From: Halalkaliarchaeum desulfuricum
GTDB lineage: Archaea; Halobacteriota; Halobacteria; Halobacteriales; Haloferacaceae
Assembly (NCBI RefSeq): GCF_002952775.1
Contig: NZ_CP025066.1
Span: 1,240,001 to 1,304,000, forward strand
Direction: 5' to 3'
DNA length: 64,000 nt
The first letter of the stretch is position 1; every line of letters starts with the position of its first letter. The position numbers were made by a program, and so were the translations under genes. The notes beneath the pieces are model-generated. The model did no database searches, had not been told where the DNA came from, and was given only the letters and a program-made list of their open reading frames with translations. Below are positions 1 through 64,000 of this stretch, one piece after another.

Positions 1-81
1 GTCGCCGACGCGCTGTTCGGAGAGATACTCGACCAGGTTGTAGGTGAACGAGTCGAAGTTGTCGATCACGAGCACCTTCAT
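1..81 (-). CDS. trpG: Anthranilate synthase component II (TrpG), N-terminal fragment
   Basis: Only the first 27 codons are inside the window. They read MKVLVIDNFDSFTYNLVEYL and onward, the typical opening of TrpG/PabA class-I glutamine amidotransferases, which hand ammonia from glutamine to the partner synthase. The catalytic Cys-His-Glu residues would lie beyond the window edge. The ATG at 81 overlaps the trpE stop as ATGA, so translation is probably coupled. As the last gene of trpDFEG its partner should be TrpE rather than PabB. Confidence 0.9.
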   Translation of the reverse strand, partial: MKVLVIDNFDSFTYNLVEYLSEQRVGD

Positions 82-1694
82 CGGGACGCCTCCAGATCGT
101 TTCTCGAACCGATCCGGTCGACGGCTGCGAGGACGCCGTCCATCTTGCGTTCGGTCTCCTCGTACTCGGCGGCCGGATCGCTGTCGGCGACGAGCCCCGC
201 ACCCGCCCTGATGGTGAGCCGATCGACCGATTCCTCGTGATCGATCGTCGCCGTCCGGATCACGATCGCCATGTCCGCATCGCCGGTCCAGGAGTAGTAG
301 CCGACCCCGCCGCCGTAGACGCCACGTGGTTCGGTTTCCAGCTCGTCGATGATCTCCATCGCCCGGACCTTCGGCGCGCCGGTGAGCGTCCCCGCCGGAA
401 ACGTCGCCCGGGTGGCGTCGAACGCGTCGGCGTCGTCGGCGAGACGCCCAGTGACCGTCGATTCGATGTGCTGGACGTGGCTGTACTTGAGCACGTTCAT
501 GAACTCCTCGACCCGAACCGATCCTGGGGTAGACACCCGTCGGACGTCGTTTCTGGCCAGATCCACGAGCATCGTGTGTTCGGCACGCTCCTTGTCGTCG
601 GCGAGCATCTCCCCGGCGAGCCTGCGGTCCTCGGCGGGGCTATCGCCCCGGGGACCGGTGCCGGCGATGGGGTTCGACACGAGTCGACGCCCCTGGACAG
701 AAACGAGCGTCTCCGGGCTCGCGCCGACGATCGACCGGTCCCCATACGACAGGAGGTACATGTACGGCGACGGGTTCACCTCCCGAAGCGACGCGTACAG
801 CGCCAGCGGATCGATCTCCCCGTCGAACTCCCGCGTCCGGGAAATGACGCCCTGGTAGATGTCGCCGTCGAGCACGTGTCGCTTCGCGCGCCGAACCGCG
901 TCCTCGTACTCCCCGCGGGCTCCGGCGCGCTCGGCCCGGATCTCTATCCCGTCGTCGATCGCGACCGGCTCGTCGGACGCCACAGACAGCATCTCTGCGA
1001 CGTCCCGCGCCTCGGAGACGAGGGCGTCGTACTGTTCACCCGGATCGTCATCCGGCTGCAACAGTGGCGTCAACACCAGTTCGACGGTCCCCTCGACGTC
1101 GTCGAAGACAAGTGTTCGCGTCGTCAGGCAAAACTGGGCGTCGGGGACGATCGGCTCGGGACGGTCGACGCCGACCTCCTCGAGCCAGATGTCGTACACG
1201 GAATCGTACGACAGGAACCCGACCAATCCGCCGGACAACTGCTGGCGATCCGTCTCCGGAAAGCCGATCGGTTCGACGTCCGGCATCGACGCTCGAAGCC
1301 GATCCAGCGTGTCGCCCGTGTTCTCGACGTCGATCGCGTCGGCCGCCGGCCCGAACGACCTCACGTCCGTTCGATCGGGGTACACCGAGATCACGGCTTC
1401 CGGATCGTATCCGACGAAGGAATATCGGGCGTGTCGTTCGACGTCCGGACCGGGAGCGAACGCGCCATCGGGATCGCTCGAGGCGACCTTCCGTGCGCTC
1501 TCGAGCAGGAACGTGTAATCGCCGTTGCCCGCCGTGAGCGCCGCGTAGGCCGCAAGCGGCGAGATATCGACGTCGAGACTCGCCGCCATCCGAACCACCG
1601 CCGGCCCGGAGGCCCCTGCTGCGAGTTCGCAGAACTCCTCGCGGGAACGGTCGAGTTCGAACGCGCTTCCGGCGTCGACATCCGTCGACGTCAC
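78..1694 (-). CDS. trpE: Anthranilate synthase component I
   Basis: A 538-residue chorismate-utilising enzyme that makes anthranilate from chorismate with ammonia from TrpG, the first committed step of tryptophan synthesis. The N-terminal regulatory region has LLES at about residues 63-66, matching the tryptophan-binding motif of feedback-inhibited enzymes. The C-terminal catalytic domain has the conserved stretches ASPETLV, PIAGTGPRG, DLARND, HIESTVTG and TLTGAPKVRAMEII. The start is GTG at 1694 and overlaps the trpF stop as GTGA. The length is normal and all family landmarks are present. Confidence 0.97.
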   Translation of the reverse strand: MTSTDVDAGSAFELDRSREEFCELAAGASGPAVVRMAASLDVDISPLAAYAALTAGNGDYTFLLESARKVASSDPDGAFAPGPDVERHARYSFVGYDPEAVISVYPDRTDVRSFGPAADAIDVENTGDTLDRLRASMPDVEPIGFPETDRQQLSGGLVGFLSYDSVYDIWLEEVGVDRPEPIVPDAQFCLTTRTLVFDDVEGTVELVLTPLLQPDDDPGEQYDALVSEARDVAEMLSVASDEPVAIDDGIEIRAERAGARGEYEDAVRRAKRHVLDGDIYQGVISRTREFDGEIDPLALYASLREVNPSPYMYLLSYGDRSIVGASPETLVSVQGRRLVSNPIAGTGPRGDSPAEDRRLAGEMLADDKERAEHTMLVDLARNDVRRVSTPGSVRVEEFMNVLKYSHVQHIESTVTGRLADDADAFDATRATFPAGTLTGAPKVRAMEIIDELETEPRGVYGGGVGYYSWTGDADMAIVIRTATIDHEESVDRLTIRAGAGLVADSDPAAEYEETERKMDGVLAAVDRIGSRNDLEASR

Positions 1695-2338
1695 TGCACC
1701 ACCTCCGGCGACCGCTCGGCGTTCCGGACGAACGTCGCCAGCGCCGTATGGTCCTTGACTCCCCCAGTGAGTTCGACGCCGCTTGCGACGTCGACGGCGT
1801 ACGGTTCGGCGATCCGGACCGCCTCGCCGACGTTATCCGGCGTGAGCCCGCCCGCCAACACCACCGGCGACCGGAGTTCTCGGGTCAGTTCCCGGGTCGC
1901 CTCCCAGTCGTGTGTCCGTCCAGTTCCCCCTGCGCCCGCTTCGGTCGTGGAATCAATCAACAGCGCGTCGACCGCGGAGTCGAGCTTCCGGGCCCGGTCG
2001 GCGTCCTCGCAGTCGACCGCGACGGCGAGTTTCGTTCCAGTTTCGCTCCGGAGATATCCCAACTCCTCGGCTTCGAACTCCCCGTGGAGCTGGGTCACGT
2101 CGGGCTGGACCGTCCGGACGGCGTCGACCGCGTCCGACGGCGAGTCGGGCATCGTCACGAGCGTGGTGGTGACGAACGGCGGCGCCTCGGCGACGAGTTC
2201 GGCGGCATCGGCGAGATCCACCTCCCGCGGCGTGTCGACCGTGACGTCTGCGATCACGCCGACTGCGTCGGCGCCGGCCTCCACCGCCGCCCGGAGGTCA
2301 GCGCTGCGGGTGATGCCGCAGATCTTCACGCGGGCCAT
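1691..2338 (-). CDS. trpF: N-(5'-phosphoribosyl)anthranilate isomerase
   Basis: A 215-residue TIM-barrel enzyme that isomerises phosphoribosylanthranilate to CdRP in tryptophan synthesis. Diagnostic elements are the N-terminal KICGITRSAD (catalytic Cys), TQLHGEF, LLIDS (catalytic Asp), VLAGGLTPDNV and VDVASGVE. The ATG at 2338 shares one base with the trpD stop (TGATG), so the genes are translationally coupled. The order trpD-trpF-trpE-trpG matches the split trp operons known from Haloferax, where trpCBA is elsewhere. Confidence 0.96.
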   Translation of the reverse strand: MARVKICGITRSADLRAAVEAGADAVGVIADVTVDTPREVDLADAAELVAEAPPFVTTTLVTMPDSPSDAVDAVRTVQPDVTQLHGEFEAEELGYLRSETGTKLAVAVDCEDADRARKLDSAVDALLIDSTTEAGAGGTGRTHDWEATRELTRELRSPVVLAGGLTPDNVGEAVRIAEPYAVDVASGVELTGGVKDHTALATFVRNAERSPEVVQ

Positions 2339-3339
2339 CAGGCCCCCCGCATGGTCTCGAGCGTCTCGGCGGCGTCCCCGACGTCGATCGCCTGCGCAGC
2401 CAGTTCGACACCCTCGCGCAGATCGTTGGCCAGCCCGGCGACGTAGACGGCGGCGCCGGCGTTGGCGAGGATGATGTCGCGTTTTGCCCCCTGTCGTTCC
2501 CCGGTCACGATCGCCTCGAGTTCGGTCGCGTTCTCCTGGGGCGTTCCCCCGGCGACTGCGTCGATGGGCGCCGAATCCAGGCCGAGATCCGCGGGCGTCA
2601 GCGTATACTCGGTCACGTCCTCGCCGTCGACCTCGGCGACGGTCGTGGGACCGTGGAGGCCGATCTCGTCGATGCCGTCACCGTGGACCACCAGCGCACG
2701 CTCGACGGGCATCCTGGTGAGCGAACCGGCGATCCGCGGCACGAGATCCGGATCGTACACACCCAGCACCTGTGCCTCCGCGCCCGCCGGGTTCGTCAGC
2801 GGGCCCAGCACGTTGAACACGGTCCGCATCGACAGCTCCCGCCGGGGCCCGATAACCGCCTTCATCGCCGGATGGAACACCGGAGCGAGCATGAAGCCGA
2901 TCCCGTCGGACTCGATCATCCGCTCGACTGCCGGCGGTTCGGCGTCGATCTCCACGCCCGCCACCTCGAGGACGTCGGCGCTGCCCGACGAGGAGGAGAC
3001 CGAGTAGTTGCCGTGTTTGGCGACTGCCGCCCCCGCCCCGGCGGCGACGATCGCGCTGGTCGTCGAGACGTTGATGGTGTCGTGATCGTCCCCGCCGGTG
3101 CCACAGGTGTCCACAAGCGGCGCACGGTCCGGCTCGATCGTCCGGGCCGCTTCCCGCATTCCCTGGGCGAAGCCGGCGACCTCCGTGTCGGTTTCTCCTT
3201 TCGCCCGGAGCGCCGCCAGCAGCGCCCCGATCTGTGCCTCCGTCGCCTCCTCGAACACGAGCGAGGCGGCCTCCCGCGCCTCTGTCAGACTCAGATCCTC
3301 TCCCTCCGTCACCCGTTCGATGTACGTTTCGATAGCCAT
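2338..3339 (-). CDS. trpD: Anthranilate phosphoribosyltransferase
   Basis: A 333-residue transferase that joins anthranilate to PRPP. It has the family motifs DTCGTGGDDHDTINVST for PRPP binding and KHGNYSVSSSSGSADVLE. The frame stays open upstream, but I place the start at ATG 3339: the protein then begins MAIETYIERVTEG like the family, and a TATA-like TTTTATT lies about 55 bp upstream, giving a leader of roughly 30 nt. It is the first gene of trpDFEG. The leader and transcription start carry a palindrome (3366-3380) that could be a tryptophan-responsive operator. Confidence 0.96.
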   Translation of the reverse strand: MAIETYIERVTEGEDLSLTEAREAASLVFEEATEAQIGALLAALRAKGETDTEVAGFAQGMREAARTIEPDRAPLVDTCGTGGDDHDTINVSTTSAIVAAGAGAAVAKHGNYSVSSSSGSADVLEVAGVEIDAEPPAVERMIESDGIGFMLAPVFHPAMKAVIGPRRELSMRTVFNVLGPLTNPAGAEAQVLGVYDPDLVPRIAGSLTRMPVERALVVHGDGIDEIGLHGPTTVAEVDGEDVTEYTLTPADLGLDSAPIDAVAGGTPQENATELEAIVTGERQGAKRDIILANAGAAVYVAGLANDLREGVELAAQAIDVGDAAETLETMRGA

Positions 3340-3365
3340 ATTATTACACCAATGTATGAGTTCGT

Positions 3366-3380
3366 CTTGTAATGTACAAG
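3366..3380. promoter_or_regulatory. Palindrome at the trp operon start site (candidate operator)
   Basis: CTTGTA-ATG-TACAAG is a perfect 6-bp inverted repeat with a 3-bp spacer. It contains TGTACA and sits just downstream of the trp TATA box (3391-3397), across the expected transcription start. Methanothermobacter TrpY binds TGTACA boxes in its trp promoter. Whether a similar factor acts here is inference. Confidence 0.6.
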
Positions 3381-3390
3381 TCTGCTCATC

Positions 3391-3397
3391 AATAAAA
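3391..3397 (-). promoter_or_regulatory. TATA box of trpDFEG
   Basis: TTTTATT on the minus strand about 55 bp upstream of the trpD ATG. It is the only AT-rich box in the gap between trpD and the regulator gene upstream. Confidence 0.6.
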
Positions 3398-3463
3398 GGC
3401 TGTCGGCAGCGGCTGATGGATCGGCACAAGCAGGTTCGAGTCCGCCATCGGCGGAAACCCCGA

Positions 3464-4363
3464 TCAGCGATCGACGTCGACGACGGAGAGCGAGTCGTCG
3501 ACGACCACCGAAAGCGTTTCACCGTCCTCCCTGTAGGTGACCACGGCCTGGAACGGGTCCCGGCTCCGGATCCGTGCGCGATCGGTGTCTATCGCCGCGT
3601 ACTCCCAGATCTCGTGTCCGTCGATCGTTTTGTCCTGCTCGGAGTGAAAGGCGACGACAGCCGGATGATCGAGGAGGGACTGGCTCAGTCCACCCACTGG
3701 ACTGGCCCCACACCGTCGGCAGTCGTACCGAACCACCGGAAAGTCCACCACCTGCTCGAAGAGGCCATCGGGCGCGTCCTCGGGTGGTTCCTCGTCGGGA
3801 TCGACCGCGGGTTCGACAGTCACCTCCACTCGCCCATCGCAGTACCAGCAGAAACTGTTGTCGAGATGCTGAAACATCGATCGGAGATACCGACCGGCCA
3901 CCTCCGGGATCTCGTCGCGGCCCACGTCGATGAGAACGCTTGGCGGGAGGGCGAACTGGCTTTTGACTGGACAGGTTTCACACTCGATTCGGACGGTCTC
4001 ACCCTCGTAATACAGCGTTCGAGTGTCCCCGCAGGTCCGACACGGGTGATCAAGGGTAATCGGTTCGAGGGACCCTTCTAGTGTGTACGACCCGCGTTCG
4101 ATCGCGCCATTAACCCAGGTGCCGGCTTCCGTGAGTTCGTACCCAGTTTCCGTCTTCGCGACGAACGTACCGACAAGTTTGTCGAGGTGATAGTTGAACT
4201 GACCCGAATCCCGCATCCCGACGGCGTCGCGGAGCTGCGAGAACGACGCCTCGTGACCGTCGGCCTCCCACAGCGCCCGGAGGATGGCAATGCGGTTGTC
4301 GTCCGCAAGCGCAGTGAACGCCTCCTCGGGATCCGCTTTCTCGGAGAATTCCGGATCCGACAT
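3464..4363 (-). CDS. Winged-helix regulator with zinc-ribbon-like C-terminal region
   Basis: A 299-residue protein. Residues 10-95 form an ArsR-like winged helix (ALADDNRIAILRALWEA, then DSGQFNYHLDKL and an AKTETGYELTEAG wing). The rest carries cysteine pairs that could bind zinc: CRTCG, CETC, CWYC and CRRCG. Proteins of this design are common in haloarchaea; I know of no proven target. A TATA-like CGATTTATG (4389-4397) lies at the right distance from ATG 4363. It lies immediately upstream of the trp operon on the same strand, which makes trp regulation conceivable, but nothing in the sequence proves it. Confidence 0.85.
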   Translation of the reverse strand: MSDPEFSEKADPEEAFTALADDNRIAILRALWEADGHEASFSQLRDAVGMRDSGQFNYHLDKLVGTFVAKTETGYELTEAGTWVNGAIERGSYTLEGSLEPITLDHPCRTCGDTRTLYYEGETVRIECETCPVKSQFALPPSVLIDVGRDEIPEVAGRYLRSMFQHLDNSFCWYCDGRVEVTVEPAVDPDEEPPEDAPDGLFEQVVDFPVVRYDCRRCGASPVGGLSQSLLDHPAVVAFHSEQDKTIDGHEIWEYAAIDTDRARIRSRDPFQAVVTYREDGETLSVVVDDSLSVVDVDR

Positions 4364-4388
4364 GACTCACGTAATGTGGCTCCGCTCC

Positions 4389-4397
4389 CATAAATCG
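4389..4397 (-). promoter_or_regulatory. TATA box of the winged-helix regulator gene
   Basis: CGATTTATG on the minus strand, 26-34 bp before the ATG at 4363, as expected for a leaderless or short-leader haloarchaeal transcript. Confidence 0.55.
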
Positions 4398-4437
4398 TGC
4401 CGCCTGTTGACGCACGGCGCGGCTGCCGGGCGACCGA

Positions 4438-4638
4438 TCACCCGCCGTCAGTACCGTTCAGAACGGTCAACATGACCGCGCCGAAGAACGTCCCGCCGGC
4501 GAAGGTGGGTTCGGCGATCATGACGGGCAGGGCGACCAGCAACGCAATGTAGCCGATTAACCCGGCCAGAGACCGCTGATCGTGGTTCGAGAGTCCGGTC
4601 GATGCCTGACTTTGCAGCGAGTGAGACGTGTGTTGCAT
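4438..4638 (-). CDS. Small membrane protein of unknown function
   Basis: A 66-residue protein beginning MQHTSHSLQS. It has a polar N-terminus and two closely spaced hydrophobic stretches (LAGLIGYIALLVALPVMIA and FAGGTFFGAVMLTVL), so probably two membrane segments. The start at 4638 is supported by a strong TATA box 29 bp upstream; a longer reading frame to 4746 would run through that promoter. I do not recognise a family. Confidence 0.7.
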   Translation of the reverse strand: MQHTSHSLQSQASTGLSNHDQRSLAGLIGYIALLVALPVMIAEPTFAGGTFFGAVMLTVLNGTDGG

Positions 4639-4666
4639 CACAGATAGTAGATAGAACGTGACCACC

Positions 4667-4676
4667 ATAAATATAA
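4667..4676 (-). promoter_or_regulatory. TATA box of the small membrane protein gene
   Basis: TTATATTTAT on the minus strand, 29 bp from the ATG at 4638. It is one of the clearest TATA boxes in the window and decides the start codon of this gene. Confidence 0.65.
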
Positions 4677-4836
4677 TCTGAATGATATTTCTGTAAGTGG
4701 CGTTACTGAAATTCCTTTCAGTACGAGCGCACGGGAAGTTCTCCAATTTTCGTGGGGAAACTTAAAAAGGAATACGGGGCAGCGTTCGACCCTGCAGCGG
4801 CTCGGCCTCGAGAACGGTTTCTATAGCGGATCGAAC

Positions 4837-4873
4837 GAAGCCCGGAGAGCGAACCAAGCCTGGAGAGCGAACA
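4837..4873. repeat. Two 18-bp direct repeats upstream of the 65-bp array
   Basis: Two adjacent near-identical copies (4838-4855 and 4856-4873) of AAGCC(C/T)GGAGAGCGAAC, differing at one internal base. They lie about 40 bp before the array and share its GAGCGAA theme. No protein-coding gene covers this stretch. Confidence 0.75.
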
Positions 4874-4883
4874 ATGGCTGTAA

Positions 4884-4895
4884 AATATTTAAAAC
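4884..4895 (+). promoter_or_regulatory. Possible TATA box directly before the 65-bp array
   Basis: The plus strand reads TGTAAAATATTTAAAACAAG around 4880-4899. A TATA element here would start transcription near 4910-4920, the first base of the array. No coding sequence follows, so a promoter would drive a non-coding RNA. This is inference from spacing only. Confidence 0.35.
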
Positions 4896-4907
4896 AAGGG
4901 AATCCCA

Positions 4908-5324
4908 CCGGCGGCGAGCGGAGCGAGGCGCGAGTGAAACGAGCGCCTCGGAACTGCGAACGGGGAGCGTAGCGACCCGTGAGCGGAGCGAGGCGCGAGT
5001 GAAACGAGCGCCTCGGAACTGCGAACGGGGAGCGTAGCGACCCGTGAGCGGAGCGAGGCGCGAGTGAAACGAGCGCCTCGGAACTGCGAACGGGGAGCGT
5101 AGCGACCCGTGAGCGGAGCGAGGCGCGAGTGAAACGAGCGCCTCGGAACTGCGAACGGGGAGCGTAGCGACCCGTGAGCGGAGCGAGGCGCGAGTGAAAC
5201 GAGCGCCTCGGAACTGCGAACGGGGAGCGTAGCGACCCGTGAGCGGAGCGAGGCGCGAGTGAAACGAGCGCCTCGGAACTGCGAACGGGGAGCGTAGCGA
5301 CCCGTGAGCGGAGCGAGCCGCCGG
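4908..5324. repeat. Tandem array of six perfect 65-bp units with two hairpins each
   Basis: Units begin at 4916, 4981, 5046, 5111, 5176 and 5241, with a partial seventh at 5306, and I see no difference between them. Each unit holds two inverted repeats, CGAGGCGC/GCGCCTCG and ACGGG/CCCGT, both with 11-base loops of consensus GAGYGNARCGA; the same 11-mer begins each unit. The array is flanked by an 8-bp inverted repeat, CCGGCGGC (4908-4915) and GCCGCCGG (5317-5324). On the plus strand two T6 tracts follow (5326-5331 and 5340-5345). The reading frame through the array is an artefact, because 65 is not a multiple of three. It is not CRISPR: there are no spacers. Confidence 0.9.
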
Positions 5325-5325
5325 C

Positions 5326-5345
5326 TTTTTTGGTCGAGCTTTTTT
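5326..5345 (+). terminator. Two T6 tracts after the repeat array
   Basis: CTTTTTTGG occurs twice within 20 bp just after the GC-rich right flank of the array. Oligo-T runs end transcription in archaea, so these could terminate a plus-strand array transcript. Confidence 0.4.
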
Positions 5346-5347
5346 GG

Positions 5348-5395
5348 CGGGGGTCGAGGGCGCTCTTCGAGCGCCCGAGGCCCCCGTTAAAAAAG
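5348..5395 (-). terminator. Terminator region of proS
   Basis: Just after the proS stop the minus strand reads TTTTTT (5389-5395) and then a large GC-rich hairpin: outer GGGGG/CCCCC and inner GGGCGCTC/GAGCGCCC around a 3-base loop. The T-run fits archaeal termination. The hairpin is strong and may protect the 3' end or separate proS from the repeat array. Confidence 0.55.
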
Positions 5396-5403
5396 GTCGG
5401 GGT

Positions 5404-6885
5404 TTAGTAGGACTTCGCGAAGTACGCCGTCCGTTCGGCGTCGTCGTCACAGACCGCACACGTCTCGTCGTGATCGCCGTCGGCGAGGTCGTCCTCCTCT
5501 TCGAAGGGCACCATTACGATCTCGGCGGCGATCTGATCTTTGACCTCGGTTTCACACGCCTCCTCGCCGCACCACGGCGCTTTCACGTACCCGCCGTGCT
5601 GACCGATCGTCCCGAGAATCTCGTCGCGGGTGTCCGCTTCCCGGACACCGTCCTCGAGGATCTCTTCGGCGGTGGCGTACAGCTTCGCGTACACCTCGTC
5701 GAGATGGTCCTGCACCGTCTCGTCTGCGTTCTCGCGATCCTCGACGGTCGACTCGCCGTCGGGGCGGTGAACCAGGGTGAGTTCGTCGTCGTCGACCTCA
5801 TTGGGGCCGATCTCGATCCGGAGCGGGACGCCCTTCAGCTCCCACTCGTTGAACTTGAAACCGGGGTTGCGCCCCTCCCGGTCGTCAAGTTTGACGCGCA
5901 CGCCATCTTCCTCGAGCTCCGCGGTCAGCTCCTCGGCGTACTCGAGTACCTCGTCTTTGGTGTCGGACTGCCAGATCGGGACGACGACGACCTGCTCGGG
6001 CGCCACTGTCGGGGGGAGCACGAGCCCCTGGTCGTCCGAGTGGGTCATGATCAAGGCGCCGATCGCCCGCCAGGAGATCCCCCAGGAGGTGGTGTGTGCG
6101 AGGTTCTGCTCCTCGTCCTCGTCGGCGTAGGTGATGTCGAACGCCTCCGCGAACGATGTCCCGAGGTAGTGGCTCGTCGATCCCTGGACCGACTTGCCGT
6201 CGGGCATGAGCGCCTCGATGGTCGTGGTCGTGTGGGCGCCGGGGAACTTGTCGTGTTCGGGCTTTTCTCCCTTGAGGACGGGCATCGCCAGCAGGTCCTC
6301 GTAGGTCGATTCGTACTGGTCGAGCCGGCGGAACGTCTCCTCGAGAGCGTCCTCGCGGGACCGATGGGCGGTGTGGCCCTCCTGCCAGAGGAACTCCTTG
6401 GTCCGGAAGAACGGCTTCGTCTCGGTTGCCTCCCAGCGGACGACCCCACACCACTGGTTCACGCGAAGCGGGAGGTCGCGGTGGCTGCGGATCCACTGGC
6501 TCATGTACGGCGTGATGATCGACTCGCTGGTGGGCCGGACGGCGAGCCGCTCTTCGAGCTCATCGTGACCGCCGTGGGTGACCCACGCCACCTCGGGGTC
6601 GAACCCCTCGATGATGTCTTTCTCCCGCTGGAGATACGATTCGGGGATGAAAACGGGGAAGTAGGCGTTCCGGACGCCCGTCGACTTGAACTGCTCGTCG
6701 AGGTCGTCCCGGATCGCCTCCCACAGCGCGTAGCCGCGGGGCCGGGTGATGATGAAGCCGCTCATTCCCTCGGGGCCGTAGCTCGCGAGTTTTGCCTTCC
6801 GGACGACCTCGGCGTACCACTCGCCAGTCTCGTGTTCCTTGCTTTTAGTGATGCCGAGTTCCTGCTCGGTTGTCGGTTCGCTCAT
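5404..6885 (-). CDS. proS: Prolyl-tRNA synthetase
   Basis: A 493-residue class-II aminoacyl-tRNA synthetase of the archaeal/eukaryal ProRS type; it charges tRNA-Pro with proline using ATP. It shows VRPTSESIITPYMSQWIRSH and LPLRVNQWCGVVRWE of the active site, TSHYLGTSFAEAF, an anticodon-binding domain, and a C-terminal zinc-binding region with CGEEAC and CAVC. It ends AYFAKSY, the conserved C-terminus with a terminal tyrosine. A GTTTAAG box 26-32 bp before the ATG at 6885 supports the start. The gene is monocistronic. Confidence 0.97.
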   Translation of the reverse strand: MSEPTTEQELGITKSKEHETGEWYAEVVRKAKLASYGPEGMSGFIITRPRGYALWEAIRDDLDEQFKSTGVRNAYFPVFIPESYLQREKDIIEGFDPEVAWVTHGGHDELEERLAVRPTSESIITPYMSQWIRSHRDLPLRVNQWCGVVRWEATETKPFFRTKEFLWQEGHTAHRSREDALEETFRRLDQYESTYEDLLAMPVLKGEKPEHDKFPGAHTTTTIEALMPDGKSVQGSTSHYLGTSFAEAFDITYADEDEEQNLAHTTSWGISWRAIGALIMTHSDDQGLVLPPTVAPEQVVVVPIWQSDTKDEVLEYAEELTAELEEDGVRVKLDDREGRNPGFKFNEWELKGVPLRIEIGPNEVDDDELTLVHRPDGESTVEDRENADETVQDHLDEVYAKLYATAEEILEDGVREADTRDEILGTIGQHGGYVKAPWCGEEACETEVKDQIAAEIVMVPFEEEDDLADGDHDETCAVCDDDAERTAYFAKSY

Positions 6886-7155
6886 TACCGTATCCGTCTC
6901 GGTTGTGGAACTTAAACGGACCGAAGGGATGAGGGAAGCTCACATCCCGTGGGCGATCGACACTGACCGGACAGGTTCGGGACAGAACGGTCGTCGGTGA
7001 CTGTTCTCGGCACCGTCACCGGCAACGAGGTCGACCGCTGGATCGCCGAACGGCTGGTTGCCGCCCGAGGTCGGGGGAGAGTTCGATGCCGGGAGCCGAA
7101 GCGCTCCCGGGTTCGAACCGGGACGGTTTAGTCGCTCGGACGGAGTCGTACCCCC
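6886..7155. other. Intergenic region with an orphan tRNA T-arm-like palindrome
   Basis: A divergent gap between proS and the PAP2 gene. It holds the proS TATA box, a PAP2-side GGTTTAGTC box (7125-7133), a GGGAGC/GCTCCC hairpin at 7091-7108, and CCCGGGTTCGAACCGGG (7106-7122). The last element reads on the minus strand like a perfect T-arm (CCCGG-TTCGAAC-CCGGG), but no acceptor or anticodon arms surround it. A minus-strand reading frame here has no protein-like features. Confidence 0.5.
6911..6917 (-). promoter_or_regulatory. TATA box of proS
   Basis: GTTTAAG on the minus strand, 26-32 bp from the proS ATG. Confidence 0.55.
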
Positions 7156-7875
7156 ATGAGTCGCGGACTCGGTGTGACCGTCGCCCTGCGGGAGTCGCTC
7201 CCCGAATGGACGGCGACCCTGTTCGCTGCGGTTTCGGTGCTGGGCGATCTCGCGGTCATCGTTCCGGTCCTCGGAGTGCTGTACCTGGTCGACGTCGGCG
7301 AGAGCCTGCGTGAGAGCCACAGTCACGACGGGGAAGAACCGCTCTGCTCCGACCGGACTGCGTTCCTTATCGCGACCGTCTTCGGCGGGCTCGCACTGAT
7401 CGTCCTCTTGAAGGCGACGTTCGCGCTCCCCCGCCCCCCCACAGAGCTTCACGCCGTGGTTCCGAGCGAACACGGGTTCCCGAGCGGCCACACGATGGCG
7501 GCGACCGTCTTCTGGGGGGCACTGGCGCTGTGGACGACTGTCGGCCGACGTCGCCCGCGGTTCGCGACCGCGGCTACAGTCGTGGGACTCGTCGGCGTCT
7601 CCCGAATGGCACTGGGCGTTCACTACCTCGTCGACGTGTTCGCGTCGGTCGGGTTCGGGACGGCGTATCTCGCCGGGATGTGGTACCTCGCCCGCGGAAT
7701 CCCGGTCCGGGCGTTCGTGATCGCCGCCGTGGTCGCGCTGCTATCGCTCGCCGTAACCGGCGGCGAAACCAGGGCACTGCTGGCGACTGCCGGAACGATC
7801 GGAGCGGCGGTCGGCTGGTGGACCGTCGAGCGAGCGCCGGTCGAGCGACGTCTGCGGGCCGCTTTTGCGGACTGA
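7156..7875 (+). CDS. PAP2-family membrane phosphatase
   Basis: A 239-residue integral membrane protein with the three PAP2/acid phosphatase motifs: KATFALPRP (residues 86-94), FPSGHT (108-113) and SRMALGVHYLVD (about 148-159), the last two with the catalytic histidines. Several hydrophobic helices surround them. Such enzymes dephosphorylate lipid phosphates such as polyprenyl or phosphatidyl phosphates at the membrane; the substrate cannot be read from sequence. The ATG at 7156 has a TATA-like box 23-31 bp upstream. Confidence 0.88.
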   Translation: MSRGLGVTVALRESLPEWTATLFAAVSVLGDLAVIVPVLGVLYLVDVGESLRESHSHDGEEPLCSDRTAFLIATVFGGLALIVLLKATFALPRPPTELHAVVPSEHGFPSGHTMAATVFWGALALWTTVGRRRPRFATAATVVGLVGVSRMALGVHYLVDVFASVGFGTAYLAGMWYLARGIPVRAFVIAAVVALLSLAVTGGETRALLATAGTIGAAVGWWTVERAPVERRLRAAFAD

Positions 7876-7960
7876 TTCCCCCAGTCCCCCCAGTATCAAT
7901 CGGACACCCGGAAGTCGACAAGCCGAGAGATGTATACTGGAGGAGGTTAATTCTCGGGAT

Positions 7961-8557
7961 ATGCCGAACTATCCGACCCACGCACAGTGGGGTCGTCGCG
8001 CGGCGGTCGCGGTCGCTCTGTTGGTGGGGGCTGGAATCTACACAGCGTTCGATCTCCCGATCCTGGCGGTCGTCGCCGCGGTCGGCGCGGGAGCGACGAC
8101 GTTCGTCGGGTCGATCTACCCGGACGTCGATCACCACAACTCCGTCCCTCGCCGGAAGGCGACGCGGATCTTTCGAGGCTTCGCTGTATTCGGCGTTATC
8201 TCCCTGGGCGTATTACACTGGGAACGACTGGTCGAATTCGCCGCGACGATCCCGACCGAGGAACTGCTCTCGGAGGACGTAATCCCCACGGAAATAGTCG
8301 CAAGCGGCGGGATCGCGATGCTCGCGCTGGGGAGTGCGGCGCTCGTGGATCCGCTCATCGGGATAGTGACCCGACAACACCGCGACTGGACACACAGCGT
8401 TCCGATCAACTTCGCTTTGACAGCGCTTTTCGCTGCCGGGGTCTGGCTTCTGGTCCGGGAGTTCGAGCCGGCCTACCAGATCGCGGCTGTCGCCGTCGTC
8501 GGCGCGTTCTTCCTCGGCTGTCTCGTCCATCTGGGACTCGACGGGGAGGTCGGGTGA
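7961..8557 (+). CDS. Membrane-bound metal-dependent hydrolase (YdjM/DUF457 type)
   Basis: A 198-residue protein beginning MPNYPTHAQWGRRAA. Conserved acidic and histidine residues typical of this family are visible: SIYPDVDHHNSVPRRKATR, LVDPLIGIVTRQHRDWTHS and several membrane helices. The family is named for predicted metal-dependent hydrolase activity; the true role in archaea is unknown. I chose ATG 7961 because the family starts near this point; the frame stays open upstream to about 7865. The stop codon lies in the first unit of a 10-bp tandem repeat. Confidence 0.8.
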   Translation: MPNYPTHAQWGRRAAVAVALLVGAGIYTAFDLPILAVVAAVGAGATTFVGSIYPDVDHHNSVPRRKATRIFRGFAVFGVISLGVLHWERLVEFAATIPTEELLSEDVIPTEIVASGGIAMLALGSAALVDPLIGIVTRQHRDWTHSVPINFALTALFAAGVWLLVREFEPAYQIAAVAVVGAFFLGCLVHLGLDGEVG

Positions 8558-8605
8558 CCGTCCACGACCGTCCACGACCGTCCACGACCGTCCACGACCG
8601 TCCAC
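8556..8605. repeat. Five 10-bp tandem repeats overlapping a stop codon
   Basis: GACCGTCCAC is repeated five times without change. The first unit begins inside the TGA of the upstream hydrolase gene (8555-8557). The next base pattern (GATCGG) breaks the repeat. It lies between that gene and the ftsZ1 promoter. Confidence 0.9.
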
Positions 8606-8658
8606 GATCGGCATCGTGCAGAAATGGATCGAATCGGCCGTATTCGGACGACATCCGG

Positions 8659-8678
8659 CGTCAGACGTTCGTCTGACG
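8659..8678. promoter_or_regulatory. Perfect 9-bp inverted repeat upstream of ftsZ1 (candidate operator)
   Basis: CGTCAGACG and CGTCTGACG are separated by only two bases, TT. The element ends about 10 bp before a TATA-like AGGTAAATAGG (about 8687-8697) and 47 bp before the ftsZ1 start. A dyad this long and tight beside a TATA box is typical of a dimeric regulator site. Confidence 0.6.
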
Positions 8679-8724
8679 AATGGGAAAGGTAAATAGGCTC
8701 GGTACACAATCCGTTTGCAAGTAT

Positions 8725-9873
8725 ATGGACTCCATCGTCGAGGACGCGATTGACGAGGCCGAGGAACCGGGGGAGGATCCGCCCGAAGGGGAGTTCGGCG
8801 GCGAGGCGAACCGCGACGCCACGCCGACCGGGACGATGTCCGACGACGAACTCCGCGACGTCTTGCAGGATCTCCAGACGAACATCACCGTCGTGGGCTG
8901 TGGCGGCGCCGGCGGGAACACCGTAAATCGGATGTCCGAAGAGGGGATCCACGGGGCGAAGCTGGTCGCTGCCAACACCGACGTCCAGCACCTGGTGAAC
9001 GTCGAATCCGACACCAAGATCCTGATGGGACAACAGAAGACGCAGGGTCGCGGGGCGGGATCGCTCCCGCAGGTCGGCGAGGAGGCGGCCCTCGAGTCCC
9101 AGGAAGAGATCTACGACGCCATCGAGGGCTCCGATATGGTGTTCGTCACCGCCGGACTGGGTGGCGGCACCGGCACGGGTTCCGCCCCCGTCGTCGCCAA
9201 GGCCGCCCGCGAGACCGGCGCGCTCACCATCTCGATCGTCACCACGCCGTTTACCGCCGAAGGGGAGGTCCGCCGGACGAACGCCGAGGCGGGGCTCGAG
9301 CGGCTCCGTGACGTCTCGGACACGGTGATCGTCGTGCCGAACGACCGCCTGCTCGACGCGGTCGGGAAACTCCCGGTCCGTCAGGCGTTCAAAGTGTCCG
9401 ACGAGGTGTTGATGCGGTCCGTCAAGGGGATCACCGAACTGATCACGATGCCCGGCCTCGTCAACCTCGACTTCGCGGACGTCCGCACGGTGATGGAGAA
9501 GGGCGGCGTGGCGATGATCGGTCTCGGCGAATCCGACTCCGAATCGAAGGCGCAAGACTCGGTGAAGTCCGCGCTTCGCTCGCCGCTTCTGGACGTCGAC
9601 ATCTCCGGGGCGAACTCCGCGCTGGTGAACGTCACCGGCGGCTCCGACATGAGCATCGAGGAGGCCGAGGGCGTCGTCGAGGAGATCTACGACCGGATCG
9701 ATCCGGACGCACGCATCATCTGGGGCACGTCGATCGACGAGGAACTCGACGGACAGATGCGGACGATGATCGTCGTCACCGGCGTCCAGTCGCCACAGAT
9801 CTACGGGGGAACAGATGGCCAGCCCGCCGGCGAATCCATCCAGGGAACCGAAGACATCGACTACGTCGAGTGA
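8725..9873 (+). CDS. ftsZ1: Cell division protein FtsZ1
   Basis: A 382-residue tubulin-superfamily GTPase of the division ring. It begins [13 protein letters not shown] as haloarchaeal FtsZ1 does; an upstream in-frame ATG (8680) would lie across the promoter. GTP-binding features are [15 protein letters not shown] (about residues 54-68), [13 protein letters not shown], and the N-D pair in VVPNDRLL. The T7-loop segment [11 protein letters not shown] is also present. A variable acidic linker precedes the GTPase domain. Its neighbours secE and spt5 identify the locus as FtsZ1 rather than FtsZ2. Confidence 0.95.
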
Positions 9874-9958
9874 TCGATCGGCGGCTCCGATCGGCGATTG
9901 CCCCGACCGTCGGCCCATCAACAGATAGAAAACCTCCGAAGCCGTAGCCGCGTTTGAT

Positions 9959-10135
9959 ATGGACGTCCCGTACGACCTCAACAGCTACATTCGGGTGTTA
10001 AAACTCGCCAGCACCCCGACCTGGGGAGAGTTCATCCAGGTGTCGAAGATCGCGGGAGCCGGGATCCTTCTGGTCGGCTTCATCGGATTCCTCATCTTCG
10101 CGATCATGAGCCTCCTCCCAGGGGTGGGTGTCTGA
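9959..10135 (+). CDS. secE: Preprotein translocase subunit SecE (Sec61 gamma)
   Basis: A 58-residue single-pass protein, [20 protein letters not shown], with a conserved cytoplasmic amphipathic helix followed by one membrane span ([18 protein letters not shown]). It belongs to the SecYE translocon that moves proteins across or into the membrane. The stop overlaps the spt5 start by one base (TGATG), so the two are coupled. The position between ftsZ1 and spt5 is conserved in haloarchaea. Confidence 0.92.
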
Positions 10136-10572
10136 TGTCCCTGTTTGCCGTCAAGACGACGGCCAGCCAAGAGATGACCGTCGCCGACATGATCGCAAAC
10201 AGGGAGGAAGAGGAGATCCACGCGGTGATAGCGCCGGACTCGCTGACGAGTTACGTGATGGTCGAGTCGGACAACACCGCGGTGATCGAGCGGATCATGG
10301 ACGAAATTCCCCACGCACGCAGCATCATTCCCGGGGAGTCCTCGATGGCCGAGGTGGAGCATTTCCTCTCGCCGACGCCGGACGTCGAAGGCATCGCCGA
10401 GGGCGACATCGTCGAACTCATCGCGGGTCCGTTCAAAGGCGAGAAGGCGAGAGTCCAGCGGATCGACGAGGGTAAAGATCAGGTCACCGTCGAGCTGTAC
10501 GAGGCGACGGTTCCGATCCCGGTGACCGTCCGTGGCGACCAGATTCGGGTGCTCGACTCCGACGAACGGTAG
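10135..10572 (+). CDS. spt5: Transcription elongation factor Spt5 (NusG)
   Basis: A 145-residue archaeal Spt5: an NGN domain ([20 protein letters not shown] through about residue 80) and a C-terminal KOW domain (EGDIVELIAGPFKGEKARV). It binds the RNA polymerase clamp and raises processivity, together with Spt4. It is translationally coupled to secE. Its last seven codons and stop are repeated once just downstream (see the 27-bp repeat). Confidence 0.95.
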   Translation: MSLFAVKTTASQEMTVADMIANREEEEIHAVIAPDSLTSYVMVESDNTAVIERIMDEIPHARSIIPGESSMAEVEHFLSPTPDVEGIAEGDIVELIAGPFKGEKARVQRIDEGKDQVTVELYEATVPIPVTVRGDQIRVLDSDER

Positions 10573-10603
10573 CGTTGGGTGCTCGACTCCGACGAACGGT
10601 AGC
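10547..10603. repeat. 27-bp direct repeat that duplicates the spt5 3' end
   Basis: Copy 1 (10547-10573) covers the last codons and stop of spt5. Copy 2 (10577-10603) is identical and lies three bases further on. The second copy is outside any gene. Confidence 0.9.
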
Positions 10604-10617
10604 TCCGGGCGGCGCGG

Positions 10618-10968
10618 TCACGACGACTCGGTCGTGCGTTCGGTCGATCCCTCGGTCGAGGGCGCTCCCCCGCCACGGGCGTCGTCGAGGCGTTCGACCA
10701 CCTGCTGGAGATCGGCTTCCGATTCGATCTGTTCTTTCACCTGTTCCCGCAACCGCACCGCCGTGGAGTCCGCGTCGTAGGCTCTCACGTACTCGGCTCG
10801 GGTGTGTTCCTCGAACGCGTGCCGGATCGCGAAGTACCCCTCGGGTACGATCGTCCCACAGACGTTACACTCGTGTCGTTGGTGCTCGGTCGTCTGATGG
10901 ACGATCGCGTCCTCGACGGTATCGAACCCGGCGCCACAGCCGTCGATACCGCAGTTCCAGCGGACCAT
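10618..10968 (-). CDS. Small C2H2-type zinc-finger protein
   Basis: A 116-residue protein beginning MVRWNCGIDGCGAGFD. It has two zinc-finger-like units: C-x4-C with a following H-x5-H (CGIDGC ... HQTTEH), and CNVC with HAFEEH. An acidic, helical, disordered-looking tail follows. It resembles small haloarchaeal zinc-finger proteins of unknown role. The ATG at 10968 is preferred over an earlier start at 10989 because the conserved part begins there. It is convergent with spt5 and divergent from the PHP gene. Confidence 0.78.
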   Translation of the reverse strand: MVRWNCGIDGCGAGFDTVEDAIVHQTTEHQRHECNVCGTIVPEGYFAIRHAFEEHTRAEYVRAYDADSTAVRLREQVKEQIESEADLQQVVERLDDARGGGAPSTEGSTERTTESS

Positions 10969-11073
10969 ACCGACACGACGCCCCCGCACCGGTTAACCGT
11001 TTTCCCCCAGCTCGGCCGCCACGGCAGAACCCGAAGAGGAAACCGATTTGGGCGCGGATCCGAATCACCGTGT

Positions 11074-11871
11074 ATGGCGGGGAACACGTCGACCGGCGAT
11101 CCCGGGACGCGGGTCGACATGCACGTCAAGGTACTCGACGAGTCGGTCGCAAAGCGGGCGAAAGATCGCGGAATAGACGTCCTCGTGTACGCGCCACACT
11201 TCACGCGGCTGCCGGAAATCAAACGCCGGGCCGAACGGTTCAGCGACGAGGAACTGCTGGTGATCCCGGCACGGGAGGTGTTTACGGGCGACTGGCACTC
11301 GCGCCGTCACCTCCTGGCGGTTGGGCTCTCCCGTCCGGTCCCTGACTTCATCACGTTCGAGGGCGCAATGCAGGAGTTCGAGCGACAAAACGCCGTTGTG
11401 CTCGTCCCCCACCCCGAATTCGCGACGGTGAGCCTCACCGGTCCGGAGATTCACTCGAACCTCCGGCGGCTCCACGGCATCGAGATCTACAACGCGAAAC
11501 TGTTTCCCCACCAGAACGGCAAGGCACGAACGGTCGCACGGGAGACGGGACTTTCCGGGTTCGGATCGTCGTACGCCCACCTCCGGAGAACCGTCGGCGA
11601 AGCGTGGACGCAGTTCGACGCGGAGATCCGCTCGGAAACGGACCTTCTGGAGGCACTCCGTGACGGGAGCCCCCGCCGAGTGTTGCGGCGCAACGGCGCG
11701 GGACACCGTCTCCGGGGCCTTGCAGAGTACGCACACCTGTTCTGGGAGAACACCTACGAGAAGTTCGACCGTGTGTTCCTCTCGGGGACCGAACCGACAC
11801 ACCCGACCCACGTCGCGTACGACGGCCGATTCGACGACGTGACGGTCCGGGGCGCCCACAGATTTAGCTAG
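11074..11871 (+). CDS. PHP-domain protein
   Basis: A 265-residue protein with the outline of a PHP phosphoesterase: RVDMHVKVLDE near the N-terminus, VLVYAPHFTRLPEI, PAREVFTGDWHSRRHLLAVG, VVLVPHPEF and GFGSSYAHLR. The first metal motif reads D-M-H-V-K instead of the usual D-x-H-x-H, so one ligand is replaced, while later histidines are kept. It is probably a metal-dependent phosphoesterase-like protein with altered metal binding; the substrate is unknown. ATG 11074 follows a divergent promoter gap; ATG 11119 (MHVKVLDE) is an alternative. Confidence 0.8.
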   Translation: MAGNTSTGDPGTRVDMHVKVLDESVAKRAKDRGIDVLVYAPHFTRLPEIKRRAERFSDEELLVIPAREVFTGDWHSRRHLLAVGLSRPVPDFITFEGAMQEFERQNAVVLVPHPEFATVSLTGPEIHSNLRRLHGIEIYNAKLFPHQNGKARTVARETGLSGFGSSYAHLRRTVGEAWTQFDAEIRSETDLLEALRDGSPRRVLRRNGAGHRLRGLAEYAHLFWENTYEKFDRVFLSGTEPTHPTHVAYDGRFDDVTVRGAHRFS

Positions 11872-12003
11872 TTCACGACCCGGGATCGACAGTGTTCCTC
11901 GACACGGAACTCGCCCGGGAATATCATGAAAAACGATAGCGTAAATAAACAGACAATATACAGCAGTACGACTTCGGATGGTTGGTGTGTACAGTAAAAT
12001 AAC

Positions 12004-12369
12004 ATGCCTTGTATCTCACTGGAAGAGACCCAGACGGGCACCAATACGGCCGACCACGCCCGTTGTATCTTTCCCGACGGGGGTGAGTACAACTGCGAGG
12101 TCGTCTACGACGTCGGCGACGACCTCCCCGACGACCGGGAGTGGTGGCTGCTCAAGGTCACCTCCTGGATGGTCGAGTGGGGTCCGCCCCGGGACGTCGC
12201 ATTCACCCGACAGCCGAGCGACCGGTGCGTGCGGATCGAGTTCAACTTCGATTCGCTGGATAACTGTCGCGAGTTTCGCACCCGCGAGGACCACGAACTG
12301 ATCGTCGACGGCGATCTGATCGTGGACGCGCGAATCGAGAATCGGTGTGAAATCCCCGATCCGACTTAA
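12004..12369 (+). CDS. Conserved-looking protein of unknown function
   Basis: A 121-residue acidic protein, MPCISLEETQTGTNTADHAR, with mixed beta-like sequence, five cysteines and no membrane segment. Codon use resembles neighbouring genes, with GC-rich third positions. An AT-rich stretch (11935-11965, including CAATATACAG) upstream could carry the promoter. Its TAA stop interlocks with the stop of the convergent KaiC-like gene in the palindrome TTAA (12366-12369). I do not recognise a family. Confidence 0.65.
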   Translation: MPCISLEETQTGTNTADHARCIFPDGGEYNCEVVYDVGDDLPDDREWWLLKVTSWMVEWGPPRDVAFTRQPSDRCVRIEFNFDSLDNCREFRTREDHELIVDGDLIVDARIENRCEIPDPT

Positions 12370-13415
12370 AACAGGTTCGCCTGCTGGTAGACGTTGATCC
12401 CCTCGTTGGTTATCTCGTAGGGCTTCGTCTCCCGAGAGTGGTTTGCGTCCCTGATCTTCTGAATCTCGACGGCCATACGCGTCTCCTGGAAGTTCGAGGT
12501 CCGAACGTACCGGAGGACGAACACTGCGTCCGTCAGATACTCCACGATCCCGTATCGGGAGGTGTACGGGCTCTCTTCGCTCGCCTCGGAGGTGAGAAGT
12601 GTCGTCACCCCCACCTCCTTGAGCGAGCGAGTGAACTCGAATACCTGGGACCGCCGCTTCGACGGGTGGTCGTACATCATTTCCAGAAGCGACACCGAGT
12701 CCAGAACCAGCCTGTCGGCGCCGAAGTCCGCGACCAGCCGCGAGAGGTCCGAGCTGATGCTGGAGAGGCTGTTCGCCATCTCGATGGGATCCATCGAAAC
12801 CACCGCCAGCCTGTCGTCCTCGACGTACTCCCGGAACGGCCAGCCCTTGTCTTCGGCGGTCGAGAGGATGGCCTCCCTGCTTTCCTCGAGTGTGAGGTAA
12901 ATGGCTCGTTCCCCATCTTTGAATCCGTGTTCGAGGAACTGGAGAGCGAACGTCGTCTTGCCGGTGCCGGCGCTTCCGATCACCGAGATGAGAGATCGTT
13001 GTGGAATTCCGCCGAGGATCATGCTGTCGAGTCCGTCGATCCCGAGTTGGATCCGCTCGACGTCGGAATCCAGTTCCGCCTCCGTTAGGTCGGGTTCGAA
13101 GCCGCCGGGGGCGTCGCCGGACGCTGCGCCGCCGAAGGGATCGCCCGTCGATTCGCCCGGCTTGCCGAAGTCGGCGAAACCGAAGTCGTCGACGTCATCG
13201 GAACCGTGCATCGGTTCCGGTCCCGGCGTGACGCCGGGATCCATCTCGTCGCCGCCGGTGTCTTCGCCCCCGCCGGTGTCTTCGCCCCCGCCGGTGTCTT
13301 CGCCCTCGTCAGTGCTTTCGTTCCCGTCGGATCGACGCGCGTTCCGGCCGGACGATTCGCCTTCGGCTTCGAGTTCGCGAAGCGCCCGTTCGAACCAGTC
13401 GTCGTTGTCGGTCAT
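12366..13415 (-). CDS. KaiC/RadA-family ATPase
   Basis: A 349-residue protein. Residues 1-115 are an acidic low-complexity region with three in-frame copies of GGGEDT from an 18-bp repeat (about 13246-13300). Residues 120-349 are a single KaiC-like domain: Walker [10 protein letters not shown] (147-155), a following catalytic Glu pair region [10 protein letters not shown], and Walker [12 protein letters not shown]. Archaeal single-domain KaiC proteins bind ATP and often act in signalling or motility; no partner gene here points to a specific role. The start at 13415 is the only methionine before the conserved part. Confidence 0.85.
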
Positions 13416-13534
13416 GCTCTTCGGGATCCCGTCGCCGATGTCGGCTGTCCGAACAATCGAGTCCCCGCCTGATGAACTTTGCCCGTCGGAACGCACCCGT
13501 GGTGCTTTTGTCGAGGGGTGTCGAACCGCGTCGC

Positions 13535-14383
13535 ATGGAGGTAGGCATCGTCGCACAGCGGGGAAACGCCCGGGCCGCCAGACTCGCGTCCGAGATCCGC
13601 GAGAAACTTCGGGAACTCGATGTCGCCGTTCGCATCGACGAGGCGACTGCAGACCGGCTCGGTGCCGTCGACGGGAACGAACCAGCCGTGCCGGAGGGAC
13701 ATCCGGTGGAGACGTTTCGCGAGTGTGATCTCGTCGTCTCGATCGGGGGGGACGGCACGTTCCTGTTTGCCGCCAGGGGCGCCGGCGGGACGCCCGTTCT
13801 CGGCGTCAACCTCGGCGAGGTCGGCTTTCTCAACGCAGTTTCCCCGTCAGAAGCAGTCGAGGTGATCGGCCGGGAGGTGACGGCGTACCGACAAGGGGAA
13901 CTGGACGTGCGCGAGGTGCCCCGGGTGAAGGCACGAACGGACAACTGGATGTCGGGACCCGCCGTCAACGATATCGTAGTACAGGGATCCCGCCGGGGGC
14001 ACGGAGGCGGGATCGACTACGACCTCCGGGTCGACGGATCGCTGTACTCCGGCGGCCACGCCGACGGGGTACTGGTGGCGACACAGACGGGATCGACCGC
14101 GTACAATCTGTCGGAGGGCGGTCCGCTCGTACATCCGTCGATCGGTGGGTTCGTCGTCAACGAGATGTGTGCGTCCGGCGGGATGCCCCCGCTGGTCGTC
14201 GACGGCGACGCCGAGGTGACCGTTCGCGTCACCGGCGCCGACCGCATCGTCGTCGTAAGCGACGGCCGGAACCCGGACGAGCTTACGGTTCCCGCCGAAC
14301 TGACGATCGAACGGAGCGATCCCCCCGTCAGGCTGGCCGGCCCGACCTCTGACTTCTTTGAAGCGCTCGGAAAGCTCTCCTAA
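13535..14383 (+). CDS. nadK: NAD kinase
   Basis: A 282-residue NAD(P) kinase that makes NADP from NAD and ATP (or polyphosphate). It begins [14 protein letters not shown]; the catalytic [15 protein letters not shown] follows DLVVSI, and the NAD-binding core has [20 protein letters not shown] and [19 protein letters not shown]. The start at 13535 fits the family; the frame also opens at 13472 within the divergent promoter region. The stop overlaps the next gene as TAATG. Confidence 0.94.
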
Positions 14384-14940
14384 TGACTCGACCAGACGGG
14401 AGAACGCTCCCCGTGGGACTGGCGTCGTTCGCCGGCGAAACGCGTCTCGGACACGCGGTTTTGGTTCTCGTCGGCGCGGCGGGGTTCCTGGCGGGATATC
14501 TCGGGAGTGCGGTGCTGTTCTTCGAGGGACTGGAGACGTTCGCTCCGGGGGCTCGGCGGCTCCCCGCCCTGATAGCCGGCGCCTTCGGTTCGCTCGGTTG
14601 CTGGGGAGTGTTCGCGGTCGGGTTCGTCCGGGGTCGCGGCGGGCCGGTGTTGAACGCGATCGTCTACCCCGTCCCCATCGTGGCGGTGTTGCCGGTCGCG
14701 GTCCGATGGACGGCGTTCGGGCCCGAGATCGGCGCCCTGATCAGTCGACTCGGGTTCGTTCTGTTTCCGCTGGAGGTTCTGGTTTCGGCCCTCGCGCTGG
14801 TCGTGCCCGGCGTCGTCTTTTTCGCGTCGCTGCTCGCGGTGTGGGCGGCGACCCTCGATGAGGACCGTCGGCGTACCTGGCAGCGCGAACAGCTCTCCCG
14901 GGAGTTCTACGAGGAGTTCGTCGAAGAGTCCGAACGCTGA
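14383..14940 (+). CDS. Predicted membrane protein
   Basis: A 185-residue protein with about four hydrophobic helices (AVLVLVGAAGFLAGYLGSAV, LIAGAFGSLGCWGVFAVGF, AIVYPVPIVAVLPVAV, and LVVPGVVFFASLLAVWAA) and a charged C-terminal helix rich in Glu and Arg. It is translationally coupled to nadK (TAATG), so it is probably co-expressed, but nothing shows a shared function. I do not recognise the family. Confidence 0.75.
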   Translation: MTRPDGRTLPVGLASFAGETRLGHAVLVLVGAAGFLAGYLGSAVLFFEGLETFAPGARRLPALIAGAFGSLGCWGVFAVGFVRGRGGPVLNAIVYPVPIVAVLPVAVRWTAFGPEIGALISRLGFVLFPLEVLVSALALVVPGVVFFASLLAVWAATLDEDRRRTWQREQLSREFYEEFVEESER

Positions 14941-15008
14941 CTCGGCTCTCGACAGTGTCGCGGGCTCCCGGGGAGAAGTTTATTCGGACGGCCATGTGAG
15001 TCTCTAAC

Positions 15009-15212
15009 ATGGTTTCGATAGACAGAGGTGGAGCGACTCCGATAGAGCGCTTGTTGCGCCGGTATGAAACAACCGACACGAAGTGTCCGAAGTGCGGCTA
15101 CGTCGACGAGGAGGGAAACTGGACGACCAGGACGGACGGCCGACGGATCGTGTATCACCACGTCTGTCCGAGCTGTGACGCCGACCGAGAGCACATCTTT
15201 CGTCTCGAGTGA
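15009..15212 (+). CDS. Small zinc-ribbon protein
   Basis: A 67-residue protein with two CPxCG-like knuckles, CPKCGYVDEEGNW and CPSCDADREH, separated by a short beta hairpin, as in many tiny haloarchaeal zinc-finger proteins (it recalls the HVO_0649 type, which I name only tentatively). An AAGTTTATTCGG box (about 14976-14987) lies about 25-30 bp before the ATG at 15009. Function unknown; nucleic-acid or protein binding is likely. Confidence 0.8.
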   Translation: MVSIDRGGATPIERLLRRYETTDTKCPKCGYVDEEGNWTTRTDGRRIVYHHVCPSCDADREHIFRLE

Positions 15213-15301
15213 TCCCTGCCTGCTCACTGTCGTCGGAACCGCAGGCAAGCTGTCCCCGCATTCGGCGGATTTAATCGGCCGCGGGGCGTACGACCGGACG
15301 G

Positions 15302-15832
15302 ATGGAAGACGGCTATCGCGGCGTCGTCGGCGCTGTCCCGTTCGCGTTCGGGAAAAGCGACTCGTACCTGTTCAAAAGCTACGCCGTCGTCGGGACACTC
15401 GTCGCCGCGTTCATCGGGATCCTGTTCGTTCTCGGCGTGGTCGTCCTGCTCGGGCAGACCGGCGGCCGGGCCGGCACCCTCTCGTTTTCCCGGAGCTTCG
15501 TCCTCCTGGTCGGCGTACTCCTGGTGGCCCCGCTGCTCGCGCCGACGCTTCTGGTTGCTCGGCGGCACCGTCGTGGATCCGGACACGATCGACGGTACGA
15601 CGCCGCGATGGCGCTGAGCGGCTATCTGTTCCTTCTGGCCGTCTACGCCGGCGCGGTCGCGTCGATGCCCGAATGTTTCATCCTCGACGGCGAGACGGTG
15701 TGTCGACCGCCGCCAGGAGGACTGACCGGACCAGTCGTCGCCGCCCTGTATGCGGTTCCACAGTTCCTCTCGCCGGTTTTTCCCGTCATCGGGGCAATCC
15801 TCATCGGCGTGTTTCACCGGGTCTGTCGGTGA
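15302..15832 (+). CDS. Predicted four-helix membrane protein
   Basis: A 176-residue protein, MEDGYRGVVGAVPFAFGKSD, with roughly four membrane helices (residues 27-51, 65-84, 103-122 and 143-172) and a short hydrophilic loop bearing two cysteines in ECFILDGETVC. The FGKSDSYLFKSY segment before the first helix looks like a conserved cytoplasmic motif. No enzyme motif is visible and I do not recognise the family. Confidence 0.72.
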   Translation: MEDGYRGVVGAVPFAFGKSDSYLFKSYAVVGTLVAAFIGILFVLGVVVLLGQTGGRAGTLSFSRSFVLLVGVLLVAPLLAPTLLVARRHRRGSGHDRRYDAAMALSGYLFLLAVYAGAVASMPECFILDGETVCRPPPGGLTGPVVAALYAVPQFLSPVFPVIGAILIGVFHRVCR

Positions 15833-15904
15833 TGAACGAAGAGTGTACCCAGTTGCGGATGAATGGCGAAACCGGGAAACCGCTCCGGCGAATAGCATCC
15901 TCCG

Positions 15905-16444
15905 ATGACCGACGACGACCTCGACTCGTCTGCCGATGACCCCAACTTGTCCGCCGATGACCCCGACTCGTCGGCTGACGACACGAAGGAGAGCACGTTT
16001 CTCGTGACACACGCCGACGAGGAGTCGGCCGTGTTGAGAGACGTAGCCGACGGACAGGTGCACACGCTCGAGTCGAATCCGGGGCTTTCGGAGGGGGAAG
16101 CCGTCGAGGGCATCGTCTCGCCGGACCCACCTCTCGGCGTCACGTGGCAGCTCGTCGGGGTCGAGGCACGGCGCAGCCTCACGATCGAGGAGAGCGACGA
16201 ACCGCCGACCGCACGCGAACGGGAACTCGCAGCGGCACAGCCAGTGGGTGAGCTAACCCGGGAACAGCGCGCCGGAACCGGTGAGCTACACGTCATTACC
16301 GTCGAGGAATCGGAAACGGAGGCGGCAATCGCTGACGTCCTCGACGACAGGGAGACGACGCTTTCTCGGGCCGCACGGCTGGGCGTCTCCCGGGTCGAAA
16401 TCCGGTCGGAGCCCGGCGTGATCTCGATTCGATACCTTCCCTAA
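15905..16444 (+). CDS. Acidic protein of unknown function (DUF5812-like)
   Basis: A 179-residue protein. The first 30 residues are an acidic repeat of ADDPxxS type. The rest has TFLVTHADEESAVLRDV, VHTLESNPGLSEGE and TWQLVGVEARRSLTIE, then a C-terminal domain ending ISIRYLP. The middle part recalls a haloarchaeal DUF5812 family from memory, not from a search. No catalytic residues stand out. Confidence 0.72.
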   Translation: MTDDDLDSSADDPNLSADDPDSSADDTKESTFLVTHADEESAVLRDVADGQVHTLESNPGLSEGEAVEGIVSPDPPLGVTWQLVGVEARRSLTIEESDEPPTARERELAAAQPVGELTREQRAGTGELHVITVEESETEAAIADVLDDRETTLSRAARLGVSRVEIRSEPGVISIRYLP

Positions 16445-16500
16445 TCCGCCGGCGGGGCAACGTGTCGAGGCAACGCGTCCAGGGCCGCCGGTGCCGACGT

Positions 16501-16510
16501 ACATTTTAAC
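16501..16510 (+). promoter_or_regulatory. TATA box of the SAMP-like gene
   Basis: ACATTTTAAC, 22-31 bp before the ATG at 16532, implying a leaderless transcript. Confidence 0.55.
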
Positions 16511-16531
16511 CTCGGGCCCTACCCACCTCGT

Positions 16532-16810
16532 ATGGAACTGGAGCTGCGGTTCTTCGCGACGTTCCGCGAGACCGTCGGAACGAAAACGAAAACGCGGGAG
16601 TTCCCCGACGGCGCCGTCGTCGGCGACGTTCTCGAGACGCTCGAGTCGGAGTACGAAGACCTCGAGGGACGGCTGCTCGACAACGGGGAGCTGGCCCCAC
16701 ACATAAACGTACTCAAAAACGGACGCGAGGTGTTGCACATGGAGGGACTGGAGACGGAACTGGCGGAAGGCGACACGCTGTCGATCTTTCCCCCGGTCGC
16801 TGGCGGATAA
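16532..16810 (+). CDS. Ubiquitin-like small archaeal modifier (MoaD/ThiS fold)
   Basis: A 92-residue beta-grasp protein, MELELRFFATFRETVG, with the MoaD/SAMP segment PHINVLKNGREV and the C-terminus IFPPVAGG. The terminal diglycine is the part adenylated by an E1-like enzyme and joined to lysines or thiocarboxylated. Length and the VAGG ending are closer to Haloferax SAMP3 than to SAMP1, as far as I remember. It may serve protein modification, sulfur transfer for molybdopterin, or both. Two short genes follow closely and are probably co-transcribed. Confidence 0.9.
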   Translation: MELELRFFATFRETVGTKTKTREFPDGAVVGDVLETLESEYEDLEGRLLDNGELAPHINVLKNGREVLHMEGLETELAEGDTLSIFPPVAGG

Positions 16811-16813
16811 TTC

Positions 16814-17116
16814 ATGGTCGACGACGCAACTCCCGAAGAGTGGGATCGGCGAGAACGCCCCTTCCGCGGGATATCGCGGCGGCTCGCCGCCAGATACCTC
16901 CGCAACCTGGGCGGAGAGTTCGCCGACGCCGACAAACCGATGTCGGCAAGCGAGATCGAAAGTGACGACTGGCGGGCGACCCTCGCCACGGACACGGTCG
17001 AGATCGGCCAGTCGCTCACCCTCACGGAGGTGACGGTGACCTTCGAGGGGGAGCCGTCGGTGCTGGATCGGCTGATCGAGGAGTTCAGACGAAAGGCGAT
17101 GCGGGCGGGTGGCTGA
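16814..17116 (+). CDS. Companion protein of the SAMP-like modifier, unknown function
   Basis: A 100-residue soluble protein that starts three bases after the SAMP stop and overlaps the next gene by one base (TGATG). It has the conserved-looking segments GISRRLAARYLRNLGG and LTLTEVTVTFEGEPSVLDRLIEEFRR. The tight spacing suggests co-expression with the modifier. It could be a substrate adaptor or a molybdopterin-related factor, but no motif proves either. Confidence 0.72.
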   Translation: MVDDATPEEWDRRERPFRGISRRLAARYLRNLGGEFADADKPMSASEIESDDWRATLATDTVEIGQSLTLTEVTVTFEGEPSVLDRLIEEFRRKAMRAGG

Positions 17117-17496
17117 TGTCGGAGAATCCGACGCCCGAGCGTCACCTTCCCTTCGACGGACCGGTGCTGCTGTACGCCGCCGCAACGGCGAGCGTCGCGC
17201 CGAACCGGCTGCCGGAACTGCTCGTCGACGGACAGGAATTGCTTTCGGGGCGGGTCGATGCGTACCACAGACAGTACGAGAACGTCCGGAGCGACTCCGG
17301 TCGCTCGATCTTTCTGGTGCCGACCGGACACTGGGAGGAGATCGGGGAGGAACTGGGCGTGAACGAACGGGAGGCAGACGCGCTCCGGCGGGCACACGAA
17401 CGGCAGCTCTGGCGGGTCGGCGCCGAAAGCCAGCGCCGCGAGGGGTTCGATACCGCCCTCGAGATCCGCGAGGCGGTCGTCATCGGACGGGAGTAG
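17116..17496 (+). CDS. Third gene of the SAMP cluster, unknown function
   Basis: A 126-residue protein, PFDGPVLLYAAATASVAPNR near the start, with a central SIFLVPTGHWEEIGEELGV and a helical C-terminus ending AVVIGRE. No cysteines or membrane segments. It is coupled to the upstream gene by TGATG, so all three genes from 16532 probably form one operon. Confidence 0.72.
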   Translation: MSENPTPERHLPFDGPVLLYAAATASVAPNRLPELLVDGQELLSGRVDAYHRQYENVRSDSGRSIFLVPTGHWEEIGEELGVNEREADALRRAHERQLWRVGAESQRREGFDTALEIREAVVIGRE

Positions 17497-17585
17497 GCGT
17501 CTTACCTCGTTTCCGGGGCGTTTCTCGATCCAGAGATCGGGAGGCAAACCGACAGTCGTTTGCCTGCCGGTCGTAACGTGATCGT

Positions 17586-18266
17586 GTGGACCGGGAGGAC
17601 CTACGAGCCGGAGTCAGGGACGCGTCCCCGCTGTTTTTGGGTATCGTTCCGTTCGCGCTGGTCGTCGGTGTCGCGGCCGTCGAGGCCGGGTTGACGCCCG
17701 TACAGGCGGTAGCCATGTCCGTGATCGTCTTCGCCGGCGCCGCACAGCTCGCCGCGCTGGAGCTCATCGGCGAGACGGCTCCCCTTTCCGTCGCCGTCGT
17801 GACGGCCGTGATCATCAACCTCCGGATGGTGATGTACTCGGCGTCGATCGCACCGCACTTCCGGTCGTTCCGCCGTCGGATCCAGGCGCCGCTTTCGTAC
17901 GTGCTCACCGATCAGGCGTACGCGCTGTCGGTCGCACGGTTCGCCCGCGAGGGAAACACCGACCGGCTGGCGTACTACCTCGGCGTGGCGGGGTCGATCT
18001 GGCTGGTCTGGCAGGTCGGGACTGTCGCGGGCGTCGTGGTCGGCGCGGGCGTCCCGCCGGAACTCGGGCTCTCGTTTGCGGTGCCGCTGGTGTTCCTTGC
18101 GCTTCTGGTGCCGGCGATGAAGGATCGCCCCACGACAGCAGCCGGCATCGTCGCGGCCGTCGTCGCGGTCGCGGCCGCCGGCGTCCCGTACAACCTCGGG
18201 CTGCTCGTGGCCGCCGTCGTCGGGATCGTCGTCGGCCTCGCGGTCGAAGTGGGTGAGAAGGTGTGA
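17586..18266 (+). CDS. azlC: AzlC-family branched-chain amino acid exporter, large subunit
   Basis: A 226-residue membrane protein with the AzlC pattern: RDASPLFLGIVPFALVVGVA, SVIVFAGAAQLAALELI and INLRMVMYSASIAPHF, plus LTDQAYALS and later helices. With AzlD it exports branched-chain amino acids and analogues. The start is GTG 17586. The stop overlaps azlD as GTGA. It sits apart from the liv importer at 33495, so the two are probably controlled separately. Confidence 0.92.
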   Translation: MDREDLRAGVRDASPLFLGIVPFALVVGVAAVEAGLTPVQAVAMSVIVFAGAAQLAALELIGETAPLSVAVVTAVIINLRMVMYSASIAPHFRSFRRRIQAPLSYVLTDQAYALSVARFAREGNTDRLAYYLGVAGSIWLVWQVGTVAGVVVGAGVPPELGLSFAVPLVFLALLVPAMKDRPTTAAGIVAAVVAVAAAGVPYNLGLLVAAVVGIVVGLAVEVGEKV

Positions 18267-18616
18267 CCGGACACGGTTACTGGGCGGTGTGGTTCGCTAT
18301 CGTCGTCATCGGCGTCGCGACGTTCGCGCTGCGGTTTTCGTTCATCTACCTGTTCGGCCGCGTCGACGAGGTGCCGCCGCGTGTACGCCGGGCGCTCAGG
18401 TTCGTTCCGCCGGCGGTGCTGGCCGCGCTGGTCGCGCCGGCGCTGGTGACGATCGACCCCGACATCGGCGTCGTCGCCTCCCTCGCCGACGAGCGCCTCG
18501 CGGCCGGACTGGTCGCAGCCGGGGTCGCCTGGCGCACGGAGAACCTGTTTTTGACGATCGCCGTCGGGATGGGCGCGCTGTGGCTGCTGCGGTTCGGATT
18601 CGGGATGGGATTGTGA
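18263..18616 (+). CDS. azlD: AzlD-family branched-chain amino acid exporter, small subunit
   Basis: A 117-residue protein with three to four helices and the AzlD signatures TFALRFSFIYLFGR, VPPAVLAALVAPALV and AGVAWRTENLFLTIAVGMG. It starts at GTG 18263, overlapping the azlC stop. It acts only together with AzlC in the cytoplasmic membrane. Confidence 0.9.
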   Translation: MTGHGYWAVWFAIVVIGVATFALRFSFIYLFGRVDEVPPRVRRALRFVPPAVLAALVAPALVTIDPDIGVVASLADERLAAGLVAAGVAWRTENLFLTIAVGMGALWLLRFGFGMGL

Positions 18617-18675
18617 TCTGCGACCGGGAGACCGACTCCGCCGCAGTTTTTACCGTCGGGGCTCGAAGGGCGGGT

Positions 18676-19377
18676 ATGCGACTCCGGTACGTCCTCGGCC
18701 TGCTGCTTTTGATCCCGCTGGCCGACGCCCTACTTTTGGTCGTGGTCGCGGGGTACATCGGCGCGCCCGCGACGATCGCGCTGGTGGTGCTCACCGCGCT
18801 GGTGGGGATGTTGCTCGTGCGCGCCGAGGGCAGACACACCCTGCGCCGGCTCCAGCGCAAGGCCGCCCGCGGGGAGCCGCCGACCGACGAACTCATGGAC
18901 GGCGCGCTGTTGATCGCCGCCGGCGCGTTCCTGCTCACGCCGGGGCTGGTCACGGACGCGATCGGGATCCTCATCTCGATCCCGATCACCCGGTACCCGA
19001 TCCGGGAGGTGCTCAAGCGGTACGTGGTGGTGCCGTACCTCGACCGCGAGATGGACGGGTTCGTCACCGGGGGTGTGTGGACTCACGGCTTCCCGGACCC
19101 CGACGAGTTCGAGGGGAGCCAGTTCGGCGGGAGCCAGTTTGACGGGAGTCAGTTCGGCGGCACCGACGGCCCGGGGACCGATGAGACGGGCGCCGGCGTC
19201 GGGTTCGGTCGCGAGCGATTCGACGAGGAGTTCGGGGGCTTCGACGCCGATGACCGGAGGGACACGGCCGACGGAAACGACGTCGTCGACGTCGACTTCG
19301 AGGTCGACCGCGACGACGAAACCGAGGAGAATGACGACACCGAAGACGACGACGCTCGCGACGTCCCACGCCGGTAG
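18676..19377 (+). CDS. fxsA: FxsA-family membrane protein
   Basis: A 233-residue protein. The first 150 residues are an FxsA domain: MRLRYVLGLLLLIPLADALL, paired helices, and LLTPGLVTDAIGILISIP before YPIREVLKRYV. The C-terminal third is acidic and disordered, with three SQFGG-like repeats and long Asp/Glu runs. FxsA in bacteria lessens phage T7 exclusion when overexpressed; its normal task is unknown. A GTTTTTACC box (about 18654-18662) precedes the ATG at 18676. Confidence 0.88.
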   Translation: MRLRYVLGLLLLIPLADALLLVVVAGYIGAPATIALVVLTALVGMLLVRAEGRHTLRRLQRKAARGEPPTDELMDGALLIAAGAFLLTPGLVTDAIGILISIPITRYPIREVLKRYVVVPYLDREMDGFVTGGVWTHGFPDPDEFEGSQFGGSQFDGSQFGGTDGPGTDETGAGVGFGRERFDEEFGGFDADDRRDTADGNDVVDVDFEVDRDDETEENDDTEDDDARDVPRR

Positions 19378-19509
19378 TACGCGATCCTCGTTCGTTCTCG
19401 CGTCTCGGCATCCGCCGACCGCGATAAGAGGAAAATCGACGGACGTAAACGTGATTTCGAAAGGAAAATCTTAAACAGTTACCCGCGCAACGACTTATTG
19501 CGCTCACCT

Positions 19510-19583
19510 GGGCCAATAGCTCAGTCAGGTTGAGCGCTCGGCTGATAACCGGGAGGTCCGCGGTTCAAATCCGTGTTGGCCCA
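19510..19583 (+). tRNA. tRNA-Ile (anticodon GAT)
   Basis: A full cloverleaf: acceptor GGGCCAA/TTGGCCC, D stem GCTC/GAGC, anticodon stem CTCGG/CCGGG with loop CTGATAA, T-arm CGCGG-TTCAAAT-CCGTG and discriminator A. CCA is not encoded. A TCTTAAAC box about 40 bp upstream may be its promoter. Confidence 0.97.
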
Positions 19584-19591
19584 CCTGATTT

Positions 19592-19611
19592 CCTGGCTGT
19601 TTTCAGCCAGG
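19592..19611 (+). terminator. Hairpin after tRNA-Ile
   Basis: CCTGGCTG and CAGCCAGG form a perfect 8-bp stem around TTTT, nine bases after the tRNA 3' end. It may end or process the tRNA transcript. Confidence 0.5.
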
Positions 19612-19737
19612 AGAGATTGGGGCCGGGAACTCCCCAGCCACCTAATCTCGACGTTCTACCTGATCCGAGAGAATTCTCCGCCCCGAGTATCGGAGACTCA
19701 GTGACGTACACTAAGTATCACCGCGAAAAGTAACTGT

Positions 19738-20190
19738 ATGGCCGAAGACGAGGAGTACATCCGAGAAGCGATCGAACTGGCACGCAAGTCGGTTTCGAAC
19801 GGAAACAATCCCTTCGGATCACTGCTCGTGGTCGACGGGACAGTCGTCGAGCGGTCGGGAAACACCACGGAGACCGACAACGACGTCACCGCCCATCCCG
19901 AACTCAAACTCGCCCGCTGGGCGGCCCGCGAACTCGACGACGACGAGCTCGCGGCGTGTACCATGTACACCAGCACCGAGCCCTGCGAGATGTGTGCGGC
20001 TGCGATTTACTACGCGGGGCTGGACCGGGTCGTCTACAGCGTCTCCGGTTCGACGCTGGCGAACGTCCAGGGGAAGACGAAAAGCGGCATCAGCTGCGAG
20101 GAAGTGATCGACCGAAAAGGCGGGGACACGGACGTCGACGGACCCGTCCTCGAATCCGAAGGGAAACGCGTTCACGAGGAGTTCTATTGA
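19738..20190 (+). CDS. Nucleoside/tRNA-adenosine-type deaminase
   Basis: A 150-residue zinc-dependent deaminase of the CDA superfamily. The metal motifs are THE-like AHPELKLARWA (His and catalytic Glu, about residues 52-60) and STEPCEMCAAAIYYAGL (the Cys pair). The protein is close in size to guanine deaminases and TadA. It would hydrolytically deaminate a base or nucleoside; the exact substrate is not fixed by the motifs. The ATG at 19738 is preceded by an AT-rich ACTAAGTATCACC. Confidence 0.88.
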   Translation: MAEDEEYIREAIELARKSVSNGNNPFGSLLVVDGTVVERSGNTTETDNDVTAHPELKLARWAARELDDDELAACTMYTSTEPCEMCAAAIYYAGLDRVVYSVSGSTLANVQGKTKSGISCEEVIDRKGGDTDVDGPVLESEGKRVHEEFY

Positions 20191-20293
20191 GTGCCTCCGG
20201 CCGAATCCAGTCGAAGCACAGGACCCGTCTGCTAGACGGTGCTCGGGAGAAAGAGGGACGTGCACGGTCTGGATCGAGTTCTTGCCGAGGAGA

Positions 20294-20737
20294 TCACTCG
20301 ATGGTCATTCTGCCGACGACTTCCACCATCCGGAGTTCGTAAATAGTAAACTGGATGTCCTCGACCACCTCGGCGAACAGCCGGAACGGCTGGAACCACT
20401 CGTTGATCGTCGCGTCGTCCAGTTCCGTCTGCCACTCGTGGAGGGATCCCCGAACGAGAATACTCCAGGATTCCTCGGAGGAAGCGTCGTAACACACGAA
20501 CGTCGCAGTGTCGGTCGTCTCGAGGAATCGCATCTTTTCCCCCTCCTCGGAGTCGTCCACACCGGACTCGCCCACGCGAAGGAGGAACCGATCGCCGTCG
20601 TAGTGGTAGCTCAGGGGGATCGCGTACGCGTCGTCGCCGTCTGCCAACCCGAGAACGCCGTGTTCGCCTGACCGCAGGTGGTATTCGACGTCCTCCTCGT
20701 CCATCCCCGCAGTGTACACGTAGTTGACATTTTCCAT
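20294..20737 (-). CDS. Pyridoxamine 5'-phosphate oxidase-like flavoprotein
   Basis: A 147-residue split-barrel protein with the pattern of the PNPOx-like/NimA family: EDVEYHLRSGEHGVLGLADG, AIPLSYHYDGDRFLLRVG, FVCYD and SWSILVRGSLHEW. Such proteins bind FMN or F420 and reduce small molecules; true pyridoxamine oxidase activity is unlikely from this alone. A GAGTATATTACC box 22-32 bp upstream supports the ATG at 20737. It is monocistronic. Confidence 0.85.
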   Translation of the reverse strand: MENVNYVYTAGMDEEDVEYHLRSGEHGVLGLADGDDAYAIPLSYHYDGDRFLLRVGESGVDDSEEGEKMRFLETTDTATFVCYDASSEESWSILVRGSLHEWQTELDDATINEWFQPFRLFAEVVEDIQFTIYELRMVEVVGRMTIE

Positions 20738-20758
20738 GAGTAGCGTTTGTCACCCGTG

Positions 20759-20769
20759 GTAATATACTC
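20759..20769 (-). promoter_or_regulatory. TATA box of the PNPOx-like gene
   Basis: GAGTATATTAC on the minus strand, 22-32 bp before the ATG at 20737. Confidence 0.55.
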
Positions 20770-20860
20770 TCGCACGGACTCACTGCGGACTACCGCTCGG
20801 CCGTCGCCGATCCCCCAATCAATCCACGTTGATTCCCCCGGTCACCCTTCCTCGACCCGG

Positions 20861-21076
20861 TCACGGATCGTCGTGCTCCCGGACGACGTGTTCCTCGACC
20901 GCTGCTCCGGGTGCGTTGTCTTTGACGCTCTCGATTCCCTGTATCGCCGCCCGTTTGGTGGTGTATCCCTGTCCCGAATCGGCGATGATGTTGCCGTTGT
21001 CGTGGCGAAGCCGCCACCGCCAATTGCCGGCTGCGTCCTCGTACAGTTCGAACGTCGCTTTGCTCGCGGTGCTCAT
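20861..21076 (-). CDS. HVO_2922/YegP-type small protein (DUF1508)
   Basis: A 71-residue protein, KATFELYEDAAGNWRWRLRH, with the DUF1508 repeat pattern ending GYTTKRAAIQGIESVKDNAPGA. Members fold as a small alpha/beta dimer; the function is not known. A TATA-like CATTTATATG (21100-21109) sits 25-33 bp before the ATG at 21076, giving a leaderless transcript. Confidence 0.88.
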   Translation of the reverse strand: MSTASKATFELYEDAAGNWRWRLRHDNGNIIADSGQGYTTKRAAIQGIESVKDNAPGAAVEEHVVREHDDP

Positions 21077-21099
21077 ACTAAACGGTTCACAGGAGTGTC

Positions 21100-21109
21100 A
21101 TATAAATGA
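21100..21109 (-). promoter_or_regulatory. TATA box of the DUF1508 gene
   Basis: CATTTATATG on the minus strand at the expected distance from the ATG at 21076. Confidence 0.55.
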
Positions 21110-21195
21110 TCAGCTGTGAGGGGCGGGTCAGCTGTCCTGCTCAGTCGGCCCATCCTCTGTCAACGCCGAGAGCGTCTTCCACGAGGATGGAAAAA

Positions 21196-21205
21196 CGTTA
21201 TAAGC
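21196..21205 (+). promoter_or_regulatory. TATA box that fixes the start at 21226
   Basis: CGTTATAAGC lies 21-30 bp before ATG 21226. Longer frames would start upstream of this promoter, so the shorter start is preferred. Confidence 0.55.
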
Positions 21206-21225
21206 AAACATCAAAACCCGTTGAC

Positions 21226-21954
21226 ATGGTCCCCGACGAACCGACCCGAACCGGCCTCCTCCTGGTTGCGCTCGGTCTCGCGACCCTCGGTGCGGGCCTC
21301 GCGGTCGGCGGGATGCCCGCCGACACCGTCTTCCAGTACACCGCCGCCGAGATCTCCGGCGAGGACGGCGAACTCCACGCCGAACCAGTGCCGCCGGAAC
21401 GCTCCGGTAACCTGCACCAGCTCCCGGTCGACGGTCGGATCGTCTGTCTCCCGTCGGTGACTCGGGAGTGTTATCTCGAGTTGAACGCGCTCGAGGAGGG
21501 CGAAACGCCCGGCTACCCCCTCAGATCCGCCCACGACTACCTCTACGCCGATGGTCAGTTCTACGAGCTAACGCACGACCGGGACGACCAGACCATGGGC
21601 CACGAGCCGGTGGCCACCGAGGAGGCTCTCTCGCGACTGGCCGTCCCCGAATCGGAACTCGACGGGGCGACCCGCGCCGCGATCGACGACGGAACCGTGC
21701 GGACGGTCCGTGAACTCCCCGCGGCCGACATCCTCGTGGTGACCGACGACGGTGACTACTACACCGTGTACCGCTCCGGGAGCAAACAGTACGGCGACAC
21801 GGGGTCGTTCTGCTCGTCCGCCGGGGACGGCTTCTGCGATCGGGCGGACCGGACCCGCTATCGACCCGTGACGATGCTTATTTTCGGCGCCGTGTTCGGG
21901 ATGGTCGGGATCGTCACCGGAGGGCGACGGATCCTGGAGGGCCTCCGTGAGTGA
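21226..21954 (+). CDS. Membrane-anchored protein of unknown function
   Basis: A 242-residue protein with a membrane helix near each end (residues 9-31, GLLLVALGLATLGAGLAVGG, and about 212-232, MLIFGAVFGMVGIVTGG) and an acidic domain between them, likely outside the cell. The middle region has four cysteines (IVCLPSVTRECYLELN and SFCSSAGDGFC) that could form disulfides. No enzyme motif is visible. Confidence 0.75.
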   Translation: MVPDEPTRTGLLLVALGLATLGAGLAVGGMPADTVFQYTAAEISGEDGELHAEPVPPERSGNLHQLPVDGRIVCLPSVTRECYLELNALEEGETPGYPLRSAHDYLYADGQFYELTHDRDDQTMGHEPVATEEALSRLAVPESELDGATRAAIDDGTVRTVRELPAADILVVTDDGDYYTVYRSGSKQYGDTGSFCSSAGDGFCDRADRTRYRPVTMLIFGAVFGMVGIVTGGRRILEGLRE

Positions 21955-22115
21955 CAGTTCTCGCCCAGATCCGCACAGTCCGACTCACCGAAACCAGTGA
22001 CCAAACCACAAGCAGAGACTGTTTTAGTACCGAAACCGACGGTCCATACAGTAGACAACTGGACACGCAGTCGGATTTCGGCACAGTTTTTGTAATACAG
22101 AGATAACGTTCAAAT

Positions 22116-22134
22116 GACGCCGGTCGTCGGCGTC
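22116..22134. promoter_or_regulatory. Inverted repeat just before the universal stress protein gene
   Basis: GACGCCG-GTCGT-CGGCGTC is a perfect 7-bp inverted repeat with a 5-bp spacer, 12-30 bp upstream of the ATG at 22146. It may be an operator or a hairpin in the leader. Confidence 0.4.
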
Positions 22135-22145
22135 GGGGAGCAACC

Positions 22146-22577
22146 ATGATCGAACGGATACTACTACCAACGGACGGGAGTGAGGCGGCCGAAAGCGCGG
22201 TCGAACGGGCGTACGAACTCGCAGACAAGTTCGACGCCGAGCTACACACGATGTACGTGATCGAGATCGAGGCGCTGCCGACGTTCGCGAATCTCGACAC
22301 CGAACCGGTCCGGGAAGCTCACAAACGGCGAGGAGATGAACTGCTCACAGAGATCGAGGAGAACGCACCCGCCGGCGTGAACGTGACGAAGGCAATCGAG
22401 GAGGGCCATCCGGAAAGTCACATCGTCGACTACGCCGAAGAACACGACATCGACGTGATAACGATGGGGACCCACGGCCGTGAGGGTCTCGGACGCGTGT
22501 TGATCGGCAGCGTCACCGAACGCGTGATGCGGGAGTCCCCGTGTTCGGTACTGGTGACGCCCGTCGAGGAAACGTAG
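22146..22577 (+). CDS. Universal stress protein (UspA family)
   Basis: A 143-residue single-domain USP starting MIERILLPTDGSEAAESAVE. The ATP-binding signature G-x2-G-x9-G-S is present in GTHGREGLGRVLIGSVTE, so it probably binds ATP. Acidic substitutions are typical of haloarchaea. Many paralogues exist in these genomes, so a specific role cannot be given. Confidence 0.92.
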   Translation: MIERILLPTDGSEAAESAVERAYELADKFDAELHTMYVIEIEALPTFANLDTEPVREAHKRRGDELLTEIEENAPAGVNVTKAIEEGHPESHIVDYAEEHDIDVITMGTHGREGLGRVLIGSVTERVMRESPCSVLVTPVEET

Positions 22578-22602
22578 CGGTCGACTGTGACAGCGACATT
22601 TT

Positions 22603-24243
22603 TCAGTTGTCGAGCAGGGTCACGTTCCGAAACTCGAATCGGGCTCCGCCGGAGTCGCCGTCGGTGATCCCGACCGTCCATCCGTGGGCGTCGGCGATCC
22701 CCTTCACGATCGCGAGCCCGAATCCCGTCCCGTCCGACTCGGTGGTGACTCCCGACTCGAAGACGCGTTCCCGTTCCTCCTCGGGTATTCCCGGTCCGTC
22801 GTCTTCGACGTAAAAGCCGTCCGACAGATCACCGACCGTCACCGTCACGTCAGTCCCGCCGTGCTCGATGGAATTTCGAAACAGGTTCTCGAACTGCTGC
22901 TGCAGGCGGTCAGGATCCGCCCGTACCCGGCGATCGCTTTCGATCCGCAACTCCGCGCCGTCGCTTTCGACCATGTCCCAGGAGCGTCGGGCGATGCTCG
23001 ACAGCTCGACGGCTTCGGGCTCGTCGATCGGCTGTCCCTGTCTCGCGAGCGCCAGGACGTCCTCGATCAGCGCTTCCATCCGATCGAGCGCGTTGCGTGC
23101 CGCCTCCAGATGCTCGCTTTCCTGCTCTTCGCGGGCCAGTTCGATCCGGCCGGTCGCGACGTTGAGTGGGTTCCGGAGGTCGTGAGAGATCATTCCGGCG
23201 AACTCTTCGAGACGTTCGTTTTGCCGCTCGAGCTCCTGTCGATACCGCTCCCGGTGGGTGACGTCGGTGAGCGTTATCGCACGGCCGATGCGGGCGTGAC
23301 CGGTCGTGAACGGGTTCGCAGAGAGCTGATAATAGCGGGCGTCGCCACCACGGTCGACCTCGATGAGTTCCTCCTCGTTGGCGACGAAATCGGCGAAACG
23401 TGGGTCGACCGCCTCGAGCCGCTCCCCGATAGCGCCATCGAGAGAGGGAAACAGTCGCAGGGCCGGACGGTTGTAGTCCCACACCTCGCCGTCGTCGTCG
23501 AGCATGACGACGGGATCGTCCGTGGCGCCGGCCAGTTGAACCCGCTGAAACCGATCGAGGAAGACGAAAAGCACGCCGATCGCGAAGGCGGCGACGCCGA
23601 TCGGCGAGTAGGTGAACTGTAGGACGACCGGTGAAACGGCGCCGAGAACGTCGAGTACCACCGGAAGCCCGGTAAGCGCCACGAGAACTGCAAGCGGTTT
23701 CGTATCGCCGCCGACCTGAAAGAACAGCTCGTACAGCATGAAGAACCCGACGACTGCAAGCGAGTACGCAAGGGCCATGACGAGCCAGTGGATCGGCTGG
23801 TGAAACACCGCAAGGTGGGGAAACGGTACCGTCGCGATCTCGGACGTGAAGTACTGGCCGTGCCACGGGTTGGTGAGTTTGACCGCGACCACGGCGAGAT
23901 ACACGCCGAGCGCGATTCGGCGGAGTGTGGCGTCCCGATGTAACGAACGCCCGGTGTACGCCGAGCAGAAGTACAGCCACGGGCCGACCGCGGCAAACCC
24001 GACGATCAGACCGGCGAGATAGAAGCCGTACTGGAACGACGGCGTGGGAACGAGCAGATAACCGACGTGTGTCGTCGCCCAGGCGCCGCTCGTGAGCAAC
24101 AGCGTGTACAGCCCCCATCGGGTGTCTGTGTCCTCCACTGCGTCGACTTTCGCCAGACTCGCGAAGCAGCCGATTGCGGCCGCAGCGAAAACGAATACAT
24201 AACCCAGAAAGAGCGGATCAGAAAACGACGTCGACAGCGCCAT
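22603..24243 (-). CDS. 7TM sensor histidine kinase with PAS domain
   Basis: A 546-residue protein. Residues 1-235 hold about seven membrane helices of the histidine-kinase 7TM type. Next come a PAS-like domain (about 240-335), a HisKA domain with EEFAGMISHDLRNPLN (phosphorylated His near residue 354) and a HATPase domain with NLFRNSIEHGG, EDDGPGIPEEERERVF and GTGFGLAIVKGIADAHG. No receiver gene adjoins it, so it is an orphan kinase. ATG 24243 is chosen; a TTG further upstream is less likely. The signal is unknown. Confidence 0.93.
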   Translation of the reverse strand: MALSTSFSDPLFLGYVFVFAAAAIGCFASLAKVDAVEDTDTRWGLYTLLLTSGAWATTHVGYLLVPTPSFQYGFYLAGLIVGFAAVGPWLYFCSAYTGRSLHRDATLRRIALGVYLAVVAVKLTNPWHGQYFTSEIATVPFPHLAVFHQPIHWLVMALAYSLAVVGFFMLYELFFQVGGDTKPLAVLVALTGLPVVLDVLGAVSPVVLQFTYSPIGVAAFAIGVLFVFLDRFQRVQLAGATDDPVVMLDDDGEVWDYNRPALRLFPSLDGAIGERLEAVDPRFADFVANEEELIEVDRGGDARYYQLSANPFTTGHARIGRAITLTDVTHRERYRQELERQNERLEEFAGMISHDLRNPLNVATGRIELAREEQESEHLEAARNALDRMEALIEDVLALARQGQPIDEPEAVELSSIARRSWDMVESDGAELRIESDRRVRADPDRLQQQFENLFRNSIEHGGTDVTVTVGDLSDGFYVEDDGPGIPEEERERVFESGVTTESDGTGFGLAIVKGIADAHGWTVGITDGDSGGARFEFRNVTLLDN

Positions 24244-24285
24244 TACGGAAAACCCACCCCCCAACTGTATCAACGTTGTGGAACG

Positions 24286-25734
24286 TCACCCGGAGGGCGA
24301 TTCGTCGTCAAACTGTCCCTCGGCGTCAGCGTTCACATCGTCTTCAGCGATCTTCTCGTCACCGTCCTCCGCTGTACTCTCCTCGCCTGCGTCATCCTCC
24401 TCGCCTGCGTCGTCCTCCTCGATGTCGTCGTCAGCCACGACACCGACGTCGCCCTCGGTGGAATCCTGGACTTCGTCTCCGGTCTCTGCCGCCGGTCGAT
24501 CGGAAACTGGCACGACGCCGGTGCGTATCGCGATTCCGCCGATCACGAGCAACAGACCCAGTCCGACGAGCACCCAGGACTGACTGAAGAACACGGCCAG
24601 GGTCCGATCGAGAAGTCCGAGCACGAGCGCCACGAGTTCCGGTTGTATTTCACCCTGGCCGGCTGCGGCTTCGAGCTCCGTTTCGATCACGTCCTGTGAG
24701 ATTTCCAGGCCTGCAACGGTTATCACCCCGGCGAGAGTGGACGCCGATCCCACGACGAGTAGACCCGCCGACCGAGTGACAGTGAACCAGCCGACGAACG
24801 CCGAGACGACGATGGCAACCAGCGGCAGCACGATGGCGAGGATTCCCAGAAGCGACACGCCGTCGCGGACCGTCTCCAGGTTCTCCCTGTCCTCTTCGGT
24901 CAGTTCCTCCGTCAACTCGACGGTGTCCGGGAGCTCCTCGTCGAGCTGGTTGTGCGCCGCGGTTTCCGCCGCCTCCAGGACGCTCGCCTCGGCGTCTTCG
25001 ACGCGTTCCATGAACTCATCGTAGGTGAGATCCTCCTCGATCAACCCGTCGACGTACACCGTCCCCAGCTCGAGGACCGCGCTCTCGACCTCCGGTGGAT
25101 ACTCCTCGTCGGCGATGTCGGCTTCGAGCTCGGCGATCGCCTCCTCACGGATCTCCTCGCGCGACTCCTCGTATGCCTCATCCAGTTCCTCATCCGTGAG
25201 ATGCGGCGTCGTCTCCTCCTGGATACGCTGTTTCTGCTCCTCCTCGAACTCCGCTCTCGTGGCCTCGAACTCCGACTCGCTTTCCGTCAGCGCAGCGAAC
25301 GTCGGATCTAGCTCCCGGAGTTCCGCGGTGTCGACGACCGATTCCGCGATCTTCGGGGCGAGTTCGTCCTTTAGCGTCTCGGTTTCGACGGCGAGATACA
25401 GCTCCTCCCGGTCGCCGTGGAGATACGCGTACAGACGATCGACGTTCGCCTCAGTCTGTTCCTGGAGGTACTCCTCGGTGACCACCTCGGCGATCAGTTC
25501 CTCGGGATCAGGTTCATCCTCGACAGTTCCGTCGGCCATCCCCTCGGCCATTTCCCGTTGTATCTCCTCGAGCAAGACAGCGTACGCGTCCTCCTCCTCG
25601 AGGCTCTCCTTCACGAACTCACTGTCGAGTGCAGTCCTGTCGACTCCGACGGCGAAATTGGCACCCAGAATCGATATCAACAGTACGACACCAAGAAATC
25701 CAACGACGAGAGCCCGCCCCAGATTTCGCGCCAT
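24286..25734 (-). CDS. Membrane protein with a long acidic coiled-coil extracellular region
   Basis: A 482-residue protein. One N-terminal helix (residues 9-28) is followed by about 250 residues of Glu-rich helical sequence, typical of coiled coils (EEEQKQRIQEET, DEAYEESREEIREEAI). Three or four helices follow at about 300-410, then an acidic tail rich in GEEDDAGEE. I do not recognise the family. It may sense or scaffold at the membrane. The histidine kinase gene starts only 42 bp downstream on the same strand, so co-transcription is possible. Confidence 0.75.
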   Translation of the reverse strand: MARNLGRALVVGFLGVVLLISILGANFAVGVDRTALDSEFVKESLEEEDAYAVLLEEIQREMAEGMADGTVEDEPDPEELIAEVVTEEYLQEQTEANVDRLYAYLHGDREELYLAVETETLKDELAPKIAESVVDTAELRELDPTFAALTESESEFEATRAEFEEEQKQRIQEETTPHLTDEELDEAYEESREEIREEAIAELEADIADEEYPPEVESAVLELGTVYVDGLIEEDLTYDEFMERVEDAEASVLEAAETAAHNQLDEELPDTVELTEELTEEDRENLETVRDGVSLLGILAIVLPLVAIVVSAFVGWFTVTRSAGLLVVGSASTLAGVITVAGLEISQDVIETELEAAAGQGEIQPELVALVLGLLDRTLAVFFSQSWVLVGLGLLLVIGGIAIRTGVVPVSDRPAAETGDEVQDSTEGDVGVVADDDIEEDDAGEEDDAGEESTAEDGDEKIAEDDVNADAEGQFDDESPSG

Positions 25735-25920
25735 GTGCCATTCTCATCATCAGCCTCACAAATACTGTTCGGTGCAGTTACCGTTTTTGAGAGTCGGACC
25801 CTCCCGAAAGCCGATCGGGACGCGAGTCGCCACAACGGGAACGCTCTTGACCGGGAGGATACAATTGCGACGTGTCCGCAACTGCGACGAACGGCGGTCA
25901 ACGGGAGCCGAAGACGAGAC

Positions 25921-26361
25921 ATGAGCCACGAACCCGAAAAGCAGTACAGCGAAAGCGTCGAGATGTACCTGAAGGAGATGTATCTGCTCTCCCGGAACGG
26001 TGATCCAGCCAAGACGGGAGAACTGGCCGACTCGCTGGGGGTGTCCCCGCCGAGCGTGACCGAGATGGTCGATCGGCTGGCCGAGCAGGGGCTCGCCACT
26101 CGCGAGAAACATCGGGGAACGCGACTCACCGAGGACGGGACACACGAGGCCGAACGTGTGCTGCGGAAACACTGCCGGATCGAGCGGTTTCTGGTGGAAC
26201 AACTGGGCAAGACCACGGGGTTCCACGAGGAGGCGTGCCGGCTCGAACACGCGATGAGCGACGACGTGGCCCGCGCGCTCGATCGGTTTGTCGACCTCCC
26301 CGACGAGTGTCCGGACTGTTACGACCGCGAAGCTGACCGTTGCTCGCGGCTGTTCGGGTGA
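25921..26361 (+). CDS. DtxR/MntR-family metal-dependent repressor
   Basis: A 146-residue regulator. Residues 8-70 are the winged helix (SESVEMYLKEMYLL ... VSPPSVTEMVDRLAEQGLATRE). The dimer domain has EEACRLEHAMSDD, which matches the Cys/Glu-His metal site of DtxR-type repressors, and the C-terminus has CPDC and CSRLFG, which might bind another ion. It lacks an SH3 domain. It probably represses iron or manganese uptake genes when metal is bound. Translation of the next gene may be coupled through GTGA if that gene starts at 26358. Confidence 0.9.
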   Translation: MSHEPEKQYSESVEMYLKEMYLLSRNGDPAKTGELADSLGVSPPSVTEMVDRLAEQGLATREKHRGTRLTEDGTHEAERVLRKHCRIERFLVEQLGKTTGFHEEACRLEHAMSDDVARALDRFVDLPDECPDCYDREADRCSRLFG

Positions 26362-26468
26362 GCGATCCGGAACTGAACGCAGTCGGGACCGACGACAGCA
26401 GCACCGACGACGAAACCGGCGATGTCGAGGACGAGGAGCTTTTACCGTCAGGAAGCGTATCCACGGCG

Positions 26469-26834
26469 ATGCGTTTCGGACTGTTCGACATGATCGGGTT
26501 GGCGACGACGCTCGTGTTCGCCATCCCGCTGGCCAACGTCGGCGTGCTGCGGATCCTGGGCGGCGAGACGCTGTTCGGTGCGGGGCTCGTCGCCGTAGCC
26601 GTCGCGATGGTCGTTTTACCCCAGTTCTTCTTCAATCCTGGGCGGATCGTGAAAGCGCTCGTGTCCGGATTGGTTCCGCGCCGCCTCCGGAGCGTCGGCG
26701 ACGGAAGCGCCACGGCTGACGGCGATGGCATCTCGGGTCACGACGATGGCATCGCGGTCGAAGACGGGAGCGTCACGGTCGAAGACGGGAGCGTCACGGA
26801 CGGCGGTGACGAGAAAACTGAACCGCAGGGCTAG
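26469..26834 (+). CDS. Small membrane protein (DUF7533-like)
   Basis: A 121-residue protein beginning MRFGLFDMIGLATTLVFAIP, with two to three helices and an acidic tail that has a 21-bp in-frame repeat (VEDGSVT). The start at 26469 is supported by GCTTTTACCG (about 26438-26447), 22-31 bp upstream. A GTG at 26358, overlapping the DtxR-like stop as GTGA, would add 37 acidic residues. The stop TAG is interlocked with the stop of the convergent helicase gene in CTAG. The family name is from memory only. Confidence 0.68.
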   Translation: MRFGLFDMIGLATTLVFAIPLANVGVLRILGGETLFGAGLVAVAVAMVVLPQFFFNPGRIVKALVSGLVPRRLRSVGDGSATADGDGISGHDDGIAVEDGSVTVEDGSVTDGGDEKTEPQG

Positions 26835-28687
26835 GTCGCCGTCTCTGCCTCGACGGACGGCGCAATCTCGAGTTCGTCGAGCAGTTCCTCGATCGAAGCC
26901 TCCTGGGGTTCACCACACAGGAGGACGTCGAGAGGAAGCGTCGGCGCCCCTTTGATGACGTTTTCCAGCAGGACGAGTCGCTCGCGGGCCCGGGACATCC
27001 CGACGTAAAACACCCGACGCTCGTTGTCGGTCACGATCGGTACCGGGTTCGTCGTCTTCGTGAACGTTCCGTCGATCCCCGGAACGTTCTCGGGATCCTC
27101 GACGGAGGCGGCCATCTGCTCGACCACCTTCTCCGTGAGGTCGGTGCCGACGTACACGTGGTCGGCCTCGCGCCCCTTCGCGGAGTGGATCGTTCCGACC
27201 CGCACCCGGTTGGGATCCATCTTCTGGTAGTCACCCGTGAAGTACGCCTTCACGGAGTTGCGCTGAAAGCTCGTCACCTTCCGGAGCATGTCGCCAGCGC
27301 TGGCGGGACCGGGCATGAACGGAACCCGGTCGCGGATCCCGTCGGGATCGATGTCGATCTGGGCGATGTCGTCGACGTCGGCTTCCTCCTCGATCTCCTC
27401 GAGGAAGTCGTAAAACTCCTCCCTGTCGTTCGTCCCGAACGCCGACGTCTGCAGCATGTCCGCGAGTCGGCGGGCCTGCAGGCCGGTGACCTGCTCGTCG
27501 GCGTCGATCGCCTCGATGGCCCGCACGTAGTCGGTGAGTCGGTCGGTCCACATCCGCTGGTCGGTGAGCGCGCTGAAAGGGATCCCGATGTCGATGAACT
27601 CGTCGATGAACTGGAACAGCTGATAGCGAGCCCGAAACAGGACCATCACGGTCTCCTCGTCGTCGCTTTCGACGGTGTACCGGACGTTCCGGGCGACCTC
27701 GAGCATCGAGGGGTTCTGCTGGGCCTCGACAATGCCGCCCTCCTTGCGGGGTTTGAGGTCCTTCTCCTGCCGCTTTGCGATGTGTCTGACCTCCGCGTTG
27801 ACGGCATCGAGGATCCGCGAGGGGAGCCGGTAGGAGTTGGGCAACACGACGTCCTCGTCGACCGGGGTTTCGAGCAGGAGGTCGGGGTCGGCACCCTGCC
27901 AGGCGTACACGACCTGGTCGTCGTCGCCGGCGATCAACACCTTCTGCATGTGCGGGCGCCACTCTTCGTACACCTCGTACTGGAGCGTCGTGATGTCCTG
28001 GAACTCGTCGATCACCAGATAGTCGACGTTCGGGAGAAGCGACCGCTGGGCGACCCGTTCGAGCATGTCGGCGAAGCCGACCAACCCGTGTTCGCCTTTA
28101 TAAGCTCGCCACGCGCGGATCGTCTGTGGGACGTCGACGCGGTCGTCCGACGACGACCACGTCGGGGTGTATTTGTTGCCCTCCTGGGCGTTCGGATCGA
28201 TCTCCGGCGGGAGGCGAACCTCCTCTACGTCCCACTGGAACGGGACGTCGTACCAGTCGGCGACGTCACGCTGGGTTCGCTGGAGCCACTGGGAGGTGGC
28301 GATGACCTTGTTTCCGAGCGTCGTCGACCGAGCTGTGCGGCGTCCGGCGCCGCTGTGCTCGTCCTCGAACTCGATGCCGTAGTCCTCGCAGAACTCCTTT
28401 TTGTCGTCCTCGCCCACGACGTCCCCACGCGAGAGGTTCAAAAGCTCGTACGCCTTCGCGTGCATGGTACAGACGTTTCCCTGCAGGGCACGGGGGGAGA
28501 CGTCGAGACGCTCCGCGAGGCGTTCGCGGACCTCGGCCGCCGCCGCCCGTGTGTACGAGACGACGAGGACGTCCCGGAAGGTTATCTCCTCGTCTTCGAG
28601 CAACTCTTCGACGCGATCGAGGAGCGCCGTCGTCTTCCCGCTCCCCGGACCGCCGAACAGTCGGGTTACCGTCGGGTCCGAACTCAT
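26831..28687 (-). CDS. UvrD/Rep-family DNA helicase
   Basis: A 618-residue superfamily-1A helicase. Visible motifs: Q/I region with Walker A GGPGSGKTTALLDRV (residues 12-26), Ia SYTRAAAAEVRERL, II DYLVIDEFQD, III AGDDDQVVYAWQGA, IV NSYRLPSRI, V VRVGTIHSAKGREADHVYV and VI RRVFYVGMSRARERLVL. It probably unwinds 3'-5' during repair or replication restart. The length is shorter than bacterial UvrD, as usual for archaeal members. A CGTTTATACG promoter box lies 24-33 bp before the ATG. Confidence 0.94.
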   Translation of the reverse strand: MSSDPTVTRLFGGPGSGKTTALLDRVEELLEDEEITFRDVLVVSYTRAAAAEVRERLAERLDVSPRALQGNVCTMHAKAYELLNLSRGDVVGEDDKKEFCEDYGIEFEDEHSGAGRRTARSTTLGNKVIATSQWLQRTQRDVADWYDVPFQWDVEEVRLPPEIDPNAQEGNKYTPTWSSSDDRVDVPQTIRAWRAYKGEHGLVGFADMLERVAQRSLLPNVDYLVIDEFQDITTLQYEVYEEWRPHMQKVLIAGDDDQVVYAWQGADPDLLLETPVDEDVVLPNSYRLPSRILDAVNAEVRHIAKRQEKDLKPRKEGGIVEAQQNPSMLEVARNVRYTVESDDEETVMVLFRARYQLFQFIDEFIDIGIPFSALTDQRMWTDRLTDYVRAIEAIDADEQVTGLQARRLADMLQTSAFGTNDREEFYDFLEEIEEEADVDDIAQIDIDPDGIRDRVPFMPGPASAGDMLRKVTSFQRNSVKAYFTGDYQKMDPNRVRVGTIHSAKGREADHVYVGTDLTEKVVEQMAASVEDPENVPGIDGTFTKTTNPVPIVTDNERRVFYVGMSRARERLVLLENVIKGAPTLPLDVLLCGEPQEASIEELLDELEIAPSVEAETAT

Positions 28688-28710
28688 TACAGGTTCTCTG
28701 GGCCCGAACC

Positions 28711-28720
28711 CGTATAAACG
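28711..28720 (-). promoter_or_regulatory. TATA box of the helicase gene
   Basis: CGTTTATACG on the minus strand, 24-33 bp before the ATG at 28687. Confidence 0.6.
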
Positions 28721-28859
28721 ACGTGGCTACAGTCACATCGTGAAAACGGACGGAAAATAGCCCACCAGATCGTTCGACACTGTGTACCACACACAAACAA
28801 AAATTAATATCCCTCCATCCTACGGTGTGTCTGTCCCGGTTCCCCGGGCCGATCAACCC

Positions 28860-28961
28860 ATGACCACGTACCCAACCGCGATCCCGTCGACCACTGACCC
28901 CAAGTGGTCCGTGCGTTCCGCTCGCGGTGGCGTGGTCGGACTCCCGGCCGTCGCCGCGTAA
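28860..28961 (+). CDS. Possible 33-residue protein
   Basis: A short frame, MTTYPTAIPSTTDPKWSVRS and on to GGVVGLPAVAA. Third codon positions are mostly G or C, as in nearby genes, and a TATA-like ATTAATATCC lies about 50 bp upstream. I know no homologue. It may equally be a leader sequence or chance. Confidence 0.28.
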   Translation: MTTYPTAIPSTTDPKWSVRSARGGVVGLPAVAA

Positions 28962-29072
28962 CGCACGACCGGCGACGGCTGCACTTTCTCCGCGTGCCGA
29001 CCGGCGAGGTGTCGCCGTCGCCCCTGGCCCCGTTTCGACGTTCGAACGACACACCACACAGACCCGAGTCCA

Positions 29073-29399
29073 ATGGCAGCAGCACGACACGACAGACGGA
29101 CCGCCCACGAAGGCGACGACGCCGACGACACGGCACGCATCGAACTCCGCGTTCGCATCGAGGTCCCACGCGACTGCGAGGGCGACCTCCAGGACGGAGT
29201 CGAGTCGAAACTCGTCCGGCCGTCGACAGTCGACCGGCTCGTCGAGTTCGAGGTTCACGAACTCAGACCGCGGCTCAACGACCTCAGCGTGGACGCCACC
29301 GCACAGTTCCGGACCGCGGCCTCGCCGGAAGCACTGCGGGCCGAACTCGAGGAACTCGTCGGTGTCACGCCGGCTCTCCCCGAGGACGGTTCCCGCTGA
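29073..29399 (+). CDS. Small acidic protein of unknown function
   Basis: A 108-residue protein with a disordered acidic N-terminus and then alternating beta-like segments (IELRVRIEVPRDCEGDLQDG, STVDRLVEFEVHELRP, LSVDATAQFRTA), so probably a small alpha/beta fold. The stop codon lies next to 25-bp repeats whose units also contain CTGAC. I see no known motif. Confidence 0.6.
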   Translation: MAAARHDRRTAHEGDDADDTARIELRVRIEVPRDCEGDLQDGVESKLVRPSTVDRLVEFEVHELRPRLNDLSVDATAQFRTAASPEALRAELEELVGVTPALPEDGSR

Positions 29400-29406
29400 C
29401 TCCCCA

Positions 29407-29470
29407 GCTGACGCCGAAGCCCACGACCCCCGCTGACGCCGAAGCCCACGACCCCCGCTGACGCCGAAGC
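29407..29470. repeat. 25-bp tandem repeat after the gene at 29073
   Basis: Units begin at 29407, 29432 and 29457 (the last partial). The unit starts GCTGACGCCGAAGCCCACGA and ends in a C run. The upstream gene ends CCCGCTGAC, so the repeat again contains a copy of the gene terminus. Confidence 0.85.
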
Positions 29471-29542
29471 GATCGCACCCTCCACGCCCTCCAGGGCCTC
29501 CAGGACCTTCGGGTGCGAAACGCCCAACGTCGACACGAAAAA

Positions 29543-29562
29543 TCGAGAGAGAGAGAGAGACC
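29543..29562. repeat. GA dinucleotide tract in front of a small gene
   Basis: An uninterrupted run of about eight GA pairs, ending two or three bases before ATG 29564. It may act as a ribosome-binding purine tract, or mark slippage; a change in its length would not shift the gene frame. Confidence 0.7.
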
Positions 29563-29563
29563 G

Positions 29564-29755
29564 ATGTTAGACCCCAATCACTCGCCCTACGAACAGCAAC
29601 GTGCACGCCCCGCGGACGCGTCCCAGGACCCCGCCCTCGTGGTGGGCTTTTTCGCGGCGATCGTCGTCGCACTCCTGGTCGCCTCGTTTCCCGCAGTCGT
29701 CGGGTATCTGGGTGCGGCGGCAGTCGGTGCCGTCGCGCACCGGGTCGTCGTCTGA
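29564..29755 (+). CDS. Small single-pass membrane protein
   Basis: A 63-residue protein, MLDPNHSPYEQQRARPADAS, then a hydrophobic stretch DPALVVGFFAAIVVALLVAS and a second shorter one, PAVVGYLGAAAVGAVAHRVVV. So one or two membrane spans and a polar N-terminus. The ATG at 29564 directly follows the GA tract; an earlier start would read through the tract. Family unknown. Confidence 0.65.
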   Translation: MLDPNHSPYEQQRARPADASQDPALVVGFFAAIVVALLVASFPAVVGYLGAAAVGAVAHRVVV

Positions 29756-29839
29756 GGGAGGCAGTAGAGGCCACTCCAACGGCGTTCTGCGGGAGGCCGA
29801 AACACAAGACGGTTTACCGCCACGCCTGTTTTTCACTGT

Positions 29840-31126
29840 ATGGACGACCTACTCGACGCCGCTGCCCGGATCACGGCGGGGGGGCCCGTGTGCGACGCAT
29901 GCCTCGGACGCCCGTTTGCGGACCGAAGCTACGGCCTCACCAACGAAGCGCGGGGGCGATCGCTCCGGGTCGCGCTCGCGCTCCGGGACGACGAAGAACC
30001 CGACGACGTCGAGCCCGACGACTGCTGGGTCTGTGAAGGGTTGTGTGGTCGGTTCGACGAGTGGGGCCGTCGCTGCGTCGAGACCGTCGAGGACGTCGAG
30101 TTCGAAACCTACCAGGTCGGAACCCGCGTTCCGCCGCTGCTGGAGGAGAACGAACAACTGCTCCGGGAGGATGCGGGCCTCGACGACGACGCCGGCGAAC
30201 CCCTCAAGTCGGAAGTGAACAGGGAAGTCGGAAAGCGGGTGGGTCGGCTGACCGAAACGGAAGTGTCCTTCGAGCGACCGGACGTCCAGTTCACCATCGA
30301 CGTCGCCGACGACCGGGTGGAACGACAGATAAACAGCGCGTTCGTCTACGGTCGCTACCGGAAGCTCGAACGGGACATCCCACAGACCGAATGGCCCTGC
30401 AGGGAGTGTCACGGATCGGGCCGCCAGGGCAAACTGGAGTGTGACCACTGCGGCGGCACCGGCTATCTCTACGACAGAAGCGTCGAGGAGCTCACCGCCC
30501 CGATCGTCATGGACGTGATGGACGGCACCGACGCGACGTTCCACGGCGCGGGCCGGGAGGACGTCGACGCGAAAATGCTCGGAACCGGGCGACCGTTCGT
30601 GATCGAGGTGTCGGAGCCGACCCGACGGCGCGTCGACGTCGACCGGCTGGAGGAGGACGTCAACGCGTTCGCCGACGGGGCAATCGAAGTCGAGGGGCTC
30701 CGGCTGGCGAGCTACGAGATGGTCGAGCGCGTCAAACGGCTGCCGGCCTCGAAGCGCTACCGCGCGACGGTTACGTTCGAGGATGACGTCGACGAGGAGG
30801 CGCTCGCGGAGGCAGTCGAGACGCTCGAGGGCGCCACCGTCGAGCAGTACACCCCCAACCGCGTCGACCACCGACGCGCGAGCAAGACCCGGGAGCGAAC
30901 CGTCTACGACATCGACGCCACGCTGGAGGGGCCGCGACGGGCGACAGTCGAGATCGACGGGGAGGGTGGACTGTACATAAAGGAACTGATCTCGGGGGAC
31001 GAGGGACGGACGGAGCCGAGCCTCGCAGGGCTGCTGGGGATCGAGGCGACGGTGACCGCGCTCGACGTTCTGGCGGTCGAAGGCGAGGACGAGCCGTTCG
31101 AGGATCCGGAGTATTTCCGGAAGTAG
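29840..31126 (+). CDS. pus10: tRNA pseudouridine synthase Pus10
   Basis: A 428-residue archaeal Pus10, which makes pseudouridine 54 (and 55) in the tRNA T-loop. The N-terminal half has a THUMP-like region with zinc ligands (CDACLGR, CWVCEGLCGR, CRECHGSG and CDHCGGTG). The catalytic domain has FHGAGREDVDAKMLGTGRPF with the catalytic Asp, and ends with GGLYIKELISGDEGRTEPSL. Length and motif order are as in other archaea. TTTTTCACTG precedes the ATG, but no strong TATA box is visible. Confidence 0.95.
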   Translation: MDDLLDAAARITAGGPVCDACLGRPFADRSYGLTNEARGRSLRVALALRDDEEPDDVEPDDCWVCEGLCGRFDEWGRRCVETVEDVEFETYQVGTRVPPLLEENEQLLREDAGLDDDAGEPLKSEVNREVGKRVGRLTETEVSFERPDVQFTIDVADDRVERQINSAFVYGRYRKLERDIPQTEWPCRECHGSGRQGKLECDHCGGTGYLYDRSVEELTAPIVMDVMDGTDATFHGAGREDVDAKMLGTGRPFVIEVSEPTRRRVDVDRLEEDVNAFADGAIEVEGLRLASYEMVERVKRLPASKRYRATVTFEDDVDEEALAEAVETLEGATVEQYTPNRVDHRRASKTRERTVYDIDATLEGPRRATVEIDGEGGLYIKELISGDEGRTEPSLAGLLGIEATVTALDVLAVEGEDEPFEDPEYFRK

Positions 31127-31158
31127 TCTCGGAGTTCGTCGGGGAGACCCCCACGTTG

Positions 31159-31554
31159 CTACAGGAACTCTCGCACTTCCGAGTACCACATGTCGTGGTA
31201 ATCGACGGCGTCGAGTGCCTCCGCGACGTCGACCGCCAGCGCGTGCCAGCACCGCTGGTCGGGGTCCGTCGAGTCGAGGTTGTACTCGCTGTCCTTGCAG
31301 TGGCAGTCCCCGTTTTCGACGATGTACTCCTCGGAGTGCCCGACGACGACGGTAAAATCCCGGTACTGCTTCACCCGTCCCTCCCCGACCGCCGATATCG
31401 CTTGCTGGCCGCGGTCGCCGTGTGCCGAGACGATGGCGTCGGCTATCTCCGGAGTGAGTTCACCCGCCTCCGAGAGCGCCGCCTGCCAGTCGTCCCCCTC
31501 GCTCACGCGTGCTAATTTACGGTACCCATTCAAAACGGCGTCGGTGCGGGCCAC
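31159..31554 (-). CDS. SWIM-type zinc-finger protein
   Basis: The conserved part reads GDDWQAALSEAGELTPEIAD, VKQYRDFTVVVGHSEEYIVE and then CHCKDSEYNLDSTDPDQRCWH, a SWIM zinc-finger pattern (C-x-C ... C-x-H). SWIM domains bind DNA or proteins. The start is uncertain: the longest frame begins at ATG 31680, but that overlaps the divergent aminopeptidase gene (31646). GTG 31554 is used here; TTG 31533 and GTG 31506 are alternatives. It is convergent with pus10. Confidence 0.7.
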   Translation of the reverse strand: MARTDAVLNGYRKLARVSEGDDWQAALSEAGELTPEIADAIVSAHGDRGQQAISAVGEGRVKQYRDFTVVVGHSEEYIVENGDCHCKDSEYNLDSTDPDQRCWHALAVDVAEALDAVDYHDMWYSEVREFL

Positions 31555-31645
31555 CTCCCGAACCGAGTCGGCCGCCCGAAACCAGTCGACCGCCGCTGAG
31601 TCCCGTTTCGCAAGGTGTATGTCCCAGCCCTCGAACCGAAGCGGT

Positions 31646-32725
31646 ATGGACCCGCGCGTTCGCGAACACGCTGAGATCATCGTCGATCACTCGACCGGAA
31701 TCAAGGCCGGCGACGACGTCGTCATCCAGATGCCGCCGGAGGCCGAGGACCTCGCAGTCGCGTTGCACGAACTGTGTGGCGATCGCGGTGCCAATCCGGT
31801 GTATCTGAGCCACTCCGAGCGCGCAGATCGTGCGTTCCAGCGGGCGAGCGAGGGATTCGAACTCCCGGAACACCGGCTCGCGCTGTACGAGGAGACCGAC
31901 GTTTTCGTCATCTCGCGGGGCGGGGCGAACGTCACTGAAAAAAGCGACGTGGACCCGGAGACGACCGCGAACTACAACCGGGCGTTGGAACCGGTCAAGA
32001 ACGAACGCCTCTCGAAGACCTGGTGTCTCACCCAGTACCCGACCAGCGGTCACGCGCAGTTGGCCGGGATGAGCACGGAGGCGTACGAAAACTTCGTGTG
32101 GGACGCGGTCACGCTGGACTGGGACAAACAGCGGGACCGACAGGCGAACCTCGAGGAGATCCTGAACGAGGGAGAAGAGGTCCGGATCCGATCGGGCGAG
32201 GAGACAGACCTCACGATGTCGATCGCGGGCAACACCGCACTCAATGATTACGGCGAGGCGAACCTGCCGGGAGGCGAGGTGTTCACCGCCCCGGTCCGGG
32301 AGAGTCTCGAGGGAACCGTCCACTTCGACATGCCCTTGTACCGGTACGGCCGGGAGATCGAGGACGTCCGGCTCCGGTTCGAAGAAGGGAAAGTCGTGAG
32401 CCACAGCGCCGGACGGAACGAGGACTTGCTCGAAAGCATCCTCGACACCGACGAGGGGTCCCGATACGTCGGCGAACTCGGGATCGGAATGAACCGGGCG
32501 ATCGACCGGTTCACCTACAACATGCTGTTCGACGAGAAGATGGGCGACACCGTTCACATGGCCGTCGGATCCGCGTACCCCGACACGGTCGGTGACGAAA
32601 ACGAGCGCAACGAGTCTGCCGAGCACGTCGACATGATCGTCGACATGAGCGAGGACTCGACCATCGATGTCGACGGCGAAACGATCCAGCGGGACGGCAC
32701 CTTCGTTTTCGAGGACGGGTTCTAG
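31646..32725 (+). CDS. M29-family aminopeptidase
   Basis: A 359-residue metalloaminopeptidase, MDPRVREHAEIIVDHSTGIK, of the thermophilic-aminopeptidase (M29) family. It has GNTALNDYGEANLPGGEVFT, where the Glu is a likely metal ligand, then ELGIGMN, MLFDEKMGDTVHMAVG and AEHVDMIVDM with the Glu/His/Asp residues of the two-metal site. It would remove N-terminal residues from peptides in the cytoplasm. The start fits the family. Confidence 0.92.
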   Translation: MDPRVREHAEIIVDHSTGIKAGDDVVIQMPPEAEDLAVALHELCGDRGANPVYLSHSERADRAFQRASEGFELPEHRLALYEETDVFVISRGGANVTEKSDVDPETTANYNRALEPVKNERLSKTWCLTQYPTSGHAQLAGMSTEAYENFVWDAVTLDWDKQRDRQANLEEILNEGEEVRIRSGEETDLTMSIAGNTALNDYGEANLPGGEVFTAPVRESLEGTVHFDMPLYRYGREIEDVRLRFEEGKVVSHSAGRNEDLLESILDTDEGSRYVGELGIGMNRAIDRFTYNMLFDEKMGDTVHMAVGSAYPDTVGDENERNESAEHVDMIVDMSEDSTIDVDGETIQRDGTFVFEDGF

Positions 32726-32769
32726 CGCGAGCGAACAGGCTCTTTTAGCTGCGGCGCTTCGGATGTCGC

Positions 32770-33396
32770 ATGCGAGTCACCCGACGGGGCGTGCTTTCGA
32801 CTCTCGGCGGGGCAGCAGCGGTCGGTTCGGCAGGCTGTCTCGGAGGCGCCGGGAGGGAGCCGGAGGGGCCGGCCGGAACGCCGGCGGAGTTGGTCTGCGA
32901 GGAAGACGAGTTTCGACGGCTTGAGCCCCCGTTCGACGAGGACGAGGTGTCGTACACGACTCTCGTTGCGGACGGTGAGCCGCTGTTCGAACTGGCACTC
33001 GACGGCCGGACGATCTCCTATGGAAGCTCCGTCCGGATCGCCCTCCGAAACCGGACCGACGAACCGCGAGAAACCGGCCCCATGAGTGCGTTCAGTCTCC
33101 AGCGGGACACCGAAGCCGGCTGGCAGGACGTCCGGGGAACGACCGACGGATCGGCCGACGATCCGTTCGAGGGGGATACAGACGAAGCGGAAGCGGAAAC
33201 CGTTCACGCCTCCGGCGAGGGGTTCGTCTGGGATCTCACCATCCGCGAATCCGATCTCGTCGACGTCGTGGAAACCGAGTCGTCGCATCCGCTGTCGGTC
33301 TGTCCGCCGCTGGGAACCGGATCGTACAGGTTCGTCTACTGGGGAATCCCCGAGGGCGCGATCGCCGAAGAGTTCACGGTGGTCGGTCCAGGCTAG
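32770..33396 (+). CDS. Twin-arginine lipoprotein of unknown function
   Basis: A 208-residue exported protein. MRVTRRGVLSTLGGAAAVGS holds the RR motif and a short hydrophobic stretch, and the lipobox SAGC follows (Cys near residue 20), so it is probably Tat-exported and lipid-anchored. After a Pro/Gly-rich linker comes an immunoglobulin-like beta domain with VRIALRNRTDEPRETGPMSA and YRFVYWGIPEG. No catalytic motif is visible. A CTTTTAGCTG box precedes the start. Confidence 0.82.
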   Translation: MRVTRRGVLSTLGGAAAVGSAGCLGGAGREPEGPAGTPAELVCEEDEFRRLEPPFDEDEVSYTTLVADGEPLFELALDGRTISYGSSVRIALRNRTDEPRETGPMSAFSLQRDTEAGWQDVRGTTDGSADDPFEGDTDEAEAETVHASGEGFVWDLTIRESDLVDVVETESSHPLSVCPPLGTGSYRFVYWGIPEGAIAEEFTVVGPG

Positions 33397-33461
33397 CCAC
33401 GGACGGGAAATCGTCCAATCCCGCTATCCTGCGGCGGGAAAAACCGGCACGTAGCGTGAAG

Positions 33462-33467
33462 TATATG
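33462..33467 (+). promoter_or_regulatory. TATA box of the liv operon
   Basis: TATATG, part of AGTATATGTCG, lies about 28-33 bp before ATG 33495, so that ATG is preferred over in-frame starts at 33456 and 33465 that overlap the box. Confidence 0.5.
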
Positions 33468-33494
33468 TCGTCTGGGGGAAGTACCTTGACACGA

Positions 33495-34598
33495 ATGAAC
33501 ATATCAAGGTTGAAGGAGCGGGTCGAGGACCCGACCGCTCAGGAGCTGTTCGGGTTCTTGCTCCTTTTGGGGATCGTGGTTTTGACGCTGGATCTCGTCC
33601 GGCTTGTTTTCGTCGGTGAACTTCCGGTGTCACGGCTCTCGTCGCTCCTGTGGAACGGTATCGTCGACTCGCTGTACATCGGTCTGGCGGCGATCGGGCT
33701 GTCAATGACGTACAGCATTCTCCGCTTTGCAAACTTCTCGCACGGAGATCTGATCACCGTCGGAGCGTTCGGCGGCTGGACCGTCGCCTACCTGATCGGC
33801 GGAATCGGCGCTGCGGGACTGGGCAGCAGGCTGTTGCTCGACGCCGACGGCGGTGCACGGGCCGGTGACCTCGGAATGAGTATCGTCGGCTCCCCGCTTG
33901 CGATCGTAGTGGGGTTGATCGCGGCGGCAGTGTTCACGATCCTCGTCGCGCTGGCGATCGATCGCCTCGTCTACAAACAGCTCCGCGATGCTGGCGGGAT
34001 CACCCTACTCATCGCCAGCGTCGGCGTCGCACTGGCACTGCGATACATCGTGGCGATCATCTACACGCAGGACTCGCGGGGAGTCGTCGCATCGGCACCG
34101 TTCTGGGAGCCGGCGTACCTGCCGGTCGATCGGATCAATCTCCACGAAATGACGCTCGTGCTCTCCGCTGTCGCGTTGATCGTCGGCGTCCACCTGTTGC
34201 TCCAGTACACCAAGCTCGGGAAGTCGATGCGGGCGATGTCGGACAACAGGGATCTCGCACTCGTGACCGGAATTTCCACCGAGCGGGTGATCACGGCGAC
34301 GTGGATCATCGGCTCCGGTCTCGCCGGGGTCGCCGGCTACCTCATCGTACTCGACCGGTCACAGATCACCATCAACCTCGGCTGGTTCCTGTTGCTTTTG
34401 ATCTTCGCGGCGGTGATCCTGGGCGGGATCGGCTCGATCTACGGGGCGCTCGCGGGGTCGCTCGTCATCGGGATCACCATAAACCTCTCGCTGGTCTGGA
34501 TCCCAGCAGATCTCAACGAAGTGGCCGCGTTCGCGCTGATGATCCTCGTGTTGATCTTCAAGCCCGACGGCCTGTTCGGGGGGGTGGAAACAGCATGA
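33495..34598 (+). CDS. livH: Branched-chain amino acid ABC permease LivH
   Basis: A 367-residue permease, MNISRLKERVEDPTAQELFG, with about eight to nine helices and the LivH pattern SLYIGLAAIGLSMTYSILRFANFSHGD, GKSMRAMSDNRDLALVTGIS (cytoplasmic coupling loop) and GGIGSIYGALAGSLVIG. It is the first gene of livHMGF; the stop overlaps livM as ATGA. The complex imports branched-chain amino acids, or a related compound such as urea, with ATP energy. Confidence 0.93.
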   Translation: MNISRLKERVEDPTAQELFGFLLLLGIVVLTLDLVRLVFVGELPVSRLSSLLWNGIVDSLYIGLAAIGLSMTYSILRFANFSHGDLITVGAFGGWTVAYLIGGIGAAGLGSRLLLDADGGARAGDLGMSIVGSPLAIVVGLIAAAVFTILVALAIDRLVYKQLRDAGGITLLIASVGVALALRYIVAIIYTQDSRGVVASAPFWEPAYLPVDRINLHEMTLVLSAVALIVGVHLLLQYTKLGKSMRAMSDNRDLALVTGISTERVITATWIIGSGLAGVAGYLIVLDRSQITINLGWFLLLLIFAAVILGGIGSIYGALAGSLVIGITINLSLVWIPADLNEVAAFALMILVLIFKPDGLFGGVETA

Positions 34599-35941
34599 GC
34601 AACGAACCCGACAACGGAGCGCCCGACAACGGAGCGCCCGACAACGGAGCGACCGACAACGGGGAACCCGAAGAAACACTCACGGCCAGCGTCGGTCGGT
34701 GGAAATCCGACCTCAAGCTCGTCGTCGGACTGGTCTTTGCGACGTATCTCGCCTTCGGTCTACTCGGGATACTCACCGGCGTTTCGGTCAACGAAACCGC
34801 CGGCTTCCTCCAGACGGTGACGTTCTTCGCGGCGGTGTTTGCGCTTCTGACGCTCGCACTCAACCTCCACTGGGGGTACACTGGGCTTTTCAACATCGGC
34901 ATCGCGGGGTTCATGGCGGTCGGCGTCTACACGATGGCGATCTTGACGGCGTCCCCGGACGGGACGCCCGCCGGATTCGGCCTCCCGATCCCGATCGGCG
35001 TGATCGGCGGGACGATCGCGGCGGGGCTCGTCGGCGCCGTCATCGCGCTCCCGGCGTTGCGGGTTCGGGCCGACTACTTCGCGATCATCACGCTCGGGTT
35101 CTCCGAGATCGTCCGACTGACGATCACCTCCGGGAGCCTCAGACGGATCGAGGTCGGCGAGCGGATCTACGGGACCGGCGGCGGCAGCGGAATCCGATAC
35201 ACGCCGGTCGATACGGTCGTTCCGTGGTTGCTCGACTTCTCGGTGCTCGGGTATCTGGGTGAAGTCCTGTACGGGATCGGCGCGGTGGTGGGCGTCTCGC
35301 AATCGATCATCAACCGGGTGCTGTACGCGCTGGTCATCATCACGTTCGTCCTGTTGTTTTACCTCCTGTTGCAGCGAATCGCCAGATCGCCGTTCGGGCG
35401 AATCCTCAAGGCGATCCGCGAGGACGAAATCGTCGCCAGGTCACTCGGGAAGGACACCCAGCGAGCGAAGATCAAAGTGTTCACGCTCGGGTGTGCGTTG
35501 ATGGGACTGGCCGGCATCCTCTGGATCGGCAGCCGGTCGCTGGTGACCCCCGAGAGCTTCATGCCGGTCGTGACGTTCTACATCTTCGTCGCCCTGATCG
35601 TCGGCGGCGCGGGATCGAACACTGGAAGCGTCGTCGGCGGGTTCGTGTTCGCGGCGTTTCTCTGGGAGGGACCCAGGTTCGTTCGGACGATCCTCCGGTC
35701 CAGCCTCGACGTTCGATCGCCACCGACCATCTACGACGCGTTCGTCGAACTCGCCGCGCTGGACCCGATGCCACTCGTCGGCTACGTCGTCGGCAGCCTC
35801 GACGAGATCCGGTGGGTGCTGATCGGGGTCGTGCTGGTGCTGTTGATGATCTATCGCCCGGAGGGGCTGATGGGCGATCGCAAGGAGATCGCCGCTGCGA
35901 CGGACCTATCCCGGCCCGGGAGGGGTGGTTCCGATGAGTGA
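34595..35941 (+). CDS. livM: Branched-chain amino acid ABC permease LivM
   Basis: A 448-residue permease. The first 25 residues hold a tandem repeat, NGAPDNGAPDNGAPDNGA style, from a 12-bp unit. Helices follow, then HWGYTGLFNIGIAGFMAVGVY, LRVRADYFAIITLGFSEIVRL, the coupling loop FGRILKAIREDEIVARSLGK and VGGAGSNTGSVVGG. The protein overlaps livH by ATGA and livG by ATGAGTGA, which indicates one transcript. Confidence 0.93.
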   Translation: MSNEPDNGAPDNGAPDNGATDNGEPEETLTASVGRWKSDLKLVVGLVFATYLAFGLLGILTGVSVNETAGFLQTVTFFAAVFALLTLALNLHWGYTGLFNIGIAGFMAVGVYTMAILTASPDGTPAGFGLPIPIGVIGGTIAAGLVGAVIALPALRVRADYFAIITLGFSEIVRLTITSGSLRRIEVGERIYGTGGGSGIRYTPVDTVVPWLLDFSVLGYLGEVLYGIGAVVGVSQSIINRVLYALVIITFVLLFYLLLQRIARSPFGRILKAIREDEIVARSLGKDTQRAKIKVFTLGCALMGLAGILWIGSRSLVTPESFMPVVTFYIFVALIVGGAGSNTGSVVGGFVFAAFLWEGPRFVRTILRSSLDVRSPPTIYDAFVELAALDPMPLVGYVVGSLDEIRWVLIGVVLVLLMIYRPEGLMGDRKEIAAATDLSRPGRGGSDE

Positions 35942-36761
35942 ATCCACGCAGGCGACGGCGGGAGAAAAAGACACAACCGAAAAAAGAGTTGCCGATCCCG
36001 TCCTGCAAATCGAGGAACTCGACAAGCGGTTCGGGGGGATCGTCGCGGTCGACGGCGCGAGCTTCGCGGTCGAACGCGGATCGATCACGGGGCTGATCGG
36101 TCCGAACGGGGCGGGTAAATCGACGACGTTCAACTGTATAACTGGAGTCCACCGGCCCGATGGTGGCTCGGTCGTCTTCGACGGGACCGACATCACCGGC
36201 GAAAGCCCCGAACGGATCGCCAATCGGGGGCTCGTCCGAACGTTCCAGATCGCCCGCGAACTCCCCGAAATGACTGTTCTGGAGAACGTCATGCTCGGCC
36301 CGAAAGGCCAGCTCGGGGAGTCGATCTGGCGGTCGGTCGCTCCGATAGCGAGAGGAAACGTCATCGAGCAGGAAGAGGAGCTCCGAGACCAGGCGTGGGA
36401 GACGCTGGAGTTCTTCGAGATCGACCACCTCGCCGAAGAGTACGCCGGCAACCTCTCGGGGGGGCAGCGGAAGCTACTGGAACTCGCTCGGGCGCTGTCG
36501 ACCGATCCGGAGATGCTGCTTCTCGACGAACCGATGGCGGGGGTCAACCCCTCCCTGGAGCGGAAACTCCTGGACCGAATCCACGATCTCCAGGAGGAGG
36601 GATACAGCTTCCTGCTCGTGGAACACGACATGGACGTGATCATGGAGCACTGCGAACACGTCGTCGTCATGCATCAGGGGCAGGTGCTCGCAGAGGGGCC
36701 GCCCGCAACCATCAAGTCGAACGAGGAGGTCATCGAGGCGTACCTGGGAGGTGAGATCTGA
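35934..36761 (+). CDS. livG: Branched-chain amino acid ABC ATPase LivG
   Basis: A 275-residue ATPase starting MSESTQATAGEKDTTEKR. Walker A is GPNGAGKSTTFN, the signature LSGGQRKLLELARAL, Walker B MLLLDEPMAGVNP, and the switch His is in LVEHDMDVIM. The LivG type is shown by IANRGLVRTFQIARELPEMTVLENVM. It pairs with LivF to drive the LivHM channel. The start at 35934 overlaps livM; an upstream ATG would add three residues. Confidence 0.93.
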   Translation: MSESTQATAGEKDTTEKRVADPVLQIEELDKRFGGIVAVDGASFAVERGSITGLIGPNGAGKSTTFNCITGVHRPDGGSVVFDGTDITGESPERIANRGLVRTFQIARELPEMTVLENVMLGPKGQLGESIWRSVAPIARGNVIEQEEELRDQAWETLEFFEIDHLAEEYAGNLSGGQRKLLELARALSTDPEMLLLDEPMAGVNPSLERKLLDRIHDLQEEGYSFLLVEHDMDVIMEHCEHVVVMHQGQVLAEGPPATIKSNEEVIEAYLGGEI

Positions 36762-37465
36762 TGGCGCTACTCGAGGTCGTGGATCTCGACGCCGGGTACG
36801 GGGACCTTCAGATCCTCGAGAGTGTCGACCTCGTCGTCGAAGACGGGGAGTACGTGACGATCGTCGGTCCGAACGGCGCCGGAAAGTCGACGGTGATGAA
36901 GTCGATCTTCGGGCTCACCAACCTCATGGGCGGCTCGGTGGTGTTCGACGGCCAGGAGATACACGACCTCCGCCCCGAACAGATCATCCGCACCGGAATC
37001 GGATACGTACCCCAGAGCGACAACGTGTTCCCGTCGCTTTCGGTGCTGGAGAACCTCGAGATGGGGGCGTACATCCTGGACGAGGTTCCGGAGGACCGGC
37101 TACAGCGGGTGTTCGATCGGTTCCCGATCCTCGAAGAGCGGAAGGCCCAGAAGGCCGGCACCATGAGCGGCGGCCAACAGCAGATGCTCGCGATGGGTCG
37201 GGCGCTGATGTTGGACCCGGACCTGCTGATGCTGGACGAACCGAGCGCGGGGCTGGCCCCGGACCTCGTCGACGACATGTTCGACCGGATCGACGCGATC
37301 AACGACGACGGGACCGCTGTCCTGATGGTCGAACAGAACGCCAAGGAGGCACTGCGTCGGTGTGACCGCGGCTACGTGCTGGTGCAGGGACAGAACCGCT
37401 ACGAGGACGAGGGTGACGCGCTGCTCGCCGACGAACAGGTTCGACAGGACTTCCTCGGCGGGTGA
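36761..37465 (+). CDS. livF: Branched-chain amino acid ABC ATPase LivF
   Basis: A 234-residue ATPase, MALLEVVDLDAGYGDLQILE, with Walker A GPNGAGKSTVMK, signature MSGGQQQMLAMGRALM, Walker B LLMLDEPSAGLAP and switch His replaced by a Gln-bearing MVEQNAKEAL, as is usual for LivF. It is coupled to livG by TGATG and is the last gene of the operon. The binding-protein gene follows convergently. Confidence 0.93.
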   Translation: MALLEVVDLDAGYGDLQILESVDLVVEDGEYVTIVGPNGAGKSTVMKSIFGLTNLMGGSVVFDGQEIHDLRPEQIIRTGIGYVPQSDNVFPSLSVLENLEMGAYILDEVPEDRLQRVFDRFPILEERKAQKAGTMSGGQQQMLAMGRALMLDPDLLMLDEPSAGLAPDLVDDMFDRIDAINDDGTAVLMVEQNAKEALRRCDRGYVLVQGQNRYEDEGDALLADEQVRQDFLGG

Positions 37466-37487
37466 CTTCGGGCGTTCGGAAAAACTG

Positions 37488-37508
37488 GACGTTCGACGTT
37501 CGACGTTC
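37488..37508. repeat. Three 7-bp repeats next to the stop of the binding-protein gene
   Basis: GACGTTC is repeated three times at 37488-37508 and ends two bases before the stop of the convergent gene (TAG at 37513-37511). It lies in the livF/livJ convergent gap. Confidence 0.7.
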
Positions 37509-37510
37509 GA

Positions 37511-38728
37511 CTACAGTTCGAACTGTGTGGTGACGGTGTACCCGTCCATGTCGAACTCGAAGATGTCGAACGTCGCGGCGTCGAGGTCGCCGTTGTCGTC
37601 GAACACGATCTCGCTTGAGGCCCCTTGATACTGTATTTCCTCGCCGTCGAGGGCCATTTCGAGTCCGTCAGCGAGCGTCGACGGGGTCACAACCTCGCCA
37701 CCGGGGTTTGCGACCTCCCGTACCTCCGCGCTGACTGCGGGGCCCGAGAGTTCATCCGCCCGGAACTGTGCGAGGAGGTGTACCGCCGTCGCGTCGTACG
37801 CCTGCGAGGTAAACACGCCGGGGCTACTGCCGAACTCCTGGTTGTACAGTTGGTCGAACGTCTCGCGACCCGGTCCGACCGCCGCCGGTGCCGTCCCGAT
37901 GACGTTCTCCATGGGATTGTCGACGTCGCCGGGGAGGTCGTGACTCTGCATCCCGTCGGCGACCATCACCAGCGTGTCGTCGGGATCGAAGTTCTCGTAG
38001 AAGTCACGGAAGATCTGTTCGCCGCTGTCGGGATAGCCGACAATGTACAGGAGGTCCGGGTTGTCGCCAAGCACCACCTCGAGCGCGGAGTCGTAGGACG
38101 GTTGTTCGGCTTCGAACGCCTCCTGTTCGTACACCTCCCCACCCAGGTCCTGGTAGTTCGCGACGAACGCGTCGTTCAGTCCCTGCCCGTAGTCGTTGTT
38201 CAGGAAGAACGTCGACGCCGTTTCCAGTCCACGGTCATCGTAGGCGAGTGTCGCCGCCGCGACCCCCTGCAGCGCGTCCGTCGGACAGGTCCGGAGCAGA
38301 AACTCCCCGGGCATGTCCGTGATGTCTGGTGACGTGCTCGCCGGGGAAATCCCGACGACCTCCTCCGGGAAATACACGTCCTGTGCGACGGCGATCGTGA
38401 CCCCCGAAGAGGCGGCACCTGTTATCGACGGGAAGCCGGCATCGACCAGCGCCTGCGCGCGTTCGATCCCCACCTCTGGTTCGGTTTCGGTGTCCTCCCG
38501 ACGGATCTCGATCTCGTAGGGCACGCCCTCGTCTTCGAGCTGGAGTCCCGGAAGCGCACCGCCGTCCTGGATGGGCGCACCCAGGTCGCCCAGGTCGCCG
38601 GTGGCCGGCTGTAGCACGCCCACCCTTGCGTCGTGGTCGGCGTCGCCAACACAGCCTGCGACCCCGACTGTCAGTCCGGCGGCTCCGATACCCTTCAACA
38701 CGCTTCGTCTGCTTGTCTTGTGTGACAT
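37511..38728 (-). CDS. Branched-chain amino acid ABC substrate-binding lipoprotein (LivJ-like)
   Basis: A 405-residue periplasmic-binding-type protein (Peripla_BP_6). The N-terminus MSHKTSRRSVLKGIGAAGLT has an RR motif and a lipobox VAGC, so it is a Tat lipoprotein outside the membrane. Binding-fold segments include ARVGVLQPATGDLGDLGAPI, ITGAASSGVTIAVAQ, FFLNNDYGQG and VTTPSTL-like parts. It is convergent to livF and has its own TATA box (TAAATATG, 38753-38760). It should serve the LivHMGF importer; the ligand is inferred. Confidence 0.9.
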   Translation of the reverse strand: MSHKTSRRSVLKGIGAAGLTVGVAGCVGDADHDARVGVLQPATGDLGDLGAPIQDGGALPGLQLEDEGVPYEIEIRREDTETEPEVGIERAQALVDAGFPSITGAASSGVTIAVAQDVYFPEEVVGISPASTSPDITDMPGEFLLRTCPTDALQGVAAATLAYDDRGLETASTFFLNNDYGQGLNDAFVANYQDLGGEVYEQEAFEAEQPSYDSALEVVLGDNPDLLYIVGYPDSGEQIFRDFYENFDPDDTLVMVADGMQSHDLPGDVDNPMENVIGTAPAAVGPGRETFDQLYNQEFGSSPGVFTSQAYDATAVHLLAQFRADELSGPAVSAEVREVANPGGEVVTPSTLADGLEMALDGEEIQYQGASSEIVFDDNGDLDAATFDIFEFDMDGYTVTTQFEL

Positions 38729-38752
38729 ACTCACACTATTGACAGGGAGACA

Positions 38753-38760
38753 CATATTTA
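38753..38760 (-). promoter_or_regulatory. TATA box of the binding-protein gene
   Basis: TAAATATG on the minus strand, 25-32 bp before ATG 38728, which decides the start among several in-frame codons. Confidence 0.6.
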
Positions 38761-38892
38761 ATGACTTCGATGGTAGCGTCGATATCTGCCGGCGATAATA
38801 TCCCAACCCTTTCACTTCACAAACCTTCGCTATGCGGGTTTCTCACGGTTTTATCATCGATCAGTAGCCGAAACGAGGGCGGCATGCAGAGG

Positions 38893-38900
38893 TTTTTTAA
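38893..38900 (+). promoter_or_regulatory. TATA box of the SNF transporter gene
   Basis: TTTTTTAA, 28-35 bp before ATG 38928. Confidence 0.55.
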
Positions 38901-38927
38901 TCGACACCGGTGCACAGACAGGTTGGG

Positions 38928-40271
38928 ATGTCATCCACTGACAGAGAACAATGGGCGACGCGCATCGGCTTCATCCTCGCGGCGGTCGGCAGCGCCGTTG
39001 GGCTGGGAAACATCTGGCGGTTCCCGTTCCAGGTCGGGCAAGAGGGCGGAGCCGCCTTCCTCGTCGTGTATCTCGCGTTCATCATCCTCATCGGACTGCC
39101 GGCGATCCTCGTCGAGTTCGTGATCGGCCGTCGGTCCGAACGGAACCCGATCGACGCCTTCGAGCGGCTCGGATATCGGGCGTGGACGATTGCTGGCCTA
39201 CTCGGCGTCCTGGGTGGATTCATCATCATGTCCTTCTATTCCGTCGTCGCAGGATGGGTCACCCGGTACACGCTGGCGAGCGCGACGGGGGCGTACTTCG
39301 CCGAGCCGGCGGAGTACTTCATGGATATCGCAGCGGGTACCGACGCCCTGCTATTCCACCTGTTGTTTATGGGGCTCACCGCGATCATCGTCGGATTGGG
39401 GATCCAGCGGGGGATCGAGATGGCAGTGAAGCTCCTTGTTCCAGCGTTGGTCGCACTGATGGTACTGCTGATCGTCTACGGGTTCACGTTGGACGGTGCC
39501 GTCCAGGGATACGCCTACTACCTCTCGCCGGAGCCGGGCGCGATCGCGGCCAACTGGACATCGATCCTGCCGGCCGCCGCGGGACAGGCGTTTTTCACCC
39601 TCTCGTTGGGGATGGGGATCATGATCACCTACGCCTCCTACATCGACGACGAACGGAGCCTCGTGGGTGACGGCGCCTGGATCGTCGGCCTCGACACCGC
39701 GATCGCGATCATGGCCGGCCTGATGATCTTCCCCGTGCTGTTCACCATCGGCGTCGAGCCCGGCGCCGGCGGGGCGGGCGAACTGTTCATCGGCGTCGGG
39801 GGTGCAATCGCCGGGTTGCCCGGCAGCCGGATCATCGGCGTGCTGTTCTTCGGCACGGTCCTGGTGGCGGCACTCTCCTCGGCGATCAGCCTCACCGAGG
39901 TAACCGTCTCGTTCCTCATCGACCGGTTCGGACTCGACCGGCCGGTCGCCACGGGGATCGTCGCCGGCGGGATCTTCCTTCTGGGAATCCCGACGGCGCT
40001 GGATCTGATGGTGCTGGAGCTGTACGACCAGGTGACCGCGGAGCTGTTCCTCCCGCTTACGGTGTTCCTGCTCGTGCTGTTCGTCGGCTGGTTCTACGAC
40101 GAGGCGCTCGACGAGGTGAGCAAGGGCGTGTCGGCAGACTGGCTGCCCGGCGCGTGGCTGTGGCACGTCCGGACGATCATCCTGGTCGTCATCGGCATCA
40201 CGCTGATTCTCAGCATCCAGGGGCTGATCGAGACGCTCCCCGAGACGATCGAGGCGATCGAACTGCTGTGA
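38928..40271 (+). CDS. Sodium-dependent SNF-family transporter
   Basis: A 447-residue symporter with about 11-12 helices. The N-terminal motif REQWATRIGFILAAVGSAVG and GLGNIWRFPF (about residues 18-32) is the neurotransmitter:sodium symporter hallmark, which lines the substrate and Na+ sites. GLGIQRGIEMAVKLLVP is also typical. It would import amino acids or similar solutes with Na+. Na+ export by the Mrp operon downstream would sustain it. Confidence 0.92.
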   Translation: MSSTDREQWATRIGFILAAVGSAVGLGNIWRFPFQVGQEGGAAFLVVYLAFIILIGLPAILVEFVIGRRSERNPIDAFERLGYRAWTIAGLLGVLGGFIIMSFYSVVAGWVTRYTLASATGAYFAEPAEYFMDIAAGTDALLFHLLFMGLTAIIVGLGIQRGIEMAVKLLVPALVALMVLLIVYGFTLDGAVQGYAYYLSPEPGAIAANWTSILPAAAGQAFFTLSLGMGIMITYASYIDDERSLVGDGAWIVGLDTAIAIMAGLMIFPVLFTIGVEPGAGGAGELFIGVGGAIAGLPGSRIIGVLFFGTVLVAALSSAISLTEVTVSFLIDRFGLDRPVATGIVAGGIFLLGIPTALDLMVLELYDQVTAELFLPLTVFLLVLFVGWFYDEALDEVSKGVSADWLPGAWLWHVRTIILVVIGITLILSIQGLIETLPETIEAIELL

Positions 40272-40353
40272 CCGGCTGACGACTGACGAATCCGCTGTTC
40301 CGTATCGTCGTCCTTGTTTGCCTTCGTTTCCCGGCCGCGACAGACAAGAACCA

Positions 40354-41154
40354 TCAAAGCAGCGTCAACAGTCCCAACATCCCCAGAAATCCGACGCCGG
40401 TTCCGATAGCGAGTTCGGCGCGGCCGCCTCCAGGCAGCGCCTTGCCGGCGGTTACACCCGCCGGGAGGAACTCGGCGACGACGAGGTACAAAAGCGCACC
40501 CGCGGCGAAGCCGAAACTCACCGGGAGCAACTCCCTGAGGCTCGCAGTCAACACGTACGCGCCGACCGCCCCGATCGGCTGCGGGAGTCCGGAAAACACC
40601 GCCCAGCCGACGACCCGCCACCGCCCCATCCCGGAGGCGACGAGCGGAATCGCGATCGCCAGCCCCTCCGGCACGTTGATAATCGAGATCGCGATCGCCA
40701 TCGAAACCGCAAGCGTCGACACCGCGAACTCACCGACGACGAAGGCGGTAGCGGCGTCGATGTCGGCGAATGCGACGCCGACTGCGATACCCTCGGGAAG
40801 ACTATGGAGCGTGAGCACACCGACGACGAGAACCACCGTCCGGCGATCGGGGGACGCATCGGAGCCGGTGAACAGGTCGTAGTCTTCGAGCAATCGGTCG
40901 ACGGCGTAGACGAACCCGACGCCGGCGAGACACCCCGCCGCGACGTGTACGAACTCTCCGTCTGCGGCCCCCTCGACGAGCAGTCCGAACGACGCAGCCG
41001 ACAGCAACACGCCGGCGGCGATCCCCCACAGCACGACCAGCCACCGCCCGGTGATCTCCTCGGTGAGAAAGAACGGGAGCACACCGAGTCCCGTCGCGAG
41101 CCCCGTAACGAGCCCCGCAATGAAGACGACCATCAACTCGCCGAACAGTAGCAT
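40354..41154 (-). CDS. ZIP-family metal transporter
   Basis: A 266-residue membrane protein with about eight helices. The ZIP metal motifs are VLTLHSLPEGIAVGVA and ISIINVPEGLAIAIPLVA, with His, Glu and Asn residues in helices IV and V. It moves divalent cations such as zinc, iron or manganese into the cell. A CTATTTATCC box lies 23-32 bp before the ATG at 41154, so the gene is monocistronic and leaderless. Whether the DtxR-like repressor controls it is not shown by the sequence. Confidence 0.92.
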   Translation of the reverse strand: MLLFGELMVVFIAGLVTGLATGLGVLPFFLTEEITGRWLVVLWGIAAGVLLSAASFGLLVEGAADGEFVHVAAGCLAGVGFVYAVDRLLEDYDLFTGSDASPDRRTVVLVVGVLTLHSLPEGIAVGVAFADIDAATAFVVGEFAVSTLAVSMAIAISIINVPEGLAIAIPLVASGMGRWRVVGWAVFSGLPQPIGAVGAYVLTASLRELLPVSFGFAAGALLYLVVAEFLPAGVTAGKALPGGGRAELAIGTGVGFLGMLGLLTLL

Positions 41155-41176
41155 CGTTTGGCGGTTCCGCCGCCCG

Positions 41177-41186
41177 GGATAAATAG
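41177..41186 (-). promoter_or_regulatory. TATA box of the ZIP transporter gene
   Basis: CTATTTATCC on the minus strand, 23-32 bp before the ATG at 41154. Confidence 0.6.
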
Positions 41187-41232
41187 CCGGCCGTCTCGCG
41201 TCCGGTTCGACAGCCTCCGGAACCGCCGTGTG

Positions 41233-41739
41233 CTAGGCCGTCTCCGCGAGAGGATAGCGGTCCTCGACCGGCTTCACGACGTACTCGATCCCCGCTTCGG
41301 ACAGCAGATCCCTGATCTTCTGGACTCCCTTTTCTGCGTCGACCTCCCGAGCGCGGTAGTGCCGGATCGGATGCCGGATCCAGGACGGTTCCCAGTGAGC
41401 GTACACGTCGGTCGACTCCTCGTTCGGGCCGACGTACAGCGCGAGATGGAGCTGGTAGTGGCTCCGGAACGTCCCCCGGGGATAGCACACCCAGCTGGCG
41501 ACAGTCACTTCCTCTGGAGCGGCGTACTCCCGTCGCTTCAGCGAAGAGACGACGTTCCTGACGAACCCCAGCCGGTGGAGTTCCGCCTCGAACAGTGCGT
41601 AGGGCTGTCGGACCGTGAGCGCGTACTGGTCGTGGGGAGTCGTCCGCTCGGCGTACAGCCCCAGAATCGAAAACGGGGCGTGCAACAGCGAGGCGACGTG
41701 CTGTCGAACCCGCTCGAGAAACCGGAGTTCGTGTGTCAT
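41233..41739 (-). CDS. Conserved-looking protein of unknown function
   Basis: A 168-residue soluble protein, MTHELRFLERVRQHVASLLH, with SILGLYAERTTPHDQYALTV, VTVASWVCYPRGTFRSHYQL and LALYVGPNEESTDVYAHWEP, and a helical C-terminus. It has no clear motif. It lies about 100 bp downstream of the Mrp operon on the same strand, but no coupling is seen, so it may have its own promoter. The frame is open to 41838, which would only add a basic, atypical extension. Confidence 0.7.
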   Translation of the reverse strand: MTHELRFLERVRQHVASLLHAPFSILGLYAERTTPHDQYALTVRQPYALFEAELHRLGFVRNVVSSLKRREYAAPEEVTVASWVCYPRGTFRSHYQLHLALYVGPNEESTDVYAHWEPSWIRHPIRHYRAREVDAEKGVQKIRDLLSEAGIEYVVKPVEDRYPLAETA

Positions 41740-41838
41740 ACAGGTACATTGGGCTCGATCGGCTTGAGCGTATGCTCGTCGCGTTGACGTCCGCGCTTCG
41801 CGTGAGAACCGCTCCTCGACTGCTGTCTGTGGGGGCAC

Positions 41839-43752
41839 TCAAAAGTACAGCGCGAGCGCGATGACCAGCGCGAGAACAGCGATGATAACGATGAGGCTGT
41901 CCTCGATACTCAGGTTGATCCCGGTTTCGCTGGTGGGTGTCGAACGCCGGATGTTCTCATACGGGCCGAGCCACCGATCAGGTAGCCATCGAATCACCGC
42001 GTCCCGTGGGGCACGCACGATGCCGATGGCGTTCCGGATGTACCGATCGGCAACTTCATTTCCGATGTCGCGGCTATCCTGGTCCCTGACGGCTTCGATA
42101 ACATCGTACACCTTCCTGTCGGTTGGCTCTTTGCCGATTCGTCGTCCGCCTCGGTGACGGACGGTGGCAAGGATCCGCCAGGCGGTCCCTACGGCCGACC
42201 GGTTGAGCGAGCCGGCCGCCCGCGCCACGGTTCGACTCGCGAGGCGCGTCCCGAAGAACGCGACCGGGTCGGTGACGCGATCGATGTCCCAGCCACCGTG
42301 GAGGCGTTGCAAGAGGGATCTGGTCGACAGGAAAGCAAGGAGGCCGACGACCAAGATGGCCGTCGCCTCCTGGAGGTGGCCGACCGAATAGGGGGTCGTC
42401 TCCCAGGCCTCCGGTGCAGGCAATAACGCAAACAACGCCTGATACCATACACCGAGGGCGATACACGCGAACGCTATCGCCCCGAAGACCGCGCGTTCGA
42501 CCCAGGTTGCCGGCCTGATCGCGCTTGCATCACCCTTGAGGAAAGCGTAATACCCGAACTTGGCAAAGGACATCACGGTCCCGACCGCCCCAGCCAACAG
42601 CAACCAACGAAGCACCGGCTCCCCGGCATCAACGCTGGCATCGACAACCATTCCCTTGCTGACGAAGCCGTTGAACCCGGGCGCGGCGGTAATCGAGAGC
42701 GCGGCAACAAGGAAGGCCAACAGGATCGACGGACTCGTTCGCCCCAGGGCACCAAACCTGTCGAGCCTATTGTGACCGGTACGGAGAATGATCGCCCCGG
42801 CGACCATGAACAGCAGGCCCTTGTAGAGCACATTGTTGAAGAGATGGGCGAAGCCGCCGGCGACGCCGAGGGCGGAGCCCAGGCCGATGCCGGCGAGCAT
42901 GTATCCGACCTGTGCCTGGATGTGATAGGAAAGCAGCCGGCGCATGTCCTTTTGGGCGAGGGCGTACGCGGCGCCGTAGATGGTCATGACGCCCCCGATG
43001 TAAGCCAGGACGAGGTTCCCCTCGGGAAACGTGCGATACGCGGCGTAAACGGCGGTTTTCGTCGTATAGGCACAGAGGAACACCGACGCCATCACGTGCG
43101 GGCGGGGATAAGTGTCGGGGAGCCACGTATGCAGGCCGATAACTCCGGCATTGATGGCAACGGCCCCACCGACCAGGAGGGTCGCCCCGGTGGTCGCCAG
43201 TCCAGCCTGGTCGAACTGGAGTGCAGCCGAATCGAGTCCCGAGGCATGCAAATGCGCGACGACACCGGCGACGAACAGCCCGCCGCCAAGGGCGTGCCAG
43301 AGGGCGTAGCGGTAGCCGGCCCGGACGGCGTCGCCCCCGTACAGCCAGACAAGAAGCGTGCTCATGATTGCCATAAGCTCCCAACCGATAACCAGCCCAA
43401 GCCAGTCTCCGGCGAAGACGGCAAACATCGCTGCTGCAACGTACCAAAGCGCCACCGAGAGGTGCCGGCGATCGGCCCCGGTCGCGTAGCCGAAGCCGAC
43501 GGCCCCGGCGCCAAACCCGCCGAACACGAGGCCGACGACGCGGGAGACGGTGTTTACGTCGACGATGACGACTTCGAGTCCGAGAAATGGAACGGCCGGG
43601 CCGGTCACCGCCGGCACGAGCGCTACCCAGGCCGTTACACCGAGGAGGACGGCGGTCGCCGCCCCGTATCCTACCCTCCGTGGAACGAACAACACCACTG
43701 CGGCGATCAGGGCGACCGGGACTGCCGGCGGAATGGCTTCCGGACCGATCAT
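41839..43752 (-). CDS. Mrp/NuoL-type antiporter-like subunit, second copy
   Basis: A 637-residue membrane protein with the proton-translocating Proton_antipo_M core: FAGDWLGLVIGWELMAIMST, RYALWHALGGGLFVAG, GLHTWLPDTYPRPH, YTTKTAVYAAYR and AQKDMRRLLSYHIQAQVGYM, plus C-terminal helices. It is strikingly similar to the 619-residue protein at 46698-48557, including the segments AHLFNNVLYKGLLFMVAG and ISGFNGFVSKG-like. It is the last gene of the Mrp operon, 37 bp after the preceding gene, the only loose junction. The start is ATG 43752. Confidence 0.88.
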   Translation of the reverse strand: MIGPEAIPPAVPVALIAAVVLFVPRRVGYGAATAVLLGVTAWVALVPAVTGPAVPFLGLEVVIVDVNTVSRVVGLVFGGFGAGAVGFGYATGADRRHLSVALWYVAAAMFAVFAGDWLGLVIGWELMAIMSTLLVWLYGGDAVRAGYRYALWHALGGGLFVAGVVAHLHASGLDSAALQFDQAGLATTGATLLVGGAVAINAGVIGLHTWLPDTYPRPHVMASVFLCAYTTKTAVYAAYRTFPEGNLVLAYIGGVMTIYGAAYALAQKDMRRLLSYHIQAQVGYMLAGIGLGSALGVAGGFAHLFNNVLYKGLLFMVAGAIILRTGHNRLDRFGALGRTSPSILLAFLVAALSITAAPGFNGFVSKGMVVDASVDAGEPVLRWLLLAGAVGTVMSFAKFGYYAFLKGDASAIRPATWVERAVFGAIAFACIALGVWYQALFALLPAPEAWETTPYSVGHLQEATAILVVGLLAFLSTRSLLQRLHGGWDIDRVTDPVAFFGTRLASRTVARAAGSLNRSAVGTAWRILATVRHRGGRRIGKEPTDRKVYDVIEAVRDQDSRDIGNEVADRYIRNAIGIVRAPRDAVIRWLPDRWLGPYENIRRSTPTSETGINLSIEDSLIVIIAVLALVIALALYF

Positions 43753-43789
43753 CCGTTTCCTCCGTTTCGTCGCCGAGACGTCCGCCGAA

Positions 43790-45238
43790 TCATGTGATGA
43801 CGAGCACCTCCACGATCCACCGAGAGCCAAGCCCCAGAACGATCCCCAGAGCGGCCGCGGTGACAACGATGGCCACCATGCCACGGGTGACGCCGGGCCG
43901 TTCCGTGCGGTCCTCCCGATCGCTTCGGAAGTACATCGCGTTGATGAACGGTAGCGTGTACCCGAGGGTGAGCAACGTACTGACGACGACCAGGACCGCC
44001 ACCAGGAAGGCACCCTCCTCGATCGCCCCCAGAGCGATGTACCACTTCCCGATGAACCCAACCGTCGGGGGCAATCCGATCATCGAGATGGCCAGCACGA
44101 CGAAGGTACCCGCAAGGAGTGGCGCCCGTTTGGCTACCCCGGCGTATTCGTCGATCGTCCGTGCATCAAAGCGAAGGTACAACATCCCGGCGAGAATGAA
44201 CAGGCCGCCTTTGGCGAAGCCGTGGCCGGCCATTTGAACGATCGCTCCCTGGAAAGCGGTCTCGTTCACCAGGGCGACGCCGACGAGGACGAGGCCGAAC
44301 TGCGCTATCGTCGAGTAGGCCAACATGAGCTTGATATGCCGCTGGAACAGGGCCGCCAGATTCCCAACCAGCATGATACCGACCATCCCATACAGAAAGA
44401 CGGTAACCAACGTGGGGTGGGTGGCCAAGAACTCGATCGTGAACCCGGTGACGAGTATCCGCAGGAAGACAAAGACCGCCAGCGCGGGCACTGCCCCTGA
44501 AATCAGGGCACTCACGGCATCCGGGGCGGCGGCGTGAGCGTCGGCCAGCCACCCGTGGAAAGGAAAGAGCCCGATCTTCATCGATAGACCGAGGAGTATC
44601 AGTCCGAAGGCCACCTGGAGTTGTGGATCCGTATAGCCGATCTCTGCGATCGCGTCGGGCAGTTCGGAAAGGAGGAGCGAATCCGTCCGGACGAACACCA
44701 TCCCGACCCCGAGCAAGGCTACGATCCCCCCGCTCGCGGCGAGGAACAGATACTTGATCGCCGCAAAGGTGGCCCCTTCCTTGTCGCTGGCGGCTACCAG
44801 GGTGATGATCGTCAGCGAAGTAATCTCGAGGAACACCACCAGGTAAAACAGGCTCCCGATCACAGCGAGCCCGTTGATACTTCCAGCGAGCAACAGCCAC
44901 CCCGTGTAAAACAGGGTACCGCGAGGGCCTTCGGTGCGGGTATACACGAGCGCACCGGCCATCATCGTGGAATTGACCACGACCAAAGTCGCCGAGACGC
45001 CATCGGCCAGGAACGGGACGACAGCAACCCCAAACACGTCGATAAACTGGAAACGGAGGGTACCGTGGTGGGCTACCTCGAGGGCGACGGGCAGCGATAC
45101 AGCAACGGTAATCGAGAGGCTGATCGCAGCGATTCCCCAACCGCTTCGGGGGATTCTCCTCGGCACGAGCAGGGCAGCGATCATTCCCAGGTAAGGGATC
45201 GCGATCGCACCAGGGAGGGCCCAGCCAATCTCGATCAT
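43790..45238 (-). CDS. Mrp antiporter subunit D-type, extra copy
   Basis: A 482-residue MnhD/NuoN-like protein with about 14 helices: GLSMKIGLFPFHGWLADAHA, AAPDAVSALISGAVPALAVF, FQRHIKLMLAYSTIAQFGLV and GHGFAKGGLFILAGMLYLRF carry the conserved Lys and His residues of the proton channel. It resembles its upstream neighbour at 45235. The ATG overlaps that gene's stop as ATGA. Confidence 0.9.
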   Translation of the reverse strand: MIEIGWALPGAIAIPYLGMIAALLVPRRIPRSGWGIAAISLSITVAVSLPVALEVAHHGTLRFQFIDVFGVAVVPFLADGVSATLVVVNSTMMAGALVYTRTEGPRGTLFYTGWLLLAGSINGLAVIGSLFYLVVFLEITSLTIITLVAASDKEGATFAAIKYLFLAASGGIVALLGVGMVFVRTDSLLLSELPDAIAEIGYTDPQLQVAFGLILLGLSMKIGLFPFHGWLADAHAAAPDAVSALISGAVPALAVFVFLRILVTGFTIEFLATHPTLVTVFLYGMVGIMLVGNLAALFQRHIKLMLAYSTIAQFGLVLVGVALVNETAFQGAIVQMAGHGFAKGGLFILAGMLYLRFDARTIDEYAGVAKRAPLLAGTFVVLAISMIGLPPTVGFIGKWYIALGAIEEGAFLVAVLVVVSTLLTLGYTLPFINAMYFRSDREDRTERPGVTRGMVAIVVTAAALGIVLGLGSRWIVEVLVIT

Positions 45239-46701
45239 TTGACAAGCACCTGGATGGTTTCACGGAGTACTGTCTCGATCCACGCGGACATGAGGCCCAG
45301 ACCGATCCCGACTACCGCGGCGAGGACGACCGCGACCACCATGCCGATCGTGACTTTCGATCGGTCCGGCCGGTCGTCGTCGAACGGGTGGAAGTACAGC
45401 CGGTTGATGAACGGTACCACGTACGCGAGCGTCATCACCGTGCTCAAAACGATGAGAACCGCGATCAGCCACAACCCCTCTTCGATGGCCCCCAACGCGA
45501 TGTACCACTTCCCCATGAACCCGACTGAGGGAGGGAGCCCGATCATCGTGATCGAAAGGGCAACGAACGTCGCCCCCAGTACCGGAGCCCGCTTTGCCAG
45601 CCCAGCGTACTCCTCGAGCGTGTACGCGTCGAACCGGATCGCGAACATCCCCGCCAGGATGAACAGTCCGCCCTTGATGATCCCGTGGCCGAACATCTGC
45701 AGGATCGAGCCGAACAGCGCCCTCTCGTTTGCGATCATCAGTCCGACCACAATCAGCCCGAACTGGGAAATGGTCGAGTACGCCAGCATGAGTTTGATCT
45801 GCCGCTGGAGGATCGCGAAGACGTTTCCGATCAGGAGGCTGAGAATCGTCCCGTAGATCAGCCCCTCCGCAATGATCGGGTTGGCCGCGAGGAAATCGGT
45901 GGTGAACACCGAGTAGATCACGCGGACGAACGCGTAGACGGCGACCGCCGGCATCAGCCCCGAGATCAGTGCGCTGATCGCGCTGGGGGCGGCCGCGTGA
46001 GCGTCCGCCAGCCAGGTGTGCAGCGGAAACAGCGCGATCTTGAGCGCGAGACCGATCGTCATCAACGCGAAGCTCGCCACGACGACCGGGTCGGTGTACC
46101 CGACTTCGGCCAGCCGGATCGACAGATCCGCCATGTTCAACGTTCCGGTCGCCGCGAAGGCGAACGCGACCCCGAGGAGATACAGCATCGCGCCGACGGT
46201 CCCGAGAATCAGGTACTTGAACGCGGCGTACGTGGACCACCGGGACTCCGCAGAGGCGACGAGCGCGTATGCTGCGATCCCCATCATCTCGAGGAAGATG
46301 TACAGGTTGAACAGGTCGCCGGTGAGGATGATCCCCATCATCCCACCGGTGAGCAGCAGATAGCCGCTATAAAAGGCGTTCCCCCGCGGGCCGGCGGTCC
46401 GGGTGTATGCGAGCACGCCGAGCGCCATGAGGATGTCCAGGAGAAGTACCGTACCCGAGAAGGCGTCGGCGTACAGTTCGACCCCGAACGGTGCGGGAAT
46501 ACCGCCCATCTCGTATCGTATCGTGCCGACCGCCAGGATCTCGAGGAGGAGAACCAGGGTAAGGAAGAACGTGACACCGAGGGAGACCGCCGTGACCCAC
46601 CAGCCGGCCCGGTCGTACCGGAGACTGGCGACCACCGGGATGACGGCGGACAAAATCGGGACGAGGATGATGACGCTGGCCAGCCAGGCGAGTTCGCTCA
46701 C
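45235..46701 (-). CDS. Mrp antiporter subunit D-type
   Basis: A 488-residue MnhD-like protein. Core segments are NLYIFLEMMGIAAYALVASA (conserved membrane Glu), GLALKIALFPLHTWLADAHA, LQRQIKLMLAYSTISQFGLI and GHGIIKGGLFILAGMFAIRF. It starts at GTG 46701, overlapping the preceding stop as GTGA. With the 619-residue gene before it and the similar pair after it, it forms a mirrored L-D-D-L set. Confidence 0.9.
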   Translation of the reverse strand: MSELAWLASVIILVPILSAVIPVVASLRYDRAGWWVTAVSLGVTFFLTLVLLLEILAVGTIRYEMGGIPAPFGVELYADAFSGTVLLLDILMALGVLAYTRTAGPRGNAFYSGYLLLTGGMMGIILTGDLFNLYIFLEMMGIAAYALVASAESRWSTYAAFKYLILGTVGAMLYLLGVAFAFAATGTLNMADLSIRLAEVGYTDPVVVASFALMTIGLALKIALFPLHTWLADAHAAAPSAISALISGLMPAVAVYAFVRVIYSVFTTDFLAANPIIAEGLIYGTILSLLIGNVFAILQRQIKLMLAYSTISQFGLIVVGLMIANERALFGSILQMFGHGIIKGGLFILAGMFAIRFDAYTLEEYAGLAKRAPVLGATFVALSITMIGLPPSVGFMGKWYIALGAIEEGLWLIAVLIVLSTVMTLAYVVPFINRLYFHPFDDDRPDRSKVTIGMVVAVVLAAVVGIGLGLMSAWIETVLRETIQVLVK

Positions 46702-48557
46702 GCGAGCGCCACCCCCAGCGCGACCGCGATGACCAGCGCGGTCAGATACAGACACGACCGGAGGCTGAGCTTGGTTCCAGTTTCACCGGGCGTTCGCCGG
46801 GCACGTCGCCGGTACCGATCCTCGAATCCCGGGGGAAGCAGCCCAGCGATCGTCTCGACAGGTGCGCGGACGGCACGTCCCGCGGTCCAACCGACGGCGC
46901 TCGCCCGGTCGTCGACCACGCGATACGTCGCGGTGATGGCACCGACGAGCCATCGCATTCCGTAAAACGCCATCCGGTCCTGGAGGACGTCGACGTCGAC
47001 ACCACCGTGGAGTCTGTCGAGCACGCCTTTCGCCAGCACGAACCCGACGAGCCCGGCCGCCACGATCGCGAACCCTTCGATGAGATGGGACGTCGAATAC
47101 GGATCCGTGGCCCATGCATCCGTCGCCGGCAACAGGGAGAACAGCACCCCGTAGTTGAGCCCGAAGAAGACGCAGGCGGCAGCGATCGCGAGTCCGACGA
47201 CCGCATGCTGGAGTGAGGCGTCACGGAGCCCGTCGTCGGCTGTGTCCCCGAGACCGTCGTCGGTTGCGTCCCGTGTGTCCCGAAGACCCTCGTCGGATCC
47301 CTCCAGGAACGCGTAGTAACCGAATTTCGTGAACGACATCACCGTCCCCACGCCGCCGGCGATCAACAGCCATCGCAACGTCGGCCGGTTTGCCGCCACG
47401 CTCGCGTCGATCACCATCCCCTTGCTCACGAACCCGTTGAACCCCGGCACCGCCGAAATCGACAGCGCCGCCGCCAGAAACACGACGAGAACGACCGGGG
47501 CGGCGGTACCGATCGCCCCGAACTCGTCGAGCCGGTTCCGGCCGGTTCGGAGAACAACGATCCCCGCGACCATGAACAGCAGCCCTTTATAAAGAACGTT
47601 GTTGAACAGGTGCGCGAACCCGCCTGCGACCCCCAGCGCCGATCCGATCCCGATCCCCGCGAGCATGTACCCCACTTGCGCCTGGATGTGGTACGACAGC
47701 AGGCGACGCATGTCCTTCTGTGCCAGCGCGTATCCCGCCCCGTACACCGTCATCACTCCCCCGACGTACGCGAGGAGGAGCTGGCCGTCCGGGAACGCTC
47801 GATACGCGGCGTAAACGGCGGTCTTCGTCGTGTACACACACAGGAACACCGACGTCGCCACGTGCGGTCGCGGATAGGTGTCGGGAAGCCACGCGTGTAG
47901 CCCGATCACCCCCGCGTTTATCGCCACCGCCGTCCCGACCAACAGCGTCGGCAGCCCCGGCGCGATCCCCGTCCCGTCGAACTGGAGTGCAGCCGCCGTG
48001 AACCCACCGCCGGCCACGGTGTGAGCAGCGACCCCGGCGGCAAAGAGGCCGCCCCCCAGGCCGTGCCAGATCGCGTACCGGTAGCCCGCCCGGATCGCGT
48101 CCCCGCCGTGAAGCCACACCAGGAGCGTGCTCGAAAGCGCCATGATCTCCCAGCCGATCAACAGCCCGAGCCAGTCGCCCGCGAAGACCGCCCACAGGGC
48201 GGCAGCGACGTACCCCAGCGCCGCCGCGAGATGCCGCCGGTCGAACCCGGCGGCGTCGGCGTACAGGACTGCAAGGGCGCCAAAGCCCGCGAACGCCAGT
48301 CCGACCAGCCGCGAGACGTCGTCGACCGCGACGACGATCAGGTCGTACTCGAGGAACCGGACCGTCGCCCCGACTCCGTCCGGGAGCAGGAGGATCCAGC
48401 CGAGAACCCCGAACAGGACGAGCGAGGCCGTCCAGTGAGCCGCCCGCCGGGGGAGAACGAGCGCAAGCGCGGCAGCAACGAGGACAGCTCCGGCCGGTGG
48501 ATACGCCGGAACGTCGACCGAGGCCGCCACCGTGAGAAGGTTCACCGGGTCGATCAC
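46698..48557 (-). CDS. Mrp/NuoL-type antiporter-like subunit, first copy
   Basis: A 619-residue membrane protein with the antiporter core FAGDWLGLLIGWEIMALSST, RYAIWHGLGGGLFAAGVAAH, GLHAWLPDTYPRPH, YTTKTAVYAAYR and AQKDMRRLLSYHIQAQVGYM. Between two late helices is an acidic repeat-rich insert (GLRDTRDATDDGLGDTADDG). It starts at GTG 48557, overlapping the previous gene as GTGA. Its duplicate is at 41839. Confidence 0.9.
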   Translation of the reverse strand: MIDPVNLLTVAASVDVPAYPPAGAVLVAAALALVLPRRAAHWTASLVLFGVLGWILLLPDGVGATVRFLEYDLIVVAVDDVSRLVGLAFAGFGALAVLYADAAGFDRRHLAAALGYVAAALWAVFAGDWLGLLIGWEIMALSSTLLVWLHGGDAIRAGYRYAIWHGLGGGLFAAGVAAHTVAGGGFTAAALQFDGTGIAPGLPTLLVGTAVAINAGVIGLHAWLPDTYPRPHVATSVFLCVYTTKTAVYAAYRAFPDGQLLLAYVGGVMTVYGAGYALAQKDMRRLLSYHIQAQVGYMLAGIGIGSALGVAGGFAHLFNNVLYKGLLFMVAGIVVLRTGRNRLDEFGAIGTAAPVVLVVFLAAALSISAVPGFNGFVSKGMVIDASVAANRPTLRWLLIAGGVGTVMSFTKFGYYAFLEGSDEGLRDTRDATDDGLGDTADDGLRDASLQHAVVGLAIAAACVFFGLNYGVLFSLLPATDAWATDPYSTSHLIEGFAIVAAGLVGFVLAKGVLDRLHGGVDVDVLQDRMAFYGMRWLVGAITATYRVVDDRASAVGWTAGRAVRAPVETIAGLLPPGFEDRYRRRARRTPGETGTKLSLRSCLYLTALVIAVALGVALA

Positions 48558-50182
48558 GGACCGTCACCTCCCGTCGACAACTCCACGGCGAGACCCACGA
48601 GATCGTACAGCCCGGTCGCCCACGGAACGATCCCGAAGACGAGGACGAGCGCGAGCGTCGCGAGGATCGGCGCGAGCATGAGAAGCGACGTCTCGTCGGT
48701 CCACGACTCCACCCGCTGGAACTGCTCGCCGTCGGTCCCGCCATCACCGTCGGTCCACCCCCCACCGTCGGTTCCACGCTCGCCGCCGCCGAACGGTCCC
48801 TCGATGAGCGGCTTCGGGTCGGCGGTCTCCGGCGTCTCGAAGAAGGCGGCGGAGACGACCGGCCAGAAGTATGCGACGTTGAGAACGCCCGAGACGACGA
48901 ACAGGGCGACGACGATAGCGCCGACCTCGAATCCGCCCTGGAGCAGGTGCCACTTGCTCGTGAAGCCGGCGAAAAGCGGGATGCCGGCCATGCTGGCGCT
49001 TGCGAGGGCGAACGCCCCCATCGTCACCGGCATCCGCGTTCCCACCCCGACCGCGTCGCTCACGTCGTCGACGTGAAGCTCGACGTGCAACGCCCCGGCA
49101 CAGAAAAACAGCGTCAGTTTGGCGAACGCGTGTGCCGGCAGGTGGAGCAGTGCCCCGGTGATCGCCGCCGGCGTGAGCAAAGCGACGCCGAGCACGATGT
49201 ACGACAACTGCGCGATCGTCGAGTACGCGAGCAGCCGCTTGATGTTGTCCTGTCGGAGCGCAAGCAGGCTCGCAAGCAGGATCGTCGCGCCCGCCGCGAC
49301 CGCGAGCAGGACGGCCAGTCCGAGTGCCTCGGCAGTGGCGGGACCGAACACGTCGAGAACGGTTCGGGCGATGCCGAAGACCCCGGACTTCACGACGGCG
49401 ACCGCGTGCAGCAGCCCCGAAATCGGGGTCGGCGCCACCATCGCGCTCGGAAGCCAGGAGTGCAGCGGCATCACCGCCGCCTTGACGCCGAACCCGACGA
49501 CAAGCAGCGCAAACGCCGTCCGGGCGATCGTCGGATCCGCCCCGGCGAGACCGGCGATACCGCCGGAATCGAACGTCACCGTTCCGGCCGCCCAGAACAC
49601 GACGAGCGTCCCGGCGAGGGCGACGACACCCCCGCTGAATGCGTAGACGAGATACTTGTAGCCGGCTTCTCTCGCGTTTTTGGATTCATCATGTGCGACC
49701 AGCGGATAGGTGGCAACCGTCAACAGCTCGTAAAAGACGAGCAACACGAGCAGGTTCGTGGCGAACGCCACCCCCATCGTCGCGCTCAGGCTTGCCGCGA
49801 GCCCGGCGAAAAAGCGCGTCTGTTCGTCCGCAGACAGCCCCCGCATGTAGCCGACGCTGTAGACGGCGGTAACGACGTACAGCCCGCTGGCCACGAGCGC
49901 GAACACCGTTCCCAGCGGATCCGCCTGAAAGGCGAACTCGACGCCGGGAACGAGCGTCCCGAGGTCCGTCGTCGGGCGTTGGCCGTCCAGAACGGCCGGA
50001 ACCAGACTCGCGACGAGGCCGAACTTGAGAACGGCGACGACGACGGTCACCCCTTCTCTGAGGTTCGGCCACCGGCCGAGGCCCATGATGAGCAACGCCG
50101 CGACTCCGGTCACGAGGACGGCAGCGAACGGGCGCCAGGAGTCGACCGCGGCGGCTGCAGAAAGCGGGAGGACCTCATTCAT
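48554..50182 (-). CDS. mnhD: Mrp antiporter subunit D
   Basis: A 542-residue MnhD/MrpD-like protein with the proton-channel core LLVLLVFYELLTVATYPLVA, FGVKAAVMPLHSWLPSAMVA, LRQDNIKRLLAYSTIAQLSY and LPAHAFAKLTLFFCAGALHV. A long hydrophilic insert (GTDGGGWTDGDGGTDGEQFQ) comes before the last helices. The ATG at 50182 overlaps mnhC by 8 bases. It is the first of five antiporter-like subunits. Confidence 0.9.
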   Translation of the reverse strand: MNEVLPLSAAAAVDSWRPFAAVLVTGVAALLIMGLGRWPNLREGVTVVVAVLKFGLVASLVPAVLDGQRPTTDLGTLVPGVEFAFQADPLGTVFALVASGLYVVTAVYSVGYMRGLSADEQTRFFAGLAASLSATMGVAFATNLLVLLVFYELLTVATYPLVAHDESKNAREAGYKYLVYAFSGGVVALAGTLVVFWAAGTVTFDSGGIAGLAGADPTIARTAFALLVVGFGVKAAVMPLHSWLPSAMVAPTPISGLLHAVAVVKSGVFGIARTVLDVFGPATAEALGLAVLLAVAAGATILLASLLALRQDNIKRLLAYSTIAQLSYIVLGVALLTPAAITGALLHLPAHAFAKLTLFFCAGALHVELHVDDVSDAVGVGTRMPVTMGAFALASASMAGIPLFAGFTSKWHLLQGGFEVGAIVVALFVVSGVLNVAYFWPVVSAAFFETPETADPKPLIEGPFGGGERGTDGGGWTDGDGGTDGEQFQRVESWTDETSLLMLAPILATLALVLVFGIVPWATGLYDLVGLAVELSTGGDGP

Positions 50183-50537
50183 CGGCGAGCGCCTCCTCGA
50201 TCTCTCTCACGTCGGTGGTGCCGAACTCCGCATACAGGCGGATCACGATCGCGAGCGCGAGCGCGCTGAGCGACACCGCGATCACGATCGCGGTCAACAC
50301 GATGACGTGGGTGAGCGGGTTGGCGTGAGGGCCGGGCTCGTCGACCAGCGGCGGATTGGCGCCCTCGACGTAGCCGATCGAGACGAACAGCATCAACACC
50401 GAAATCTGCATCAACCCGAGCCCGATTACCTTCTTTACGAGATGGGGATCGTCGATCAGCGTGTACAGGCCGATCAAGAAGACGGCGAGAAACAGAAGGT
50501 AGTAGTGATGGATGTCGGGAACGACGGGGTCGATCAC
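50175..50537 (-). CDS. mnhC: Mrp antiporter subunit C (NuoK-like)
   Basis: A 120-residue three-helix protein with the MnhC/NuoK pattern HYYLLFLAVFLIGLYTLIDD, KKVIGLGLMQISVLMLFVSI and LTHVIVLTAIVIAVSLSALA, including the membrane Glu/His region PLTHVIVLTAIV. It starts at GTG 50537 with a GTGA overlap to the preceding gene. It works with the B and D subunits in the same membrane complex. Confidence 0.9.
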   Translation of the reverse strand: MIDPVVPDIHHYYLLFLAVFLIGLYTLIDDPHLVKKVIGLGLMQISVLMLFVSIGYVEGANPPLVDEPGPHANPLTHVIVLTAIVIAVSLSALALAIVIRLYAEFGTTDVREIEEALADE

Positions 50538-51025
50538 GCGCGATCACCGCCCTCGTGTATCGGTTCTCGAAGGCCGGCTCCGATGACGAGAAACAGCCCA
50601 CCGACCATTCCGCCCACGATGAGCCCGATCGCAACCTCGACGATCTCGACGACGATGGTCACCGGAATCGGAAAGACGAACACCTCCATGGTCGCCCCGC
50701 CCGCGACGAGCGATCCCGCGCTGAGGGCGCCGAACAGCCCGAATCCCACGAGGGCGCCACCGGTCACGATGCGGTCGTCGAGCCACTCGCGGGTCGGCTG
50801 GAGTCCGAACGCGAGCCCGAGGAGCACGACTGTCGCACCGACCACGACGCCGCCCTGGAACCCCCCGCCGGGAACGTGTGCGCCGTAGAGGATCAGATAC
50901 CAGCCGTACGTCATCACGAACGGGGCCGTCGTCCGGGCCGCCGTCGTGATGACAGGACTGCGAACGTACGGAGGGTGGCTCGGTCCCTCCGAATCGGTGG
51001 CGGGATCCGGTTCGGGTTCCGTCAC
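50534..51025 (-). CDS. mnhB: Mrp antiporter subunit B
   Basis: A 163-residue MnhB-type protein: RSPVITTAARTTAPFVMTYG, LYGAHVPGGGFQGGVVVGAT and later helices. The GG-rich GAHVPGGGFQGG loop is the family's marker. It starts at GTG 51025, overlapping the previous stop as GTGA. The N-terminal 15 residues are acidic. Confidence 0.9.
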   Translation of the reverse strand: MTEPEPDPATDSEGPSHPPYVRSPVITTAARTTAPFVMTYGWYLILYGAHVPGGGFQGGVVVGATVVLLGLAFGLQPTREWLDDRIVTGGALVGFGLFGALSAGSLVAGGATMEVFVFPIPVTIVVEIVEVAIGLIVGGMVGGLFLVIGAGLREPIHEGGDRA

Positions 51026-51594
51026 GTCAACACCTCCCGCTCGAGGACGATCAGGACGCCGACCGCGGCGGTGAAGACGACCACGGCCTCCCCGAACGTG
51101 TCGAGCCCACGGTAGACCACCAGCACCGCCGCGACCGCGTTCGACAGTCCGGTTTCCTCCAGCGTGTGTCCGACGTAGTAGCCGTAGGGAGTCAGCGAGC
51201 CGTCCGGATAGGTCTCGCTCACCGCCGGCGCCGTCGGGTCGCCGACGTCCGGAAGCCCGTTGATGGCAATCAAAAGCGGAACCGCCAACGCGACGATGAC
51301 GGCGAGGGCACGGAAATTTATCGACCGAAAGAGCCCCGCTTCCTCCCGATCGGCGGCGGGAACCCCCCGGCTCGTCAGGATCACCGCGAGAACGTACAGC
51401 ACAGAGAGGATGCCACCCCCGACCGCCGCCTCCGCCAGGGCGACGTCGGGCGCTGCAAGCAGGACCCAGAGCAGCCCGAGCCCCAGACTGAAGACTGCGA
51501 AGGTGGCGATCGCCCCCACGATGTCCTCGAGGAGTGCCACGAGCACCGCCGTCAAAAAGACGAACACCACCAGAACGAGTTCGACGAGGATCAT
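51022..51594 (-). CDS. Mrp antiporter membrane subunit with DUF4040/MbhD-like domain
   Basis: A 190-residue membrane protein. Its first half, FAVFSLGLGLLWVLLAAPDVALAEAAVGGG and following helices, matches the C-terminal part of MrpA (DUF4040), and its second half has TLEETGLSNAVAAVLVVYRGLDTFGEA, as seen in MbhE/MnhB-like pieces. Thus MrpA's tail is a separate gene here, while the large antiporter domains lie downstream. Start at ATG 51594, coupled to mnhG. Confidence 0.85.
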   Translation of the reverse strand: MILVELVLVVFVFLTAVLVALLEDIVGAIATFAVFSLGLGLLWVLLAAPDVALAEAAVGGGILSVLYVLAVILTSRGVPAADREEAGLFRSINFRALAVIVALAVPLLIAINGLPDVGDPTAPAVSETYPDGSLTPYGYYVGHTLEETGLSNAVAAVLVVYRGLDTFGEAVVVFTAAVGVLIVLEREVLT

Positions 51595-51992
51595 GGCTCT
51601 GTCTCCCCTCCGTCGGCCGACTGTACACCGGTTTCTGCGCGGTGCTCGTCGGCCCGTGGCGAAATCAGTTCCCCCGATCCGTCTTCGGCCCTGCTCCAGA
51701 CCGGCGCGTCCTGGAGATACGCCGCCCGGGAGATGGCGTGACTGGCGGTCGGGTTGGTTATGTAAATGAACACGAGTAACAGCAACACCTTGACGACAAC
51801 GTACTGGACGCCGAAGTGCACCGCCGCCGCAGCCACGGCGAAGCCGGCCCCGAGTGTGTCGGCCTTCGCGGCGGCGTGTGCCCGGGTGTAGATGTCCGGC
51901 AGGCGCAAGAGCCCGACCGCGCCGACGAAGGTGAAGAAGACGGCGGCGACGGTGAGCCCGATCACGACCGCAGTCTGGACAGTCATGTTCAC
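51591..51992 (-). CDS. mnhG: Mrp antiporter subunit G
   Basis: A 133-residue protein with three helices and the MnhG pattern FFTFVGAVGLLRLPDIYTRA, HAAAKADTLGAG, then an extra hydrophilic tail rich in Glu. GTG 51992 overlaps the mnhF stop as GTGA; ATG 51986 is an alternative two codons later. Subunit G is needed for antiport but does not itself carry ions. Confidence 0.9.
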   Translation of the reverse strand: MNMTVQTAVVIGLTVAAVFFTFVGAVGLLRLPDIYTRAHAAAKADTLGAGFAVAAAAVHFGVQYVVVKVLLLLVFIYITNPTASHAISRAAYLQDAPVWSRAEDGSGELISPRADEHRAETGVQSADGGETEP

Positions 51993-52267
51993 TCGACCCT
52001 CCCCTCGTGGTAGGTGAACCGGGCGATCGCGAGGCTCAAAAGGAAGTTCAACAGCGCATACACCAGCGCGATGTCGATGTACTCCGGACGACCGAGTCCC
52101 GCAGCGATGAACACGATGACGATCACCGTCGAGGTGCCGATCACGTTCACGCCGATGAGCCGATCCTGGGTGGTGGGTCCGGTCGCGACTCGATAGAACA
52201 CCACGAGGGCCATGAGAATGACGAGTCCGGCAGCACCGAGCATGACGGTCTCGGCGAGTTCACTCAT
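51989..52267 (-). CDS. mnhF: Mrp antiporter subunit F
   Basis: A 92-residue three-helix protein, MSELAETVMLGAAGLVILMA, with VFYRVATGPTTQDRLIGVNVIGT and a helix ending in LLSLAIARFTYHEGRVE, the MnhF pattern. Its start overlaps the end of mnhE by 8 bases (ATGAGTGA), so translation is coupled. Confidence 0.9.
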   Translation of the reverse strand: MSELAETVMLGAAGLVILMALVVFYRVATGPTTQDRLIGVNVIGTSTVIVIVFIAAGLGRPEYIDIALVYALLNFLLSLAIARFTYHEGRVE

Positions 52268-53393
52268 CCTCCGGACCCTCCGTGGTTTGCGCGCCGGTGT
52301 CGGATTCCTCCGTGACTTGCGTGCCGGTGTCGGGTTCCGACGTCGGGACACCCTCGGGTTCCGTCGCGGGATCGATCGGGACCGAACCGACGAGTTCGAC
52401 GACCGCCTGCCGCTCGATCGGACCGGGAAGGTCGAACGCCGACCGACCTTCGAAGACGTACTGGACCGCCCGTTCTCGGTTCCCGTCCAGGAGATCCCGC
52501 CGGGTGCCGGCGGTCATCGAATGCACCACCAGGTCGTTGCCGTCGGCGTCGATCGTGAGCGTCCCCGGCGTGAGCGTGAGACTGTTCGCGAACCCCGTCA
52601 CCGGTAGCCCGCCCGAAAGTGGCGTGTCAATTCTATCCAGATAGGTTTCGAGGGGAAGCGACGGATGCAACACCACGTACGCGATCACGACGTTGGCCTT
52701 GAGGATCTCCCACAGGAGATACGGAACGTACGCGATTCCCCGGATCACGACGAGGACAGCCCGCGCTGGCCGGGGCGTGGTTTCGAAGACCACGTTCCTG
52801 AGGAGTCCGGCAACGACGAGCGCCGTGAGCGCGCCCGTCACCGTCGCGTAGAGGTATCGCTCGCCCGCGACTGCGAGATAGAAGCCGAACGAGAGGAGAA
52901 ACACGCCGCCGAAGCGAACCAGCTCCGCCCGCGATGGAAGCCGCCGATCGACAGCGACCGCGGGACGTTCGTACCGAACGCCCTCGTCTTCGAGCGCGGC
53001 GCCGATCGAGTGGAGGTCGGGGTCGGTCGCGTCGATCGCGTAGTTCGGATCCAGGACGACGAGTCCGATCCCGTGCTCGTCGACGTACCGCCGGATCTCC
53101 TCGGCGTGGTCGGTCGGATCGGCGAGATACCGATCCGGCGCGACGAGAGCGGTGGTGACGGAAACCGACGACGTGGCCGTCTCCCGTGCGCGTTCGGCGG
53201 CCCGGTTCAGCTGGCGGTCGGTGGCCACGTCGACGTCGTCGCGAACGTGGGGCAGAACGCGAATCAGATGTAACGTGACACGGGTGTCCGATTCGACAGC
53301 CCGGTCGTCAGCCCGATCGACTGCGGCGTCGATCACTTCCGGCAACGTCGGGGACTGCGACACTGGCAGGAGGACGTCACTGGGCACGTTCAC
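52260..53393 (-). CDS. mnhE: Mrp antiporter subunit E fused to a universal-stress-like domain
   Basis: A 377-residue protein, first gene of the Mrp operon. Residues 1-145 look like a USP fold (DVLLPVSQSPTLPEVIDAAV, VTLHLIRVLP, RRYVDEHGIGLVVLDPNY). Residues 160-310 are MnhE: FLLSFGFYLAVAGERYLYAT, PYLLWEILKANVVIAYVVLH, LTPGTLTIDADGNDLVVHSM. The tail is a DTGTQVTEES repeat. Normal MnhE is about 160 residues. GTG 53393 is used; another in-frame GTG at 53474 lies just after the predicted transcription start and would add 27 residues. Confidence 0.88.
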   Translation of the reverse strand: MNVPSDVLLPVSQSPTLPEVIDAAVDRADDRAVESDTRVTLHLIRVLPHVRDDVDVATDRQLNRAAERARETATSSVSVTTALVAPDRYLADPTDHAEEIRRYVDEHGIGLVVLDPNYAIDATDPDLHSIGAALEDEGVRYERPAVAVDRRLPSRAELVRFGGVFLLSFGFYLAVAGERYLYATVTGALTALVVAGLLRNVVFETTPRPARAVLVVIRGIAYVPYLLWEILKANVVIAYVVLHPSLPLETYLDRIDTPLSGGLPVTGFANSLTLTPGTLTIDADGNDLVVHSMTAGTRRDLLDGNRERAVQYVFEGRSAFDLPGPIERQAVVELVGSVPIDPATEPEGVPTSEPDTGTQVTEESDTGAQTTEGPEDE

Positions 53394-53500
53394 TGCCGTT
53401 ACCTCGGCGTTCCGGAAAGAGCTGGCGGCGTCTTCCCTGTACGCTGCCGAACCAATGCCGTGTGGACCCCGCACATACGTGTTGGTTCGCAGAAACGTGT

Positions 53501-53508
53501 CATATACG
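53501..53508 (-). promoter_or_regulatory. TATA box of the Mrp operon
   Basis: CGTATATG on the minus strand, followed after about 25 bp by the expected transcription start. The leader to the GTG at 53393 would be about 85 nt, unusually long for this genome. Confidence 0.55.
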
Positions 53509-53525
53509 TTTCGTCGATTCCCACT

Positions 53526-53573
53526 GGACTGTCCTGAACTTTCGTCGAACACCTCTCACGTCCTACAAAATAC
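53526..53573. repeat. Dispersed 48-bp element, copy A
   Basis: 42 of 48 positions match copy B at 58230-58277; the shared core reads CCTCTCACGTCCT, then CAAAATAC. It sits about 20 bp upstream of the Mrp TATA box. Confidence 0.75.
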
Positions 53574-53831
53574 AGGCCCACACACCAGAATTCAGTCAGG
53601 TGATGACGATCGCAGTCGCGCGGAATCTCGCGGCCCATTTGCCCACCCGTCGCGGGCGCGAGCAGTCGTTTTCGATCCCGGCGGAGGTCCACCGCGAGGA
53701 ACACAGTCACAAGTCGGCGTGATCGCTCCTCGGAACGGTCGAGGATCGATGGCCTCCAAGCGCGTGGTCGACCGAAGCCGATGATTGACCGCTTACCATT
53801 ATTACCGTTCCCGGAGTAGTTCCGAATATCC

Positions 53832-55745
53832 GTGTCACGAGTTCACTTGTCCAGGCTCGTGCTGGTCGCGGCCGTCTGCATCGGGCTCATCGCCGGCGGC
53901 GGCGCGGTCGCGAGCGACGCCGGCGTCGTGGTTGTGTTGTCCGACGATACGCTGGTCGCAGGCGAAGAGGCGACACTGGACCTCCAGATCGTCAACCGAG
54001 AAACCGTCGCCGGCGAGACGATGCAGGGTACCACAGTCGAGGTCGACGCCGGCGACGCGCCGCTCACCGTGCGGACCGCAGAGCGATCGCTGGGCAACGT
54101 GCCGACCGGGGCCTCTCGGACGGCCCCTTTCGATGTCGTCGTCGACGAAAACGCGACGCCGGGAACCTACGACCTCGAGGTGACGGTTACCTACCGAACG
54201 ATCGAGGATGACGGCGAGGTCGTCCCCGAGGCGACCACCGAGACCGAGACGATCGATCTCGAGGTGACGATCGAAGAGCGCGCCCGCTTTGCGGTCGTGA
54301 ACGCGACCACCGACGTCCACGTCGGCGAGCCGGGAGCGATCGAACTCGAGTTGAAGAACGTCGGCACCGAGACGGCTCGGAATGCCACCGTCGAGGTCCA
54401 GTCGATCGATCCGGGACTCCAGATTGGCGGCGGTACGACGTTCACCCGGACATTTAGCGGCGAATGGGCCGTCGATGAGACCCGAACGGTGCGGCTCGCG
54501 ACGCGCGCCACAGACGACACCGAAGCCCGGGTCCACGCGCTCGATGTCACGGTTCGGTTCTACGACTCCCTCGGGGTTCGCCGCTCCGACGATGTCCACG
54601 AGCCGGGCGTGGAGGTGGGGCCCGAACAGGAGTTCGCGGTCGGGAACGTGACCAGCACGCTCCGAGTTGGCGAGGACGGCCGGGTGGACGCCACGATCCG
54701 TAACGAGGGCAACCGGTCGCTGGAGAACGTCGTGGCGATCCTGGCGTCGCCGAATCCGAACGTCGACGTCCGGGACACAGAATCGTCGGTCGGCACACTC
54801 GAACCTGGCGAACAACGCGATATCTCCTTCCGCGTTCGACTCGACGACGGTGCCGACCCCGACGAGCGTCTCCTCCCGCTTGCAGTCCGGTATCGAACAC
54901 CCGGCGGGGACGTCGTCGTTGGCGATCCAGTTGACGTCGTTGACGTCGCGGTGGCGCCCAAACAGGAGTTCGCTGTCGAGGATGTCACGAGCACGCTCCA
55001 GGTCGGCAAGGACGGCCGGGTGAACGCCACGATCCGTAACGAGGCGAACCGAACGATCGAGGGAGTGGTAGCGATCGTCGAGTCGCCGAATCCGAACATC
55101 GCCGTCCGCGATCCGGAGTGGTACGTGGGGACGCTCGGTCCGGGCGAGCAACGCGATATCTCCTTCCGCGTGGGGCTCCGAGAGGACGCCGAACCCGGCG
55201 AGCGCGCGCTCCCGCTCGTGGTCCGGTATCGGACCCCCTACGCCGACAACCTCCTCAGCGATCAGATCGACGTCCCGGTGATCGTCGCAGAGAAGATCGA
55301 ACCGTTCGAGGTCGAGGCGATAAGCCGAACGATAACCCAGGGCGAGGAGATCACCTATCGCGTCGAGATCCGGAACGCCGGCGACGAGCGGTACACGGAC
55401 ATCGAGGCGCAGTTGTTCGCCACTCCGCCACTCGCCGTGACCGACGGCGAGGCATACGTCCCGGGTCTTGCTCCGGGTGAATCGACAGAGATCGCTTTCG
55501 GACTGGAGGCCGAAGACGACGCGACGCCGACGACGTACTCGGTGTCGATTGACTTCCGCTACGAGGACGAGATCGGCGACCGCCACCTCACTGATCGACA
55601 GCGGCTGCCGGTCGACGTCCTCGAGAGCGAACCCTCCCCGATCGTCTTTGTCGCCGTCGCCGCGCTGCTCGTTGGGGTTTTCGCTCTCGCCTACTGGCAG
55701 CGCGAACGCCTCCGGCGAGTGATCGACGACCTCGGACCCGAGTGA
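53832..55745 (+). CDS. Secreted COG1361/S-layer-like protein with tandem beta domains
   Basis: A 637-residue protein with a signal peptide (residues 5-28), about four to five immunoglobulin-like (CARDB/NEW3) domains and a C-terminal membrane helix (about 610-630) followed by a basic anchor RERLRR. Two central domains are near copies of each other, each beginning QEFAVxxVTSTLxVGxDGRV and having PGEQRDISFRV. It starts at GTG 53832. The next gene is an RND/MMPL protein six bases downstream, a pair seen repeatedly in haloarchaea, so the two probably form one export or surface system. Confidence 0.85.
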   Translation: MSRVHLSRLVLVAAVCIGLIAGGGAVASDAGVVVVLSDDTLVAGEEATLDLQIVNRETVAGETMQGTTVEVDAGDAPLTVRTAERSLGNVPTGASRTAPFDVVVDENATPGTYDLEVTVTYRTIEDDGEVVPEATTETETIDLEVTIEERARFAVVNATTDVHVGEPGAIELELKNVGTETARNATVEVQSIDPGLQIGGGTTFTRTFSGEWAVDETRTVRLATRATDDTEARVHALDVTVRFYDSLGVRRSDDVHEPGVEVGPEQEFAVGNVTSTLRVGEDGRVDATIRNEGNRSLENVVAILASPNPNVDVRDTESSVGTLEPGEQRDISFRVRLDDGADPDERLLPLAVRYRTPGGDVVVGDPVDVVDVAVAPKQEFAVEDVTSTLQVGKDGRVNATIRNEANRTIEGVVAIVESPNPNIAVRDPEWYVGTLGPGEQRDISFRVGLREDAEPGERALPLVVRYRTPYADNLLSDQIDVPVIVAEKIEPFEVEAISRTITQGEEITYRVEIRNAGDERYTDIEAQLFATPPLAVTDGEAYVPGLAPGESTEIAFGLEAEDDATPTTYSVSIDFRYEDEIGDRHLTDRQRLPVDVLESEPSPIVFVAVAALLVGVFALAYWQRERLRRVIDDLGPE

Positions 55746-55751
55746 CTACCG

Positions 55752-58166
55752 ATGAGGGGGCGTCCAGCCGGACGGATCGCCGACGAAATTGTCGGTCGAC
55801 CCGGCCGGATCGCGCTCGCGTTCCTCGTCGTGACGGTGCTTCTTGCCCCCGGGGTTGCGCTGATGGAGACCGAACCCGGAACCGAACCGTTCACCGAGGC
55901 GGTTCCGGAGGCGGACGCGCTCGAACAGGTCACACTCCGATTCGAACCGACGTTCGGCCCGGACGAACCGACGACACAGATCATCCAGTACGAAGAGCGG
56001 AACGCGCTCTCGCGGGAAGCGCTGTCGACGCAGTTGCGGGTCGTCGAACAGTTGCGGGACCGCGAGGAGCTCCGTGTCATCGAGACGACGTCCCCGGCGG
56101 GGATCGTCGCAGCCGAGCTCGACCCCACCGCCGACACGACGAAACAGAAGCGAGAGGCGATAGAGGGGGCGACACAGTCAGATCTCGAGGGAGCAATTCG
56201 GGCGGCGAGCGACGATCCTGTCTTCACGTCGATCGTCAGCGAGGACTTCAGCCCGGAGGCGGGTGAGGCGTCCGCGGCGATTGTCGTCACAACCCACGCG
56301 ATCCCGGCCGGCGACGAGGTGTTGATCGACCTCCAGCACGACGTCACCGAAACCGTAGAGGGGGTCGACCGGCGGCTGCTCGTGTTCGGATCCGGCATCG
56401 TCGAGGCGGAGTTCCGGGCAATCATCTTCGACTCGCTCGCGATCGTGATTCCCGTTGCCGCGGTCGTCATCCTCGGTCTGTTGCTCGCGGCCTACCGCGA
56501 TCCGTTCGACCTCGCGCTCGGTCTAACCGCGATCGTGATGACGGTCGTCTGGACGTTCGGCGTCGCAGGGTACGTGGGGCTGCCGTTCAACCAGATGTTG
56601 ATCGCCGTCCCGATCCTCTTGCTCGCAATCGGGATCGACTTCGGTATCCACATGATCGATCGCTACCGCGAGAAGCGAATCGAGGGGAGGTCGATCGCGG
56701 AGTCGATGCGGACGACGGCCGCCAACCTGCTCGTCGCGTACGGCCTCATCGCCGGCACGACCGTGATCGGGTTCGGCGCGAACGTCACGAGCGAACTTCA
56801 GCCGATCCGGGAGTTCGGAGTCGTCACCGCGATCGGGATGATCTTCACGCTGCTGATTTTCGGTATCTACCTCCCCGCTGCCAAAGTGTGGCTCGACCGC
56901 CGCCGCGAGGCGCTCGCGCTTCCCGAGTTCGATTCCAGCCCGATCGCCGGCGGCGAGTCGACGCTCGGACGGTGGCTCGAGGCGGCCGCGATCCCCGCAC
57001 GCACCGCGCCGGTCGCGTTTCTCCTTGCGGCGTTGCTTTTGACCGGAGCGGCGGCTGGTTACGGCGCCGGCGTGGACACGACGTTCGACGTCGACGACTT
57101 CCTCCCGGCGGAGGAACAGCCGGAGTACGTTCACTACTTCCCGGGTCCGATGCAGCCGTCGGAGTACACGATCACGCGATCGATCAACGTGATAGAAGAC
57201 GAGTTCGTCGCCGGCGAGGAGGACACGATTACGATACACTTACGGACAGATATGACCGACGACGACGCGCTCCGTCGTCTCGTGCGCGTCGAGGAGAACC
57301 CGCCGGACTCGTTCGTCGAGGTCGACGGCTCCGCACAGAGCCAGTCGATTCTCGTTCCGATCGCGCTCGCGGCCGAGGAGAATCCGCGGATCGCCGTACT
57401 CGTTTCGCGGAACGATCGGACAGGCGACGGGATCCCCGACCGGAACCTCGATGCGGTGTACGACGAGGTGTTCGACTCGGAGTACGGCGACCTTGCCCGC
57501 GAGTACCTCACCGAGGACCGCGACGAGACACGGATCATCATCAGCGTGCGAAGCGAGGCAACCACAGAGGAGGTGACCGAGGACGCCCGCGCGTTCGTCA
57601 ACCGGTACCGGGGCGAAGCCGTCGCGACCGGCCAGATCATCATCAACCAGTCCGTGGCCGAGGAAATCTTCGACACCGCCGTCGAGAGTTTCTTCGGGGC
57701 GATCATCGTCGACGGCATCTTTCTGATTCTCCTCTACTGGATACTGACCAGGCGGGCGTCGCTTGGCCTGCTCGCGTTGCTTCCGATCGCGGTCACCGTC
57801 GCCCTCCTGACTGCCACCATGCGCGTTCTGGGAATCCCGTTCAACGCGCTCTCGACGACGATTCTCGCGATATCGATCGGACTCGGCGTCGACTACACCG
57901 TCCACTTCACCCATCGGTATCACATCGAGTCACAGTCGACCGACGACCCCATCGAAGCGATCGAGACGACGCTCCGGGGGACCGGCGGCGCGCTGACGGG
58001 GACAATGTTGACGACAACACTCGGTCTCGGATCGCTTGTCCTGGCGATCACCCCGATCCTCGGCCAGTTCGGCCTGCTGACGGGACTGAGCATCATCTAC
58101 TCGTATCTGACCGCCCACCTGCTGTTGCCGTCCCTCGTGGTGGTTCTCGAACGCATTCGAGGTTGA
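55752..58166 (+). CDS. RND/MMPL-family membrane transporter
   Basis: An 804-residue RND-type protein with two similar halves: a first helix, a large extracellular loop, then five or six helices. GIDFGIHMIDRYREKRIEGR and GLGVDYTVHFTHRYHIESQS are the two paired RND motifs (SSD-like, with membrane Asp residues). It would move lipids or other hydrophobic molecules using the proton gradient. It starts six bases after the COG1361 gene and is probably co-transcribed with it. Confidence 0.9.
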   Translation: MRGRPAGRIADEIVGRPGRIALAFLVVTVLLAPGVALMETEPGTEPFTEAVPEADALEQVTLRFEPTFGPDEPTTQIIQYEERNALSREALSTQLRVVEQLRDREELRVIETTSPAGIVAAELDPTADTTKQKREAIEGATQSDLEGAIRAASDDPVFTSIVSEDFSPEAGEASAAIVVTTHAIPAGDEVLIDLQHDVTETVEGVDRRLLVFGSGIVEAEFRAIIFDSLAIVIPVAAVVILGLLLAAYRDPFDLALGLTAIVMTVVWTFGVAGYVGLPFNQMLIAVPILLLAIGIDFGIHMIDRYREKRIEGRSIAESMRTTAANLLVAYGLIAGTTVIGFGANVTSELQPIREFGVVTAIGMIFTLLIFGIYLPAAKVWLDRRREALALPEFDSSPIAGGESTLGRWLEAAAIPARTAPVAFLLAALLLTGAAAGYGAGVDTTFDVDDFLPAEEQPEYVHYFPGPMQPSEYTITRSINVIEDEFVAGEEDTITIHLRTDMTDDDALRRLVRVEENPPDSFVEVDGSAQSQSILVPIALAAEENPRIAVLVSRNDRTGDGIPDRNLDAVYDEVFDSEYGDLAREYLTEDRDETRIIISVRSEATTEEVTEDARAFVNRYRGEAVATGQIIINQSVAEEIFDTAVESFFGAIIVDGIFLILLYWILTRRASLGLLALLPIAVTVALLTATMRVLGIPFNALSTTILAISIGLGVDYTVHFTHRYHIESQSTDDPIEAIETTLRGTGGALTGTMLTTTLGLGSLVLAITPILGQFGLLTGLSIIYSYLTAHLLLPSLVVVLERIRG

Positions 58167-58229
58167 TGTGAGCGTGTTCGATCCTCGAAATAGCCGAGAT
58201 CGACGGTCGGAAGCGATCACGAACACACC

Positions 58230-58277
58230 GGACTCTCCCGGACTTTCGTCAAACTCCTCTCACGTCCTGCAAAATAC
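58230..58277. repeat. Dispersed 48-bp element, copy B
   Basis: Matches copy A (53526-53573) at 42 of 48 positions in the same orientation. It lies in the gap after the RND gene. Confidence 0.75.
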
Positions 58278-58300
58278 GCCTGAAGTCGCTCGGACCACCC

Positions 58301-58380
58301 ACCCGGAGATCTCAGACGACCCACCCGGAGATCTCAGACGACCCACCCGGAGATCTCAGACGTCCCATCCGGAGATAGCG
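58301..58380. repeat. 22-bp tandem repeats overlapping a gene 3' end
   Basis: Three near-perfect copies (58301-58322, 58323-58344, 58345-58366) of ACCCGGAGATCTCAGACGAC plus two bases, and a degraded fourth. The third and fourth copies encode the last codons and stop of the lipoprotein gene on the minus strand. Confidence 0.85.
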
Positions 58381-59315
58381 ATCCGGTGCCACTCTCCCTC
58401 GTAGCGAACGTACTCGAGATCGCCGGCAACCTCCGATTCCAGCTCGGAGAGGTATGCCTGGAGGGCATTTGCAGCCTCCTGGTTCGGATCCACCTCACCC
58501 TCGTCGCCGGGATCGTCGTCGCACACTTCCAGCCGGCCGTCCTCCTCGCGGGCAGTCAGGAGGAGTTGTTCGACCTCCTCGGGCGGCGAATCCATCGACG
58601 TTCCCCGTTCGGCGAGGATCACGTCGGCAAACTCCTCCGTGTCGCCCGCGACGTGTTCGGCGGCGTACGCGAGGCGGCGTGCGGACGCCGTTCCCCCGCC
58701 CACGTCGTCGATCGCGAAGTGGCCCTCGTCGACTCCGAGATACGACTCCTCGATCCCCGCCGTCAGGTGTGAGTCAGCTTCGGCGTCCGGATCGAGATAG
58801 CCGGCGACGAACGGGCGGGATTCGAAACCGCGATCGCGCTCCCGGACCGCGAACAGTTCGGGCTGGTAGTCGACGGCCTCGCCCACCCGGAGTCGGTCCT
58901 GGAACGGGAGCTCCGCGTACGAAAGCGTATCAGCCGGCACCGGATCCGAAGGAACGTCCTCGTCTCTGCGGAGGCGGTACTGTGGGCCCGTCACCTCCCC
59001 GTCGGTGACGACCGTCGAGGTGAATTCGTAGTAGTCGTTCCCGGATCGGTAGTAGGTCAGCCATCCCAGCGGGTCGCGGTACGTGGTCTCGACCTCGACA
59101 TCGCCGGCGGCGAGCACTCGGTCGACGAGGGTTTCCAGGAGTTCTGGGCGGTCCTCCGTCGCGGGGGCGGCTTCGCGGTCGGCAATGTCGTCGGGATCGA
59201 CGGGAGTGAAGATGACGGTCCGACCCTGCGAGCAACCCCCACCGACGGAGAGACAGCCGGCGAGGCCGGCAGTCGACGCGGCAGCGACACTGGACAGGAG
59301 GGCACGGCGGCGCAT
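58356..59315 (-). CDS. Lipoprotein of unknown function
   Basis: A 319-residue exported protein. MRRRALLSSVAAASTAGLAG is a twin-arginine-like signal followed by the lipobox Cys (AGC). The rest is acidic and soluble with YYRSGNDYYEFTSTVVTDGE and FAVRERDRGFESRPFVAGYL, and no known catalytic motif. The C-terminus is encoded by a repeat (58301-58380). It is convergent with the RND gene and monocistronic. Confidence 0.8.
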   Translation of the reverse strand: MRRRALLSSVAAASTAGLAGCLSVGGGCSQGRTVIFTPVDPDDIADREAAPATEDRPELLETLVDRVLAAGDVEVETTYRDPLGWLTYYRSGNDYYEFTSTVVTDGEVTGPQYRLRRDEDVPSDPVPADTLSYAELPFQDRLRVGEAVDYQPELFAVRERDRGFESRPFVAGYLDPDAEADSHLTAGIEESYLGVDEGHFAIDDVGGGTASARRLAYAAEHVAGDTEEFADVILAERGTSMDSPPEEVEQLLLTAREEDGRLEVCDDDPGDEGEVDPNQEAANALQAYLSELESEVAGDLEYVRYEGEWHRIAISGWDV

Positions 59316-59500
59316 AGTCGGAGTTCGATCCAGGGATACGAGTGTCTTGTGTCGAAAGCGGCTTCGGGATCCGGGCTGCGATAACCGAAGACAAGTTCGG
59401 TACTGAGGGACACCGTTCCGGCGCTACCCGAAGAGAGCCATTCGATCCGTCCGATCATCTTCGCCGAAATCCTTACCACCCGACCGGGAGACCGGCTCCC

Positions 59501-60430
59501 ATGAACCTCGAACGAATCGGCGTCGACGAATCGGTTTCGACAGTGTTTCCGCCGGAAAAGCTGGTCGAGGCACTCTCGGGTCTCCCGGTCGAGGTCGAAC
59601 GGGTCGACGGGAGCCCGGACTCGCTGGCCGACTGCCAGGCCGTGGTTACGTTCGTGAACCGCGAGGCGTTTCTCGATCTCGAGTGGGTCCACTCGATCCA
59701 GGCCGGCGTCGATCGGTTCTCCCGCGAGCGGTTCGAGGAGGCCGGCGTCGTCCTCTCGAACAGCACCGGGATCCACGGCGACGCGATCGGCGAGACGGTC
59801 GCGACGCAGGTGCTCATGCTCGCCCGACGGTTCCACGTCCACGTCGCGAACCAGCGACGGCGCGAGTGGTCACAGCCGGGGTGGGACGACGCCTGGACGG
59901 TCGCCGGGGAGCAGGCCTGCGTCGTCGGCCTCGGCGGACTCGGGCGCGGGATCGTCGACCGATTGACCGGGCTCGGCATCGACGTCGTCGGCGTCCGCCG
60001 GACGCCCACGCCGGAGCCGGGAGTCGACCGCGTGTATCCTGCAGAGAGACTCCACGACGGGATCGCAGACGCCCGGTTCGTCGTCCTCGCAGTCCCGCTC
60101 GTCGAGGAGACCCGGAACCTGTTCGACGACGAGGTGCTGTCGGCGATGCGGGAGGACGCCTACCTCGTCAACGTCGCCCGCGGGGGCGTCGTCGATCAGT
60201 CGGCGCTGGTAGACGCTCTCGAGAGCGGTGAGATCGCCGGAGCCGCACTCGACGTCTTCGAAACCGAACCACTCCCCGAGTCATCACCGCTCTGGGAGAT
60301 GGACGACGTGATCGTTTCGCCTCACTGCGGGGCATTCATCGACGAGTACTACCGGCACATTGCAGCGATCGTTCGCGAGAGCGTCCGCCGAGTGCAGACC
60401 GGCGACGAGCCGGCAAACCGAGTGTTTTGA
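59501..60430 (+). CDS. D-2-hydroxyacid dehydrogenase
   Basis: A 309-residue NAD-dependent dehydrogenase. The Rossmann GxGxxG is in ACVVGLGGLGRGIVDRL (about residues 138-154). Catalytic residues fit the family: an Arg in NVARGGVVDQSALVDAL, a Glu in DVFETEPLP and a His in VIVSPHCGAF. Substrate cannot be given; phosphoglycerate, lactate and glyoxylate enzymes share this fold. The start at 59501 has a GAAATCCTTACC box about 30 bp upstream. Confidence 0.9.
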   Translation: MNLERIGVDESVSTVFPPEKLVEALSGLPVEVERVDGSPDSLADCQAVVTFVNREAFLDLEWVHSIQAGVDRFSRERFEEAGVVLSNSTGIHGDAIGETVATQVLMLARRFHVHVANQRRREWSQPGWDDAWTVAGEQACVVGLGGLGRGIVDRLTGLGIDVVGVRRTPTPEPGVDRVYPAERLHDGIADARFVVLAVPLVEETRNLFDDEVLSAMREDAYLVNVARGGVVDQSALVDALESGEIAGAALDVFETEPLPESSPLWEMDDVIVSPHCGAFIDEYYRHIAAIVRESVRRVQTGDEPANRVF

Positions 60431-60532
60431 ACACTTCCGTGCCCAGAGGCGTTATTTAAAGGGCTATCCGGACATGATCGCCATCACTTAAAAGATGAAT
60501 AGTCCCGAACGGGTCAAGGAGGGACAAAGCAA

Positions 60533-60541
60533 CGTTTAAGG
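60533..60541 (+). promoter_or_regulatory. TATA box of tRNA-Val
   Basis: CGTTTAAGG ends about 26 bp before the tRNA 5' end. A TTATTTAAAGG (60451-60461) and a CTTAAAAG (60486-60493) further upstream are weaker candidates. Confidence 0.55.
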
Positions 60542-60566
60542 CCGGACATCGGATACCAACAGGTAC

Positions 60567-60641
60567 GGGTTGGTGGTCTAGCCCGGTTATGACGGCTCCT
60601 TCACACGGAGCAGGCCGGCGGTTCGAATCCGCCCCAACCCA
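60567..60641 (+). tRNA. tRNA-Val (anticodon CAC)
   Basis: A complete cloverleaf: acceptor GGGTTGG/CCAACCC, anticodon stem GCTCC/GGAGC with loop TTCACAC (CAC), T-arm GGCGG-TTCGAAT-CCGCC and discriminator A. CCA is not encoded. A GTTTAAGG box (60533-60541) lies about 26 bp upstream. Virus-like genes begin directly beyond it. Confidence 0.97.
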
Positions 60642-60954
60642 TACGTTTTCTTACAACTTTTGGATGACTGTTAACGCCATCGTGAGGCAGTGTACCGTCT
60701 AATACACCCCTTTCTTGTCCGATTTGTGAGGGTAGAACCCAATCGGATCTTTGTTGGCATCGACGCCGTGGCACGATCTCGGGCAAATGACTGCGCGCCC
60801 GGTACAAAAAAATGGCGGGGTGCTACACAACCCCAGAAGAGTCCACTGCTACCGACGCGCGCGTTTCTACAACCGTTGAAAAACGAGACTGACGGTGCCC
60901 TCGACTCGGATCCCAACCCAAGCGTCATCGGGCGCAAGAAGGAGTCAGTGGGTA
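60642..60954. other. Non-coding junction between tRNA-Val and the virus-like genes
   Basis: A lower-GC stretch. Just after the tRNA, GTTTTCTTAC is a probable tRNA terminator. A minus-strand terminator for the virus-like operon lies at 60806-60834. I find no integrase here. Reading frames on both strands lack protein-like composition. Confidence 0.6.
60806..60834 (-). terminator. Hairpin plus T7 terminator of the virus-like operon
   Basis: On the minus strand GGGGT/ACCCC form a stem with an 8-base loop and are followed by GCCATTTTTTT, a bacterial-style intrinsic terminator shape, about 120 bp after the last virus-like gene. Confidence 0.6.
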
Positions 60955-61287
60955 TCAGTCTTCGACGTCGTCGCGTTCGAAGTCGAGATCCTCCTCGTCG
61001 TGAAGCGCGTCGACGAGCTGCTCGAGACGAACATTGATCTCCTCTATTTCTGCAGCGATTCCACTGTTAGTCGGATCCTCCTCGCGTCCGAACATCCAGG
61101 TGTGCGCAACATCCATGTCGCGCTTCATCTGGAGAGACTGGGACTCGAGCTCGCCGACGTTCTCCTCGAGATTACTGATCCTGCGTCGCAGTCGACGATA
61201 GATGATACCGACGAGGGTGAATAGAATGCCAGCAACGAGGGCGAGAATCGTATCGAGTAGCCCAATTGGAATTGAAGCCTCAGACAT
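60955..61287 (-). CDS. Small membrane/coiled-coil protein, probably viral
   Basis: A 110-residue protein beginning MSEASIPIGLLDTILALVAG. One membrane helix (residues 8-28) is followed by a basic RRLRRR stop-transfer patch and then a coiled coil (ISNLEENVGELESQSLQMKR, IEEINVRLEQLVDALHDE). This holin-like or tail-associated layout is common at the end of tail modules, but no function is proven. Its acidic C-terminus is DLDFERDDVED. Confidence 0.68.
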   Translation of the reverse strand: MSEASIPIGLLDTILALVAGILFTLVGIIYRRLRRRISNLEENVGELESQSLQMKRDMDVAHTWMFGREEDPTNSGIAAEIEEINVRLEQLVDALHDEEDLDFERDDVED

Positions 61288-61336
61288 CGATGACAACAGA
61301 ATGTGAGTGGTTGGTAGCGATTCTGCGACGTGGAGT

Positions 61337-61378
61337 TTAACCAACACTCCATTGTGATTCACACCGAGTGTTGGTTAA
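61337..61378. promoter_or_regulatory. Perfect 13-bp inverted repeat between two virus-like genes
   Basis: TTAACCAACACTC (61337-61349) and GAGTGTTGGTTAA (61366-61378) are exact complements with a 16-bp loop. It lies in the 95-bp gap after the large tail gene and may be a transcription attenuator, an operator or an RNA processing site. Confidence 0.65.
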
Positions 61379-61382
61379 GATC

Positions 61383-63563
61383 TCAAAGCGAGCGCCGGTT
61401 CGTCCGTGCCGAGCGCTGTGTCGAGACGAGCTCGGTGTCGATCCGGCCCGAGATATCGAAGTCCAGGGAAAGCGTGTCTCCGTCGCCCAGTGAATACTGA
61501 ACCTCGTCGAGCTTTCCGAACTTCTCCTGGTACTCAGCACCGACGATCTCCGAGTCGAAATACATCGCCGTCCCGTCGTTTCTGACTTCGTCCGTGTCGG
61601 AGTGATCGTCGAATCTGAGATAGTTGAGGAGCCCCTCGAGATCCTCGTCAGCTTCGACGAGATCGGCGTACGCGTTCTGCCTGATCCATTCCTGAGACTT
61701 CCACTCGCTAGAAGCGAAGATTCGGACATCGTCGATGCCACCCTTGAACCCGTTCTCACCGTTGCGATCGGCACCAACGTAGTAATCACCGTACTCCAAG
61801 TCGAGCCACGGAGGGTGGGCCGAATCTTCGTACTCGAGCTGGCCATCGACGTAGAAGTAGCGATCCCAGACGTCTTCGCTCCATAGGATGGTGAGCCGTT
61901 GCGTGTCGCCCTCACGGATCGTGTTCATATCCGTCCTCGTTACGTCCCCAGTCGTCGAGGTGTAGTCCAGTTGAATACTTCCGTCACCGTAGAGACGGAC
62001 GTACGCTGTGCCAGCTTCGTCCTCGTCGAACTCGAAGATCGTGTAGTACTCGTCGTCTCCGAGATCGGCGAGATCCTGTGGGTGAACCAGGAACTCCCAG
62101 GTGTATTCACCACCCGATCCATAGATCAAGTTACTCCAGCTGTAGACGACGTGATCGTCGACATCACCAGGAGAGTCCGGGCCACGGAAGTACAGCGAGT
62201 TCGAGCCGATCTGGGAACCGTAGGGGAAGGAATCGCCCCAGGCGGATACGTTGTAGGAGTACCCTGGCGCAACTTGCTGTGGAACGATCTCGAGTGAACC
62301 CGATTCGTCTCTCTCGTTGACGCTCTCACGGAGGAATCGTTCCGCCCGAGAGTCCACCTCTTCCTGAGTAGTCAGCTCGGGGTTCTTCTCGAAGCGTTCG
62401 ACGACACCGTCGTCACCGATACCGCGCTGAGCCATGTCGTCGATCTCGTCCTGGTTCTCGGCTGTAGCTTTCGGCGTCGATCCATCGTCACCTGTTCGCC
62501 CGTGGACAGTGACACGGTTCGCGTAGTCAGTGAGATCCTTCGATCGGTTCGACGACGTGATCCGCCAGTCGGGTTCTCCGTTGAGTGTCCCAGTGGGGAA
62601 CGAATGGACATCCAGCGTCTCGTAGTCGTTGACGTTGAACTCGTAGGATCCGATGTCGTGGAGTTCCTGGAGGATCTCGAACTGCGTCCCGTCGATCTCG
62701 ACACCGTCGAGGGTGGAGTAGCCAGACTCGTCCGGGATGAAGATCTCGCTCCGGACGATGTCGAACGTTTCGTCGTAGATCTGAAGCTTCGGACGGAACT
62801 GATCCCACTCGCTGTCGAACTCGAGCCGGAAGAGGTGGAACCGTTGTGGTGTGTTGTGATCGACAGAGTCCCAGGCTTCCTCGTAGATCCCGTCGGAGCT
62901 CCACGTCTCCTGTTGGTGTATCCCAACGTCAAACGTGTTCACCGGCTCGTCAGTCTCGATGAGTACCCACCAGACGTCTGTTTCATCATCGTGGGAGAGA
63001 GATGCTTGAGAGTCATCGTGCTCCGTCTCGTCGACGAGGATGTTTGGTTCGTTGATCTCGAACCGGTTCGGTACGAGCTCAACGTCGTCCTGGCGGGTAT
63101 CCCCGTCGCGAGTACCCTCCCAGCTCCAGACGGCAGCGTGATCGAACTCGGACACCTGAACCGTATCCCTCACCTCCCGATTCGGAGGGAGAACCAGGGC
63201 GTCCCAGTCCGTCTCGTCCCAGAAGTCGACGATTGCATCGTAGACGGTGGTGTCCTCGTAGTGAACGGACGACGTCTTCCGGTTCATCTCGACGAAGATT
63301 CCTCTGCCGTTGATCTCCGTAGTGGAGCTCTCGTAGTCGGCCTCGAACGACTCCAGTTCGCCACGGAAGATGATCTCGTCCTGATGGTAGATCCACACCT
63401 TCGAGAGAAGCTCGTCCTCGAAACTGGCCCGGAACGGAAGTGTCGCTCCCCAGGAACCCATCGACGAAGCTGCTTCAGTGACGTCGAAGTCCACAAAGTC
63501 CGCGTAGACATCGGCATCGTCGTCACTCCGCGGGCCACCGATCGAGAGTTCGTAGCCCGACAT
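61383..63563 (-). CDS. Virus tail-tip or hub-like protein with a LamG-type domain
   Basis: A 726-residue protein. The N-terminus, MSGYELSIGGPRSDDDADVY, followed by EIIFRGELESFEADYESSTT, resembles tail-hub/baseplate proteins. From about residue 440 a concanavalin-like LamG segment appears: GGEYTWEFLVHPQD, RLYGDGSIQLDYTST, DVWDRYFYVDGQLEYED and GGIDDVRIF. LamG domains in tail proteins often bind host sugars or glycoproteins, so it may take part in receptor recognition. It starts two bases after the upstream gene. Confidence 0.72.
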   Translation of the reverse strand: MSGYELSIGGPRSDDDADVYADFVDFDVTEAASSMGSWGATLPFRASFEDELLSKVWIYHQDEIIFRGELESFEADYESSTTEINGRGIFVEMNRKTSSVHYEDTTVYDAIVDFWDETDWDALVLPPNREVRDTVQVSEFDHAAVWSWEGTRDGDTRQDDVELVPNRFEINEPNILVDETEHDDSQASLSHDDETDVWWVLIETDEPVNTFDVGIHQQETWSSDGIYEEAWDSVDHNTPQRFHLFRLEFDSEWDQFRPKLQIYDETFDIVRSEIFIPDESGYSTLDGVEIDGTQFEILQELHDIGSYEFNVNDYETLDVHSFPTGTLNGEPDWRITSSNRSKDLTDYANRVTVHGRTGDDGSTPKATAENQDEIDDMAQRGIGDDGVVERFEKNPELTTQEEVDSRAERFLRESVNERDESGSLEIVPQQVAPGYSYNVSAWGDSFPYGSQIGSNSLYFRGPDSPGDVDDHVVYSWSNLIYGSGGEYTWEFLVHPQDLADLGDDEYYTIFEFDEDEAGTAYVRLYGDGSIQLDYTSTTGDVTRTDMNTIREGDTQRLTILWSEDVWDRYFYVDGQLEYEDSAHPPWLDLEYGDYYVGADRNGENGFKGGIDDVRIFASSEWKSQEWIRQNAYADLVEADEDLEGLLNYLRFDDHSDTDEVRNDGTAMYFDSEIVGAEYQEKFGKLDEVQYSLGDGDTLSLDFDISGRIDTELVSTQRSARTNRRSL

Positions 63564-63565
63564 CG

Positions 63566-64000
63566 TTACAGGCCAGCCTCGAACTCGTTTTCGACGAACT
63601 CACAATCGTCGTACTCGTCTCCCTCTGCGAGAACAAACAGCTCCAGTGTGATCCGACGGGCAGTTCCCACGGAGTTGGTTGTGATAGATGCCTCGGTGAT
63701 TATTGCCCACCAGTCCCGGACATCTCCGACGCTACCCCCGGGTTCGAGACGGACAAGTGCCGAAGAAAAGTCGGCAGACGGGTGCGGTGATTCGTGGTAC
63801 CAGGGCTTCCCCCTGATATCCGTCCCAGTGTTCGTCGTCGAATCGTTACTGTAGCGGACGTACTCCCGAAGCGTGTCGAACGCGTCACCGTCGGAGTCGG
63901 CGACGAACTGGAGGGAGACGGAGCTCCCGGTGCTAAACGACGGCATCGAGCTGCCGATCGCACCAGGCAGTGTGAGCGCTCCAAAGTCCTTGGTGTGAAT
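63566..64000 (-). CDS. Virus tail-like protein, partial
   Basis: An open frame of at least 145 residues that continues past the window edge in the upstream direction. The visible part, SSVSLQFVADSDGDAFDTLR, then SPHPSADFSSALVRLEPGGS and a C-terminal ITLELFVLAEGDEYDDCEFV, has no stop before the edge, so ATG 63946 is not necessarily its start. The protein is soluble and acidic. Its place directly before the tail gene suggests a tail or baseplate role. Confidence 0.65.
   Translation of the reverse strand: MHTKDFGALTLPGAIGSSMPSFSTGSSVSLQFVADSDGDAFDTLREYVRYSNDSTTNTGTDIRGKPWYHESPHPSADFSSALVRLEPGGSVGDVRDWWAIITEASITTNSVGTARRITLELFVLAEGDEYDDCEFVENEFEAGL

Follow-up and report, generated by a model that had tools for sequence, protein, structure and literature searches.

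A tandem array of capped hairpins inside a dispersed gene-end element beside proS of Halalkaliarchaeum desulfuricum

A perfect tandem array in which every unit carries the same hairpins raises the question of whether the array itself has a task, or whether it is a by-product of how the surrounding DNA folds and multiplies. The example studied here lies in a window (the whole stretch of 64,000 nucleotides analysed, positions being counted from its first letter) of the Halalkaliarchaeum desulfuricum genome. An earlier reading of the letters, hereafter the first-pass annotation, had described a perfect array of six 65-bp units, and the units at 4916-5305 are indeed letter-identical (TRF: period 65, 6.2 copies, 99% matches, score 805), followed by a partial seventh that opens with GAGCGGAGCGA. 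The limits it had drawn, 4908-5324, coincide exactly with an 8-bp outer stem, whose arms are adjoined by the first and last motif copies. Each unit comprises a hairpin A (8-bp stem CGAGGCGC/GCGCCTCG, cap GAGTGAAACGA), a hairpin B (cap GAGCGTAGCGA on the stem ACGGG/CCCGT) and, between the two, a third copy of the motif, GAGCGGAGCGA, which is overlapped by the 3' end of hairpin B; the array holds 19 motif copies, not the 18 counted previously. The features of the locus are as follows.

4438-4746, minus strand: small ORF with a hydrophobic stretch, the other neighbour; the region is kept in Halalkaliarchaeum sp. AArc-CO (75% over 435 bp)
4908-5399, plus strand: whole putative 3'-end hairpin element, hairpin 1 (array-expanded) - T6GGTCGAGCT6 - hairpin 2 - A6GGTCG; the layout recurs in the genome and in relatives
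4908-4915, plus strand: left arm of the outer stem of hairpin 1, CCGGCGGC, pairing with 5317-5324
4916-5305, plus strand: array of six identical 65-bp units, from unit identity and TRF
4924-4950, plus strand: unit 1 hairpin A, CGAGGCGC - GA.GT.GAA.AC.GA - GCGCCTCG, recurring every 65 bp
4956-4984, plus strand: unit 1 hairpin B, GC.GA.ACGGG - GA.GC.GTA.GC.GA - CCCGT.GA.GC, recurring every 65 bp
4981-4991, plus strand: third motif GAGCGGAGCGA at the unit boundary, with other starts at 4916, 5046, 5111, 5176, 5241 and 5306
5306-5316, plus strand: partial seventh unit, the closing GAGCGGAGCGA, from a motif match
5317-5324, plus strand: right arm of the outer stem of hairpin 1, GCCGCCGG, pairing with 4908-4915
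5326-5345, plus strand: TTTTTTGGTCGAGCTTTTTT, with the conserved core TTTTTGGTCSAGMTTTTT; 12 copies in the genome, 0 control matches
5335-5399, no strand assigned: hairpin 2, an imperfect 31-nt inverted repeat seen in the sequence, CGAGC-TTTTTT ... AAAAAA-GGTCG
Within 5335-5399: inner arms of hairpin 2, CGGGGGTC.GA.GGGCGCTC / GAGCGCCC.GA.GGCCCCCG
5389-5399, minus strand: right end of the element, AAAAAAGGTCG on the plus strand, 4 nt from the proS stop
5404-6885, minus strand: proS, prolyl-tRNA synthetase, 493 aa, convergent with the G strand of the element

The array is not organised as a CRISPR array, the whole 65-bp unit being identical in all six units, with no variable spacers. Genome-wide, motif pairs 3-33 nt apart number 31, versus 0 for the reversed pattern, and this pairing is not chance. 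A replication-strand polarity of the motif was considered and rejected, a shorter pattern giving 42 forward and 43 reverse copies in the genome. Elsewhere in the window, 8556-8607 holds 5.2 perfect copies of the 10-mer GACCGTCCAC, in the upstream gap of an FtsZ/tubulin-like gene (8725-9873).

The first-pass annotation saw two hairpins per unit with 11-nt loops; the two hairpins stand, but each 'loop' resolves into two further base pairs and a triloop, GA-xx-GNA-x'x'-GA. In the consensus GAGYGNARCGA, pairing is possible between positions 3 and 9 (G-C) and between positions 4 and 8 (C-G or T-A), which closes a GNA triloop; the GA / GA flanks are probable tandem sheared G.A pairs. We scanned for the free pattern GAxxGNAxxGA in 1.46 Mb of haloarchaeal DNA, which had partly been chosen with the motif, a choice that did not select for AC/GT, CC/GG or AT/AT inner pairs. 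Both inner pairs were Watson-Crick in 80 of the 88 capped hairpins with a stem of at least 4 bp; by length of the outer stem, the share was 11% at 0-1 bp, 41/49 at 4-5 bp and 39/39 at 6 bp or more, compared with 4-18% in those control patterns with enough stem-flanked copies to judge (two further controls had one or two such copies only). GC/GC inner pairs predominated (51), followed by AC/GT (15), GT/AC (10), CC/GG (3) and AT/AT (1), and the inner stem was 2 bp long in 64 hairpins, with lengths of 3, 4 and 5 bp in 1, 1 and 8. The 64 copies of GA-2bp-GNA-2bp-GA compare with 0-5 once the fixed bases were changed, and the pair just outside the GA had a 5' pyrimidine and a purine in 54/59. Triloops were GAA (28), GGA (19), GCA (6) and GTA (6), far commoner than GNRA tetraloops, which barely exceeded their control. 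Because the cap varies with its base pairs preserved (e.g. GAGCGNAGCGA, GAGTGAAACGA, GAACGAAGTGA and GACCGGAGGGA), its shape is conserved no less than its sequence. This variation, together with damaged caps that were amplified to seven copies in AArc-CO, speaks against the earlier view of an invariant loop as the recognised feature.

PMC6479982, citing Hirao 1994 and Yoshizawa 1997, describes d(GCGNAGC) as an extraordinarily stable DNA mini-hairpin, in which a GAA triloop adds about 6 degrees of stability over GTA. That very sequence, GCGNAGC, forms the core of the cap; any N occurs, with GAA the commonest here. The mini-hairpins are known in vitro and as aptamer caps, whereas here the sequence stands between probable tandem G.A pairs and is dispersed through archaeal genomes. 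The conserved 'motif' would then be a structural cap, such that the G.A-rich strand could form a very stable mini-hairpin and the opposite strand a weaker one. The preference for GNA triloops alongside barely enriched GNRA tetraloops lends mild support to a structure at the DNA level and is not proof of it. A kink-turn or L7Ae site was considered and set aside, as the cap has no unpaired bulge and U, and a de novo loop census was abandoned as too noisy in coding-rich loci.

Compensatory stem changes under constant loops had been put forward as support for function, and an alignment revealed just such changes. It comprised 11 units of differing sequence, taken from the window, from elsewhere in the genome, from a congener and from two plasmids. 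The two-hairpin structure paired in 98.6% of alignment cells, with 8 of its 19 pairs changed on both sides, compared with 89.5% pairing in shuffled and 27-49% in slid structures, and none of 500 shuffles reached either the 98.6% or the 8 two-sided changes. RNAalifold recovered the same stems from the unit alignment, and hairpin A occurs with the stems GGCGC/GCGCC, GGTTC/GAACC, GGTGC/GCACC and GGCGT/ACGCC. Together with the scan of the caps, this shows that the strand read here folds into capped hairpins and that compensatory change keeps both caps and stems. The motif is conserved in relatives. RNA and DNA models alike favour folding of the G strand, with predicted energies of -34.3 versus -26.1 kcal/mol for the complement as RNA, and -17.8 versus -15.7 kcal/mol as DNA. 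In 27 of 72 capped-hairpin clusters (~38%), the window's included, no gene on the same strand lies upstream of the G strand, which speaks against a purely 3'-UTR RNA role; in the window the G strand is antisense to both neighbours, and a 3'-UTR reading would use the weaker-folding strand.

The array does not stand alone, since it occupies the inside of the first hairpin (H1) of a larger conserved element, H1 - T6GGTCSAGMT6 - H2 - A6GGTSG, which the first-pass annotation did not contain. After the array come TTTTTTGGTCGAGCTTTTTT, hairpin 2 and AAAAAAGGTCG, and then, 4 nt on, the proS stop; read on the minus strand, the right end is CGACCTTTTTT, directly after the proS stop codon. The sequence TTTTTGGTCSAGNTTTTT is present 12 times in this genome and was also found in 23 of 60 relatives, against 0 control matches. 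Many Halobacteriales have the element, with as many as 12 copies in a genome; the exact core was not found in the sampled genomes of the phylum outside Halobacteriales. A right end could be recognised in 107 elements, and in 106 of them the S of GGTCSAG is complementary to that of GGTSG, so that the two ends form the foot of hairpin 2. Several copies of hairpin 2 in this genome have the outer arms CGGGGGTC.GA/GA.GGCCCCCG in common, with the inner hairpin exchanged wholesale. At six loci including this one, Rfam 15 gave no family match above the gathering score bar tRNAs, and searches of the published literature for the motif or core as text returned unrelated subjects only. The element and its cap are apparently undescribed in the literature searched, in agreement with the first-pass remark that no named system of this design is known.

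The position of the elements points to gene ends. Convergent gaps are over-represented (42 of 111 elements, versus 97 of 664 gaps) and divergent gaps under-represented (13 of 111, versus 210 of 664), with genes called by a simple codon-usage caller that missed tRNAs and small genes. Among 64 elements with an opposing gene downstream, 45 have their right end at a distance of 0-7 nt from the stop codon of that gene. At proS the element has the features of a bidirectional terminator, namely a GC hairpin, T6 on the plus strand (5326-5331 and 5340-5345) and T6 on the minus strand opposite A6. We favour, with a probability of about one half, the reading that the array is a recent tandem amplification within a dispersed gene-end element, that the element is a bidirectional 3'-end or terminator hairpin, and that units multiply by slippage, the last suggested by unit identity and variable copy number. 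The element would end transcription on both strands for the genes abutted to it (here proS), with one T-tract per strand, while long fold-back runs would promote replication slippage or template switching, and the extra units would have no separate task. Bidirectional intrinsic terminators likewise lie between convergent genes and consist of GC-rich hairpins with T-tracts on both strands; here, by contrast, the T-tract comes ahead of hairpin 2 and pairs in part with the A-tract, a conserved GGTCSAGM is added, and the terminator role is a predicted one. Three findings count against this explanation: the conservation of GGTCSAGM exceeds the need of a simple T-tract terminator, about 20 of 107 elements have a duplicated gene tail, which a plain terminator does not explain, and the G strand of the window is antisense to both neighbours, as noted above.

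Comparison with a congener separates the history of the element from that of the array. In Halalkaliarchaeum sp. AArc-CO (G001) the proS orthologue is 96% identical and is followed by the same element, in which hairpin 1 is plain and hairpin 2 holds seven identical 69-bp units with damaged caps (GAGCGAAGAGA, GAGCGAAGCCA). The proS element is thus older than the split of the two species, and the arrays are separate, recent and variable. At the 1552.9-kb locus there is one unit in this genome versus 14.7 units of 70 bp in AArc-CO. The element at 201.5 kb is absent from AArc-CO, and that at 2421 kb is represented there by a right-end remnant, CCCGTCAAAAAAGTGG; an insertion reading of the 2421-kb locus was rejected, because a congener that keeps CCCGTCAAAAAAGTGG points to loss and not to an empty site. 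Outside the genus, about 40 named haloarchaea showed no such element downstream of proS. Within it, the two species differ in how many units they have and where these lie (6 in H1 versus 7 in H2), so that the array looks like an amplification specific to its lineage, and nothing points to a role that depends on copy number. Copy number that varies, at proS and at the 1552.9-kb locus alike, speaks against a dedicated array function and had been listed by the first-pass annotation itself as a refuting outcome; what it observed is confirmed, and its interpretation is supported in part. A tandem expansion is an ordinary kind of event, found here in a structural setting that is unusual and apparently undescribed.

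As a lineage-specific repeat expansion the array alone matters less than the wider finding: a strand-specific structural motif, equivalent to a stable in-vitro DNA mini-hairpin, caps intergenic hairpins across Halobacteriales and is tied to a conserved T5GGTCSAGMT5...A5GGTSG element at stop codons that sometimes duplicates gene tails. How haloarchaeal genes end, whether the hairpins form as DNA or RNA, and what multiplies them are questions made testable by it. Separately, the 14.7 units of AArc-CO (L346:1984-3013) are 99% alike, and the orthologous locus of the window species has a single unit. Near 201.6 kb (L143:18550-18660), several tandem copies of the 11-mer ACCCGTGAGCG lie beside two array-type units, a second scale of tandem amplification within the same hairpin.

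Two other readings were weighed. The plus strand could be a small structured RNA running from a TATA-like AATATTTAAAAC (~4885) to GCCGCCGG-CTTTTTT, with capped hairpins as protein-binding or decoy sites. A copy of TATTTAAA about 25-30 nt before the array and another upstream of the AArc-CO element, the strong RNA fold of the array strand (z = -4.5) and the compensatory changes fit such an RNA. We consider it unlikely, as an AT-rich, promoter-like stretch is missing at this spacing from most other copies of the element, the array amplified in AArc-CO has damaged caps, RNA hairpins usually owe a stable tip to GNRA tetraloops, which are so little enriched here beside GNA triloops, and Rfam has no match. 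The other reading, in line with the first-pass annotation, takes the array for a multi-site platform whose 19 motif copies a protein would recognise and whose copy number would have been selected. It draws on the recurrence of one cap, inner stem of 2 bp included, in several hairpin families of the genome that are otherwise unrelated; copy number and location that differ between sister species, and decayed caps that were amplified, make it improbable. The TATA-like AATATTTAAAAC occupies 4885-4895, and the TATTTAAA of AArc-CO sits in a tandem repeat of ~32 bp.

A further reading, tentative yet to be taken seriously, is that elements and units are short non-autonomous mobile elements, moving through a single-stranded, hairpin-marked intermediate, landing at gene 3' ends (proteins, tRNAs) with a duplicated gene tail, and with units entering other hairpins at caps. 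Flanking direct repeats above the 99% null accompany 23 of 107 elements, and most are the last 30-90 nt of a gene, stop codon included, the second copy usually lying 0-10 nt after GGTSG. Such gene-tail duplications at other copies hint at mobility, as do arrays at 120.4 and 341.3 kb that repeat [hairpin + tRNA 3' tail] in tandem and bear the same caps, a unit nested in the hairpin of another at 3263.6 kb, the presence/absence difference between congeners at 201.5 kb, and the case of Haloquadratum, whose SMR-A repeats insert into the palindromes of other elements (PMC3119063). Y1_Tnp (PF01797), however, is absent from the element-rich genomes G059, G034, G007, G008, G039 and G057, caps are absent from 12 Y1_Tnp loci, elements that adjoin an opposing stop have no tail copy, and the 2421-kb remnant indicates loss. 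Mobilisation by IS200/IS605 or RAYT as a requirement was rejected, several element-rich genomes being without Y1_Tnp and Y1_Tnp loci without capped hairpins; the window's own genome has three Y1_Tnp matches. A viral origin was also rejected: the elements are absent from viral contigs apart from chance hits, and of 20 hits there nearly all were AT-rich chance matches that had no right end. More speculatively, the elements may be an undescribed class of haloarchaeal mobile hairpins with G.A/GNA caps, inserting at gene 3' ends with tail duplication, supplying ready-made bidirectional 3' ends and moved by an unknown enzyme that recognises single-stranded DNA in folded form, with the proS array as a by-product.

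The closest described precedent, set beside our elements by description, is those SMR-A repeats. Like the PATEs of Haloquadratum walsbyi they are non-coding, palindromic and dispersed, from ~50-110 bp up; PATEs resemble IS605 ends and make no target duplication, while SMR-A sit inside palindromes of other elements and their mobilisation is called enigmatic (PMC3119063). Our elements are likewise haloarchaeal, non-coding, palindromic and dispersed, and units within hairpins resemble SMR-A within palindromes, being found inside hairpin 1 or 2 and once nested in another, where insertion and local duplication are inseparable. By description they differ in their T5GGTCSAGM/A5GGTSG ends, stop-codon abutment, gene-tail duplications (about 20 of 107 elements) and lack of a Y1_Tnp link: the six element-rich genomes have no Y1 (HUH) TnpA of PF01797, and IS605-like near-terminal palindromes with capped hairpins were not seen at the 12 Y1_Tnp loci. 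A comparison with bacterial palindromes is also apt. REPs have a conserved GTAG foot. As described in PMC2817692 and PMC3116915, REP/BIME/REPIN sequences with RAYT are many, short, intergenic and palindromic, sometimes in tandem clusters, as here; in our elements, by contrast, the tip and not the foot is conserved, no GTAG foot was found in the motif contexts, and neither RAYT nor Y1_Tnp is required.

Several other loci deserve mention in their own right. The genome has two tandem arrays, at 120.3-121.0 kb (L141) and 341.3-341.7 kb (L144), with about four units apiece, 156 and 125 bp long respectively; every unit joins a capped hairpin to a duplicate of the 3' portion of the neighbouring tRNA gene, and a similar two-unit array is found at 843.7 kb. 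Repeated tRNA-His 3' tails with capped hairpins at ~3279.2-3280.9 kb (L169:5740-7400) directly adjoin a TnpA-like (Y1) gene, with a TnpB-like reading frame further on. At ten loci (L186, L190, L192, L201, L238, L239, L245, L262, L264 and L265) the last 30-90 coding nt of a protein gene are duplicated just after the GGTGG end, and the stop codons often differ between the copies.
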